From positions 27,918,131 through 27,982,130 of the forward strand of contig NC_045140.1 of NCBI RefSeq assembly GCF_008831285.2: DNA of 64,000 nucleotides, written 5' to 3'. The position numbers and the translations under genes were made by a program. The DNA is from Nymphaea colorata (lineage: Eukaryota > Streptophyta > Magnoliopsida > Nymphaeales > Nymphaeaceae). Below the pieces are notes generated by a model. That model did no database searches. It saw only the letters and a list, made by a program, of their open reading frames with translations, and had not been told where the DNA came from. Shown one piece after another: positions 1 to 64,000 of the stretch (positions within the stretch are counted from its first letter, which is position 1; every line of letters starts with the position of its first letter).

Positions 1-184
1 TGTAGATTGAAACTTAGAGAGTGTAAATGTTATGGGCGCCTTTAGCAATTGTTTCTCGCTGACCAAGTTCTGGGACCTTACTTAGCTTTATAGTCAAAAC
101 ACTTGTACTGGCCTTCATAATGGTTTTCCCTGTGATGTTGGTGTAGTTAAATTAGTCAACTAACATGGTGAGCTCGAAGTGCAG

Positions 185-1693
185 ATGTGCAAGTTCTTTC
201 TACAGAAGCGATGTCGATTTGGTAGTACATGCCGATCATCCCATGGTATGTTCTTTTGTTGTAAGCATCTCAATCTTGGGTTAGTCATTTCCTTAGGAAG
301 AGGAGAAGTGTGGCAATGCAGGTTCATTGTTTTAGCGTAAACTGAAACACAAGGCCATCGGTCTTATTCTCAGGATAGTATTTGCTGCTAGTCCATCATC
401 CTTGTAAAATGCTTTTATTCTTTCCATTTTTGACATGGCAATGTCCTTTTTTTTCTTATTCCAACTTGGAATTACGGTTCAGTATTCCACTCATGCATTG
501 GTCGGTGATTGCTCAACATGTGGTGGTTTCATATTCCAGTCCTGTGTTGGTCAGCGATTGTTTAACATGTGGTTGTATCTGTGGGTTCTATGCTCTATAT
601 ATATATATGTATAATATCATATAAGCTCCTCAAGTGCTTCCGTTTTGCTCGGTTATTGTGATGCAACGTTGAACAGCAATACTGGCTTCTGGCTTGTGCA
701 GGTATTGATGTTCCACTCTCATCATTGAAGCCACACGTGCCAACAATTTGGGGTAAATCATTTGTTGGTTTAGGTGTTTTTGCCCTTTCTGAAAGCAGTG
801 TTGGCATATGGAGGGAAGCTGAGCTTGAATCCTGGGATGATGAACTCAAAATGGGCAATGTTGTTTTTAGGGATGACGGAAGTCACGCTAGGCTGGGGTG
901 TGAAGCTCTTTCCTTGAGAGAGTATGCTGAAGATAGTGAAGAGACAAGTTCTGAAGACTCTGAGTCTGGTGAAAGTGATGATGATTCTGAACCAAATTCT
1001 CAGGGCATTGGCTTCTTGCAAGCAAGCACCGCACAGCAAGGTATACAAACAGAAACTGTCATGTTTGCTGACTGGGAGATTCACACTCGTGGTATAGCTT
1101 CAAAGATGATGGCTAACATGGGTTACCGCGAAGGGATGGGTTTAGGTGCATCAGGACAGGGAATTGTTAATCCAGTTAGTGTAAAAGTTCTTCCACCAAA
1201 GCAATCCCTTGATTTCATACGTGAATCTTTAGAGAATGGTGCAAATGAAAGCAGAAAGGCCAAAGGCCGAAGTAGAGGAGGTAAACGAAAACGTGAAAAG
1301 AAGTATGCAGAAGCTACACGAGCCCTAAAAGATGCAGAAGAGCGAGGTCCAGATGTCTTTGATTTCATTAACAACCAACTTGCGAATCAAAATGGAGTTC
1401 AAAGGGATTCAAGTAACCAAACAGGGAAAAGCAGCACACAAGTGAAACGGGAGAGGAAAGAAGACAGACAGTCACTGGTTGCATATGAAGAAGAAGTGAA
1501 GGACCTGCGCCTACGGATAGAGAAACTGGAAGAAATGGTGAACCGAAATCGGAAAGATAAGGCTGTCTGTGAAGCAGTTTCACGAAAGTTGGACGAGACT
1601 CGCAAGGCGTTAGCAGAGGCAGAGGCTATTCATGCATCTGCTTCTCATGCAGTGGTCAGCAAGGAAAAAGAAAAACGATGGTTGAAGTTCTGA
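185..1693 (+). CDS. CCCH zinc-finger and G-patch protein, 3' part (ZGPAT / AtC3H22-like)
   Basis: Two exons are visible: 185-245 and 702-1693 (TGA at 1691-1693). The intron 246-701 is GT-AG and splits a Gly codon. The first exon encodes a CCCH finger with C-x7-C-x5-C-x3-H spacing, starting [10 protein letters not shown]. The second holds an acidic Asp/Ser/Glu stretch (about 915-1000), a G-patch (about 1066-1180, with [19 protein letters not shown]), a basic Lys/Arg segment, and a charged coiled coil up to the end (KRWLKF). A CCCH finger followed by a G-patch is the arrangement of animal ZGPAT and plant C3H22-type proteins, which are nuclear nucleic-acid-binding proteins; a specific role here is inference. 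The N-terminal exon or exons lie before the window. Bases 1-184 look intronic and end in a good acceptor at 183-184. Confidence 0.88.
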
Positions 1694-2704
1694 TCAACGC
1701 TAGAAACGAATGAAACTTATTTTGAGGTCATGGTAGAATGGTGGCCCTCTTTTATCAGATAATTCGGCTCTTGGTCATGCCTGATAAAAGACGTCTTGGT
1801 GACAGCGTGCCAAAATCACCTAAGAATGCCATAAAAATTCGTGCGGGCGTCAAGGACTATGGTTTCATGTTTTAAGCAGCTGATACGGTAGGTTTTCTAC
1901 CTGAACTACACATTTTAATTTGGAAGAACTGCTTCTAGTTCGGAGACATCTGCCAGGTGCTGGAAGTTCTCACCCAATTTTCTCCATGGCGATGACTCAT
2001 AAACAGCATCATCTGCAAAGCAGATTTATTCGTGAAGTTGACCGTGTATATTAATATAATTTTTTGATAAAGCCCTACACTAGATCTCTGCAAGGTGTTA
2101 TAATATAGTTATATTGAGGTTTGATGTAAAAGAAAATCGGTTGCATCTTCAAGGTCTCTCTCTTCGGTTATCGAACAAAGAATTTGAGAACCTTGCAGAC
2201 ATCTGAAGATTGACCAGAACCTTGAAGGCCTCTGGAGATTGTCCTTGATGGCACCTATCGCATATTGGCGAAATCTGGTAGTGATATAATAGTTGGTGCA
2301 ACTTCATGTTACTGTTATTATTATTGGCTTTGCTGGAGGTAGGCCAATCCTTGCCAGATTATGCCAATAGAATGTACTGTCAATTCTTACCCTTCAACTG
2401 AAGGTCTTAAATGCAACCCGTTAGCCAGGTGAATCTCCACAACTAGCGATGGCCAACAATAATGAGGGTGATAAATTAGCCACTATTTTGATCCACGTAA
2501 GGAAAAAGTGCCAGCGAAATTCGCAGTGCATAATCGGTAGTATTTTTATCAAGAAACCATACAAAAATACAAAAAACAGTCCAATAGTATCCTCTATGAC
2601 ATATGAATAGACTAACCAATGGGATTTACAAACTGTAATATTTCAATGTCTAAAAAATGTGCCTTTATTGGCCTTGACACTTGACAAGAGAAAAGCGTCT
2701 GTCT
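1694..2704. other. 3' UTRs and spacer between convergent genes
   Basis: This is AT-rich non-coding sequence between two genes that face each other. It should contain the 3' UTR of the CCCH/G-patch gene on the left and that of the small membrane-protein gene on the right. I saw no supported ORF or repeat. Confidence 0.6.
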
Positions 2705-3013
2705 TCAAATGAGCCTCAGTTTGCCTTTTCTAATAGAAGATTTCGCATGTGCCAAATGACAGGATGCCCTCTCAACACCATTCATGCCGGAACAAGTTTC
2801 TGAGCCCCCTAAAGTTACTGCAAAGTAAAGATAGATGGTGCACAAAAAGGCCAGAAGCACAAGCATTGTCAAAAGAAACCGATGTCGACGAAGCAGAGTT
2901 GTGCAACCCTCAAAATCACCACGAGACTGGGTCTGCTTTTTTAATGCGTTGGAAAAAACAGACACTGGATTCTGAGATCTCCTGTGTGGTGACAGCAATG
3001 CATCCATACCCAT
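2705..3013 (-). CDS. Small single-pass membrane protein, function unknown
   Basis: The ORF encodes 102 residues from the ATG at 3013 to the stop at 2705-2707. A hydrophobic segment (around residues 45-65, with LLTMLVLLAFLCTIYLYF) follows a basic N-terminal half (SPHRRSQ, LLRRHR). The tail carries two cysteines (SETCSG, RASCHL) and ends basic. This suggests a type II or tail-proximal membrane protein. The start was chosen because a polypyrimidine-AG acceptor (exon border at 3047) lies 34 bases upstream, so the longer upstream reading frame would be intron. I do not recognise the family. The exonic leader and promoter listed at 4971-5239 fit this gene. Coding status is supported by the splice context and TATA box more than by homology. 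Confidence 0.6.
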   Translation of the reverse strand: MGMDALLSPHRRSQNPVSVFSNALKKQTQSRGDFEGCTTLLRRHRFLLTMLVLLAFLCTIYLYFAVTLGGSETCSGMNGVERASCHLAHAKSSIRKGKLRLI

Positions 3014-3047
3014 TGTTAAACTGGTCTTAAGTTCGTACCCAATGATC

Positions 3048-4970
3048 CTGTTTAACAAGTATGAAAAAAAATTAAATCTCAAATGGAAGCGAAGGGAAGG
3101 CATACATGCTTATCCAGTGAATTGTTACATTTCATGCTGATGCTGCCAATTGAGCTTATTAGTGAAGCGAAGAAACGGGTGAAATTTGGTTTTACAGGAT
3201 AATTTCAGTACAGCAAGAAAATTCATGCTTCAAAGTCATGAGGTACAGCTGCCTAATGAGGCTGCTAAACCTTAAAACTAGCAACAGCTTTTCATACAAC
3301 AAGAAGCAGGTAATTTCTTAGTAACACAATACAACCAATGTCCAGGAGTTTCACTTGCCGGAGAACATGGTAAATACAACAATAACATCTTTCATCGGAT
3401 ATACAGCAATAAAATCTAATAACAGGAAAAGGGGACCAGGTGACCTAAAGAAGGCATGATGTAAGGAAGCTTCCAAGGGCTCTGTATGCCTTGCTAGGTG
3501 GGTTGCCTTGATGCTTCTAAGTTTAGAGGACTACAGTTCCATATTAGGAGTCTGCCTTTCACATCCTTTTCCATAACACCAAGAGAGACTTGCCCAGTGG
3601 GCAATGAAAGGGCACTGGAGGTTCTGCTGGAGCACAACCATGGTAGACATGCATCTCTTGGAACAGCAGGTCCAAACACGTCCAAAAAATTCAGTAGTTT
3701 TGCTCGTAATCAAATGCTCTACAGAGACAACCATCAGAAGATATTTGAACGAAATACAGACAAAGCTAAACACTGCATCCAAGTAGGTAGTCGGTGCAGA
3801 ATCCGTTTCAATTCATGATGATAACATTTTAGCCAAACAAATGGCTCAGAAGAAATTGTCCCTTCCTTCGTAGAAAAATATTTTCCCTAAACTGTTGCAA
3901 GGTAGTTCTATTTCGAAGCCATATTTATGGTGAAATAACTTCCAAGCACGAAGAAATAGCTAATATAATTATAAAAAAAACGTTTCACAAGGTTTGAGAA
4001 AGGTTGATTGCTACAACTTGGACAACCTAACATAGTAATACGTGAACAGAGGGCATAAAATATGGACTACTAACTAAGCCAGTTCACGGGGCACCCTCAT
4101 CTAAACCAGATGCCTCTTAGGCACTTATCAGCTTATGACATCGCTGGGTCGGATGTTGGTGAGCTAATAGCACTTGCTAGTGACTTGGTTTCTAGTATCT
4201 TCCCTTTTTCCTTGTGACCTTCAAGCTGGATCATATCCATGAAGTTGGAAAAACACAAAAAAATGATTGACAAATTGGTCAATTTATGAAGATCGGAGAC
4301 CACTGGTTCCATTTTCTTTCTATCTGAGAAGCCTTCTAGTCTCAAATTTGAAAAGTTGGCGAATGAATGCACTGTTGGACCATCTTGAATAGTTCAAGCC
4401 ACATATAGGAAACCCAGAGTATGGTTCAAGAGGATGCAAAAGAGCAGATGATGGTCTAGAATATCATGTAACAGATTCACAAACATGGTTGCTATTTTCC
4501 AAACACCATGACAAGAAAACAATATTCTTAACCACGACAAAATTCTCAGTGGAACAAGATTAATCTTAATCTCTCAGGAGCTTATATCTATGAAGATGGT
4601 ATGATAGTAATACCCATATTATCAGCAATATATGAAGCGGAAAGATCAAAGAAACTCAAATTCGATTCAATCTTTTCCTAGATAATCCACATCTTCAAAA
4701 ACCCTTCAAGCATAAAAGAGCCAGCATAGAAAAACTCAAAAAGTACGACGTCTAAGATTTTGGGCATCCTATGTATTCGATTGCAGTAGCTGCTAAATAG
4801 CAATAAGACACCTACTCCACAGATTCAGTTTCATGACAAAGACGCAACCTGTAGAGGTGGATCGTCGTCATTCCCGTGGATCGGCAACAGCCAAAATACA
4901 ATCCCCAACACCATCAAGAAGATTCCGAGAAACAAATAATGAACACTGGGAGTAATTCCGCCATACGTAC
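3048..4970 (-). other. Probable 5'-leader intron of the membrane-protein gene
   Basis: On the minus strand a GTACGT donor ends the leader exon at 4971. The acceptor, in TTGTTAAACAG, starts the coding exon at 3047. The 1.9 kb between them is AT-rich with no supported coding exon; short ORFs on both strands have no recognisable domain. Confidence 0.5.
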
Positions 4971-5205
4971 CTCGGTTACGGGATCTTGAACGGACGATAA
5001 GAATCTCAGATCAGAACAAAAGCCCCATAAAGAACAGGCAGAGAAAAAAATATCAGCTCTCCTTCATCGTCACGACGAACACCTCATAAGAGTCCTGAGA
5101 CCTCCTGATCTTGATAGGGAGAGGAAAGGCGAGCAAATAAGGAAAGAGAAATAGAGCCACCTCTCGCCCCTCCCCTCTCACGCGTTTTCAGCCTTTCACT
5201 GTTCC
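4971..5205 (-). other. Probable 5' UTR exon of the membrane-protein gene
   Basis: This GC- and pyrimidine-rich stretch lies just downstream of a TATA-like box on the minus strand and ends in a strong GTACGT donor at 4970-4965. Such CT-rich leaders are typical of plant 5' UTRs. The upper limit is estimated from the TATA position. Confidence 0.45.
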
Positions 5206-5230
5206 CGCTTCTGCCCCCGCCCTCCCCCCT

Positions 5231-5239
5231 AAATATATG
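5231..5239 (-). promoter_or_regulatory. TATA-like box for the membrane-protein gene
   Basis: The minus strand reads CATATATTTAGGGGG. It sits about 30 bases upstream of the inferred leader exon and is flanked by C-rich sequence. Confidence 0.4.
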
Positions 5240-7386
5240 GAGTCCAGTAGATTCCCATTGGCTGACCGCACTCCAAAGCCAGCCAGCCCTCATTTTCTTG
5301 TGAATCGCTTTTCGGGTCGGTTTTTAAAAAAGGAAAAAGTTTTTTAGTTTTCTTTTAAGTTATGACAGACCATAATTAAAAAAAAAAGTTTTCTTCGGAA
5401 TTTTTTAATAAGAAAACTATGGTCTTCATAAAAACTGTGAACTTTCCGTCTTGTAAAGCAAAACAAAAAATAGTATCTAAAAAATATTGACAGAAACATT
5501 ATCTAAAAGCGTAACAATCGAAAGTAATATTCACAAAAATATTGTGGCCAGATTTTGCGGTTTTTCAGGTTAACAGAAAATCCTTTTCAGTCTTTTATTT
5601 GATAAATTTGAGTAGAAATATCAAATATAGCTCTTATTAACAAAATCTTGAAAGCTTTTTTTTTTTTTTTATACATTAGAAACGAAACCTGAGGCGGAAA
5701 AGAAAAATAATAAAAGCACTTTTACACATAATCTCTGATAAAGATATGCTTTTTTTTATTTTATTCTTATTTGGGTGTCAGTTTTGCACGTAGTTAGCCA
5801 TGGATTGACTCGTTCGATGTAGAAGTTGAGCCGAGCCCAATCGAGTCGAACTTAAACGAGTCAAGACCGAGCCAAGTTCAAGTAAGCTTGGCTCTTTCTT
5901 CATCCGGCCAACCAATGTTTATTTGGATTGAGCGATACCGTCAAGAAATTTAGGCAGGATTTTGGACTTAGTAACTCGGATTGACTTTGACTTGACTTGG
6001 TTATAGCATTAGTCAAATCTTATGAACTCGCCCACATGACTTTTTTAATACAACGGGATGAGTAGAAAAAAAAAAAAAAACAGGGAAGATATCTTCTTCG
6101 AAGGAAACATCAACTTGTGAACGAGGCCAAAAAACCAAACTAAATGTATCAAGTAGAACCGTAGAAGGTGAAATGAAGCTTCCAATATTTATGATATAGA
6201 CTTGGGATGCAAATGGATTCATTAGATCTTAGACATTTGAAAATTTAATCCGGTGGAACTTGGTAAGGTAAAAATCCAAATTCTCCATCCTATATTATTC
6301 TCTCCCATATTATTCTCACTGTTCACCAATTATAGGGATGGATACTTACATTATCAAACAAGGTGTCCTATAGCGCGACCTGTTTGTGTCTAGTAGGTGG
6401 TTAGTTTCTGGTTCAAATGATATGTGTGCTCTCCTATCGTAGGCAGAAGAAAACAATGCATGAATTAAAATACAGTGCGGCCTTTTAACACCTGACACCC
6501 ACGCAACTTTAGACTTGGGTGGGGGACAGAAGAGGACCTTATAGCCACTTGTTTTGAGTGAGATTCAACGTTCAAAAAAGTATTGGAGATGCACCAATCG
6601 CATTAAATGTTTTTGGTGCTTTTTAATTTTTCTATTCCCTTAGTTGGTTACCTCACAGTTGCTTAACCACAGGTTGAAGGGTGACCACAGGTTGAAGGGT
6701 GCATGCACGCACACACATACAGACGTTGGTATTAGATGTCAAATCGATAGTTGAAAACCAAGAAGGAAAAAGTATGAATTAATACTAGATAATGGAATGC
6801 CATCACTTTTTTCTTCTTGTTTTTGCTCATAACTCTCTATTTAAAAAAGATCAAGAGGTGAGATTTTTTTTTTTTATCTATGCAGCATCTAAGTATTTTC
6901 AATAAGAGATTACTTGGAGGTAGGGTTGCCACCTTTATTGCCAAGAAATGATATGTACAGAAGCAAGAAATCAAAAAATAAAGGGGGATGATAAGCATTG
7001 ACCACTAGGGAAGACCATCGACAAAACTATTCATTGACATTGGCGAAAAGAGACAAACCAAGGACCCAATTCCTTGAAGGAGCACTAAGAACATACTACA
7101 ATAACGCCAAAGCCAAAAACTGAATGCTTGGAAGTGACAGCACCTTCAGCCTCCCTTCATCATCCCTTCTATCACTTTGTCCATATATTTTGAGGGTCTT
7201 TCATAGGGGCGCAGAGACCAAATTATAGTTTCAAAATTTTAATAAGGGCCAAAATAGTAATTTTTAAAATTTATATATATATTAAACTAAAATTTTTTAG
7301 ATTTACATATAATTTTTTGAAGTTTTTAAAATATGAGGAGGAGAGGGAGCCAAAGGCCCCTACAGGCCACCTTTCCAGCTTCAATG

Positions 7387-7571
7387 CAGGGGCGGAGCTA
7401 GGATTTTTTTCTAAGGTCGGGCCAAGACGAGCCAAGGTCAGGCCAAGAAGAGTGATGAGGAGCGATCGGTTAGGGCAAACTAAAAAAAATTGATTTTTTC
7501 AATGTAAAAAAAAAAAAATTCCTGGGCTCACCCGAGCCATGGCCCTGGCGGCCCCCCTCCCTCCACCCCTG
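7387..7571. mobile_element. hAT-type miniature element (MITE), 185 bp
   Basis: The element begins CAGGGGCGGAGC and ends CTCCACCCCTG, imperfect terminal inverted repeats of hAT type. It is flanked by 8-bp copies CTTCAATG (7379-7386) and CTTCAATC (7572-7579) that differ at one base. There is no coding capacity. Size, termini and 8-bp duplication fit a non-autonomous hAT element. Confidence 0.75.
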
Positions 7572-8780
7572 CTTCAATCGACAGATGATCAGCCACCAAA
7601 ATCTTGTGATGGGATAGTTTGTGAGCAGTTCATGGAAGAGGAATCAGTTTGAGACCATCCAAAAAACCTTGCAGTCTTCTCTTCCATTTATAGTTTGAAG
7701 TCATTACATGTATTGGCTCATTATGCACCCCCCATATTTTAATACAAGGTATCATTTAATAGCTGCAGCTCAACTGCGAACCTCGTTATATGTGTTATAC
7801 GGGTGCACAAATTTATTGTTAATGAGTAAAATATTTTAGTTTACACAGATTTTTTTAAAAAAACAAAATAAAAATAAAAAAAATTATAAAAAACCTTTTT
7901 TAACAAATTACCAAAATGTTCTTCCCTACTTTAGGCCTCTTTAGCTTCTGAACGGAAGATCTTCTTGTCCTCACAGCACCAAGTTGTAGCCACCATGGAT
8001 TTATTGTGGGTTAGTTGCAGCATGTTCTTGTTCTTATGACCACTAAGAGTGCAAGAAACCCGTTGCCCACCATACTTCAATCGACTTTCACTCCTTCCTC
8101 TTCCATGCAATTGATTCAACCACCATCTGGCTTATTTTTCATATGCGTTTGGCAATATCTTTCATATATCATCTAAGTATTTATATATAACTTACCACAC
8201 ACACACATATATATATTACAAAAAGTCTTTGCTCATGCAAATGGTAAGCTGATATGATATACCAGCGCATCTCAGCCCTTCGATTGGTGGTCTTTTTAAG
8301 TTATATGAGGCAGCTTCATAAAACCCTGGTCGCAGGTTTAATGTTAACTGAAAATTTGTTAATTATATATTTAGTGTTCCATAGAAAATTTCACATTGCC
8401 TTACCTTAGACAAGGAAAAGAAAAAAAATTAGGATTGACCTGACTGTGAGGACTCACAACATTTTACTAAAGTTGCACAAAGGATCAAATCAAAATTGTG
8501 AAAGGAACGAAGAGATGAACTTCAATAGCCATTAAATTAAAAGAGAATAGATCTAAATGGCGTCTCATTCTCTCCCAGTCTCTTTAGGAGTAAAGTGCGT
8601 TTCTTAGAGCGCAACCGAAGGGCAGTGGCCCAAACCAGTGGAGATGGGGTTGGTTTCTTGCCTATGCAGCTGTTCAGCGGGACAGCAGAGTGAAAAAGGG
8701 GCTGCGCTATAATTTTGGAAAAATGGCGGCAGATGACCAACGACCTCTGCCAGCCAGATGGTGGGATTTCCTATCTCTTC

Positions 8781-8784
<4 letters not shown>

Positions 8785-8869
<85 letters not shown>
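8785..8869. repeat. (TA)n microsatellite
   Basis: About 85 bp of uninterrupted TA dinucleotides lie in intergenic DNA. A short second TA tract is at about 9022-9038. Confidence 0.97.
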
Positions 8870-8871
<2 letters not shown>

Positions 8872-9780
8872 TAAACTTACTTCTCAACTACTTTTTCTTT
8901 TCACAATCATTCTATCTATGTCACCAAGGTACGGGGTGATGGTGCTGGTGTTGGCACATCTCAAAAAATTTAGGTGCAACAATGCGGTGAGTGTATTTAT
9001 TATTGTTATTATTATTTTATAATATATATATATATATAATATGACAAAAAGTTGTCTATAAATCACAAAATTATTAAATAACAAAATCAAAATTACAATT
9101 TGCTAACGATGGGTTAATTTTGGTTTTGGGTAGGTCGAATGGATTGAGGTCCAGACCTAGACCTGAACTCCATCACTCGAAAAGAAAGCCCGATGCAGGT
9201 TCCCCTTCTCCTCCTCATCTTCCTCTCTGTCTCTCTCTTTGTTGCCCTCTCATTTATAAGGTGAACAAAGGACGCAGAGAAGAAGAAGGTGGAGGAAGGA
9301 GCAGCAGTGGCGATGGCGGTGCAGTGCAGCGGTGATTAGGGTAACTAGGTTTATTCCCCTTCCTTCTCACCCTATCTCGCTCTAACCCTTTTTGTCTGCA
9401 CTCTCTTCCTCCCGCCCTCTCTCTTTACCTTGGTGCGGTTTGAGTGCGAATATGAGTCGCACCCGCACTCACTTCGCATCGACGTGACTGCGGGTCCAAA
9501 ATAGGCGCCCTTTGGTTACATAGCATTCTGTCCACGTTATAGAGAAGAAACTGACTTGAAATTTCAATTTTAGACTATACGTACAAATATATAACATTGA
9601 GCTAAGTGAACACTAGTTATGGCAAAAGACAAGTATGATGGTTTGAGCTTTTGGTTTTGTTATGCGGCGATTTGTAATTTTTTTGCAAAATTTATCAATG
9701 GATTTATGGGCTTGGTTCTTAGTATCTACAAGAGAGGATCCAACCCGTTCTATATTCCTTTCCCGCGCCCGCCACCATGC

Positions 9781-9788
9781 TATAAATA
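9781..9788 (+). promoter_or_regulatory. TATA box of the FAD oxidoreductase gene
   Basis: TATAAATA lies 36 bases before the chosen ATG at 9824. This implies a very short 5' UTR of about 10-15 bases if transcription starts about 30 bases downstream. Confidence 0.65.
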
Positions 9789-9823
9789 CCGACAAGCTCC
9801 ATACCTGCCTTAAAACCTTATCC

Positions 9824-12800
9824 ATGGCGATGAAATCTTCATTCCTCCATCTTCCAGTCCCAAATTTCAAGGGCTTTTCAACGATTTCCGAATCCAAGAA
9901 CCTGTCTTTTCCGTCGTCGACATCACTATCTCAGCGGCCACCACCGCCATCACCGTCGTTACCGTCTTCTGAGACAATTTTCTGCGGCAAGCAATCTGTA
10001 AGAAGAGGGAAGCAGAGGTACCCGTCGGAGAAGAAGAAGCTAGAGAGGCAATTCAAAGACCTAAACAATGTGGAGAACAAAGAGGAGGGTTACTGGAGAT
10101 TCTACAAATTGGCGGTTCCGGTGCAGAAGGATCCGGGCAAAGACCATATCGGCATTTCAGATGGCCTCCTCGAGGCCGTTGCGAAGGCTCTCAAATTCCC
10201 GGTAACTGAATCAGATTTTCCATATTTTATCTTTTTCCCGTAATTTTCCTTCTGTTATTCTTGATTGATACGTGCGCTATTTCCATGTTCCGTGTATATG
10301 CCCTTTGATGTAGGTTGCCTCATTGTTGCCTCACGAGGCGTTTTCTGTCGTCAGAAAATCGTTCGATGCCAGAAAGGTTCGTCGACCCATCACCTTCCTT
10401 TCATTTTGTTATTTTGCTTATTATCCTCTGTTTGGTGCCTATGTTCTTACTCTATTCGACTTGTCCTTTTCATTTTCTGTTATCGGGTAGTTCATCTGGT
10501 GTTGTGATTTACTACTTACTTTTCTATTACTCTATTGACTTGTCCTTTCAATTTCCGTTGGAGGACATACTCTTTGGCAGGTGTGAGCATTCCACTGACT
10601 ATTCAATGCAACTTATGGTGCAGGTGCTGAAGGAACCGAAGTTTGTATACACTGTTGACATGGACACGCAAAAGCTACTGAGTTTGCAGCCTCGTGCCCA
10701 GGACTTTGTTTCTCGGTTGGAGCCTAAAGCAGGGGTTGTGGAGCATTTTTCCACTGAAAAGGATTCTGGTGACTTGATAAGCATCTTAAATGGCTATACA
10801 GCGACCAATGTTAGCGGTGTACCCGCAAATGGAACTCGTGCTGTTTCTTCAAATAGTCTCCACAAGTTTCAGGGTGGAAAAAAGCCCAAAATTGCCGTTG
10901 TGGGTAGCGGACCATCTGGGTTGTTTGCTTCTCTTGTTCTTGCAGAACTTGGAGCTGATGTTACTTTAATAGAGAGAGGACAAGCGGTCGAGCAAAGAGG
11001 GCGTGATATTGGTGCACTAGTTGTGCGACGAATTTTACAACCTGAAAGCAACATTTGCTTTGGAGAGGTGCATGTCTTCGACTCTTCTGTCACCTTGTTT
11101 CTGCTTAACACTGTTCGGTTTTGATATGGGTTCTTGGCACATGGTATTTGCATGTGGTAAGGAGAGCACAATTATGTGCAGCATCAAAATGGTGCACCAT
11201 AAACTACATCTGTATTTACATTTAGAACTTGGAGTTTCCAAATTTGGATCGAGGCAGTGAGAAGCCTTCAAGAACTCAATTTTTATCAAGAAGCTGCTGT
11301 GATTCTTTAATGACAAATTTACCTTTTTCGGTGCTCTATGCCTTTGTTTTCATGTGCTTTTGCAGCAGAACCTGTTCCTGCTACATGCTTTGGTGGTGCA
11401 TCTAGTAAACGGTCTTCTGATTTTCCTTATTTGTCTTAAACTATGTAGCATCATTAACTTATGCCATTTTTACTGTCACTTAAGCCGTACAAATGCATTA
11501 TTTTTTCAAGCCAGTATGTTTTAAGTGACAGTAAAATGGTATAAGTGACAAAAAAATGGTATAAGATAATGATGCTACACAGTTTAAGACAAATAAGGAA
11601 AATCAGAAGACCGTTTACTAGATGCACCACCAAAGCATGTAGCAGGAACAGGTTCTGCTGCAAAAGCACATGAAAACAAAGGCATAGAGCACTGAAAAAG
11701 GTAAATTTGTCATTAAAGAATCACAGCAGCTTCTTGATAAAAATTGAGTTCTTGAAGGCTTCTCACTGTCTCGATCCAAATTTGAAAACTCCAAGTTCTA
11801 AATGTAAATACAGATGTAGTTTATGGTGCACCATTTTGATGCTGCACATAATTGTGCTCTCCTTACAACATGCAAATACCATTGTGCTCTCCTTAAGACA
11901 AATAATGGCTACTGGGAAATGCACTTATCTTGCAAACAGGGAAAATAATGGCTACTAGGCATGCACTTATCTTCTAATTTTCCTTATTGGTCTACTAGGC
12001 ATGCACTTATCTTATGAAAGTAGCCCCTGTTCGGATTTTGGGAATTCATGATACTAATAAATTGTGTAAATATTTTGTCCTACCGGGACAAGTTACTATC
12101 TTTGTTGTTCCTTCTCCCAACTATAACAATATAACTTGTTTTCTTATAATTTTGCATATATCATCAAGAATTTGCTATGGACTTAATGCACATCAGGGTG
12201 GTGCAGGTACTTGGAGTGATGGGAAGTTGGTGACTAGGATTGGGAGGAACAGTGACAGCGTGCAGGCAGTATGATTCTCCTGAATTTCTTGATTGCTTTC
12301 TTTTGGGTAACATTATGAATAGACAAATATGATTCCAACCTTATATCATACTTTGACATTTTTTTTTGCTTTACTACTGGATTTGGATTTTGGAGTAATA
12401 AACCCTTTATAGGAACATGCTTTCAGATTTTTCTTAGCCTTACAGTGGCATTTCTAATAAGGTTGATCCTTGTCCTCATTTTTGTAGTGATTTTGCATCT
12501 TCTCTCAGTAAGGTATTATTTTCTTTAGTTATATCTGCTAGTTTGGTGAATTTTTCTGTCTGCAGGTAATGAAAACTTTGGTTCAGTTTGGTGCTCCTCC
12601 AAATATCTTAGTTGATGGTAAACCTCATCTAGGAACTGATCGGTTGATCCCCTTGCTGCGGAACTTTCGGCAGCATCTGCAAAACCTGGGGGTACATTAA
12701 ATTTTACCAACTCACGGTGATGCCTCTTTTTCATTGGTTATTTCTACCCATTGCTGCTGCAATGATTTCATATATGCAGGTTGATATCATGTTTGGCACC

Positions 12801-15800
12801 AGATTAGATGATCTGCTTGTTGTGAATTCACGTGTTGTGGGGGTTGAAGTTTCCAATCCAAGGTCGGATTTGGGCAATGGTAAGAGGAAGCTGGAATATG
12901 ACGATGTTATTCTTGCAGTTGGGCATTCAGCTCGTGATGTATACAAAATGCTTCTTCTGCACAATGTTGACTTGAAGACAAAGGATTTTTCTGTGAGCCA
13001 ACCAACCTAATTTCTCTCCTCATTTCCAACATATGGAAAATGCTTCTTCGGCACTATGTTGACTGATGCTTACAAATATTAACTGGAAACAGGTTGGCCT
13101 ACGAATTGAGCACCCACAGGAGCTAATAAACAGCTTACAGGTTTGGTTACTTATCCATCTTTTAAAGAAAAATTGGTCGCAATGTATTGTAAGCTTTCAT
13201 AAATTTGTATGTTCAGCGGTTCTTCCTGTCCCATGATAAGTTTTTGTGATTGTTGGGTGAGTTCATTTCATGCAATCCATATACATATGCACATGCATAA
13301 ATATACTCACACATAGTCCAGATATTATTTGCATTCTATCTTTTGTGACTTTCCACAAAGTGGAGATATTACCTTCATTCTTTTCATATTTCTTTCTTTT
13401 CAAGTATAATTTAACTATTTAAATGAATATGTTTGAACTTGCTAGAGCTGAGTTCCCATGATATTCTCTCAAAGAATCTTGTCTATGTTCATCTATAGAT
13501 GATAATTCATTCTTTGATAGCTTTAGTACCGAACCTAATGTTAGTTGCTGATGTTATCTATATCCATCTGTTATATCATGTCGAATGTGTTCGGCATATT
13601 GATGCTGGGAAGAGACGTTTCTGTATTTTGGCAGCTTGGCTTGTTGTTGATTAGCAGTCTTCCTGATACACCATACTGCACTTGATTGTGCCTGTTAGTG
13701 AGTTCTTATAGAGATGCACAGATTTTTTTTTTTTTTGCTTGAGCATGATCATACTTCTGATATGTTATATAGATAAAGTTTGATACTGTCATATTCTGTA
13801 GTTGACTGAATCAGTTCTACAGTATAATTCATTGGCTTCAGAAGTTCACCAAGGACGTGGAAGAGTGCCCGTTGCTGATTATAAGCTAGTGAAATATGTT
13901 GATGGAAATGCTATTACAACAGCTGGTGGTTTAGATGAAAGGAGGCGTAGTTGTTACTCATTCTGCATGTGTCCTGGCGGACAGGTGCGTTCCTGCACTT
14001 TCTGCTTCAGTAATTTTGGTTATTTCTGTTTTCCTTTCAAATTAAAGACTTGTCTTGCACTGGCAGGTTGTTCTTACTAGCACTGATCCATCAGAGCTTT
14101 GTATCAATGGCATGTCATTTTCTCGGCGTGCATCTAGGTGGGCAAATGCAGCTCTTGTTGTTACTGTCTCACAAAATGACTTCACTGATCTTGGCTGTTA
14201 TGGGCCCTTAGCTGGTGTTAAGTTTCAGGTACCATTATGATGCCTGTACTGTCTCATAAAAGCAAATGTTCCCCAGGAGCACGTACTTTTCATTTTTTAT
14301 CTTCTAGAAAGTCTTCTGTATATCTCTTGTACATTCGCTCTGTTTTATGACTGATGAAGCCTCTATTCTTGTCCATCATGCATTTGTTTCTTGTCTGTAG
14401 AAAGAAATCGAAAGAAAGGCTGCCTCAATGGGGGGAGGGAATTTTGTTGTACCTGTTCAAACAGTTCCTGATTTCCTCGATGGCAGGTTATCAGGTAACG
14501 CATTCAGGTGAAAAAAAAAAATCTGTGTCTGTTCCAATGCCTAACTTTTTCTTTGGACATGTTTCAGTAGCCCCTTTACCATCATCAAGTTATCGTTTGG
14601 GTGTCAAGGCATCAAATCTCCATGAGTTGTTTCCTCTTCATATAACGGAAGCTCTGCAACGGTCAATAGCTCTCTTCAATGAAGAGGTTTGGACATGTTT
14701 CTTTCCTTAATCAGATGCTTTGGATAAATCAATGTTTGTGCGAGCTTGCTTTCATTCGGTTCTCTAACATGCATCGAAAAATGCTTCAGATGCCTGGATT
14801 TGTTACAAAAGATGCTCTTCTTCATGGAGTAGAGGTACTATGGCCCACAAGTTCTTTTATGTAGTATATTTAGAATTGTATTCATTGATAACTTTTCATG
14901 TGAAACTGGTCCATATAGCTCTTTTTTTTTTTATTTTCTTCATTATCAACCAACTTGAAGCATTAATCTGTTTTGTAATGAAAATTGTTTGAATACTATA
15001 TGTTGGTAGATGTAGATAATCTCGATTTCTAATTCAGAAAGTGGTCAAGTGACTTGGTGCTTCCGCTATCAAGTCTCTGACCAATTTTTGATAAGCCATG
15101 CTGGAGGGTGCTTCATGACATTAAGAATGAAAATTGCAGCCTCGGTTTCTATTTCCAATTTGATGTGTTGCTTAGTCAGTAACTAGGATGTGACTTAATA
15201 CCGAGCATGGAGTCCCAAAGCAATATCAAGTACATGAAAACCAGAATGAAAGCTTAATGGACATGTTGTCTATCTATGCTTCTAGTTTTAGCTTAGTTCT
15301 GATGGCACCTTTGCAGCTTTTACCCTTTTTGTGGAATATTTGTTTGCTGTTACTTGCTAACTTGACATCCTTCCACAGTAAGTTGCTATTCTTTCGTATG
15401 GATGTGCTAGCTGATGTTAGGCAATATGTAAGGTTGTTTGCAACACCGTGGGCAACTATCATTCTCCTGTTGAGTTCCTGTGATGTATAACCAAAATGAT
15501 CTAACTGGGAAACACAATAGGAGAGAAGTTTTGGATGGCGTTCCTGTTTTTTGTTCATATTAGTGTTTTGTAAATTTTAATACATGTTTGCGGTTTCTAA
15601 GAGTGTTTCAATGCAGTTCCTATGTTGAACAGGTAACTTTTTCATAGGTGCGCAATTATGAAATCCTCAATTGAGTTATTCATGCTATAACTGTCTCAAT
15701 GTTGCAGACTAGGACAAGTTCACCTGTTCAGGTTCCACGTTGCAACGATACCTATGAGTGCTTGTCCTTGAAGGGGTTGTATCCAATTGGAGAAGGAGCT

Positions 15801-15944
15801 GGTTTTGCTGGTGGGATTGTTAGTGCTGCCGTGGATGGCTTGTACTGTGGCTTTGCTGTTGCAAAGCATCATAATTTATACGAGGGGGATATTGAGGCAA
15901 TCCTTGGCAAAGTGCACAAAGAAACTGGATTTGTGAAGTATTAA
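9824..15944 (+). CDS. PDE327: Plastid FAD/NAD(P)-binding oxidoreductase, PDE327 (At4g30720) type
   Basis: Thirteen exons join in frame to 727 residues: 9824-10201, 10314-10376, 10624-11067, 12197-12268, 12566-12691, 12780-12992, 13093-13140, 13802-13984, 14067-14228, 14401-14494, 14568-14686, 14790-14834, 15708-15944. All introns are GT-AG. The first 50-odd residues are Ser/Pro-rich and fit a chloroplast transit peptide. A dinucleotide-binding fold starts near residue 236 (KIAVVGSGPSGLFAS, then a Glu ending the second strand in TLIERG). Conserved blocks ICFGEGGAGTWSDGKL, CYSFCMCPGGQVV and LYPIGEGAGFAGGI match this plant/cyanobacterial family. The Arabidopsis member is recalled as a stromal oxidoreductase needed for normal photosynthetic electron flow. 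The start is the first ATG after the TATA box. The orthology call is from memory of the family; gene structure is strongly supported by phase agreement at every junction. Confidence 0.92.
11143..11880. repeat. Large near-perfect inverted repeat (hairpin) in intron 3
   Basis: The left arm 11143-11483 and right arm 11521-11880 are near-identical reverse complements with a 37-base loop (11484-11520). Arm ends read GGTATTTGCATG and CATGCAAATACC. The right arm carries one extra ~20-base internal duplication near 11533-11562 and a few substitutions. It lies entirely in the 1.1-kb intron 11068-12196 and would fold into a ~350-bp stem in the pre-mRNA. I see no target-site duplication or known transposon termini. 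A local inverted duplication or fold-back element are both possible. Confidence 0.93.
11905..12014. repeat. Short direct repeats beside the hairpin
   Basis: The phrase GCACTTATCTT recurs three times, twice within the longer phrase CTACTAGGCATGCACTTATC, just downstream of the intron-3 inverted repeat. Confidence 0.7.
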
Positions 15945-16507
15945 GCTGGCGTCTATTACTTTTATAAAAGATGTCCCTTGCTGCGGAATTTTGGTTCTTT
16001 CTCTCTCTTTCTTTTTTTCTTTTTTTCCCAATATTAGCTATTGATGTACCTGGGTTATTTAAATGAAAATGTAAGTTCCTAGACTAGAATGACATGTCAA
16101 ATTTGCTTCTCTCTACATTCTAAGAGCTTGCTCGATGAGTTGATTTGAGCTATTATTAAACAATTGAAGAGTGTGCCAAGTTCTTTGAGTGCATCTTCAA
16201 TAATGCTACGCTAACGTAAAACATGTGCTTTGAGACAGCCATTGTTGTGGATCTCCGCTTCACAAGATAACGAGTTATTCAGCAACAGGTTGATTGCTTA
16301 AATAAGGCTTAGCATGGTTCTGGCTTTTGAGCATGATTCTGGTCATGAGCATTGCTTGGATGGCGTTTGAATATGGTCAGCGCATTTGTGCAGAGGTACT
16401 CCAGTATTATGACGAGGCGCTATTGAGACAAAAGGGCAATCCCAGCGGGCCGACATGAAATTTCAGTTCTTGTTAGCTGGTTGTCAAATGTGCTGTTTTA
16501 CATGAAT

Positions 16508-16543
<36 letters not shown>

Positions 16544-17229
16544 TATAAGAGCAAGCATCCTTGGTATCATAAAACCTTTGGATGTGGATTTCCTGTGCGG
16601 TTTTAATATGTTGCTTGGTGATGGCCTGTACTTCAGTGATAAGTTATTTTTCACCTTTCAAATCTTTATATCTCAAGTCTTTGTTTGGCATGCCCACTTG
16701 GTATTGCTGGTTTGGTAATTTTCCCCATAGGTTCCATTAACCAATACCAAAACTTAACAAGAAAGAGTGCCATAGGCATGCTTGGACTCCATGGTTTCAC
16801 TTCACCATGCCTCTACAAACTTAGAAAAGGGTCTGCCAGAAAACAGCACATGGTAAGCCTATCATTCTGGTGATACTGCAGCCACCTGTAATGGAGTATA
16901 TTTGCTGTCAACATAGCAGGACACTGCCTAACAGGATCCAAAGATGTAGATATTGAGGACTTCAATTTTAGGTTGTATGGGGACGATAGACAGTTCTGTG
17001 TACGGTCTATGAACTACTCTTTAGCTGACGGAATCATTCATTTGGGCAAATTTTTGTTAAGTTGCAAATTAATGAGAATAACAATTACAAGAACTGTAAA
17101 ACGTTTCATGAAACAAAATCCGAGCATATCCTCAAACAAGTAGTGCGCCAAACGTCGTAGCGTTCTTGCCGTGTTAACATTCAACGTCATAGGACAAAAG
17201 ATGGGTGCCAATTGCGAGAGGGTATTCAT
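15945..17229. other. 3' UTRs and spacer between convergent genes
   Basis: This is non-coding sequence between the oxidoreductase and the glycosyltransferase, which converge here. It includes pyrimidine-rich runs at 15990-16027 and a (TC)n tract at 16512-16540. No ORF is supported. Confidence 0.6.
16512..16540. repeat. (TC)n microsatellite
   Basis: About 14 TC dinucleotides occur in the spacer downstream of the oxidoreductase gene. Confidence 0.95.
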
Positions 17230-18702
17230 TCATCGTCTCCCCGTCTTCTTCGGAGCCTTCACGATCTGATGCATAACAAATTCTGCAACAATTTCCGGTG
17301 AGAATCTCCTAACCATATCTTCTCTGGCCTGCTTACTTCTTTCTCTTGCCTCATCAGGTTCTTTTACCACCTTTCTCATGAGAATTCTCAAATCATCAAC
17401 AGAGGGCTCAGCCCACAGGTGGCCACTGAAAGGCCCTTCAGTTACTTCACCCATATGATCCACAGGCAATGGATAGCTATTCTGCTCAGTCATATATTCA
17501 GTTGGCCCCGACCAGTTGGTGGCAATCACTGGTAATGACATCGCCATGGCTTCTACATGTGGCCGGCCCCAACCTTCCCCTCTTGACGGCAGCACGAATG
17601 CATCAGCTGCACGATAAATCTCAGGCAGCTTATTCTGAGGTATGTGGGTATCATGCAAATAAACTGGTGCCCATCCAGAAGGAGGCTCTTCTATGTCAGA
17701 ATCATTAACAAACCTTTTGATCCTGTCACCAAAGTTTCTATCAGAGTGATATGCATTTGTAACCAAGTACAACACCACTCCATCACTAGCACTGAACTCT
17801 TTCAAGTATGCTCTTAATAAGACATCCCAACCTTTCCTGATCTCCCACTTGAAAATACTCAGAAACACAAACTGGTTCTTGGGTATGAATTCTGTACCAG
17901 AGTTATAGCCTATAACCAACCCTTTTGTTGGGAGCCTCATTTGTTCCCATTTTGCTGGGTCGAAGAACTCGGTGTCAACAGATTCGACCACTTTCACGAC
18001 CTTGGAAGGATCAACACCGCTTGCTGTAAAAGTATTGACATGAAAATCCGTAGGGACCCAAACAGAATCCATGCGGTTGCAGCGCTCAACATGTTCCCGA
18101 TTAACTCTATCAGTTTCAAACATGGTTCTGCCGATCACGTATGCTGGGTCTTCATATCCGCTAGGCGGGCAGGGTAAGGTCTGAAACAGAGGTGGATACC
18201 ATGCCCCAGGCTCACTGTGACAGATGACGATGGTCTCATCCATGTCACATTCTGTGGCATAGAGTCTAACAGCGAGATCCTTTGCATTATCAGGCAACCC
18301 ATCCCAGAACTCAATGTTTTCAAGGTCACCATGTTGCAGTATCCTCAATCTGAATTGGTCTCCTCGTTTTCTGTCCAATGCGGTGATGTAAGCCCAAGCT
18401 TCCGAACTGTACCCCCCTCCGGCAAGAAAGGGTGCCATCCAGAGAACGCATCGCGGAGGGGCGTCGGCCTTCCCCTTCTGATTTCTTGGAAACCCAAAAA
18501 ACTTATCCACGAATAAAGATCTAAGTGGCAGACCGAAGCTTGATTTCAAGTACTTCAGCCTGTAATAATCGGTGTCTTTGATTCCGGCAAACATAGCAAG
18601 CAGAACGATGAGAAGAGGAAACACCAAGAAGCCGAACTTTCTCCATCGTAACGAAGGTGCGTGATGAGTATCGGGGAGATGGCGGCCTTCTGAGGTATCC
18701 AT
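17230..18702 (-). CDS. GT4-family glycosyltransferase, type II membrane protein
   Basis: A single uninterrupted ORF encodes 490 residues. A short cytosolic N-terminus is followed by a hydrophobic anchor at about residues 24-41 (FLVFPLLIVLLAMFAGI), the layout of Golgi type II glycosyltransferases. The catalytic domain follows: a donor-binding half with FKWEIRKGWDVLLRAY, and an E-x7-E motif at residues 376-384 within SRGEGWGRPHVEAMA, then LPVIATNWSGPTEY, typical of Glycos_transf_1 (GT4). Length and single-exon structure match the Arabidopsis At3g10630-type protein as I recall it. Sugar donor and acceptor are unknown. The ATG at 18702 is the first in frame and gives a sensible anchor. It faces the oxidoreductase gene tail to tail. 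Confidence 0.9.
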   Translation of the reverse strand: MDTSEGRHLPDTHHAPSLRWRKFGFLVFPLLIVLLAMFAGIKDTDYYRLKYLKSSFGLPLRSLFVDKFFGFPRNQKGKADAPPRCVLWMAPFLAGGGYSSEAWAYITALDRKRGDQFRLRILQHGDLENIEFWDGLPDNAKDLAVRLYATECDMDETIVICHSEPGAWYPPLFQTLPCPPSGYEDPAYVIGRTMFETDRVNREHVERCNRMDSVWVPTDFHVNTFTASGVDPSKVVKVVESVDTEFFDPAKWEQMRLPTKGLVIGYNSGTEFIPKNQFVFLSIFKWEIRKGWDVLLRAYLKEFSASDGVVLYLVTNAYHSDRNFGDRIKRFVNDSDIEEPPSGWAPVYLHDTHIPQNKLPEIYRAADAFVLPSRGEGWGRPHVEAMAMSLPVIATNWSGPTEYMTEQNSYPLPVDHMGEVTEGPFSGHLWAEPSVDDLRILMRKVVKEPDEARERSKQAREDMVRRFSPEIVAEFVMHQIVKAPKKTGRR

Positions 18703-19906
18703 GTCATGGTTTCAAGTCAGGTTAATCTTGGAGAGCTACTTTAGAACGGATAGGGGAGCCCCACAGCCTCGGTAGAGTTGCCCATCGACACAAATGTTTG
18801 TTGAAACGTGGGCAGGCTTGATTTCTTTTCCTGACATTCAAGCGCATAATGGTAAAGACTTTGGTCTGTTTTAAAGGGGAGAGCAGTTTGAGATATTTCG
18901 AAAGACGAACATGAATAATAGATGAAGTATGTTAAGGGGTTGGGGATAAATAATAAACTTGTCCTAGTTGAGTGATAGGATGAATAATAAAAAGTCTATC
19001 ACGTATCTGAATCCGAACCTGACTTGAATGTAATTATAAAATTCACAATCAAATCCGAGCCTGACTTTTAAATTAAATACGGACTGCTTTAGAATAGGAT
19101 AAAAAAGAATTTTCAAGATGGATGGCTATCAGATGTAAGATATAATTCGCGCCCAACCCCAAAAAGAAACCTTTGTCAGATATTTATGTAAATTTGAATC
19201 CAATGCCGACTTGATGTCGTTTCTTAAATCTGAATCCGAATCAATTTCTTAAGGATATGGTAAATTGTTGATTCTTGACGCACTAATCGTTACACCTAAC
19301 TTTGAAAGGGGAACTCTAAATCCAAGGCAATTTTCTGCTCATTCTTGAAACTTTTTCATAATAGACCTAATTAAACCTAACTTTTTCCTGAATCATATGT
19401 TCCTTTTACTTGCCAGATTGATACTACATTTCCTTAGTGGAACAAGTGCATAAAAGGTATTCTATTCCATTTCCCATAAATGAAATTGAGCAAAAGGCGA
19501 AGAAATTTTGTATATTTATTTATAATTTTCTGACTACCCAAATTATTTGAATGGTTTCAAACAAAAAAATGAATTTATTGTACGTAACGAATTACTATGG
19601 AAAGATAGTCCATGTTATTTCCAAGAATTCGTGTCAAGATAACTACTCCAACGTTCATCAGTTTCCATTTATATTAGATTGTGTCTTCATAATAGAAGAG
19701 AAAGATAATCTTCCGGAAAGTGAGGGTGAATATCTTCAATAAGGAACGCCAAACAGATTCCAGTATCTGAGCGACTAAAGGTGGTAGGCTGGGGTCTTAC
19801 CACCACTTACAGATAGCAGGAAGGAGGCCGCAAAACCAGGATCATAAGGCAATTCTCAAGCTCCGAGTGTGGTCGATCGATTACCTTCACCAACCATTCC
19901 TGCAAA
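18703..19906. other. Promoter region between divergent genes
   Basis: This spacer should hold the promoters of the glycosyltransferase (minus) and the cysteine-rich peptide gene (plus). At 18980-19250 there is a decayed repeat with recurring AATCCGA/GACTT words, likely an old transposon. A 63-codon ORF at 19551-19742 has no recognisable features and is not called. Confidence 0.5.
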
Positions 19907-20431
19907 ATGGCGCAAAAGACACCGGCTATGAGCTGCCTCCTCCTGCTTGCCCTCCTCCTGCTGCCCTCATCACAACACGGTTTCTGCTTCCATTACCTTT
20001 TCTCTTTGGCTTTTTACTGTTTTTACACTGATTTCTTGGTGTCGTCGCTTTTTTATAGCTTACATTAGACTTTCTGCTTATGCCACATCTCTCCTTCTCT
20101 TTTCCTTTCTCTCTCTTTCTCTTTTTCTCTCTCTTGCTGTTGGCAATCATATGTTCAATGACACTGTAGAGAGTGTCTCTTTTGTTGAATGTATCCTGAA
20201 GGCAGATGTCCACCTTTCTTCATATTGGTCACTGAATCACTTCTGCCTCGAGCTAGCTCGCTCAGTCCCTCTTCTTCATCTTGTTTTTTTTGTTCATGTT
20301 CTGGTTTCTCTTGCTGCATGTTTTTTTTTGCTTATGCTTTCTTTGCTTTTTTTTTTTTGCCATTTTTATTACTTGTTATTTGGTGACGCCTTGTCACTAC
20401 TTATGTATTAAATTTTACTGGCTCTTTCTTT

Positions 20432-20480
<49 letters not shown>

Positions 20481-20777
20481 TGTTTGTTTGTTTGCATGCC
20501 TCTTGATGGAGATCTCTCTTTAGAAAGAGACTAGAAAATAAATGGGTATTTAAATATATATATTTGAAAAATTATGGCTAATATTAAGGTTGTTTCAGGA
20601 AAAAGCGAAAGTAGCAGCTGCACATTCATGGGAGAATGCACCAGCAAGGCCGACTGTTGCAATTTGTGTTCCCAGAAGGTTGGACAGCCCTACAACCCGA
20701 ATGCTGGTCTTTGCGTACCAGACGCTAGCGGCAGCGGACAACTTGCTTGCTGCTGCCTCCATGATGCACATCCATAA
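19907..20777 (+). CDS. Secreted cysteine-rich peptide (knottin/defensin-like)
   Basis: Two exons, 19907-19979 and 20599-20777, join in phase through a GT-AG intron of 619 bases to encode 83 residues. Exon 1 is almost purely a signal peptide (MAQKTPAMSCLLLLALLLLP). The mature peptide has nine cysteines in the order C-x5-C-x5-CC-x2-C-x14-C-x11-CCC, ending CLHDAHP. A signal exon, one intron splitting a Gly codon and a compact Cys-rich second exon is the classic layout of plant defensin-like genes. The spacing is not a standard gamma-thionin. C-x5-C-x5-CC resembles knottin-type scaffolds, but the final CCC and odd cysteine count are unusual. Function (antimicrobial, signalling or other) cannot be read from the sequence. 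Confidence 0.75.
20433..20480. repeat. (CT)n(TA)n microsatellite
   Basis: A CT tract is followed directly by a TA tract inside the intron of the cysteine-rich peptide gene. Confidence 0.95.
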
Positions 20778-22176
20778 TTTATGTAGTTTTCAACAGTTTT
20801 TGAGCAGCCTCGATGTAACCCTGCGAGGACATTAGGCTCCTGATCCTTTTATTTTCAAAAAGTTCGTGCTTCAAGAGGGAGATGACAGAGATATGTTTTC
20901 GTTTTGGTGCTAATCAGCTTGTTTCTGAGTAGGCATTGAGAAGGATGTGGAAGATGTCAAAAAGAAAACTTCATATCAATTTTGAAAAATTTTGTTGCTT
21001 ATCATGGTGTTATATTTGAATATTTTGAAAAATTTTGTTGCTAATCACATTTCAGAACTTAAGAGTTTATATTTGAATCTGTTTATTTGAATATTCTTGG
21101 GTGTTAAATAAACTAGTCTAACTGTGAACGCCTAGGTTTTAAAACATGTTAATCACATTGGTGCAGCTAATATTTCGGAGGAAGACAGGAAAAAATGTCT
21201 TTTAGAAGTTTTGATTGTCGGAGCATCAACTTCATGTGTTGCAAAATATGGGTCATTGATGTGCAAGTTGAAATGCAGTAGTAAATGGCTAAAGGCGACA
21301 CCCCAATATGTCAAAAACCAATTCTATATTTTAAAAGGATAAAGAGTTAAATATAGGCTTTAGCTCTCTACACGGCCATGGGGCTCCATTAGATGTGCAA
21401 TGTTGATTTTATCAATGTTGATTTTATAACAGTTTATCTTCTCTCCAATGACCCATTTTGTCACCTTTTTTGGTAACTTATTTTCCATTTTAACGGCTGT
21501 GTCTCTGATAGTAGAATGTGCCTATTGAATACCATTTTTTCTAAATTAAATAAATAATGCAAAATACTAAAAATTTAAGAAAAAAAAAGAAAAAGAAAAA
21601 GCTCGATACATGTAGCACACCCGAAAGTTTCCATAGGCTATTAAAACTTTTCTCGCAAATTTTACACATAATTCAATTCTGGCCTCTTGGTTCATTTAAT
21701 TAATAAAACAGTCATTAAAATATCATTAAAATACCATATGTTACATAGCACCTCAATCTACTAAAATGGCTTCTTCAAGGGCTTTGTGGAAGAGAAAACG
21801 TTATAGCTCTTACAACGCATGTTCCTAAACAAATGTCTTAGAAAACAAATTATTTGTTTTAGAAAACAACCTATGTTTATTTCAAGAAACACAGTTAAAT
21901 TGCTGTAATGGGGTATCAAGTTTAAAATTATTGCAAGCAAAGTTCTAATACTTCAATTATGAAGCATGTTTTTTTTTTTTAATGATGTTGTCCTCATCAA
22001 ATTCCGCTTGCTTGGGGTTCACCTTCTCAAAGTTTATGTTCCTTATTTAAAAAAGAAAAAAGAAAAGCTTAAGATGGTTGGTGCAGAGCGAGGGCTAGGA
22101 GGCTGCACCTTGCACTTCAAACTCAAGAAAGAAAAGGGCGGTGCCTTAAAATACTCCTCTTGCCCACTAAACAAAG

Positions 22177-22226
<50 letters not shown>

Positions 22227-22728
22227 AACTACAACTTCTAGCCTCCGGATTCAAGGAAACAAATTTTTTTAGTATGTAATTTTTCAAAAAAAAGACGTAT
22301 AAATGGCTTTTTCTTAGAAATTTGTAGATGCATCTACGGAAGTGTAGAGGAAACGTATTATAATGCAGTTGTTTTAGTGTCGCGTGCAGCATTGCGAGTA
22401 TCAATTAGCCTATATGTTGCATACGATCACTTCGAAATCAAAAACGATGAGAAGGTTAAAATGGCTTGTTAGAACTAAGGCGTTCTAGTAGAAGAACGCT
22501 ATGCTCTTAGAATACATGTACATAAAATATGTTTAAATGTCTTGAGAAGCACCATGTTTTTGGTTCAAGAAAATTATGATTTTTTTATTTTTAAATAAAA
22601 ATAATAATGCCGTGTTCTTACAATGGGTACAGCTTCTAAAATTGCGCCGCTTTGGATAAGTGGCGTTGCCACAGCTCTCTCCTCGCCGAAGCTAGTTCCG
22701 CACAAGCGAGAAAAAGCCCAGAGGAGCA
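20778..22728. other. Intergenic AT-rich region
   Basis: This holds the 3' UTR of the peptide gene and the promoter of the next gene. Around 20985-21045 the phrase TTTTGAAAAATTTTGTTGCT occurs twice. A (TA)n tract is at 22179-22220. No gene is supported. Confidence 0.55.
22179..22220. repeat. (AT)n microsatellite
   Basis: About 21 AT dinucleotides in a row occur in intergenic sequence. Confidence 0.95.
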
Positions 22729-25700
22729 ATGGCTGCAACCAACTGCTACCTCATGCGTTTCATCAGCAACCATCGACTAGCGAGACCAGCGAAGCTCTCC
22801 GTCCACCAATTGAATCACCACGGTCAAATTAGTTTCCCATCTTCAGGCAACCAAACTCTCTCTCTCACAATCTCTCCTTATTTATAGATGTAGGCATGTA
22901 TTTGTGTTGTTTTCCATTGGTTTCCGCTTCTTCACGAACTGCCAAGTGATTACGCATGAAATTTTCTTCATTTATTGTCATTTTCAGGTTGTTCGAGGAT
23001 TATGCTCCATGGGGTTGTCCGGCCACTGGGGTTCGGTGCTCTAGCAACTGAAACTGCGACTGCACAAGTTGTCGAAGAGGTGGAAACGGTAGTGGCTGAA
23101 GGGTATACGATGACCCAGTTTTGCGACAAGATGATTGAGGTTCTGTTGAACGAGAAGGCGCAGACAAATGAATGGCGGAAGCTACTGGCGTTCAGGGAGG
23201 AATGGAAAAAGTACAGGGAGAGGTTCTACAGACGATGCCAGGAGAGGGCTTCTGCTGAGAAAGATCAGGTCACGAAAGACAAACTGGCTACTCTCTCCAG
23301 AAAGCTTAAAAGGGTAAAACTCTACCCCCGTTTCTTACAGTTTTTGATTCCTTAATTATTAATCTCCTCCAAATTGAGCCTTATATGTTGTTCAAAATGA
23401 AAAGAGTTTCGATTTGTACAGTTCGGAATTTTGGGTTTTCTCCGCTGAGAATAAATTTAGTTGTTCCAAGCTCATGGCAATCAACGAAGCGTCAAGTAGC
23501 GAACCGAATTGATTGAGAACTACTTCTTGTTGCTCTTAGTTTCTTGTACACAGTTGTGGCCTACGCCGCACATTTTGCATGTTCACTGGTGTCTTTCATT
23601 TGCTGTTGTCGCTGTGCTCTTACCTTTGTATCAGAACAAGTTCTAAACTTTGATGTTATTGATGATCTTCAATTTGTAGATTGACGATGAAATGGAGATT
23701 CATGAGGACCTTCTCAAACAGATACGCGAAAACCCACGAGACCTGAATTTGATTGTAGCAGCACGACGCAAGGACTTTAATGGTGGCTTTTTCAACCATC
23801 TTAATATAATTGCAGAGGTGAATGATGGACTTGAAGAACGTGATGGTAAAGAATAAACTTTGCTTGTGTTTAAGATAAACTATGGTTTTGCTGCCAAATC
23901 TCAAAACTAAAATCAAATTCACCAGCCATTTCTCAAGAATGACAAGTGGTGCCAGTTTGAATAGGAGGTTTATGAAATTTGTGTAGCTTTGCTATTTCAG
24001 AGATGGCTGATGGACCATTCAATGTGTGACCAGAAATATCTAGGCTTTCAACCAGGTGTTTGTCCGCTGTATCAGCATATGATAATGCAGCTGAAGACGC
24101 TGAAGTCTTAAATGCCGCACAGTCTAAATTTGATGACATCTTGAATTCTTCTTCACTTGATGAGGCATGTGAAAAAATAAGCAGTCTTGCTAAGGCTAAG
24201 GAGCTGGATTCCACTCTGATTCTGTTGATAAACAGAGCATGGGCAACAGCAAAAGAATCAACAACGATGAAGAATGAGGTAAAGTAGTAGCCTTACAAAA
24301 GACTTTCTGATTTTTCCGATCACTGTAACCATTTGAGCTTTGTTATCTTCATGAGTGGCAAGTAAAGCCTACTACCTTCTGCTAGTCGAAGGCGCAATGA
24401 ATTTTTTTTATTGTTATATTAGATATAAATGGTCGGAGGAGAAGGCCTTCATTTAACGGCATGTCTATCTATTGGCTTTTATAGACATAGTACATCTAAG
24501 CCAATCTCTGTAGGATGCTGAGCCCCAAGTATGGTCGTAGGAATCACAAGAATAAGGATGGCCTAGGAGCATAACCAAAATGCTGTTCTAATTCTTATGA
24601 CAGAGTAGGTACGACACATTTGCATCACGATCCATTGTGGTATCCAAACATAAGAACGTCTTGTGAATTTTCAATATGATATATGAGATTAGGATGTTAC
24701 TCTGGAATTGTACAAAGAAAAGAACAAACTCTTCCGGTCGCAATGGAAACAGCAACAGTTTCTTCATTTTCTGTTCACAGGAATTTATTTCTTGACGACG
24801 TACTACAGTTGAGTGAACCAATTTTACGGCTTGCTAACTTCAACTTCTTGTGGGTAGTAACTTACAAGTTGCGAAGCTTCTTCTCAGGAATAGCCTTTTC
24901 AGCCTGTTTTCTTGATAAATGGAATCCAGTGAGGGTGATGAAATTTATCCATGTTGGCATCCTAGCTAATAAACTTTATAGTTGTTTAGCATCCTTGCAT
25001 TTCAGAATGATAAATGGTTTGTCTTCGTTTCTGTGATTTTAAGTAGTCATGGAACCAGCCTTTAGTTTTACATGATCTGTTGAGGTCTCTCTTTTTACGC
25101 TATGTACCCACAGTATGTGCTGTCCAAACTTCGTGCTTGCTGATTGAGTTTGGAACTGCCAATTTTTTTCCCTCATCTTGGTTGCTTGATTATATTATAT
25201 ATGGCTATCCCTTGCAAAAGCTTTAGTCTAGGAAATGAAAATTGGAGATGCTTGACACAATAGGCTTAAGGTACACTTGGCTACTTCTTGTTTGTCCGTT
25301 ACTGTAAACCAGCTATGCTTCATGCTCTAATATTCATGGCCTATGTCCGCTTCGTATTGTCATGGGTATCGTTTTTCTGGTAAAACAAACAAGAACTGGG
25401 AATTTTGCATACGGATTGCGTGTGCCGATAGATGTTTTAATACAACACTGGTATCTAGTCACAGAAAATTCTTGTTTGCTGAAACATTAGCCGTTCGTTT
25501 CTTCTTAGACTTGTCATCTGTATCCAAATCTAATTTGTTTGTGTTTTGTGCTTGCACGTGCTTTTCTGTGCATGTTGACGACTGCTTATAATGTTCATGG
25601 TTACATCTTGTAAGACATTAGGCGTGACACTTCACACAAATCCTGTTGAATTTGTTGGGAACAGAGAAATGCAGTAATGTTTCTCACCGGCCACAATTTA

Positions 25701-26195
25701 CAGGTGAAAGAAATCATGTATCATATTTACAAAACCACAAAATCGAGCCTTAAGAGCATCGTCCCGAAGGAGATCAAGCTGCTCAAGTATCTGCTCAACA
25801 TTACAGACCCCGAAGAGCGTTTCTCAGCACTAGCAACTGCATTCTCTCCAGGAGACGAACACGAGGCAAAGGTTATCGGCTCACTGCACACGTGAGAATC
25901 GGTCCCCTGCTATTTGCATAAGCGGTTCAGGTGGCCAACATATAATCTTATCATCATGCTATGCATCTTGTGGCGCAGGACACCAAAGGAACTACATAAA
26001 TGGGTAACGATCATGCTGGACGCATATCATAACAACAAGGAAGAAACCGACCTGAGGGAAGCACGAAAGATGGCACAGCCAGTTGTTATCCAGAGGCTGT
26101 TCATCCTCAAGGAAACCATTGAAGAGGAGTACCTGAGGGAGAGGATAGCGGCACCAAAAAAGGATTCCGAACCTAATGAGGAAGATACGGCCTGA
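22729..26195 (+). CDS. Chloroplast protein of the At4g37920 family (function unknown)
   Basis: Six exons join in frame: 22729 to about 22822, 22988-23313, 23680-23845, 24034-24278, 25704-25891, 25979-26195 (TGA). The product is about 411-419 residues, close to the 427 I recall for Arabidopsis. The N-terminus is basic and Ser-rich, as for a transit peptide. Family blocks include EEWKKYRERFYRRCQERA, SKFDDILNSSSLDEACEKI, LAKAKELDSTLILLIN, EIKLLKYLLN, ERFSALATAFSPGDEHE and TPKELHKWVTIMLDAYHNNK. The protein is mostly helical and charged. The family has been labelled endoribonuclease E-like, without clear evidence. The end of exon 1 is uncertain: donors at 22823, 22832 and 22847 (the last a GC donor, CAG then GCAACC) all keep phase. 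The exon 4 acceptor at 24032-24033 was chosen because it restores the conserved RLSTRCLSAVSAYDN block. Confidence 0.87.
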
Positions 26196-27582
26196 CTGCC
26201 TGAGAATACCGTCTGCAGAGTCATCAGAGGAACATCATATATCGCGCTGCGGCTCCTACTTTCCCGGAGAGAACCTCCAACCAGCGACTTGCTAGAGTGG
26301 GGTCTTATGACCACGAATGTCGAAATCCGCTGGGTAGGACCATACAAAACGATACAATTCCGAGCAAGAGAAACGAACCGAGGGCTTTTCTGCGATTTCT
26401 CTTCCCGAATGTATACTGTTTTAGATTGTTGGACAGCTAGATTTATATGAAATAGAACAACCTTGTTAACCATTTCAGTATCTAAATATCTGATCAAATT
26501 CGTAGTCACCAGATGACTTGGTGCTTGGGAATAGAAGCATATTGAATTTCCTGCCTTTTCACCCAATGTTACATCTGAACAAACGGATGAACACAATCAC
26601 ATAGTTCCACCTTCGATCCACTCGTTAAGATAAAAGGTATGATCGGAATTCAAAGTTTCAGTCGTTAGTATTACCAGACTACCAGACAAGCCATGCGAAC
26701 AGAAGGGTAATCTAAACATCAACTAATCTGGGAAATCAGCGGATCTTGGGCAATGCTGCTACAGGATGCACGTGAGGGGATAGTTTAGGTACAAAACCGT
26801 GCAAGCAACATTAACGGGCCAAGTAGCCGGAGATTCGAATTACTGGTTAAATGATAAGGGTATCTTCAAAAGGACAAAAAAAACAAAAAATTACCGTATG
26901 CATCAGCAAAATACCCAATAGAACTAGCAGAAATAGAAACCGTCGGCATCAGCACCTCCATTAAACATTCACAGCACTAGATCAGAGCATGAAATAATGT
27001 AGGTTTATTCAAAGCTTGCGTGCAGGCAATTTTTATAATAGTTCCTTTTGAACCCCATGATTTTCAGTCCCTTTTCTTTCTTTTTTCCATCTGTTAAAAT
27101 CTTTTCCGTTCCATCCATTCAAACAGGCCTTAGTTTTCAACGTATAGTTATCTTTAGGAACGCGAATCAGAGGACAAGCCATGACAGTTAAGATCGACTA
27201 ATTAACCAACAAATATTGCAACGAAAGATCGCATAACATGAAAGCAGAACTCCACAAAGAACCAGCTATCTATGAAAATTAGAATCCTCTGATAAAAGCC
27301 ACAGAACAAGTACAAACAAAATATGCGGGGTCAGTAGAAAGCATGAACAGATTCCTCACGCTACTATTCAGGATACATATGTTTTTCCTTTTAAACTTTG
27401 GGAAAAGCTTTCAAGAGGTCCTTTCAGCATGAAATTCACCAGAAACCCGGAGAATTTCACAGCATGTGTTAGTGAAATGCCAGACTGCCCAGCAATGTGT
27501 ACAAAACGAACAAAATACTATTTTTTCAGACCAGAATGCTGCCATAAGTCAACAGTCAGCGGCAGAAACCACTGCTATTGCA
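26196..27582. other. 3' UTRs and spacer between convergent genes
   Basis: This is non-coding sequence between the At4g37920-type gene and the HMG-box gene, which converge. A long minus-strand ORF at 26027-26596 overlaps the last exon antisense and has no recognisable domain. Confidence 0.55.
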
Positions 27583-30189
27583 TCAGTCTTCTTCCTACAC
27601 AACACGAGGAAAAACAAAAAATAAATTCAGCAATCACCCAGTGTTTAATACTACATTAACAAAAATACTAATGACAAGCAAGCTATTGTTCTGTATTTTT
27701 TAGCATGCTATATTTAGAGATTGTTGACATATTAGTACCAAAACCATTAAGGTTCCAGCATAAAGAAATGACGTCAACAGATCTTCAACGTGTCAGGCAA
27801 GTTAAACACACTTGATAGTACAAAATAGTTTGCAGGTACTTCAAGATGAATGAGAATAAACTGATTGCAATGGAGAGGAGCCCCAAACCACAATATAAGA
27901 AAGATCTCGTCAACTTATAAAACAACTCAGTAACTTAGGTTTCAAAGCAAGATAATGCCAATTATTTAATCAATAACCTTACACTAAGCATCAGATGCAG
28001 CCCTCAAATAATAAACCAAAAATGTACCGTCATGCTGCTAAACCACCGATTAGGGGTAGGTGAAGTATTAGGGAGCTATGCTAAGAGAGCATCTAAAACC
28101 AAAATTCTTAATAAAATTAATAAACATAGTTTTAAGCAATTTGGAGCAGATGATTGTGGAGGTAAATGGTAAGGATTTAAGCAATTTTCAAAATCATCAA
28201 TGCCTGCGTAGATTATAAACAGACACAAAGTCCCTAGATCAACCAAAAATGTAGAACAATAAGTTTGCATTAAGAATTGGCAAGCAAACCACTCTACTGC
28301 ATGAAAAACAATGGGTTTTGACTGTTCAACAATTAACAGATGACAAATTTTCTAAAAACAACCACCGGGAACAATTGCAAAACTATAATTCTTAATCTGT
28401 TGGGTCCCTTAGTTACAGTACCTAGAATTCAAAATTTTATTCCACCTGATTATTGGGTGACTAACAATGAGATCTTATTAAAAAAAATATTCAATACTGG
28501 AAAATAATAATCCAAAACAGACCATTCCAACTACTTAAATAAGGCCTTTCCCGGGGTCCATTTCCATTAAATGCAAACTACATTGCGAGTGTTACAGATA
28601 CATGCAAACAAACTATGAGTAATACCCAAACTTGAATAACAAAATAACTTAAACACATGAGCAAATGAAAGATCTGTATAAACAAACAAATCATACAAGA
28701 AAAATGCATGTGATATTCCATATGAGAAGGGAAAACATATGCAAGCAAACAATCAACTGGAACGTCATAAATGATCAAAAAACACATAAGCAATACCTCA
28801 TCCCCACTTTGCTCTGGTCCAGAGTCAGACTTTTCACCTGACCCATCCCCAGCTTCCTGTTGAACAAGAACAATATAAGAATACAAGAATGGGATAAAAC
28901 ATCAAAGAACTGACCCACATAACCTTTTTCCAATCCAAATTGTTTTACCTGTTTCTTTTGATAGTCTGCTACCGAATCATCATACTGAGCCTTCTTCTGT
29001 GCAGCCTTTGCCACATATGGAGCTTTCTCCTGAACCAAGACAAAAAATGACATATAAGAGAACCTAGCTTGCACGACCATGCTAGTAGTAATTTGATAAT
29101 TGACATTATGCAACAACAACTGCCTCTATGAACATGTACTTCGAAAAACAAAAAAATTCTAAATTTACTTCAAGGACCTGTGCATAGGCAGTGATATTGG
29201 CAACTTGGTCAAAGAAACCACAAGTGATAGGCAGAAAAATCTAGCAATACTTCAAAATTCAAATTATTGAGTAAAAGCACACAACATATGGTATCAAGCT
29301 TTTTTTGCAACATCCCATCAAGAACTTTTATATATAATCCAAGTGTCAGCATTTAATTTTGTTTCTTTAACGACCCAAAACGTCTTATGAGATATTATTG
29401 CAAGAAAAATACTGAAAAGCTTATTAATTTATAGTTTTTCTTGGTGCCCTTTACATTTTATATTTCCAAAAGCTTCAATATTTTCTAAAAACATAGAGAA
29501 AAATTCTGAGATTCATTCAAATATAGTGGAGCCTACCAATTCATGAATTGGAACCAGACCCAGAGAAAACTGAGTTGACAATATTACAAGCAGAAAAAGA
29601 AACATACCTGCTCACTCATTGATCTCCATTTTGCACCACAAGCTTTCACAACCTGTCATCAGAGGGATTATTGATATATTTCAGACAGTAAAATAAACCG
29701 TCAAAACAAAGTGGGTAGTCGATTAAAATGCTCACAGCAGTCACACCCTTGACATTAGGATTGTCTCGCTTATATTTCTCCCGAAATTCCTCCCTGTACA
29801 TAGACAGAAAAAAATAATAATGACATGAATTACACAAAATATATTGATCCAAACTTATGTGAAGTATGATGCCATTACAGGAAAACAAAATAAGCAGTAG
29901 GTGGCTTCTTAGGTTTCCCAGTCTTTTGCTTCTTCACAGCCTTCAAATTCCTTTCAGAATCTGATCTCTTTCTGCATAAAAACAGGGAGCCAGAATGATA
30001 AGTGTAAGAAAACAAAAAGAATGAGTGAAAATATCAATAACAATATATTTTAGTAATTGTGTGTCATACAACCACTACCATGATACCACTAACTATAGCT
30101 ACAATTCCGTAAAGTAAAGAGATCAAATCATCAAAGGCAAGAGCATATGGAGGTTCAACATCATACCTGTCAGCTTTGGTGTTCTTCAT
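27583..30189 (-). CDS. HMGB: High-mobility-group B (single HMG-box) chromatin protein
   Basis: Seven coding exons on the minus strand: 30189-30167, 29971-29879, 29793-29736, 29652-29608, 29029-28949, 28856-28797 and 27594-27583. They join in phase to 123 residues. A short basic N-terminus (KRSDSERNLKAVKKQKTGKP) precedes one HMG box (about residues 28-98) with the hallmarks PPTAYFVFLEEFREKYKRDN, VKACGAKWRSMSEQEKAPYV and an acidic Ser/Asp/Glu tail (SDSGPEQSGDE). This is the plant HMGB layout: basic region, box, short acidic tail. Such proteins bend DNA and act in chromatin. The start exon is tiny and the ATG lies nine bases after its acceptor, so a 5'-UTR intron is inferred. The last exon, with only three codons plus TGA, is the least certain part. 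Confidence 0.88.
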
Positions 30190-31593
30190 TTTTGCACCTG
30201 TATGATAGAGTTCACAGTCAGAGACTCCACAAAATAGAATAGTGTAACACAATATTTGACAGAAAATAGAAGAAGCTCCCTTGGATAAGAGGACAAAAGG
30301 AAAGTTCAAACTTAGACAACTAAAATAGTAAAAAAATGCAGACTGTATGCAGACAAAAGAAGTTGATGAAATTTCACAATCAAGCAAACTTTCCAAGGGA
30401 GACAAACAACCCGTGCACCATAACCCACACAAACATCGAGACGCACAACCTGCTTCCAAACTCCAAAGGCATAGTTGCCGTGTCTTACCCCCAACTGTCA
30501 TATCCAGTTCAAGAAAGACACACATAGTGTCTTTTTTCTTAATCCTTAAAGGCGAGTTTATTTGATTGCTACAAAGTACAAAGTACAAACTAAGCTTCTG
30601 ATTGGATTATCCACTGCACATTCTTCAAAACCACAGATAAATATGAAGTAATGTAAATACATTCTTCAGATAACTAAGCTCGGTCTAGTAAACTTGCAAA
30701 TTCATGTTAAGAAAGTGCCAGCAACTGTACTTTTCCAAATCGTAATAGGTCCCTTGTAGTATATATGTCTCTTTTGTCACTTGTCAACTTCACATTTTTC
30801 AATAACTTGTCAGGACAAACAAACTAAAATAAGGAGAAGCGAGTTCAAGGAAATGAAAATAATGCAGACATATAAAAGTTGCCATGATAAAGTGCAGTTG
30901 AGGCATAAGATCACCGGCTTTGGCATAAAAAACATCTCTCAGTCGCGTTCGATCAGCAAAAGGGGCTTATGACCGAGAGCTCGCACGCGCACGCATATAG
31001 ACACACGGAAGAAGCAGAGCGCGCAGTCTCGTCGGTATAGCTCCAAACAAGGGACAGCGCAAATCAAATACATATAAACAAGAGGAAACACTAAAGTAAC
31101 TTTAAATCAAGCAGAAGATCAGAAGAGTTGAACGCTTGTCCAGCAGAAACCCACTTCCGCCTCCAAAACCCTAGCCGACGCACTCAAACGGAAGCCTTAG
31201 CCAGTAAGAAACCGACGTAGCAAAGACGAAGCCAAAACGCAAACCGGGGCTTTAAGAAGGCAAACACGCACAAATCTTCAAGCACGGTTCCCGAAAGCCC
31301 CTCAACAACGAGGTTCCCGGTTACAAAAGCCCGTAAATTCAGCCGGAAGCGTCTCTGCAAGCAGAAGACGCCCCGGACGCAAGAGAAAAACCGAAATATC
31401 TCAGGTGATGAGTGAAGAAGAGAAGATTCTCCAGGAAATGCTAGATGAAACGACGGAAGACGGCGAAACACGAAAGAAAGAAGGACATAGAGTATACCGT
31501 CGGTGTTAGGGTTTTCTCTTACTCTCTCTTCCTCCGCTGGTTGTTCCTCTGCAAACGACACTGCGCTAATGGTGAAAAAAGGGCGGGGAAAGG

Positions 31594-31601
31594 TATTTAT
31601 A
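31594..31601 (-). promoter_or_regulatory. TATA box of the HMGB gene
   Basis: The minus strand reads TATAAATA in a GC-rich context. It implies a transcription start near 31565, a CT-rich leader, and a spliced 5' UTR reaching the start exon at 30189. Confidence 0.65.
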
Positions 31602-31741
31602 GGCGGGTTTTGAAAAAGGAGAGGTGTGGGGAGAAATAGCGGAGAGGGATGACCGGAGGAAGGCGTTAGGGCAGAAGGGCTTCCATCGCCCAGGACAAAG
31701 AGGACTCTACGAAGAGGATAACCGGAAACCGGCTGGGCCAC

Positions 31742-33989
31742 CGGTTTCTCCGGTAACCTGTCCTTCTGTCAACGATTGAAGGCCTGTCTTTCCTCATACG
31801 TGGCAGATTCCTATTGGTTATGCTCCACTCGGTCTCCGCAAAAGTGACGCTTTCTTTTTGTCTCTGGTTGTCACAAAAATTACTTCCGTGCCACTGGATT
31901 CCTCTGGTTTTTCTTTGCTTAGTAGTTGACCTTCGATCTGGCCGAACGATCTCGGGTCCCCATCCTGGTCTGGATCTGGATCAGACCCGGGACTTTTGAA
32001 AGGCAAGACCCGACAGACCCGGTTTGAAGCAAGAAAACCCGACCCGATCTTTCGTCACACGATTTTTGAATGGGTGGTGTCTTATCCCGCTAGCGGCTAG
32101 CCAGTGTCAGGTCGGGTCGGGTTCCTCCGGGGACCATTTTCTGGGCCGGCCAGGCCGCATTAACAACTTCTCGGGCCGTGAAATTCGGATCCGGCCGTTC
32201 CAGCTTGCACGTTACTCATACTTTTAATTTCATATGGATATTTTCACGTGGGGAGTTGATATCGGGTTGCCGTTTGGTTTCCTTTTTATAACTTGTCATT
32301 GTGTTGGCGTCTTTGAATCTCGGATCCGAAGCTGATCAGAAATGCACAGCTTGTGGGACCTACTATTTGAAGAAACATACTTCAGATCCATATTTTGGGT
32401 GTTGTTTGATCTTAGATCTTCCGATTTGAAATCCTCAATAATCTCACATCATCTCTGTTCTTAGTTTAAAATAAGCAAACGTACTCCTACCCACAAAAGC
32501 ATTCGTGGTTATAAGTTGGTCAGTACAATCATTGTTGTTACATGATCTAATTTACAATCTGAGTTGAGATCTGAATCAAGCAGTCTGTTTGAGTAGCCAA
32601 TTGGTCGAATAGCTTTAGTTTCCATTACACGGTTCCTTAATTCAACAAGTTAATGAACTTAACATGATCTTTATTGAACCCCTAAAAAAGTGCATATTCA
32701 ATTTGACTTTCTTGCAATCATTTATTAGTAAGTTCAATACTACTTATGGGTTGCATGAGATTCAGTTTCCTTTTCTCAAATCCAACTACTTTTTTCAGAC
32801 AATCAAGAGAGATTCTCAGGCAACCAAATTATCTTTAAAGACTACTTCTATTGTCGGATGATGTAAGTTGTAATTAAGGAGAGCTTTCCTCGGCGAGCAA
32901 ATGGCATGGAATTCGGATTCAAATTCCAAGTGTGCGAAAAGATTACGACCCAATGTCTAAAAAAGACCCAAAAGGTCTCATCCCCTGCCTTCAGAGTCCG
33001 AGTAGGATTAGCATTAGCTGCCTCCTTGATGCTCAGTTCTGTAAAGAGATAGAATTTCTTTCTTCGACACTTCTTCCTCCCTTCGCGTTTTCATCCGCCA
33101 TTGTGTAAGTGTTAAAATTATGACATGCTTGTCTTCATCGTCCTCGGCAGTTGTTGTTTATAAACTTGATGTAAAATTATCCATGTTCAGGAAGATTCAA
33201 GTCCGACGAATGTCAGATGTTGCTAAATAGTAAACAACTAAAAGTACGTCGTTGAAAGTATCATAAACCATTGATATAAAAAGTCTCATGATTTATTGCT
33301 GCTGCATCGTCGTTTAGTTGCATTTTTAATGATAGATGTTTTATTTTTAACCATCCATTCAGGAACATCCGTCATTTGGTATATACATGTGTTTGATTAA
33401 AATTCAATCTGTTGATATGATGCAAACGCTTGATCCATTAGTCTGACGAAGTCACTTTCACAAAATTTCTCAGTAAATCTCCGCTTCATTTTTCTTCCTT
33501 TTCTAGTGCTTGTTAAAACGTTGATGCCCACTTTCATTTTCCAGTGCTTTTTGTTGTGTAGATGACTGTATCATAACGTATGTCAGCACCATGTCCTCCA
33601 TCAAACATGCTTCTTCTACCAATGGAAAAGCTTTACACTTAGTCCAGAACATTGGCATGTCTTGTTATGTAAGTTCTTCAATGCACACTGTAGCCATCTC
33701 AAACTTTTGGCGAGATTGCAAGATTGAACAGCAAAAAGAAAGTGAGAGACACCACACAACTAACGAACAACGATCACTCTCTAGGCATTGGTTGAATCTG
33801 GAAAATATTAATGATCAATCAATCCTGATGAGAGAGTGCACATAACAGTCCCCATCAAACCATAATAAGTATAGATCACAAATAACATGTTCATGCAATC
33901 AATACAACTCCAATCCTCAACACTATATACAGGTGTGCATGTGGGACTCAAGCCCCGGGCAGTATCATGCATTTCTAGCTTTGAACAAG
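31742..33989. other. Intergenic region
   Basis: Spacer upstream of the HMGB gene. At 31960-32180 there is a decayed repeat rich in GACCCG/CGGGTC words (for example GGTCGGGTCGGGTT). The rest is AT-rich with no supported ORF. The 3' UTR of BRICK1 enters from the right. Confidence 0.5.
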
Positions 33990-35666
33990 TTAGCGGAAGA
34001 CAGATGTGCCAGCCGATGCAGTGCTTAACTTGACCTCAAGCATCTCCAAGCGCCGCTCGAGTGCGTCCAGTTTCTCATTGACAGTTGCCAATTTGGTTTT
34101 TGTTGCAGACGCTAGAAAAGAACAGCTTGTCACGGTAAAGAATAAGAGAAAAATGGTGAAACCAACAAATAAATGCTGCAACCATTTAGATGGCATAAAA
34201 AATTTAATAAACTTGTCCGCATAGTGCATCCATTCAACATCCGTGAGATGCATCCTAGTAAGACGGTATATGGTTCATGACAGACTGGGTGTTTGTAGGA
34301 ATTCAAAATGGCTACTCCCGCTTCTCTGCAACTCCTGTCATGACATCTAAAACACTTCTCCTTCGTGACAGTTGCTTTCTCTTTCATGCTGAATGGCCAG
34401 GGCATGTCTGACCTCCATATTCTAGGGCTGGCTTTCTTATTTATGACTGAATAGGGTTAAGGATAAACTAGTTTGAAACCAAATAAATGTGAGTAAAAGC
34501 GTTCATGGCGAACTTGCTGACTGGTGAAATTGGAGGTTTGCCACTAGTATCACCACTTTCTGAGAGCAGATGCTTAGATCAAGCTGGTTTGTGACTTGTG
34601 AGCATTCTGCTGCTTCTGATGTCCAAAATTAAGATTGCATAACCAAAGGCAAATCCCTTACCTTGGCTGGACAACTTCTCACACAAGGAAGCTGCAAAAT
34701 GTTCTGTTCTAATTCTCATAAGTTGGGGATAGTTCCTTTACAATTCTAATAAACAAAAACTGTGAAGGAAAAAAAAAAAAAACAACTGATCCACCTACTT
34801 GCCAAAATTGATCCGTTTCCTCCTGAACAGAATGCTGAAACTATGTTCATTCTCAATTTTACTTGTAAGCTTACTTCTTCAACAGAAAGAGAACAGTAGT
34901 ACACGGCGTTCCTTGCTAGCAAAGCCACAGACAAGGAAAAAACATAAGAAACTTTCAGCGATGGTTTTGCAATGACACTCATTAGCTGGCAACAAATCCG
35001 CGAACCAAAATTAGTAACAGCGATGTCCTTGACACTATTTTATTATTTTGTGGCCCAAATTTCTAGAAGTATGAACAGACCTTCTTTTGACTCGATGGTC
35101 TCAGGATTTGATACGACTCAAAAGTCCTTTGAACCACTTTACCTTCCAATAAGATGGAGAACTTCTAATTATACATAGGCAAGGTGGCATCATGAACCAA
35201 ATGAGTTCACATCTCCAATCGTTACGCAGAATTCCTACCATTAATTATTCATGGTTGGCATTGTTAACTTTTACATCATGCATAAATTAGCCCTGACAGA
35301 GGATTCCTGGAGGCTGGAAATTTTGGAATACTAAGAAGTGATCGAGAGATAGATACGCAATTAGAATCATGGATGCAATGTTTTTCCAGATAGATATGCA
35401 TTGTTCTCAGAGTAATTAGGCAACCAATTCAAGCCACTGCAAGAGGGAATCAAGTGATCAAGAGCCATAAAATGAGAAGGAAAAGATGCCCATGCACAAT
35501 AACTTCGTAAGAAGATGCAACCACCATACTCACCAAACTGCAAAACGAATTCGAACAGCCGGCGAACGTTGAGAGAGATGTTCGAAATGAACTCTCTGTT
35601 TTCCCAGTCTTCCTGGACGGCTATTCCCACATTAACTGCATTGGTCATCGCCCCAACTTTAGCCAT
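33990..35666 (-). CDS. BRK1: BRICK1, small subunit of the SCAR/WAVE actin-regulatory complex
   Basis: Two exons, 35666-35534 and 34111-33990, join through a GT-AG intron of 1.4 kb that splits an Ala codon, giving 84 residues (Arabidopsis BRK1 is about 85). The N-terminal block TNAVNVGIAVQEDWENREFI and SLNVRRLFEFVLQF, followed by the heptad-rich KLATVNEKLDALERRLEMLE, is diagnostic of BRK1/HSPC300. The protein is a short helix that packs into the WAVE/SCAR complex, which activates ARP2/3 actin nucleation at the plasma membrane. Two adjacent ATGs exist (35669 and 35666); the second gives the family-like MAK start. A CGCAG acceptor directly before the ATGs suggests a 5'-UTR intron. Confidence 0.95.
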
Positions 35667-36866
35667 CATCTGCGTTATTTATTAGCCCAATCCTCTCAAG
35701 CTTTTCCCTGGTTCTAATACCCACAGGAAGCAAATCAGAGTACGCCAAGAAATTAAACTTTCATTCAACTGCTGGCAGCTGCCTAGAAAGAACTTGATGA
35801 AAAGACGACCTAGACAAAGGGTTAGACAACTTCCACTACCCAACTCAAAGAACTAACAAGTTATACAGGAAACAGCTCATCTGAGGTTAATAATTGAAAA
35901 AACGAACAGAACCAAACTATAGAGAAAAACTAAGTGCAACGAAAGAACCAGACATGAGTCCGTCAAGGAAACAAAACCAACAAACTAAAACGAAGAAAAA
36001 ACTACATTTTAGTACAGAATTTAGACCAGTCATAGAGTCACCTGTTGTCCGACATGAAAACATTGAAAAAGCAACTAACGACTAAATGGAGAGAAAATTT
36101 AAATCTAGGGAAAGAAAGTAAACCACGCGGAAAATATCACATGAATCCATTGGGAAAAACAAAATCAGCAAATAAAATGGAGAGAGACTAAATCCAAGTA
36201 GGAAAGGTGGAAGACCAGCCTTCTCCAAATCAGCGAAACAAATATATAAATCCCCTCAGACACATTTGCCAGAAGATGAAGCGGGTTGGCATCCTTTTCC
36301 AGGTTCTCGTTCTCATAATAGAAGGGGAAGAAGGAAAGGTCGACCTTGATAATTGGTGTAATGCAGTTTCTACTCAGACGGATCCACCTTAGTGTATTTA
36401 CAGGATCACTTCCCTGTCATCACATAAAAAAAGATCAAGGAATCGAATTGACCGCCTTAACAGCGAAAATCTCTCGCTCCATTCAAACCAACGATCGGTA
36501 AAGAAGATATACCAATTGCCCGTGAATATAAAGACGAGGATGGTAAGTAATGGTGGTGTCGTGGTGGTATTATTCCTAATGATGGCCATGATAACTCTGC
36601 TGTATCTTGCACGTTAAGCATGTCAGACTCAACTAGAAGAAACCGATTGATAAAGTCTCCTCCACTTATGACCAAATCATGCCGTGCCTTACAGACTCCA
36701 CAATGTTCTTCGGACAAAGATGAGAGACACCGAAGTTTAACTCAATTTGTTGCCACCAAGGATGTGGGCCTTGCCGGCCATTTGGCCAGGGTTGGACTTA
36801 ACAACCTCATCCAAGAAGGTCACGGAACAAGAGTCGGTACTTACCATCCTGGCAGCAGCTGCAAAA

Positions 36867-36969
36867 TTCAAGTGCAGGTTTGATCCTCGGAATATGACTC
36901 CGATACAATACTGCTAGATCAATAAAACATCCCATAGCAACTTCAAGTGCAGGTTTGATCCTCGGAATA
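36867..36969. repeat. 28-bp direct repeat, two copies
   Basis: Identical 28-base copies at 36867-36894 and 36942-36969 start TTCAAGTGCAGG and end CTCGGAATA. A second related pair with core CCTGGCAGCAGCT lies at about 36847 and 37158. The origin is unclear; slipped duplication in a promoter region is likely. Confidence 0.85.
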
Positions 36970-37090
36970 ATGCGTCAGCCCTTGTTAGCCAAATGGCGCG
37001 CTAAGCTGTAAATAACCAGCACCTCCAACAGCCTCCGCGCCTCCTTGTTCCACTAGAATTGAAGCTCCAAATTGGTTCGGTATCGCTTTG

Positions 37091-37120
<30 letters not shown>
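37091..37120. repeat. Poly-T tract
   Basis: About 29 consecutive T bases are present. It may be the reverse-strand tail of an old retroposon, but no duplicated flanks were seen. Confidence 0.9.
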
Positions 37121-37121
<1 letters not shown>

Positions 37122-38234
37122 TCACATTCTTACGGGAAAGCAGAGACCTATTTACCTTCCTGGCAGCAGCTACAAAATTTGTAGGTCCTCCCCAGAAAAT
37201 TATGCCCAAGTGAAAAGAAACTGTTTCCGTAGCAGCTTTAGCCCGCCTCGCTAGCATCAAAACTGACAAATTCTTTAATTCTTAGATGAAAGATATGTAT
37301 AATCGTGGTGTTCTTATCCTAGAAAGGAAAAAATCATTTTTTTTTTAAATCTTTCTCACCTCAAAGAGTGGGGCAAAATAAGACATGTCAATGGTATGTC
37401 ATTTACGAGGTGTGTAGAAAAGGTGTCACCATATTTGACCATCACACTTTAAACAAGAGAGAAAGGTGGATAATTTTCTTGTTGAATCCATTCAATAGAA
37501 CTCGAAATGCACCATAGCGAGTCAGAAAGCCTGTACCTTTCACCATTCACAGAGCTGCTACATTGAATGACACAGTAGCAACTATAAAAGGTTTCATGGG
37601 TCCACTTACGAATTCTGGTTTAACCATTTAAGAAGAATGTCTAATCCATTTTTCCAATCAATAGTTAGTTGATCATCCTCTTTCTTTTTCCTAAATTCAA
37701 GCAAAAGATTTCTTAAGATCAATTGTTCGGTGAACAATCCTCTTAGGTGATTGGACCTCATTGTAATACCAAAATAGGTGATTGAGTGGATTCCTCATCC
37801 TATCGGCATAGAAGACAGGAGGAGGCTAGCGGCATTCCGCATTTTTTCAAGTTCTTCTGAGTTTGGATTTTGACTTTAATCACCATGACGAACCATGCAT
37901 GCAGCAGAATTTTTGGTGGGTGACCCGGTCCCCAGAGCAATTGTTTGGGAAACAAATATGACATTGGCAGCTTAATAGAATGGTAAGCATGTAAAAGGGA
38001 CAAGGCGATCCGATGATCCGCACCCCATATGAAAAGGTTAGTGGAAGTGGACTGACGATGGTTGTCGTGAACAAAATAGAGCGAACAGTACACCGACAAC
38101 CATGCTCAGAACAAATAAGAGGCCTGCAACTATGGTGATCTCATGTGGCGAAGAGTTGTCACCAAGCGATACTTTTTCCCGTAACACAGCCTCAAAGGAA
38201 TTCGAGCGGAATACTTCATGTGATTTCAGTTAGG

Positions 38235-38560
38235 ACTGCACATTGAGTAAAGCTAGCTCAAGCTTGACTCATTTATAAACTAGTCTACCTCAAGTTCAAC
38301 CGAATGTAGACCGTATGCTCTACATGTTTTAGTGAGTCGACTCTGAGATGTAAGAACTCAACTCGTTTAAACTCACTCCACTAATGAAAAAATGGTTAAA
38401 CGAGTTAATAAAATTAAATGAATTAAATCAGTTAAAAAGAAAGGAGACATTCTTAAGTAAACAAGTTAAACGGGTCTAGTTCAAACTCAACGTTATATTA
38501 TCAAGTTGAGCTCCACTTGAGTTCGAGCTCAAACTGGCCCAACTCGAGCGCGTACAGCAC
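38235..38560. repeat. Degenerate relative of the hAT GAGCTCGAG-rich element
   Basis: Dense GAGTT, CTCAAC and GAGCTC words with inverted symmetry resemble the sub-terminal sequence of the element at 45358-46715. No intact ends or target duplication were found. Confidence 0.45.
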
Positions 38561-38923
38561 GCCATTTATTGAGGATGGAAAACCTTTGAGCCGCAGATAA
38601 GGAATATTCAAGCCTCCCTTTTGCAATGGAGTGCAAATGTCGAAATTATTATTCTCGTTACAATTATTGCCATTGCAATACCATGGTGATTGAAATGCCA
38701 TGCTTAATTGTTTTGACGTACACCGAAACATCGTCATTAAGATTTAAAAAAAAAAAAAAACCTCGTCCGCCAATACACACACACCTCCCCTCAAATAAAT
38801 ACACCCATAAGAAAACGAAAAGGGAGAGAGATAATATCGCTAGCAAAGCAATATCAGACGGATTGAGAACTATGAATCATCTATCTGCTAAAACTACCCA
38901 ATGAACCTAAAAATTTGCAAAGG

Positions 38924-41022
38924 TCATGCAGATGCAGCCATGGGCAAAAGGCCGTTGTGTCTCAGCAGGGCATCTGGAGATGGTTCGCGGCCACGGAATT
39001 CCACAAAAACCTGAAGATGCCCAAAAACACTTGTTTAGAAGATTATATAATTATCAAAACTTAAAAGCAGCTTTAAAGGCTGTGATGCCAAGAAGATGGG
39101 TGGAACACGAATGATGATAAGCAACACAACGATCAAACCGTACACATACTATAGTCCGAGATGCTTCAACATCTCATTTTTGTTCCAATACCTTACTTTC
39201 ACACGGTCAAACAGGTTTACACCTTATAATGAAATTTAAAAATCCATGCATGAAACACATGGACATGTGGAGGTGGTAAAAAGAAGCTCACTACTTGAAT
39301 GATCAGATGGAGATGGGCCTTCTATACAGAAGAACATCTCACAATAAAGATAACAGTTGTCGTTGCTAAGAATTTGAAGTTGGCAGCACCATTTAATATA
39401 TGAGCTTGAAGAGAACCAAAGTTCCATTTGTATCTGACTAAATTGGTTCATTAGAATCACTAGAGTATGGAGCACAATATGGAAGGCCTGAGAGTAAATG
39501 CTAGAGCTAGAAACCAAGTTTGACTGTACAAAAGTTTGAGTGAAAAGGCCCTCGTCAAACAGATGTTTGGTCTTTGAAACACAAATTGTTCTATGACCCA
39601 AATGCATGCACAACTTGAAAGGCTAATAACTTTGACGTCATTTAGTTTGGGTCCAAACTACAGCCGTGATAGGGCCACGATCTGTGTTGCTAACAGGTTA
39701 AAGTTCGCATGCATCAGACATTTAATATACAAGCATGATAAGAATCAAAGGTCCATTTGAATCCAACTCAACTGATTCATTACAATATGGAAACATGAAA
39801 TTTATTAAGGTAAATTAATTCTTGTAGGACCTACGTGCCTAAATGCATGCGTCCACATTTACTCTCTTCATGTGATGATTTTGGTGAACATTATAAATCC
39901 CAAGTGATCAACATTTGACAGAATAAAGGCAGTGCAACAGAAAGCTTTCTCTCTCTCTATTAAAGGAACAAATACGATAGAAGTAACTCATCGAGTATAG
40001 AAAAATTTTACAGAAATATATGACAATACTAAAGTATGTTTTTTAACTTACTTGTAGAGGCGGCTTTCCACCACCAAGAGCAAGTATGGTTTCTCGGAAC
40101 CTACGGCCAGTTTCTTTGACAGCCTGGTACATCAGGAGAAATATTTCAGCAAGAGATCAATAAAGAAGAAAGCAAGCAAAAATAGTGTCAGACAACATAA
40201 TTTCAATATGATAAAACAATGTCTCAGTAATCTTGTAAAAGAAGGAATTTCACATTTGCCAACATAGCACATGAAGCAGATAGAACATCCGCAACTCAAG
40301 TCAACATGTAGCAGTTCACAGAAAGGGACATAAAAAAACTATAGTTGTCTCTTATAAACATTTGGAAAATACACTCATCATTGTGCAATCCCATAACAAT
40401 ACCACCAAACGGAGGTTGTCAAAGAGGAAAGTGGAATAGAGAAGTGGCAACAAAAGCGAGCCATTAAGATTCACTAGTTGGTGTTCACAAATGCCTAGGA
40501 AGCAAGAAATGACAGAGAAGCATCTCACACGAGACTAAAGAAGTCTCAGTGAGTAAATAAATAAGTTGCTGCAAGAGGCAACACTATTTAGCTTGAAACA
40601 GTGAAACTTTTTATTTAAAACTGCATGTAATTTATGATAATAAAACTTAGCCAGCACCTAAGGTTTATGCATTAGAGAATCAATTGAGAAAATATTCTTG
40701 TATTTGATCCTGAACCTGTTATTTAGATAAGCAACATAAAGGACCCTAAAATCTGGTAACATAATAAGCTTTTCTGACATAAGGTTTCATTAGTTTTAAT
40801 TTAACTAAAATAGGTCGACATGTTCTGGCTTTTATAGGCCACAAAATTTATGCACCAAGACTTCACATTCCAAGGATGTCTACCACTTTCACAGAGAAAC
40901 CAGGACGCTTGCCTGCTAGCCTTTTAAGCTAGTCACATAGGTAGATGTATGGGTATAGGTACAGCAATTTTAGAAAATCTTGATCAGGAGGTACGGCAAA
41001 AAGAGAGAGAGAGAGAGAGAGA

Positions 41023-41062
<40 letters not shown>

Positions 41063-44000
41063 ATAGACAGACAGCACATCACTAAGGCAATGTTTAATAG
41101 TTCCTTTCATAGTTCCCACATACAATCTCATAAAACATAAATAGACTAAGAAAAATGTGGTTTTGATCGGTTACAATCCAAACGTATGAACAGCATACCA
41201 CGGTACCAGTATTGGTGTACAGCTGTACCGGCACTGGTACGTGGGTATAACCCATGTACTTATGTGATTTAACATTAAAAAAAAAAATTGATACTCAGAT
41301 TGCCATTGCTAAGCCTGCAGTAGGCTTGATACAGCTAATGTGAAAAGGATGTGACTTAGTTCATCAGACTCTAGCTCATAAAAAGCCCATTCTGGCATTT
41401 GAACAGGAACTGTCATGAAAAACTCCTCATTTGGCTAGTGATACACTTGATGGTAGCTAGGATTCATATGCTGCAGTTATTTACAGGAACAATAGAACTA
41501 AAACAAGACATGAGTCCTTCATATAACGTGCCCTCACATACAGACGGTAGGCACAAAATCAATAGCTTTATGTGGTCTCTGCTGTGAAGTGCACACCCAT
41601 TTTGTTTACTGTTTAAAAAAATAATTGAAGACAAAGCATTCAGTGTCTAGAAAGTGCCAAAACAGCAAATGATATCATGGCAGCAACTATTATAAGAGTG
41701 GACATGGCACATACCCTGATTTTTTTTGCATAAAACATAAGCAAAGAGCACAGTTATACTACAGTAAAGTGATGAATCAACCATGATGTTATCAGGTGGT
41801 TTAGGAACTTTACAGTAGAATGGCCGCCCATTTGTTTTAGCTTACATCATTTAACTAAGCCACTTAAATACAAACAAAAGAGTAGCATTGACAATGAGTA
41901 AAATGATACACAGATCTTATCAGCAAAATTAAAAACACATTGTTAAGAAAATCAACAGAAACTGAATGAAAATATATCAAATAAGTATGTCCAGCATACC
42001 TCATGGTCATCCAATCCCACATCCTCAAATGCTGAAAATGCATCAGCTGACAATACCTCAGCCCACTGCATATGAGTCAGATTGACTGACATTAGGAAAG
42101 AAGTGCACTTGTTACCATAGCTAGCTGGTGTCAACCAACTTAGTTTTGACAACCATCCAGCAGAGAATTAACTGAGAAGTGTCTATCTCAAGGTGGCTTT
42201 AAAGCATATTTAATCTGGTGGTAGCACGGAGAGGAGGAAAAGGACCAATATACACAATTTTATAAATGGAAAATCTTGACTTATATTTACAAACAGAAAA
42301 TCTCGCCCTTCAAAAGAAGAGAGAAACAGGAAAACTGATTTTTAGGAGAACGTCGCATTTTAAGTTGGGTGTGACTACCCATTTTAACGAAGGGAAAAAC
42401 ATATTTTGGTTCAATATCTGGGTTAACACCTAAAACCTGGTTAAAAATCAGGTCTTCTATGCTGTCCAAACTGGGCTTACAAGGGAAAGCATACTCAAGT
42501 ATATTACAAACAAAGAACTAAAAAAAAATAACAATGCAAAATTTGAAATTCATGGCAGTTTCAAGTCATTTTCTTATATTCTGATCCCCAGAATTATTAG
42601 ACACGAAAATATCAACTTTCTAATCAACCAAGCCTTTCAACCTGAGAACTTTCAGGAAGAGTTTTACTTAACCCATAAATCAGAAGCACAAACGTAATGG
42701 TGGAGACAGATGTTTTACATGAATGCATGTGCACAAGAATCTGCGTATCTAAACGTCGAACTTTATATTAACTAACATATCAACAAGAGTAGAGAATTGC
42801 ACAAACCTTATAACTATAATACCCAGCATCATATCCTCCTGGAAAATGTAAATAATGAAATTAAATCATTTAAGCAGCTAAAGAAGCAAAATCTTCCGAA
42901 CGGTAGAAAGTAATCAAGAATCTACACAGACCTGCAAAAATATGACTGAAGCTACACAGAAACCTGTCTTCTGGTAATGGTGGCATCACTTGTGTTCTCT
43001 TACATATCCTCTGGTCAACATCATAAATTGACTCTGTTCCACCAGGTGTATAATTAGCGTGCAGTTCCAAATCAACGCTTGCGAACCTTATCTACAAATA
43101 CAAGCACTCACTGTTTTAGTCAATGCAAACAAACACAATAAGGACTTACTACCACCTATCATATGTTCAAGATCTCCCAGTTGAATTGAAAGCACCTTAA
43201 GGCATCAGTAGTGCTTTACATAATTTGGCAAAGTAATCTACACCCCATATGTAGGCATGCATTTATGCATATGTACATACAGGATCCTTAGATTAAACAG
43301 GTGGCCTCAGTAATGACAAAATTCCTGGGAGAGACTCTGCTTTCAGGAAATTACATCACGCATTTTCACTAGAAGCACCTGAAGCCTGAAGGTGAGGCAA
43401 TAAGTGTTTCTTTGTCTAATAGATGTGCATGGGGCTCAAAATGAATACTCCAACAGAAGTAGCTCAATGTCAGCTATCGTTTATTCAGAAAAAATTACAG
43501 GTCAAACAGAATGAAGTAGATATCACCTTGAACGATTGTCACATATATCGTGTACAAGTATTATACTGCAAAGAATTTTTCAGGTATAATACGGCAAAGT
43601 TGTATATCTCAGGAATATCTCAAGAAAATCTCCGCAAACTTTTTAACAGTACATAAAACATTTTATAAATCCTGAAACTTATAAAAAAATAAAAAATCAT
43701 AAAAATTACGAAAAAACGCGTACATGCGTATAATATGTGTTTTTTTCATGATTTGTATTCTCTAGAGTTTTTAAAAAACAAGACATGTTTTTTCACGTTT
43801 TATACAGCTGACTGTTTTTTCGCGTATTATACGTGTTTTTTCCGAAGACGCGTTTTCTGTGACAATGCCTTGAACTAACCGTAGCTAAATGACAAAAAAA
43901 GGAACAAACAAAATTCTGATAATAATAACAAAAAGAAAGAAAGGTTCTCAAGAAACCTGAACATGACGGTGCGTTAAAAAAAATCTAGGTATAAAACTGA

Positions 44001-47000
44001 ATCAGGCATGAGCAAATGTTTCCACAAACCTGGCGAAGACTCATCGAACCTGCACGGAAAGTCCTAGCAGCAAGCAGCTTTTGATACACTTCCTCAGGAA
44101 GATTTTCACCAGTCTCAAAGTGCTTAGCAATGCCCATTAAAGTATCTCTGGACCAGAAAACAGATGTTATTACACCATGTTTCCATGATGAGTCACCAGC
44201 CTTCTAAAGAAGGCATGCCATACAAAGCAACTTAAAAACAGGACAGCAATGCATAAGCAAACTCTATAGTCACAGAAATCCGTCATTTTTTAAAAAGACC
44301 CAATAAAAACGTTAAAAAGCATGCTTTCTGCTTTTTTGAAAAAAATTAAAAAATGAAAAATGAACTTCTTGAGTTTTTTCGCATTTTTTGGTGTTTTTTC
44401 TCATTACTTTTATGTTATTTTTGCTCTAAAGGTTAATACTTAAGCTAAATTATTTATCTTCGTTTCTGTCATTACTATAACATCATTTTTATCATTTTAT
44501 CAAGTTAAATTAGTATGGTTTTTGTTAGTTTTTTATTTAGTTTACTTTTCCCTAACTTTTAGAATTTTTTCTTTCCAAAAAAGTTGTCAAACTGTTCCGA
44601 AGATTTCCTGACATTTTCAGCTTTGCCGAAAAATACCTAAAAAAAACCTCACTGTTTAAAACCCTTAACTATATTTGTGACTATTTGGCAAACTAAGAAT
44701 ACTAAATCCCCATGCATGCAAGCACAATTTATTCTTCCACAACTAAGAAAATAAAAAACCACTTCTTTATATAAATATTCTCATATTACAATAAGACATA
44801 TCTACAAATATCGTTATCGGGCTTTAAATGCTCAGAATTTTACCGGGTATTTTTTTCAGCAAAGTGGTTTTTTCTTGGTAAAATATCAGAAAGTCTGGGC
44901 AAATTTTAAAAAAGTTTTAAAAAATCCTAGACATTAGGTTAAAAAAATAAATGAGAAACTAAATAAGAAGAAAAATAACTAGGTAAAATGGTAAAAATAA
45001 TGTCTTAGTGATGACAGAAAATACTAAGTTTAACACTTCAACTATTCAACTGACTTTGTCTCTTTAAAAAAAAATCTTCAAGAAATAGAAGTTGTTTCTT
45101 ATGACTTGCAAGTTTCTAAAAGTTCTTTTTTTGTTATATAAGCAAAGTATAGGTAAAGCTAAAGAAATTTTAAATAAAGGTTTGGGTCAAAGGGTTGACC
45201 TTTGACACTTTAAAGCAGATTCAAAACCCTTTTTCTCATGGACCTTCTCTCTCTCTCTCGCCCCACCCCTCTCAAGCCATGAATCAGGCTTGCTGGTAGT
45301 GCAACACCCTCTCTACATGTAAAGGGTCATAACTCCCCCCCCCCCCCTCCTCCTACCTAGGGCTGAACAACGAGCCGAGTAACTCGAACTCGGCTCGTTA
45401 AAGCTCGGCTCGAATTTGAATTCGAGCCAGTTTTTTTACTCAACGAGCCGAGCTCGAGTTGTTCCTCAACTCGTTTATTTTATCGAGCCGAGTACGAGTT
45501 CGGTTAAGAAGGCTCGCTTAACTCAACTCGGCTCGTTAGGTAAGGCTATTTATTGCTTTTCTCCTTCGCGCATCGTCATTTCTCGTTTTTTTTTTCTCTC
45601 TTTACTCTCTTCCTCCTCCTGGCGACCGATGGAACCCTCAATGGCTCAAACCCCGCACGAGGAGTGTGATGAAGCCTTTATCTTCTTCCTCCTCTCCGTT
45701 GGACCTCCACCCGGTCAAACTTCTTTTATTCGTTCTGTTTCTGCAAGCAATGGCCTTTTTTGTTTTTTGGTACCTGACCTCTATCTACCTTTCTCTTTCA
45801 GGATTCAGAATCAGGCCTTCTCCATGTGTTACAGAGGCTTGGACTAGTGGAAAAAGAAGTAGAGCTTCTTATTTCGAAACACCCAAACTCTCCCTCTTCC
45901 TCTCTCTCTTTCTCTCTCTCTCTCCCTCTCTCCCTAAATCAGATAAACCCTCTCCCTCAAACGAGAGGGGGTTTCAAGAACCCAATGATTTTTAGGTTTG
46001 TTTTGCAGAAGAGAATAAAAAGAAGAAGGAGAAAGAAGCCTTGAAGCGCCTGATTTTTTTTGGAAAGCAATGGGGGGATGCCAGGTTCTATGCTTCCTGG
46101 GATGGGATCAGGAATGCTAGGACTAGAGGTGCCCCCCCCCATCAGCAGCACCACCACCATCTCCAGCAGCAGCAGTTGTCCTCCTTCGCCTCTTCCCTCG
46201 TCCACGATGTCAACACAAGCCACCATCATCCTCAGCAGCCGCCGCTGCTACCGAAGCCTCCCTACGGGATGCCCATGACCACCAAGGCCACCGCCGCCGG
46301 CAAGCAGCAGATGTCCTTCAGCGATGAGGAGGAGACCGCAAGCGACTACATCGCCGAAGACGGCAACAGGGGCCCTGGCGAGAGGCGGGCTGTGAAGAAG
46401 GCGTCTCCATGGCAGAGGATGAAGTGGACCGATGTTTTCTTCGTCGGCGACGATGCCGCCGGTTTGGATTCCGGCACCGGCGATAAGAAGAAGCCCGGTG
46501 GTAGTGGCGGCGGGATGTTGCAGGAAAAGGGGAAGTGGAAGTAAACGAGTTAAACGAGTCGAGCTCGAGCTCGACTATGTATAGTCGAGTCGAGCTCGAG
46601 CTCGTGTAAGGGAACTCGACTTGAGTTCGAGTTCGAGTTCGAGCTCGAGCTCTTTGAGCCGAGTCGAGTTCGAGCTGGCCAAGCTCGGGCTCGACTCGGC
46701 TCGTGTGCAGCCCTACTCCTACCTTCCCCTCTCTCTTTTTTCTTCATCCCCTGGTTGTAGTCGGACTGAGACATCAAAACTGCTGATTCTTTTTAAGGAA
46801 TGTATTCTTAAGTAACTTACCCATGATTGAAAGACACAAAAAAGAAAAAGTAATAAAAAAACAAATAATTTATTTCATGTTTTTTCAAAAAATTTGTCTT
46901 TATTGCATTTTTTCGTTTTGATCATTTCTTTGTTACTATCATGACGTTTTCAAAAGTATCACAACATTAGAGGCTAATGAATGGAGTTGTTTTCCCAAAA

Positions 47001-48462
47001 TGATCTTTCCTAAACTAATATCACATCCATGGGTTGTGCAGTGTGCACTCACGTATTCAGCAAGTATTTAAATGTACATAAGGGGACATGATATGGGAAT
47101 CAGAACAGATAATGTGTATTGTGTCACGTAGGCCCAAGATCATGGCTTAAGTTATCACAAAGTCACCATCAATTAGCCATGGAAAAGCTTTGGTGAGACA
47201 AGAAATGGATAATAAATAAGCAAGCACCTGTGGTAACACCAATTCTCCATGAACTGAGAAGGCAACTCCACAGCATCCCATTCTATTCCCCGGATGCCAG
47301 AAACCAAACCTTCGTCTTGCCTTGTGAGCATATGTTGAAGTGCATGACCAAATTCATGAAAGACAGTCTCAACCTGTATACTCAAAAGAATTCAAAATGG
47401 GATCTCATTATATTATTATCTATCCGGTCACACCACAAAATCCATTGTCTACAATAAACATATCTCACATTAAAGTAAAACTAAAGCCGGCCATGTAATT
47501 TTAGGATCAGCAAAAACCTCTGCATCCTAAAATTATAGACACAAACCAAAAATGTTATTTGGTTCTAAAAAGGAAAAATGCTTAATGACTAGCACATAAA
47601 TAAGCAATGATAGACACTGAGACTAACTAAAGTTTCATATGCACTTGCCTCACGGAAAGTCATAAGGCTGGGTTTACTCCCCACTGGAGGTGTTTGATTG
47701 CAAACCATGTGTGCCACAGGAAGCCTGGGAGAGGTACCATCATGTGAGAGTGCAAAACTTCGACCAACAACCTCGTCCATCCATGCACCACCTCGTTTTT
47801 CTGAAGGCCTAGAGTAAGGATCAAAATAGAAGTATGCAATGGGATTGCCAGCTGAATCTTTCACACGATAAAATTTAACATCATCATTCCACACCTGAAC
47901 AATGGGCACACAACTGACTGCCAGTCCATTGAAAACCAGTATGCAATAGCACAGAGAAAAAGGTAATAACAAGATAATCTTACTGGAGCAGCTCCATCAG
48001 CAGGTTCAATGTCAATCTCAAATAATGTCTTTGCAAGTCCAAAAAGTCCGTCCATAACTTTTGGTAATGAAAAAAATGGGCGCAACTCCTCCTGCATGTT
48101 ATGAATTTAGGAAATTATAAAGAAAAAATTTAGCATAATCCCCTTCCTGGCCAAATACTATCAATGAAGAAGCCAGTAATAGTGTATAATTGCTCCAACA
48201 TGCACACACACATATAGGGAAACTAGATCCTGATGGAGAGATAGAAAGAGATGTTTGAGTTGTTCCAACAGTTAGTTGTTAGAATGTAGGTCCCATCTAG
48301 CTGATCCCCTTTCATCATGCTATCCAGTCTGCTTCCCTATGGGTGGCTTGGATAAGTTCGTTCAAGCTCATTTGTCAAAATCCCAACTAATTAGCGGACT
48401 AGTCCAACTACTTGGTTGAGACGGCTAACAACCAACCTGTGTTTCAGACCAGCAACTAGTTT

Positions 48463-48504
<42 letters not shown>

Positions 48505-51500
48505 ACTAGTGACCTTTTCTGTTCCTATTTTCATAAACATATAGTAATGTACATCTAGCCAAATAGACATGATCTCCATGTCCGAAAACCTACAAATCAA
48601 CATGAAATTCTTATTTTTCTGATGCATAGATAGAAATTTTATTAGCCAAAAGAGCTTAGACTGTTTATCTTGAAACCCAGACAACATATATTTATGCACC
48701 TAAATAACATGAGTTTACATTGGTTTCAAAGGGAAACACATAGTTTTTACATTGCTTTCTAGGGTGTCGGACATGAAGATCACGCCTATGTGGTTCTTTT
48801 CACAAGAAAACAGATCTGAAGGTGAAAGGTTTGGCAATACATTCACTTGAGAGCACATGATAATTCGTTTATTTATTTAGGTTTATATCTAAAGGACAAT
48901 TTTAAAATTTAAGCTAATCAAGAAAAATTAACACCTGCCAGTGCAGCAACAGACACACAGAGAAAGAGAGAGAGAAAGAGAGAGAGAAGGAGAGAGAGAG
49001 AGAGAGAGAGTATTGTACAGTTTATGGTTCAAACCAAGTCACAGAAAACGTGTATTAATCGAAAAAACGCATATAATACGCGAAAGATATGTCAGCCATA
49101 TAAAACGGCAATTAGACACTTTTTTTTTAAAAATGCCAGAAAATAAAAACGTGAAAAAACATGTATTATACGCATTTTTTCACGTTTTTTGTATTTTTTA
49201 TTAATTTTTATTTTTTATAACTTTCAGGATTTATTAAATGTTTTAAATTTTTAAAAAATTTGCCAAGATTTTCCCGAAATATACAACTTTTCCATATTAT
49301 ACCCAAGAAATTCCCGAAATATACAACTTTTCCATATTATACCCGAGAATTTCCTCGCAGTATAATACCCATACACAATATATGTGACAATGGTTCAAAT
49401 AAATTCCATATTAGAAATTCTTTTTCAAAACTTCAAGCTACTAAAAGGTTAAAAAATGTTAGAATTCCACACACATGACACCACTATGAACCAATACAAC
49501 AATGTCAGAGCTCTAGTATGTATGCTTATTTGGGTGTATGTATGGAACCAAAATTGAGCACCTAGAATTGAAGTTCCAGTGCAGAAATCTTCATCTCATC
49601 AAGTTATCTGGTGCTGAGACTAGCACCAGTTGAGGACATTCTGTGAATGTCTATAACAAGCCTTACCTTGAATTAACACTAAGGATAAGATACATTTAGG
49701 TAGCGTTTCATAAGCCGGAATTTTACTGTAGCACAGGAAATTTAATTCAAATTTTCAAAATTTTTCCAGTTTCATCAAACATGGAATTTTTTTTTTACCG
49801 TTGGGGCTCAAAACGGAATAATATTTCCGGAAATATTATTCCAGCTGAGAGACGGAATAATATTTCCGGTTTTTTTTTTTTTTTAACCGTTGGGGAGGAA
49901 GAAGGGACGGGGAGGAAGGAGGGAGGAGGAAGAAGGAGGAAAAGGGAAGGAGGGAGGAGGAAGAAGGGAGGAAGAAGGGAAGGAGGGAGGAGGAGGGAGG
50001 AAAGAAGAAGGGAAGGAGGGAGGAGGAAGAAGAAGGGAAGAAGGGAGGAGGAGGGAGGAAAGAAGAAGGGAGGAGGAGGGAGGAAAGAAGAAGGGAAGAA
50101 GGAAAGAAAGGAAGGAGGGAGGAGGAAGGAAGGAGGGAGGAGGAAGAAGGTAAGGAGGGAGGAGGAAGCAACAGAGGGTTTACCCTCTGCTGGCGACGTC
50201 CGCTGCTCACAATCGGAGAAAGAGAGGGGCGGAAGCCCCTCTAATCGTGGCTGATGGGAAAGGAAGGAGAAAGGGCAGGCCTGCCGCCCACCCTTTTTTC
50301 CCTCTCCGTCTACACCCTCGTCGCCATCATCGGTGATGGCCCTCTTCCTCCTTCTTCCTCCCTTCCCTTCCCTCACCCTTTTCCTCCTCCTCCTCCCTTC
50401 CCTTCCCTTCCCTTCTTCCTCCTCCTCCCTTCCCTTCCCTTCCCTTCTTCCTCCTCCTTCTTCCCTCGCTCCCTTCTTCTTCTTCCCTCCTTCCCTTCCT
50501 CCTCCTCCTCCCTCCCTTCCCTTCCCTTCTTCCTCCTCCTCCCTTCTTCCTCCTTCCGCCCTGGCTCCCTTCTGCCTCCTCCCTCCTTCCGCCCTGGCTC
50601 CCTTCTTCCTCCACCCTCCTTCCCTTCTTCCTCGTTCTTCCTCACCATTTCCACCAAATGAAGAATTTTTTTTCTAGAAAAATATTTCCTCTATAACAAA
50701 CAGAAGCTGGTTTTGGAAAAACAGAAAAATATTTCCCATTCTTCAATTCCAGAAATTTATTTCTAGAAATTTTTTTCCAGAAATATATTTTTGGCCATCA
50801 AACACTACCTTAGTGAAACAACTCTTCCCAAGTTCCCACTGTTCCTGACTCTCCATGGCACCATTGGGGTTCAATTTCATATACTTGAGCATTTAAATTT
50901 TGTAACCCTCCCCCCAAATTTATTTATGAAACATAGGGATGTCATAATTCGCTGGTACCAACATAAAGCATATGACCACCCGAACCTAATTTCAGCACGT
51001 CTTATCTACTATTTCTCATTTAATGTAAGGAAACATGAACAAAAGGAGACAAGCTAAAAAAACCACAGCATTTTAGCCATATGTTTCACATGGATATTCA
51101 GAATATCAAATGGTTTCTTAGCATTAGCTATAGTTTTTGTCTCCAACAAATAAATCGACTAAGAACAATAGCATTTAATACAAAATCTAAAAACAGTTCC
51201 CGATGCACAAAACACATCAATTCAAGTACTATGAAGTAGAGATGACAGTATATGTGTGTGTGTGTGCATGCACTTCAACCTATAGAATTAACAATAACAA
51301 TACCATTACCAGGTCAATGAAAGGCCTTATACTGTATTTTGCTGCGACAAATTCATAAACAGTAAAAAACAAACAACACATACCTCCTTTATATCATACT
51401 TTGATTCACGAAGTCTTTCACTCCAAAAGGTAATGTCCCAATGTTTCAAATCATCTGCTTCAACTGCACCCTGCTCTCTTGAGAAAATCTTAAGGTCCTC

Positions 51501-54500
51501 CATGTCTGCATAACATTTTAAACCTTCTAATTTCCAATTCATTAATCAATAGAAAAAAAAAACAAATTTCAGCTCTGAATCCAAAAACACATATAGACGT
51601 GCATATATAAGAGGAATCTCTTAACTCATATCCGAGATGCCTTCAAGATGGGCGGGCAGTGTTCATTTGCAGGCTCTGACGAGTGATGACATACATACGT
51701 ACATACATATAATATACGGGAAAACCTATTGAACCATCCATTGACATAGATGGACAGGTTTTTCTTCTTTTCCCCTCAAATCCTATTTTAATTCTAGGAT
51801 TACATCTTGGGTGAAGGTCTGGATACCCTGGACATGGTCAACCTCGTGTCAAGTGTGGCCCACAAAGAGAGGTCCTTATCTGTCCAAATAGATTTGAACA
51901 AAGTTGACCGAACCCATTTTTGACTTTTTTAAGGTAAAATAATTAATATATTTTAAATAAATAAAAGGAAGAGATCAACTTTGATTGTCCTCCTATGGAT
52001 CTCCCTCCCTGCAGCCGTTCAGTTCATCTGCTCAGCAGTGACCAGCAGCAACTCACCAGCAAGAAGACCCACAAGTGCTGTGCTCTCCTTCCTCTCTCTT
52101 TCCCTTTCTAAATTTAGGAATTCTAAAAACCTGAAAATTATGTTGAACTGAAAAAGATTTCATTTATACTTCTTTGAAACATAAATTAAATTCATGAACT
52201 GAAATCCATTTTTATTTATGTTCCTTTGAGATCAACTTTTTTATTGGTGGATATTTTACTTTATTTTATTTTCTTTAAATTTTCAATTCCAATACGTAAA
52301 TGAAATCAATTTTTATTGTGCATTTTTTTGCTATATTAGTCATTTTATTTGCTATGTTGTTAAGGCCTCGCCTAGGCATCAGCGACACCTAGGGATGGAC
52401 TAAGCATTGTCACCTATGTCCACTACTTAGGCGACGGGATATGTGCTGGTGCCTAGGCTGGCTTAGGCACCAGCACGCCTAGTCCATGGGAAAGTGAAAA
52501 GTCATCTTCTCTTTCAATTAAAGTTTCTTAATTGAGTATATATTGTTATGTACTTTATTTTGTATTGATTACGTATTTTTATGTATTGTTAAGTTGATTA
52601 CATTGTTATATGTATATACTGTTAGTCACTTGTTCTGTTAATATAGTACTGTGATACCTCATACCTATTATATATATGTATACCCTAGTATGGTTATGTA
52701 ACGGACTTATATCATATAGTCATATGTATTATTAATTAGTTATACCTGTTATGAACTTATATGTATAAACTTATCTGTATATACTATTATGTACCAATGT
52801 TATCACTGGCGTAGCGTATCGTGTATCGGTCGGGCCGACCTATACGCCGTATCGTAACGTATCGTAAACGTATCGTAACGTATCGTAAAATTAATTTTTT
52901 AATTTTTAAAAAATATTTAAAAATTATAAAAATTTCCAAAAAATCATAAAAACTTCTAAAAATTCCGAAAAAACAAGTAAAAATCAGAAAAAATCAAGAA
53001 AATTGTATTTAAAGGAACATTCATCACTCATGTATATGATTATGAAGTGTGAACTATGAAGTATGAACAACACATTCCAAAATAAGAAATCAGACATTCA
53101 AAATAACATAATAGGCAGCTGAAGAGAATTCAATTACATCACAATTCATAAGTTCAAAAGTGAAAACATATAGTTATCAATCATGATTCATTCAAGTTTC
53201 AACAACAATCCTCGTCAATCGCCATTTCCATCATCATCTTCATGATCATCTTCATTTTCTTCATTAAGTGCTTCTATCCCCTTTGTTGGAAATGGAATGT
53301 CACCAACATTCCATTGCTCTCCAGCCTCTCATTCTTCAATAATCTCTGCTACTCCTTCAAGGTTCAAAAAATCAAGATCGTCCTCAAGGTCATCAAGTAT
53401 TACATATTGGTGTTAGAAATCAAAAAACCCTCTTTCTCCAAGCTTCCCACCGTCCCGAGACTACCCACAACAAGAAATAAAGCTTCTTCACCGGCAAATC
53501 TTGATGCAAATGGAGAAAATCTCTCCATCCCACGTCTCTTGCAGTGTTTAGAAACAATAGAGGAGAGAGAGAGGAGCGTAGGTTTTAAAAAAAGATGCAA
53601 AAAAGGGGCCGTCGGGCCCCATTTTCATTTTAACCCCGTATCGTACGATACGGGGGTGTATCGCCCGTATCGTACGATACGGGCGATACGCGTGCGATAC
53701 GCACGCGTATCGTGCGTAATACCTGTATCGTACCGCTTTTGTTGATACGGACGATACGTATCGTACGATACGCGTCCGTATCGTACGATACGGATAACAT
53801 TGTTATGTACTATTAGTCTGTATTGTTATTTTACCTGCTGTTATACCTATTACATGTATTGTAATACCTGTTATATGTATTCTTAATTTGTTTTAAAACC
53901 TGCTGTTATACCTGTTATATGTACTTTAATACAATTTGTTATTCCTGTAACCCTGTTATATGTATTGTAATACCTGCTATATGCATATACTGTATGTATA
54001 GTATTGCATTGCATCAATCTGTTATATGTATATACTGTGTAGTATTGTGATACCTGCTATATGTATACGTTAGTATGGCAGTACTTATATGTATTGTTAC
54101 TGCTATGTACTTATATGTATGGTATTATGTACGGTTAGTCTTTTTTATTATATTATACCTTCTTTAAGTACAGATGGATAAAAGTCTTCTTGTGGATTTA
54201 CATTCATTCTTATAGAGATTAGATTTAGTTTGTTTTGTTGTTTCTTGTATTAGATTACATTTAATGAGTAACATTACACTTCTGCTATGATTTTGCATAT
54301 TCAATGAAGTCAACAATTATTTTTTGATTGTTTAAGTTGATTATGCTTGTTATATTACTACTCTCCACATTTCAAATATTAATAATAGTTAATCAAAATA
54401 ACCTGACATATTAACATAACTAAAAAAATTTTTTAAAAATTTGGTCACCTTTTTTGCCTAGGCCCATCTAGGCATGGCGCCCAGGTAGCGCCTTGACAAC

Positions 54501-54545
54501 ATAGCTTATTTGTTTGTTTAGAATTTATACATACACACACATATA

Positions 54546-54588
<43 letters not shown>

Positions 54589-57500
54589 ACATCCATATCC
54601 CTACACCAAAAGCTTTTGAAAATGCTTCACCTGTAACTGTACTGGTTCCCACACTCGTGCGGCAATAGTTCATAACTTGATAACAAAGTGAGACAAAAGT
54701 AGATATGTGGAAAATGAAAGCAAAGACAAAAACATGAAAATCTCTACATTAACCTATTCAAAAGGCCTATACCACATTCCCAGCGCATGATGTACTTTTT
54801 TCTTTCTTGCTAGGTTGAGGGATCCTTTTTCCACCGCCTTCAAGAGAGGACATTGTGCCTCTCGTCCTCGGGGTCACAGAGCATGTTTCAAGACTTTTTA
54901 TGGTACAGGGGAAAAGCGCATTGGGACGTGACAACGACCACAAGTATTGTAACCTAAAACCCTTGTAAGTGGACCGCCTTGCCGCCCATATCACCCCCCT
55001 TGAGGCCCAGTGCATTGATGTCTATTGCACTTGAAATATGAGGGAAAAAAAATATTCTACAAGAAATAAAAAAAGAATGTGTGCATAGAAAAACTTAATG
55101 CTATTAGTATTGAGAGAAAACAAAATGAGGAAGAAGCTGAAATGCTCCCCTAGATCTCAGCCAATACAAGGCTTGTGACGCCAAATCTGCCTACATTAGC
55201 CGATATGGCCCCATATCGAACAAAATGGTTTTTATTTTTTTACTTAATTTACTGTAGCATATACAGCCTGATACAGCCATTCAGGCTGATGCACATCAGC
55301 CAATGTAGTATACTGTTCAGGTTTCTGATACCAGAAGAAAACCAATGTGAACAACACTGGAGAAGATAAAACAACAGCAAGCAAACTTGGAAACTAATTT
55401 CCACCTTTAACCGCAGCATCCCAAGAAGCACTCCGGAGCTTTTCCAATAGTTCTCCAGCCTTTTCAACTGTTGCCATTTTCATTGCCATGCTTACCTAGA
55501 AAAACCAAATTTGTATAGTTCTGTAAATACACATGTCCAATATGATGACACAAACAAGTTAAGTGCTAAATCTGTCATACCTCTGCATGATTCTTGTACC
55601 CAAGCAATCTTGCCTTCTCCTGTCGTAGCTTCAGAATTTGGTCAATAAGAGACGTATTGTCAAGATCCCCATCAGAGGCACGACTTATGTATGCACGATA
55701 AACTTCCTCGCGTAAAGACCGATTCCGTGCATGCTGCAAAATTGGAAGATAGCTAGGAGCATCTAGTGTAATCATCCAGGGACCATTTTCAGCAGTGGCA
55801 CCTTCATGTCCCTGATCATGTAACACAACAATGAAAATTGAGACAAAAGGAAGACTATACAAACAGAAGATTTTTCAGAATCAGCAACATGATTTAATAG
55901 ATACACAAAACAGTAACAATTTCAATTATTAGTCTAATCTGCATATCAAAGAACAACACCTTGGATGCTGCCATTTGGGCAAACAGAGCAAGTGCAGTCG
56001 CAGGCAACCCATCAAGTTCATTCTTGTCTGTGATCAATTTCTCAAACTTCTTAGTAGCATCTAGAACATTTTCACCAAACTTTTGTGATAGTTTTTCCAG
56101 TTCCTGCAACATAAATCTCACTGTGAAAATGTGGAGCAGAATTATGATGAATCAATTATCTGGAGCATATTGTTGAACTAGCCAAGAGCTTACTTCTACA
56201 CTAGAGTCCTAGAGAGTGCATGGTGGACAACTAGCATTCCCTTGTCCTCCTCTATATGAAGAACAGTAAAGTAGGCAATCAAGGGGGAAATTCTAGCGTT
56301 AAGAATGACGTGAGTCATGCAAGCTAGTGCAATATCTAACAAAACAATCACATCAAAGAGAAGAAACTGATGAAAACTAACAAGCCAGCACCTAGTTTGG
56401 AAAAAACCATTCAAGTCAAGCACCCATTTTTAGTTAACAACGTGACACTCTTTTTTAGTGAACAATATGGTAACCTCCACCTCTGCAGAGATACTCAGGT
56501 AAAGCTGTTAACTCACACACACTTCGATAACTAAGGCAATTAGGGCAAATCCCCTCTGCAGCGGGTTAACATCTCATCAAAGACTCGGGTCAACTCCCGA
56601 CTACATATAAGGGTGATCACATTTGGGTAATTAAAAGAGATCTGACCCAATACATGGAACAGAACCGACTCGTGTATTGTCTATATTCTGCCCTTTTATT
56701 ACGAGACCTATACTTTTACTGGGTTGCTATCAATTGCCTCCCTCTCAGGACCAGCAGCTTGTCCTCAAGGTGTGAAGTTGGGAAAGCATTGCTGTAATGT
56801 TTTTGATTCTTCCCAAGTAGGCTCAAGAGCATTGTCTCTGTGCCATTCGATCAACCACTGAGTAAGAATGGCCAGACCCTTGAACAGAACGCTGCTGGAG
56901 TACCCTGAATGGCTGGGGCTTGGGGGGTGTCATGGCTGGTCATTGGAAGTGGAAACAGTTCTAGCAGTAGTTCCTTTCATTGGTAGCATGGCTTGAGTCT
57001 TGAGACATGGAACACAGGGTGAATAGCTGAGTCAGCTAGTAAGATTAGACTTTAAGCCACTCTGCCTACCTTGCCTTGAATCTGAAAGGGCCCAGCATAC
57101 CGAGCCATCAATTTGTGCACACCAGCAGATTTGCGTGCTACTTTGCCTGCAGGAAAAAATTTCAAATACACTGAATCCCTTGTCTTAAACTCCTTGTCCC
57201 TGCAGTATTGATTATGTTGCTGTACCATCGGTTCTCGACAGCAGCTAATCGAGCCTTGATTACATCTAAGGCTTTATCACAGCAAAGTAGCTGAGCATCT
57301 ACTTCAGTTATCTGATCTCCTTGCGGCTAGTACCTGTTAAGGTCAGGGGTGATCTCCCATACACTACCTCAAACAGGGATACACATTGTTTAGCTGTATG
57401 ATATGCATACTCAGCCCATGACAAATATTCAGTCCAGTTGTGAGGTTACTGTTCCGCATAACATCTCAAGTAAGTTTCCAGAATCATATTCACAACCTCC

Positions 57501-60500
57501 ATTGGCCCATCTGTCTGAGGATTGTATCCAGTACTCATGCATAGTTTCGTTCCCTCCAGGGCAAAGTATTGCTACCAAAAGTTACTGCGAAACAAGGAAT
57601 CCCTATCACTTACAATCGACCTATGCATGCCATGGAGCTTCCCAACTTGTTCCTGAAAGGTATCCGTACACCCTTGGTTGTCAAGGGATGTGACAAGGAT
57701 ATAAAGTGAGTGTACTTCGACAGCCTGTCCACTACCACCCGCACCACAGATTTTCCCTTTGATCTCGGTAATCCTTCGAAGAAATCCACCGAAATGTTCC
57801 CCAAATGCGCATCAGAATTAGTAAAGGTTACAAAAGTCCAGCAGACTTCAATGACTCATATTTGTGCCTTTGACAAACGTCACATTGCTGCACATATTCT
57901 CGTATTTCTTCTTCTTTCCTGGCCAGTAGAATATGCGGCGAATACATTTATATATGCCTTTTGCTCCTTGGTGCCTGGCTTTCGGGGAATCATGGTATAT
58001 GGCCATTAATGCCCTGGTCAACCCAGACTCTGGTGGTAAATAAATTCTATTCTGAAATAGAGGTATGGTTTCCACCAGGTATACCCGTAAGTCTTCACTG
58101 GTTCTCCTTCCAGCCTCTTCTTAAGGTTATTCACTGACACAACAGTCTGATAATCTGAGTCAATTGGCCGAATAAGGGAACAGAATTGGTGAGCAGTAAC
58201 CACCTTCTGGTTTTCCACTTCATATTGTCTTGAAAGTCCTTCTACTGCACTGTCTTGAGATCATTTCTTATATCTAACTTCAAAGTCATAACCAGTTACT
58301 TTGAGTATCCATTTCTGCTGGGCAAGGGAATGGATCTTCTTTTGCATGCAATATCTTAAACCGTGATGATCCGTTTGCACAAAAAATCTCCTTCCGAGTA
58401 GGTAGTGATGCCACTTTTGGATGGCAGCGACCATGGCTATTAATTTGCACCCATACGCAGATTTCCCTTTAAATTTTTCTCTCATAGCTCTACTGAAGTA
58501 GGTGACATGATGCTGATTCTGATTGTGAACAGGGCCTATGCTGACTTCTGAGGCATCAGTCTCTACAATAAAGGGCTGCAAATAGTCAGGCAGCCTTAAA
58601 ATAGGGGCACTGCTGATGGCTTCCTTCAATTTGTTGAACGCCTCTATTTTGTTCTCCCTCCATTCAAACTGGCTATTCCTTAACGCGGCTGTGAGAGTGG
58701 CAATGATAGTCCCAAAATTGTTGACAAATTTTCGGTAATATCCTGCCAATCCAAAAAAAAACATGCAGTCCTTTAACTCCCTTAAGCACTTCCCAACCTT
58801 TTATCGCAGATACCTTCTCTTCTTCCATGTTTACTCCTCCCTTCAAAATGGTATGCCGCAAATATGTCAGACGACTGCTCCCGAAGAAGCACTTGGAGGC
58901 TTTGGCATGCAGTTGGCGATGAAGCAGCAACAGTGTTATCCATATCGTACGATACAACTCGTCTAGGTGAAGAAAACCCAGACGATACGGCTCGATACGC
59001 TTGCGTATCGTGCCCGTATAGAGTGTATCGTACGATACATGTAGTGTATCATATGATATACCCTGTATCTTACGATACAGAGTTAAAATTTGAAAAACGA
59101 TCCCAGGGCCCCTTTTTGAGTTATTCTTTTAAATTGAGACCCTCTCTAAACTTACCTAAAGGCTGTGAGAGGGAGAGATTTTGCTGGTTTCTCCAACAAA
59201 TCACTGTTTTGAGGAAGAAAGTAGAAACCATCAATTTGATGAACTCGTGATGTAGTTTACTAGACTTTGTAGCACTCTAAAGTCTAAAGTCAAAACTCGT
59301 ATGTGATAGATGCTCTTTAAACTTGTGATGGATCATGGATGCTTTAATATGCTATTTTCAATCTCTTAGCCTTACTATTCATTTTTCTGAATTTGTTGCT
59401 GATATATATGCCTATGGTTTATGAATGATGAATCATTAATGTTCCTTATGTGTGATGAGCTTTTTTTTATATGAAATACATTGTTCTTGACTTTTCTGTT
59501 TTTTTAGATATTTTTTCTTATTTTTTACTATTTTTAGTGTTTTTTAATTAAAAAATCAATTTTACAATGTGTTACGGTACATTTACGATACGTTATGATA
59601 CACTGTATAGGTTGGCCCGACTGGTACGCGATATGATATGCCAATGACAACATTGAGCAGCAGACTTAGGACCTATCAAAGAGGACTGAGATGCAAGCTT
59701 TCGTCTGAGCTAAAGACCAATATATCATTAAAAAAAACAGTACAAACTTTCTTAAGTAGGGAGGAAATATCTCATTCATGAGGGCTTGGAATGCGGGCGG
59801 GGGCATTTGTAAAACCGAAGAGCATTACCCTGAATTCGTAGTGCCCTTCGTGTGTTTGGAAGGCCGTATGTATGTCATCCTTGTCCATATGGATTTGGTG
59901 GTCCCCTACCCTCAAATCCAGCTTTGAGAAGACTCTTGCCCTTGCAAGTTCATCCAACAATTCTTCAATAACGGGAAAGGGATATCTATCATTGATCATG
60001 AGGGTATTGAAGGCCCTGTAATCTACACAGAAACGCCACGATCCATCTTTCTTTTTTACTAACAGGGCAGGTGATGAATAGGGGCTGCGATTGGGCTGTA
60101 TGACCCCTTCTTGCAGCATTTCCTTTATAAGTCTTTCAATCTCTTCAGTCTGGCCATAATCGTACCGACAGGGTCTGATATTTACTGGTTTAGCACTGGG
60201 CTCTATGGATTTGGTGGTCCCCTACCCTCAAAACCAGCTTTGAGAAGACTCTTGCCCTTGCAAGTTCATCCAACAATTCTTCAATAACGGGAAAGGGATA
60301 TCTATCATTGATCATGAGGGTATTGAAGGCCCTGTAATCTACACAGAAACGCCACGATCCATCTTTCTTTTTTACTAACAGGGCAGGTGATGAATAGGGG
60401 CTGCGATTGGGCTGTATGACCCCTTCTTGCAGCATTTCCTTTATAAGTCTTTCAATCTCTTCATTCTGGCCATAATCATACCGACAGGGTCTGATATTTA

Positions 60501-63167
60501 CTGGTTTAGCACTGGGCTCTAGCTCGATTCTATGGTTCAGTACCTTGGCTGGTGGCAGACCTTTGTGTTTTTCAAACACCCTTACAAATTCGGCCAGCAG
60601 AGGCTGCACAAACCCAAGTGGAGTGCTGCTCCCTTCTGCATGTGACTGAGATCCTACAGCACAAGTCATTAGAACCAGATGTAGGCATTCATTTTTTTGG
60701 CTTACTTTGCTGATCTATACATTCTCTTCGCTGGATCTTGCTGCCGGTACATTATTTTCACCCCCTTTTCCTCTAAAATTCATCTTCATTTCGATGAAAT
60801 CCCACTCCACACCCCTAACTGCCTTAGCCATTGTATTCCTAGAACCACGTCTGCTCCACCCATGGCTAAGGGGTACAACTCGATTTCAAAGTGTTGTCCC
60901 TATATTTCCACTACCTACTGTGGGCATTTGCCTTTGCATACTAATGTTACTGTCGTTGCCCGCCATTACTCTAAATTCAGACTGTTCTTCCACTAGGCAT
61001 CCACAAACCTTCGCTGTCCCTTCACTAAGGGGGTGTTTGAATTGCGCGGACGGCACTGCAGCCCGCAGTCTTCAGTCTATGCTGTACAGTTTTTGGCTTC
61101 GTGCAATCACCTACGAAAGTTTTGTCCGCAAACAAGGAAGCCTTATTGTGGACATGGGTCCATGAAATTTTCTCCAGCCTGAATAGGTTTAGTGTGCCAC
61201 CTATCTCTTCTACTAGGTACATATGCAACCGTTTGCATACATGCACTAGGTTTCAACGCTCATCGGCCATCGCACTGGAAGCATAGTCCCTTCCTTCTCC
61301 TTTCCTTAATCTGTTCAACAGTTCAGGGTTAAGTCACTTGATTAGGATATATTTCCCTTCAGGCAACTGTTTCGTGAACCCTCTTCCGATGCACTCCTCT
61401 TTCACAATTGTACCCCCTTAGCCGCAAGTCCCTTATTGACTTTGAGGTCCTTCAGCCCGCCTCCCAACCTATTGTATTTTTCTTCTGCAATTCAAGTCAT
61501 CACGAAGCTATCTAGTAGAGTTTGCAGTCACACTGCCTGCTCTTCCACTTTGATCTTATCCTTTAATCCTCCCACAAACACTTCTGTAAGCACCTCTATA
61601 GGCCTCCCACGGACCATGTTGTTCAATCCTGACATTCTAGGACAGACCTTCTCTGTCTTATCTTCGATAACTCGACATTGTACTCGAAATACGCTGATGG
61701 CCCAAACCTCACTGTTAGGTCTTCAACAAATTTCTCCGAAGGAGGTTTTCCTTGCTAGGACACCAGCCAACGGTACCACCTGATCATTGGTCCTTCCATA
61801 TGCACAGCAACATGCACAACTCTCTGTTCTGATTGGATTCCTTGGCATTCGAAAAACTGTTCTACTCTGAATATCCAACTTAAGGAGTCTTCGCCAAAAA
61901 ACCTAGGAAATTCCATCTTGGGAGTCTTGAGATTTCATGTCGTATCCCCTGTTCGATAGGAAGGCCCAACTGACCCATTCACGTTGGGATTAGGCATACC
62001 TGATATGTCGTTGGGTGGAGAGCGCAGCAAGCTGTTGCGCATCTCTGGTTCTGTTCAGCGTGGATTTTCTCCATTCGGATGCAGCCGACTGGACGATGGG
62101 TTGTCCGGTGCTAAGTGTTCTTCCATGCAATAGAGCATCTTTCTCATCAAGTCAGCTAGGTTTTGTTGCTCCGCCATGACTGTCGCCACCATCGACTGTA
62201 CCTTTGGTCGACTTCCATCAACTCTACTCGAGCTCCCCAAAGTTCTTCTCCACCTTCTCCCTTCTTCCCGCCATTACATGGCAAGCCTCCTCTGACTGCA
62301 TTCGGAAGTTTTCCAAGATGGACACGGTTTGCCTCGTTGTCATCATTCCTCGCTCTGATACTAGTTGGCAGCCTCCACCTCCGCAGAGACACTCAGGCAA
62401 AGTTGTTAACTCACACGCACCTCGATAACTAAGGAAATTAAGGCAAATCCCCTCTCCAGAAGGTTAACATTTCATTACTCAAAAGACTAACTACTTCGGG
62501 TCACCTCCCGACTACATATAAGGGTGATTACATTTGGGTAATTAAAAGAGAGCTGATCCAATATATGGAACAAACCCGATTCATGTATTGTTTATATTTT
62601 TCCCTTTTATTACGAGATCTATACTTTACTGGGTTGCTATCACAATGTGACGCTAACTTTTAGTTAACATTATGACATTGTGTATACCAATAAGAAGCAA
62701 TGAGAATAAACTGGGGAAGCCGGTTTAATTTCCCAAACCAGTTCAAATAGAAATGTGTGAAACATATGTTCCTGATCTAGAACCATAACACTTACATTTT
62801 TATTTTTCCATTACAGAGAATAGTAAGATATGCATGTTAAATAGGTACCATTACTATGTGTCAGTTGATGTATCAATCGACCATGGACCAGTGCAAAACC
62901 TAACCATGGCTACAAGCCTCATGGAAATGGATTGCAGACCTATGAAGAACCTTGAATTAAGAATAACCAGAAGTTTCTAGATGGAAGTACAAGCCACATG
63001 AATAAAACGGACGGTACCACCAGCTAAGAGGCAAGCTTGACAAAGAAAATTTTGATCAAGAAAAAGCAAAATGGAGAACTACATGAAAGAAAAACCTGCT
63101 GAATTTCATTAAACTGCTGTCTTTTCTCATCTTCCAGGGCCACGCCATTGAGAACAGCTTCTTTTAT
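38924..63167 (-). CDS. TOP: M3 metallopeptidase (thimet/oligopeptidase A type, TOP), C-terminal 564 residues
   Basis: Fourteen exons on the minus strand: 63167-63096, 56103-55960, 55811-55581, 55495-55405, 51505-51384, 48091-47984, 47894-47649, 47373-47228, 44147-44030, 43091-42932, 42838-42807, 42065-42000, 40123-40052, 39010-38924. All phases agree. The zinc site HEFGH is at 47358-47344; the third ligand is the Glu of VELPSQ about 25 residues on. Flanking blocks [42 protein letters not shown] and [20 protein letters not shown] are typical of plant TOP1/TOP2. These enzymes degrade short peptides, including cleaved targeting peptides in organelles (TOP1/OOP), or act in the cytosol (TOP2). The N-terminal ~140-220 residues, which decide plastid/mitochondrial versus cytosolic, lie beyond the window. 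Intron 47648-47374 has a GC donor (GAG then GCAAGT). The introns are packed with transposons; the exons look intact. Confidence 0.95.
41002..41060. repeat. (GA)n(TA)n microsatellite
   Basis: A GA tract followed by GTGT and a TA tract lies in a TOP intron. Confidence 0.95.
43534..43867. mobile_element. hAT-type MITE, family 1 copy a (334 bp)
   Basis: Ends read GATTGTCACATATA and TTCTGTGACAATG, inverted repeats of about 11 bases. Perfect 8-bp target duplications CCTTGAAC flank it (43526-43533 and 43868-43875). The interior is AT-rich with ACGCGTATAATACGTG-like palindromic words. It is the reverse-oriented relative of 49034-49391. It lies in the TOP intron between exons 44030-44147 and 42932-43091. 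Confidence 0.85.
44265..44687. mobile_element. hAT-type MITE, diverged relative (about 423 bp)
   Basis: Ends TATAGTCACAGAAA and TTTGTGACTATTTG form an imperfect inverted repeat sharing the GTCACAGAAA word with family 1. Flanking 8-mers GCAAACTC (44257-44264) and GCAAACTA (44688-44695) differ at one base. The interior is very AT-rich. A further AT-rich stretch at about 44810-45110 looks like a reverse-oriented relative, without clear ends. Confidence 0.55.
45358..46715. mobile_element. hAT-type element carrying a captured gene fragment (1358 bp)
   Basis: The element starts TAGGGCTGAACAACGAGCC and ends GGCTCGTGTGCAGCCCTA. It is flanked by perfect 8-bp duplications CTCCTACC (45350-45357 and 46716-46723). 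Sub-terminal arms are packed with GAGCTCGAG-type words in inverted orientation (45361-45540 and 46545-46710). There is no transposase. Between the arms lie pyrimidine-rich 5'-UTR-like sequence and a decayed copy of a host transcription-factor gene (46060-46544). Termini and 8-bp duplication are those of hAT elements; the cargo makes it a pack-type non-autonomous element. Confidence 0.85.
46060..46544 (+). pseudogene. Captured trihelix / SANT-like transcription factor fragment
   Basis: Plus-strand sequence encodes the N-terminal part of a plant trihelix (MADF/SANT-like) factor in two frames. First comes [18 protein letters not shown] in one frame. After a run of nine C bases (about 46131-46140) the frame changes to a His/Gln-rich tract, then an acidic [22 protein letters not shown], and [14 protein letters not shown]. 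The start codon position reads TTG. A segment expected after KWTD appears missing, and the copy stops where the conserved helix domain should continue, right at the element's arm. It is therefore a broken copy: lost start, frameshift, internal deletion and 3' truncation. The parent gene should be elsewhere in this genome. Confidence 0.75.
48466..48501. repeat. (TA)n microsatellite with palindromic flanks
   Basis: The TA tract is bordered by ACTAGTTTCCC on the left and GGGACTAGT on the right, so the whole block is a near-palindrome. Confidence 0.9.
48961..49010. repeat. (GA)n microsatellite
   Basis: An interrupted GA tract lies just upstream of the MITE at 49034. Confidence 0.93.
49034..49391. 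mobile_element. hAT-type MITE, family 1 copy b (358 bp)
   Basis: It begins CCAAGTCACAGAAAACG and ends ATATGTGACAAT, with perfect 8-bp target duplications GGTTCAAA (49026-49033 and 49392-49399). Its sequence is the reverse complement of copy a at 43534-43867. A ~37-base unit containing CCCGAAATATACAACTTTTC is tandemly repeated near its right end. Confidence 0.85.
49699..50809. mobile_element. Tourist/PIF-Harbinger-like element with polypurine and polypyrimidine arms (1.1 kb)
   Basis: Ends GGTAGCGTTTCATAAGCC and GGCCATCAAACACTACC are imperfect inverted repeats of Tourist type, flanked by TTA on both sides (49696-49698 and 50810-50812). The interior holds a 28-bp perfect palindrome (49815-49842, arm GGAATAATATTTCC), a G/A-only tract (about 49887-50170) and a C/T-only tract (about 50340-50650). 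Nothing in it resembles a transposase. A short non-repetitive core separates the two arms. Confidence 0.6.
49887..50650. repeat. Facing polypurine and polypyrimidine arms
   Basis: About 280 bases of GGAGGGAGGAAGAAGG-type purine repeats are followed, after a ~170-base mixed core, by about 310 bases of CTTCCTCCTCCCTTCCC-type pyrimidine repeats. The arms can pair with each other, and each mirror-like tract can form triplex (H-DNA) structures. Confidence 0.9.
52352..54504. mobile_element. hAT-like element, outer (2.15 kb, contains a nested element)
   Basis: Ends CTATGTTGTTAAGGC and GCCTTGACAACATAG are 15-base inverted repeats with one mismatch. Flanking 8-mers TTTATTTG (52344-52351) and CTTATTTG (54505-54512) differ at one base. 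Sub-terminal GCCTAGGC words occur at both ends. The interior carries many variants of TGTTATATGTATTG, a loose minisatellite, and is interrupted by the element at 52795-53802. No transposase was recognised. Confidence 0.7.
52795..53802. mobile_element. hAT-like element, family 2 copy a (1.0 kb), nested
   Basis: Ends CAATGTTATC and GATAACATTG are perfect 10-base inverted repeats. Perfect 8-bp duplications TTATGTAC flank it (52787-52794 and 53803-53810). Both sub-terminal regions are dominated by the palindromic word CGTATCGTACGATACG. It sits inside the element at 52352-54504 and is related, in opposite orientation, to 58931-59655. Confidence 0.85.
54555..54585. repeat. (TA)n microsatellite
   Basis: About 15 TA dinucleotides lie just downstream of the outer hAT-like element. 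Confidence 0.93.
56468..56732 (-). repeat. 3' LTR of the Ty3/gypsy element
   Basis: 265 bp, about 90% identical by eye to 62366-62642. Both share the plus-strand phrase CCCGACTACATATAAGGGTG. Confidence 0.9.
56733..56749 (-). other. Polypurine tract of the Ty3/gypsy element
   Basis: The minus strand reads CCTGAGAGGGAGGCAAT directly before the 3' LTR. This is the expected place and composition for the plus-strand primer. Confidence 0.75.
56760..58240 (-). pseudogene. Integrase and C-terminal region remnants of the retrotransposon
   Basis: Minus-strand pieces in several frames show an H2C2-type zinc finger region (57850-58000, [17 protein letters not shown]), integrase core (57640-57804, [12 protein letters not shown] and [15 protein letters not shown]), the block [13 protein letters not shown] near 56960, and a chromo-like end (ALEPTWEE). 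Stops and frameshifts separate them. Integration function must be lost. Confidence 0.85.
58931..59655. mobile_element. hAT-like element, family 2 copy b (725 bp), nested in the retrotransposon
   Basis: Ends CAGTGTTATC and GACAACATTG match the termini of 52795-53802. Flanking 8-mers AGCAGCAA (58923-58930) and AGCAGCAG (59656-59663) differ at one base. The TATCGTACGATA word occurs near its left end. It interrupts the reverse transcriptase between palm and thumb, so it inserted after the retrotransposon. Confidence 0.82.
59889..60520. repeat. 316-bp tandem duplication inside the reverse transcriptase
   Basis: Copies 59889-60204 and 60205-60520 are almost identical; I noticed only a few differences (for example ATCC against AACC near the start). 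Each begins ATGGATTTGGTGGTCC and ends ACTGGGCTCT. The unit is not a multiple of three, so it shifts the frame. Confidence 0.95.
62055..62240 (-). pseudogene. gag-like N-terminal remnant of the retrotransposon
   Basis: A 61-codon minus-strand reading frame lies shortly after the primer binding site. It is helical and Met/Gln-rich, as in gypsy gag starts. The rest of gag (about 61250-62050) is read only in broken frames, with a first half zinc knuckle near 61300. Confidence 0.55.
62352..62361 (-). other. Primer binding site (initiator-Met tRNA type)
   Basis: The minus strand reads GTATCAGAGC four bases after the 5' LTR. This matches the core of the initiator methionine tRNA complement used by many plant gypsy elements. 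Confidence 0.75.
62366..62642 (-). repeat. 5' LTR of the Ty3/gypsy element
   Basis: 277 bp, starting TGATAGCAACCCAG on the minus strand. It contains a ~12-base insertion relative to the other LTR. Confidence 0.9.
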
Positions 63168-64000
63168 CTGAGCTGAGAATGACACAAGCAAATTATCAGC
63201 AAATCAATGATTGCTTACACTCAGAAAGTGTGAAATGATGGTTTCCTTTTGCAGACAAACAAAAGTTAGACACCAAAGGAAAAATATACTAGCATGGAAG
63301 TTTAATGCTGCACCAGTTCTGCAGTCATAATATATTTCATCGGCAGACTAACAGAACGGCCTACAAGATGAAAAAATCATCTAAACAAGCATCTATATAG
63401 CATGAGTTTTAGATCAAAGAGCTAATAAACATCAAATAATGTGAAAATGCAAGAGTCCAAGCAAGGAGAGTTGTTCTGACTGCATCTTGGGACACGGAAA
63501 AGTTGTTCATGATGTGCAAGGTATGGTTTCTAAATCAATGCAGAGACAGTACACTTTTGAATCTAGGATGATGGTTATAATTTACTAATCATATGGTTGG
63601 AATGCATGCACCACAAGTAATTTCAAAATTTCATTTGCCAGTCTTCAATTTTGACCACTTCTGGCTGGAGTTATTTCTTTATAGGGATCGTATTAATCCT
63701 GCTAAATAACCCAAAGGTTCTTTCATATCAGCATACCGCATTGATTAGATTCTTATATTTCCTAAATGAATTTATTTTGTGAATGATCTATCATAATCAT
63801 AAGAACATCGATTGCAAATTGTAACTCCAAATTGTTCCGATTTTCCGTCGTCTATTTAGGAAACTGTAACAAGCAACCATCAAATGAAGAACGTCTATGT
63901 GATCTTTTTATCAATTATCTAATTCCATGCCTCAAAAAATTCTACTTTTTCATGCTTCTTTTTTATTGTATACAACTAGGTATTTTCTATTTTAGATTCT
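63168..64000. other. TOP intron continuing past the window
   Basis: AT-rich sequence after an exon acceptor (CTCAG, border at 63167). No further coding exon resembling the N-terminal half of the peptidase was found. Confidence 0.6.

Follow-up and report, generated by a model that had tools for sequence, protein, structure and literature searches.

Intron 3 of a gene for a protein with FAD/NAD(P)-binding domains in Nymphaea colorata contains a 742-nt hairpin whose arms are near-perfect reverse complements; within their limits, our searches of the genome did not reveal a further copy. This hairpin is probably (probability of about 0.7) a single-copy structure made when a template switch duplicated intron sequence locally in inverted orientation, and its stem would be mostly neutral, with some dicing possible. 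It represents a known type of structure in clean form and, with its stem of about 340 bp, a large candidate for the birth of a hairpin by template switching. If small RNAs arise from it, it would provide a clean natural case of long intronic double-stranded RNA of purely local origin, seen before selection acts and free of confusion with a transposon family or a target gene. Apart from any small-RNA output, it adds one case to the intronic inverted duplications.

Host gene and intron 3

The window (the whole stretch of DNA analysed, 64 kb) carries the following features of the host gene:

9824–10201, + strand: first exon
10314–10376, + strand: second exon
10624–11067, + strand: third exon
11068–12196, + strand: intron 3 of the FAD/NAD(P)-binding-domain gene, GT...AG, with in-frame exons on either side
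12197–12268, + strand: fourth exon
12566–12691, + strand: fifth exon
12780–12992, + strand: sixth exon

The internal borders of these exons carry AG/GT and, once joined, the six give 432 codons without any stop, a count that covers the gene as far as exon 6. The product of exons 3–6 reaches the cut-off of six FAD/NAD(P)-binding Pfam families, among 16 families matched at E ≤ 1. The host protein also matches 31 NCBIfam families at E ≤ 0.001, the best 25 of the 31 all being far under their cut-offs. These domains are of oxidoreductase type. We provisionally take the gene to be PDE327-like, and its earlier description as a photosynthesis gene is a putative one. In Arabidopsis, AT4G30720 is designated 'pigment defective 327 (PDE327) - oxidoreductase' in a list of PMC8889267, under metabolism.

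The hairpin begins 73 nt past the start of intron 3, and 314 nt remain between it and the end of the intron; therefore, both splice sites of the intron lie outside the hairpin. Its wholly intronic location, proposed in an earlier reading made from the sequence only, is thus borne out by the exon borders and the stop-free frame. A (TA)42 microsatellite without any imperfection is found at 8785–8868 of the window, about 1 kb upstream of the gene.

The assembly yielded only one other relative of the host gene, which is located on C5 and comprises exon 5 and adjoining intron sequence, without intron 3:

L035 2817–3030 (within C5:22690500–22698499): host-gene relic, 75% DNA identity to exon 5 and the adjacent intron alone

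This relic was considered as a paralogue with an empty intron and rejected, as it matches the exon 5 region alone.

Structure of the hairpin

The sequence-only reading had placed a hairpin at 11143–11880. The inverted-repeat scan of the 64-kb window confirms that it is real and close to this place but sets its limits at 11141–11882 on the + strand, the earlier coordinates being 2 bases short on each side. Its parts are as follows:

11141–11483, + strand: left arm, 343 nt
11484–11520, + strand: loop, 37 nt, with a few weak pairs within it in the minimum-energy fold
11521–11882, + strand: right arm, 362 nt; it is the left arm in reverse complement, with an additional tandem copy of about 20 nt by the loop

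These lengths agree with the arms of about 340 and 360 bases and the 37-base loop previously announced. Without gaps, the arms 11141–11471 and 11552–11882 (331 nt) are 98% complementary and form the longest of the 127 ungapped inverted pairs of at least 40 nt detected in the window. In the gapped alignment of 11141–11482 with 11542–11882, 333 of the 342 columns are identical, in line with the near-perfect complementarity first described; the differences amount to eight substitutions (six transitions and two transversions) and one gap. Exact pairing of the arms reaches inward to 11483/11521. The core of the minimum-energy fold is an uninterrupted helix of 204 bp that pairs 11239–11442 with 11581–11784 and includes two G.U pairs.

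The longest exact inverted match in the hairpin is 112 nt, compared with a maximum of 18 nt in 200 dinucleotide shuffles. Folding of the RNA of intron 3, a check already proposed with the first description, gave −690.1 kcal/mol versus −260.9 ± 8.6 kcal/mol in 60 shuffles. As both the length of the exact match and the folding energy of the intron are far outside the shuffles, a chance origin of the hairpin is excluded. Among 169 overlapping 750-nt windows folded on the + strand, one overlapping the hairpin ranks second by folding energy. The first rank is held by a low-complexity stretch at 49876; the sequence at 49890–50640 consists of a GGA-rich block followed by a TCC-rich block, both of low complexity and roughly complementary. 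In a small sample of 20 stretches of 10 kb from C3, including introns and other sequence, no comparable hairpin (≥60 bp, ≥80%) was detected, the only structures found being AT-rich self-palindromes in 2 of the 20 stretches.

Ends and copy number

The ends of the hairpin do not display any target-site duplication (TSD), whether as exact direct repeats of 3–12 nt at the arm ends ±2 or as repeats of 8–10 nt with up to two mismatches at the arm ends ±3. Three 4-nt direct repeats lie near the ends, up to 15 bases away, but not at the ends themselves, and the dinucleotides just outside are AC and TG, not TA/TA. The absence of target duplications noted initially therefore holds for any of at least 3 nt at the ends.

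The whole assembly (407,766,735 bases, i.e. 407.8 Mb, in 783 contigs) was searched for other copies. The full left arm retrieved the two arms and nothing else at E ≤ 0.001. The first third and the last third of the left arm, each searched separately at E ≤ 10, also retrieved the two arms alone, and a query covering 11500–12198 gave five matches at the same threshold, every one of them within intron 3. These searches skip very common words and score the best candidates alone, so that their outcome is strong and not absolute. As a positive control, the 106-base repeat located at 49300–49405 of the window gave 430 first-look candidates; the 40 that were scored shared 83–100% identity with it and were spread over many contigs. 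This repeat is a member of a high-copy family and also occurs in inverted orientation at 43528–43620. A coding origin of the arms was considered as well and set aside, since Pfam returned nothing at E ≤ 1 for three translations of the left arm, which were chosen out of 12 frames and one of which has an X in place of a stop.

These data bear on the possibility that a MITE or a foldback element (Mutator-like, with long terminal inverted repeats) inserted into intron 3. The hairpin's size of 742 nt, its long terminal inverted repeats and its intronic location would all suit such an element and, in maize, TIR elements such as Mutator have hairpins concentrated in their terminal inverted repeats (PMC10760457). 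However, neither a TSD at the ends (3–12 nt scan) nor a second copy in the assembly was detected, whereas the control repeat was found. Taken together, both absences speak against membership in a MITE or foldback family, while being compatible with a single-copy element devoid of TSD, and they make a transposon rather unlikely. They also support the preference for a simple inverted duplication expressed in the sequence-only reading. Retroelement-like ORF pieces, recognized by eye, are found in the window on the − strand at 58261–60669, and this stretch includes a 316-bp tandem duplication (59888–60521, 99% matches).

Copied fragments and a probable origin by template switching

The right arm and the sequence located 3' of the hairpin contain several short duplicated fragments:

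11522–11565, + strand: tandem duplication in the right arm, 20-nt unit, 2.2 copies, 91% matches
11881–11895, + strand: 15-nt fragment that repeats 11851–11865 and is also the reverse complement of 11158–11172 in the left arm
11893–11905, + strand: 13-nt fragment that repeats 11584–11596, with a TTA overlap with the fragment 11881–11895
11952–12013, + strand: 22-nt tandem duplication, copies at 11952–11973 and 11992–12013
11977–11988, + strand: 12-nt exact copy of 11420–11431 of the left arm, enclosed by the 22-nt tandem duplication

In the flank 11883–12013, a stretch that was picked after the copies had been noticed, two 13-mers recur in the hairpin (mean 0.003 and maximum 2 in 1000 shuffles), as do five 12-mers (mean 0.014, maximum 4 in 1000 shuffles). 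The number of recurring 11-mers, 8, is under the highest shuffle count of 9.

A reverse-complement copy thus adjoins its source and is accompanied by short copied fragments, which would be switch points. Serial template switching would produce such a patchwork, in which a short sequence is shared, and the fragment copies located 3' of the hairpin suggest this mechanism. The birth of the hairpin can be pictured as follows. During an error of replication or repair, the nascent strand would have switched template and copied about 340 bases of the intron back as their reverse complement; further short template switches would then have occurred 3' of the hairpin. We infer the template-switching step from the arrangement of the sequence. 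According to PMC8794818, one template-switching event is able to produce a perfect stem, and such events are argued to have made hairpins of RNA genes at shorter lengths. The largest pattern of this type mentioned in the Discussion of that paper, a 59-bp one in rRNA that failed its authors' quality control, is nevertheless far shorter than the 340 bp proposed here. Moreover, the 3' fragments could have arisen later, through duplications of their own, as the flank carries its own 22-nt tandem repeat.

The divergence of the arms (K2P 0.024, from six transitions and two transversions at 341 sites) is low and agrees with the youth attributed to the hairpin from the start. If substitution rates between 4.5e-9 and 1.5e-8 per site and year are applied, which would be unsuited if the species is a slow one, the duplication would have occurred about 0.8–2.7 million years ago. 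Repair between the arms would make it older than this divergence implies. Inverted duplications can be misassembled; however, 9 of the 342 columns differ between the arms, a tandem copy is peculiar to the right arm and the flank fragments follow it, so that an assembly artefact is very unlikely. Low divergence, the lack of a TSD at the ends and the failure to find a repeat family together favour a local inverted duplication over a transposon.

Possible fate of the hairpin RNA

Intron 3 would be transcribed along with the host gene, and its RNA would fold into a near-perfect stem of about 340 bp, the intronic position implying that both arms belong to a single transcript. The likeliest fate would be that of a largely neutral intron removed by splicing. 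Some of the stem RNA might be diced without RDR, by DCL4 into 21-nt, DCL2 into 22-nt and DCL3 into 24-nt siRNAs, which could act mainly on their own locus. We infer transcription from the position in an intron, and splicing, dicing and neutrality likewise are inferences; the feeding of Dicer by such double-stranded RNA is plausible from the structure, as at the endoIR-siRNA loci of Arabidopsis. Splicing and debranching would compete with dicing of the intron stem. Endogenous long stem-loops of Arabidopsis give RDR-independent siRNAs of 21, 22 and 24 nt (PMC4687873). Maize genic hairpins, which have a median length of 25 nt and are mostly intronic, go along with elevated small-RNA levels and increased CHH methylation (PMC10760457).

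The sequence-only reading had viewed the hairpin as a structure from which a new miRNA gene might develop. Scans against Rfam gave five miRNA matches in one case and 18 at E ≤ 0.1 in another (best 1.2e-20), but none of the five or of the 18 reaches the gathering score of a curated family. The 18 matches fall in 13 families, five of which are hit on both strands, and identity with an Rfam miRNA family was consequently rejected; such sub-threshold matches are presumably what any long perfect stem gives. DNA searches of the assembly with the left arm, its first and last thirds and 11500–12198 did not reveal any second gene similar to the arms. Hence, the proposal of a nascent miRNA gene is weakened.

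A recently born hairpin-siRNA or proto-miRNA gene that regulates in trans would accord with the near-perfect 204-bp core helix inside a gene intron, with the Rfam similarities and with the description of long inverted repeats as probable small-RNA precursors in rice (PMC7649420); nevertheless, with no arm-like gene and no match at gathering score, it appears quite unlikely. As the genome searches did not reveal a relative of the arms at any other site, any siRNAs from the arms would most likely act in cis. Stem-derived 24-nt siRNAs could then methylate intron 3 and tune the host gene, in keeping with the small RNAs and CHH methylation of maize genic hairpins. At five of the six transitions that distinguish the arms, the left arm, read in its own sense, carries G or C, which fits deamination in the right arm; however, six transitions are too few to establish a methylation bias, and we regard this regulation as rather improbable. 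It is compatible with a template-switch duplication whose stem is mostly neutral, the degrees of confidence given here not being mutually exclusive. A more elaborate and somewhat less probable proposal would be that one template switch of about 340 bp gave birth, without transposon or target-gene ancestry, to a cis-acting hairpin-siRNA gene whose own locus is its sole homologous target and which feeds back on the host gene by RNA-directed methylation or altered splicing.

Comparison with known systems

The classic inverted-duplication model for the origin of MIRNA genes (Allen et al., as described in PMC3237417) involves one sequence that is present as adjacent inverted copies, as in intron 3. 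In contrast to this model, genome searches did not reveal any other (target) gene as the source of the arms; therefore, the ready-made trans target appears to be missing here. Template-switch hairpins (Monttinen and Loytynoja 2022, PMC8794818) likewise consist of a reverse-complement copy beside its source, but the patterns mentioned there measure tens of bases, up to 59 bp, and the present hairpin is far longer.

On the basis of its sequence and fold, the hairpin has the long near-perfect stem-loop of the endoIR-siRNA loci, such as IR71 and IR2039 of Arabidopsis, whose very long stem-loops are able to give RDR-independent double-stranded RNA (PMC4687873). Unlike these loci, it sits in the intron of a protein-coding gene, and its siRNAs are putative. 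It also resembles sirtrons (siRNA-rich introns; PMC5260113, PMC5545994), as intron 3 has, according to the same sequence and fold, an internal double-stranded structure.
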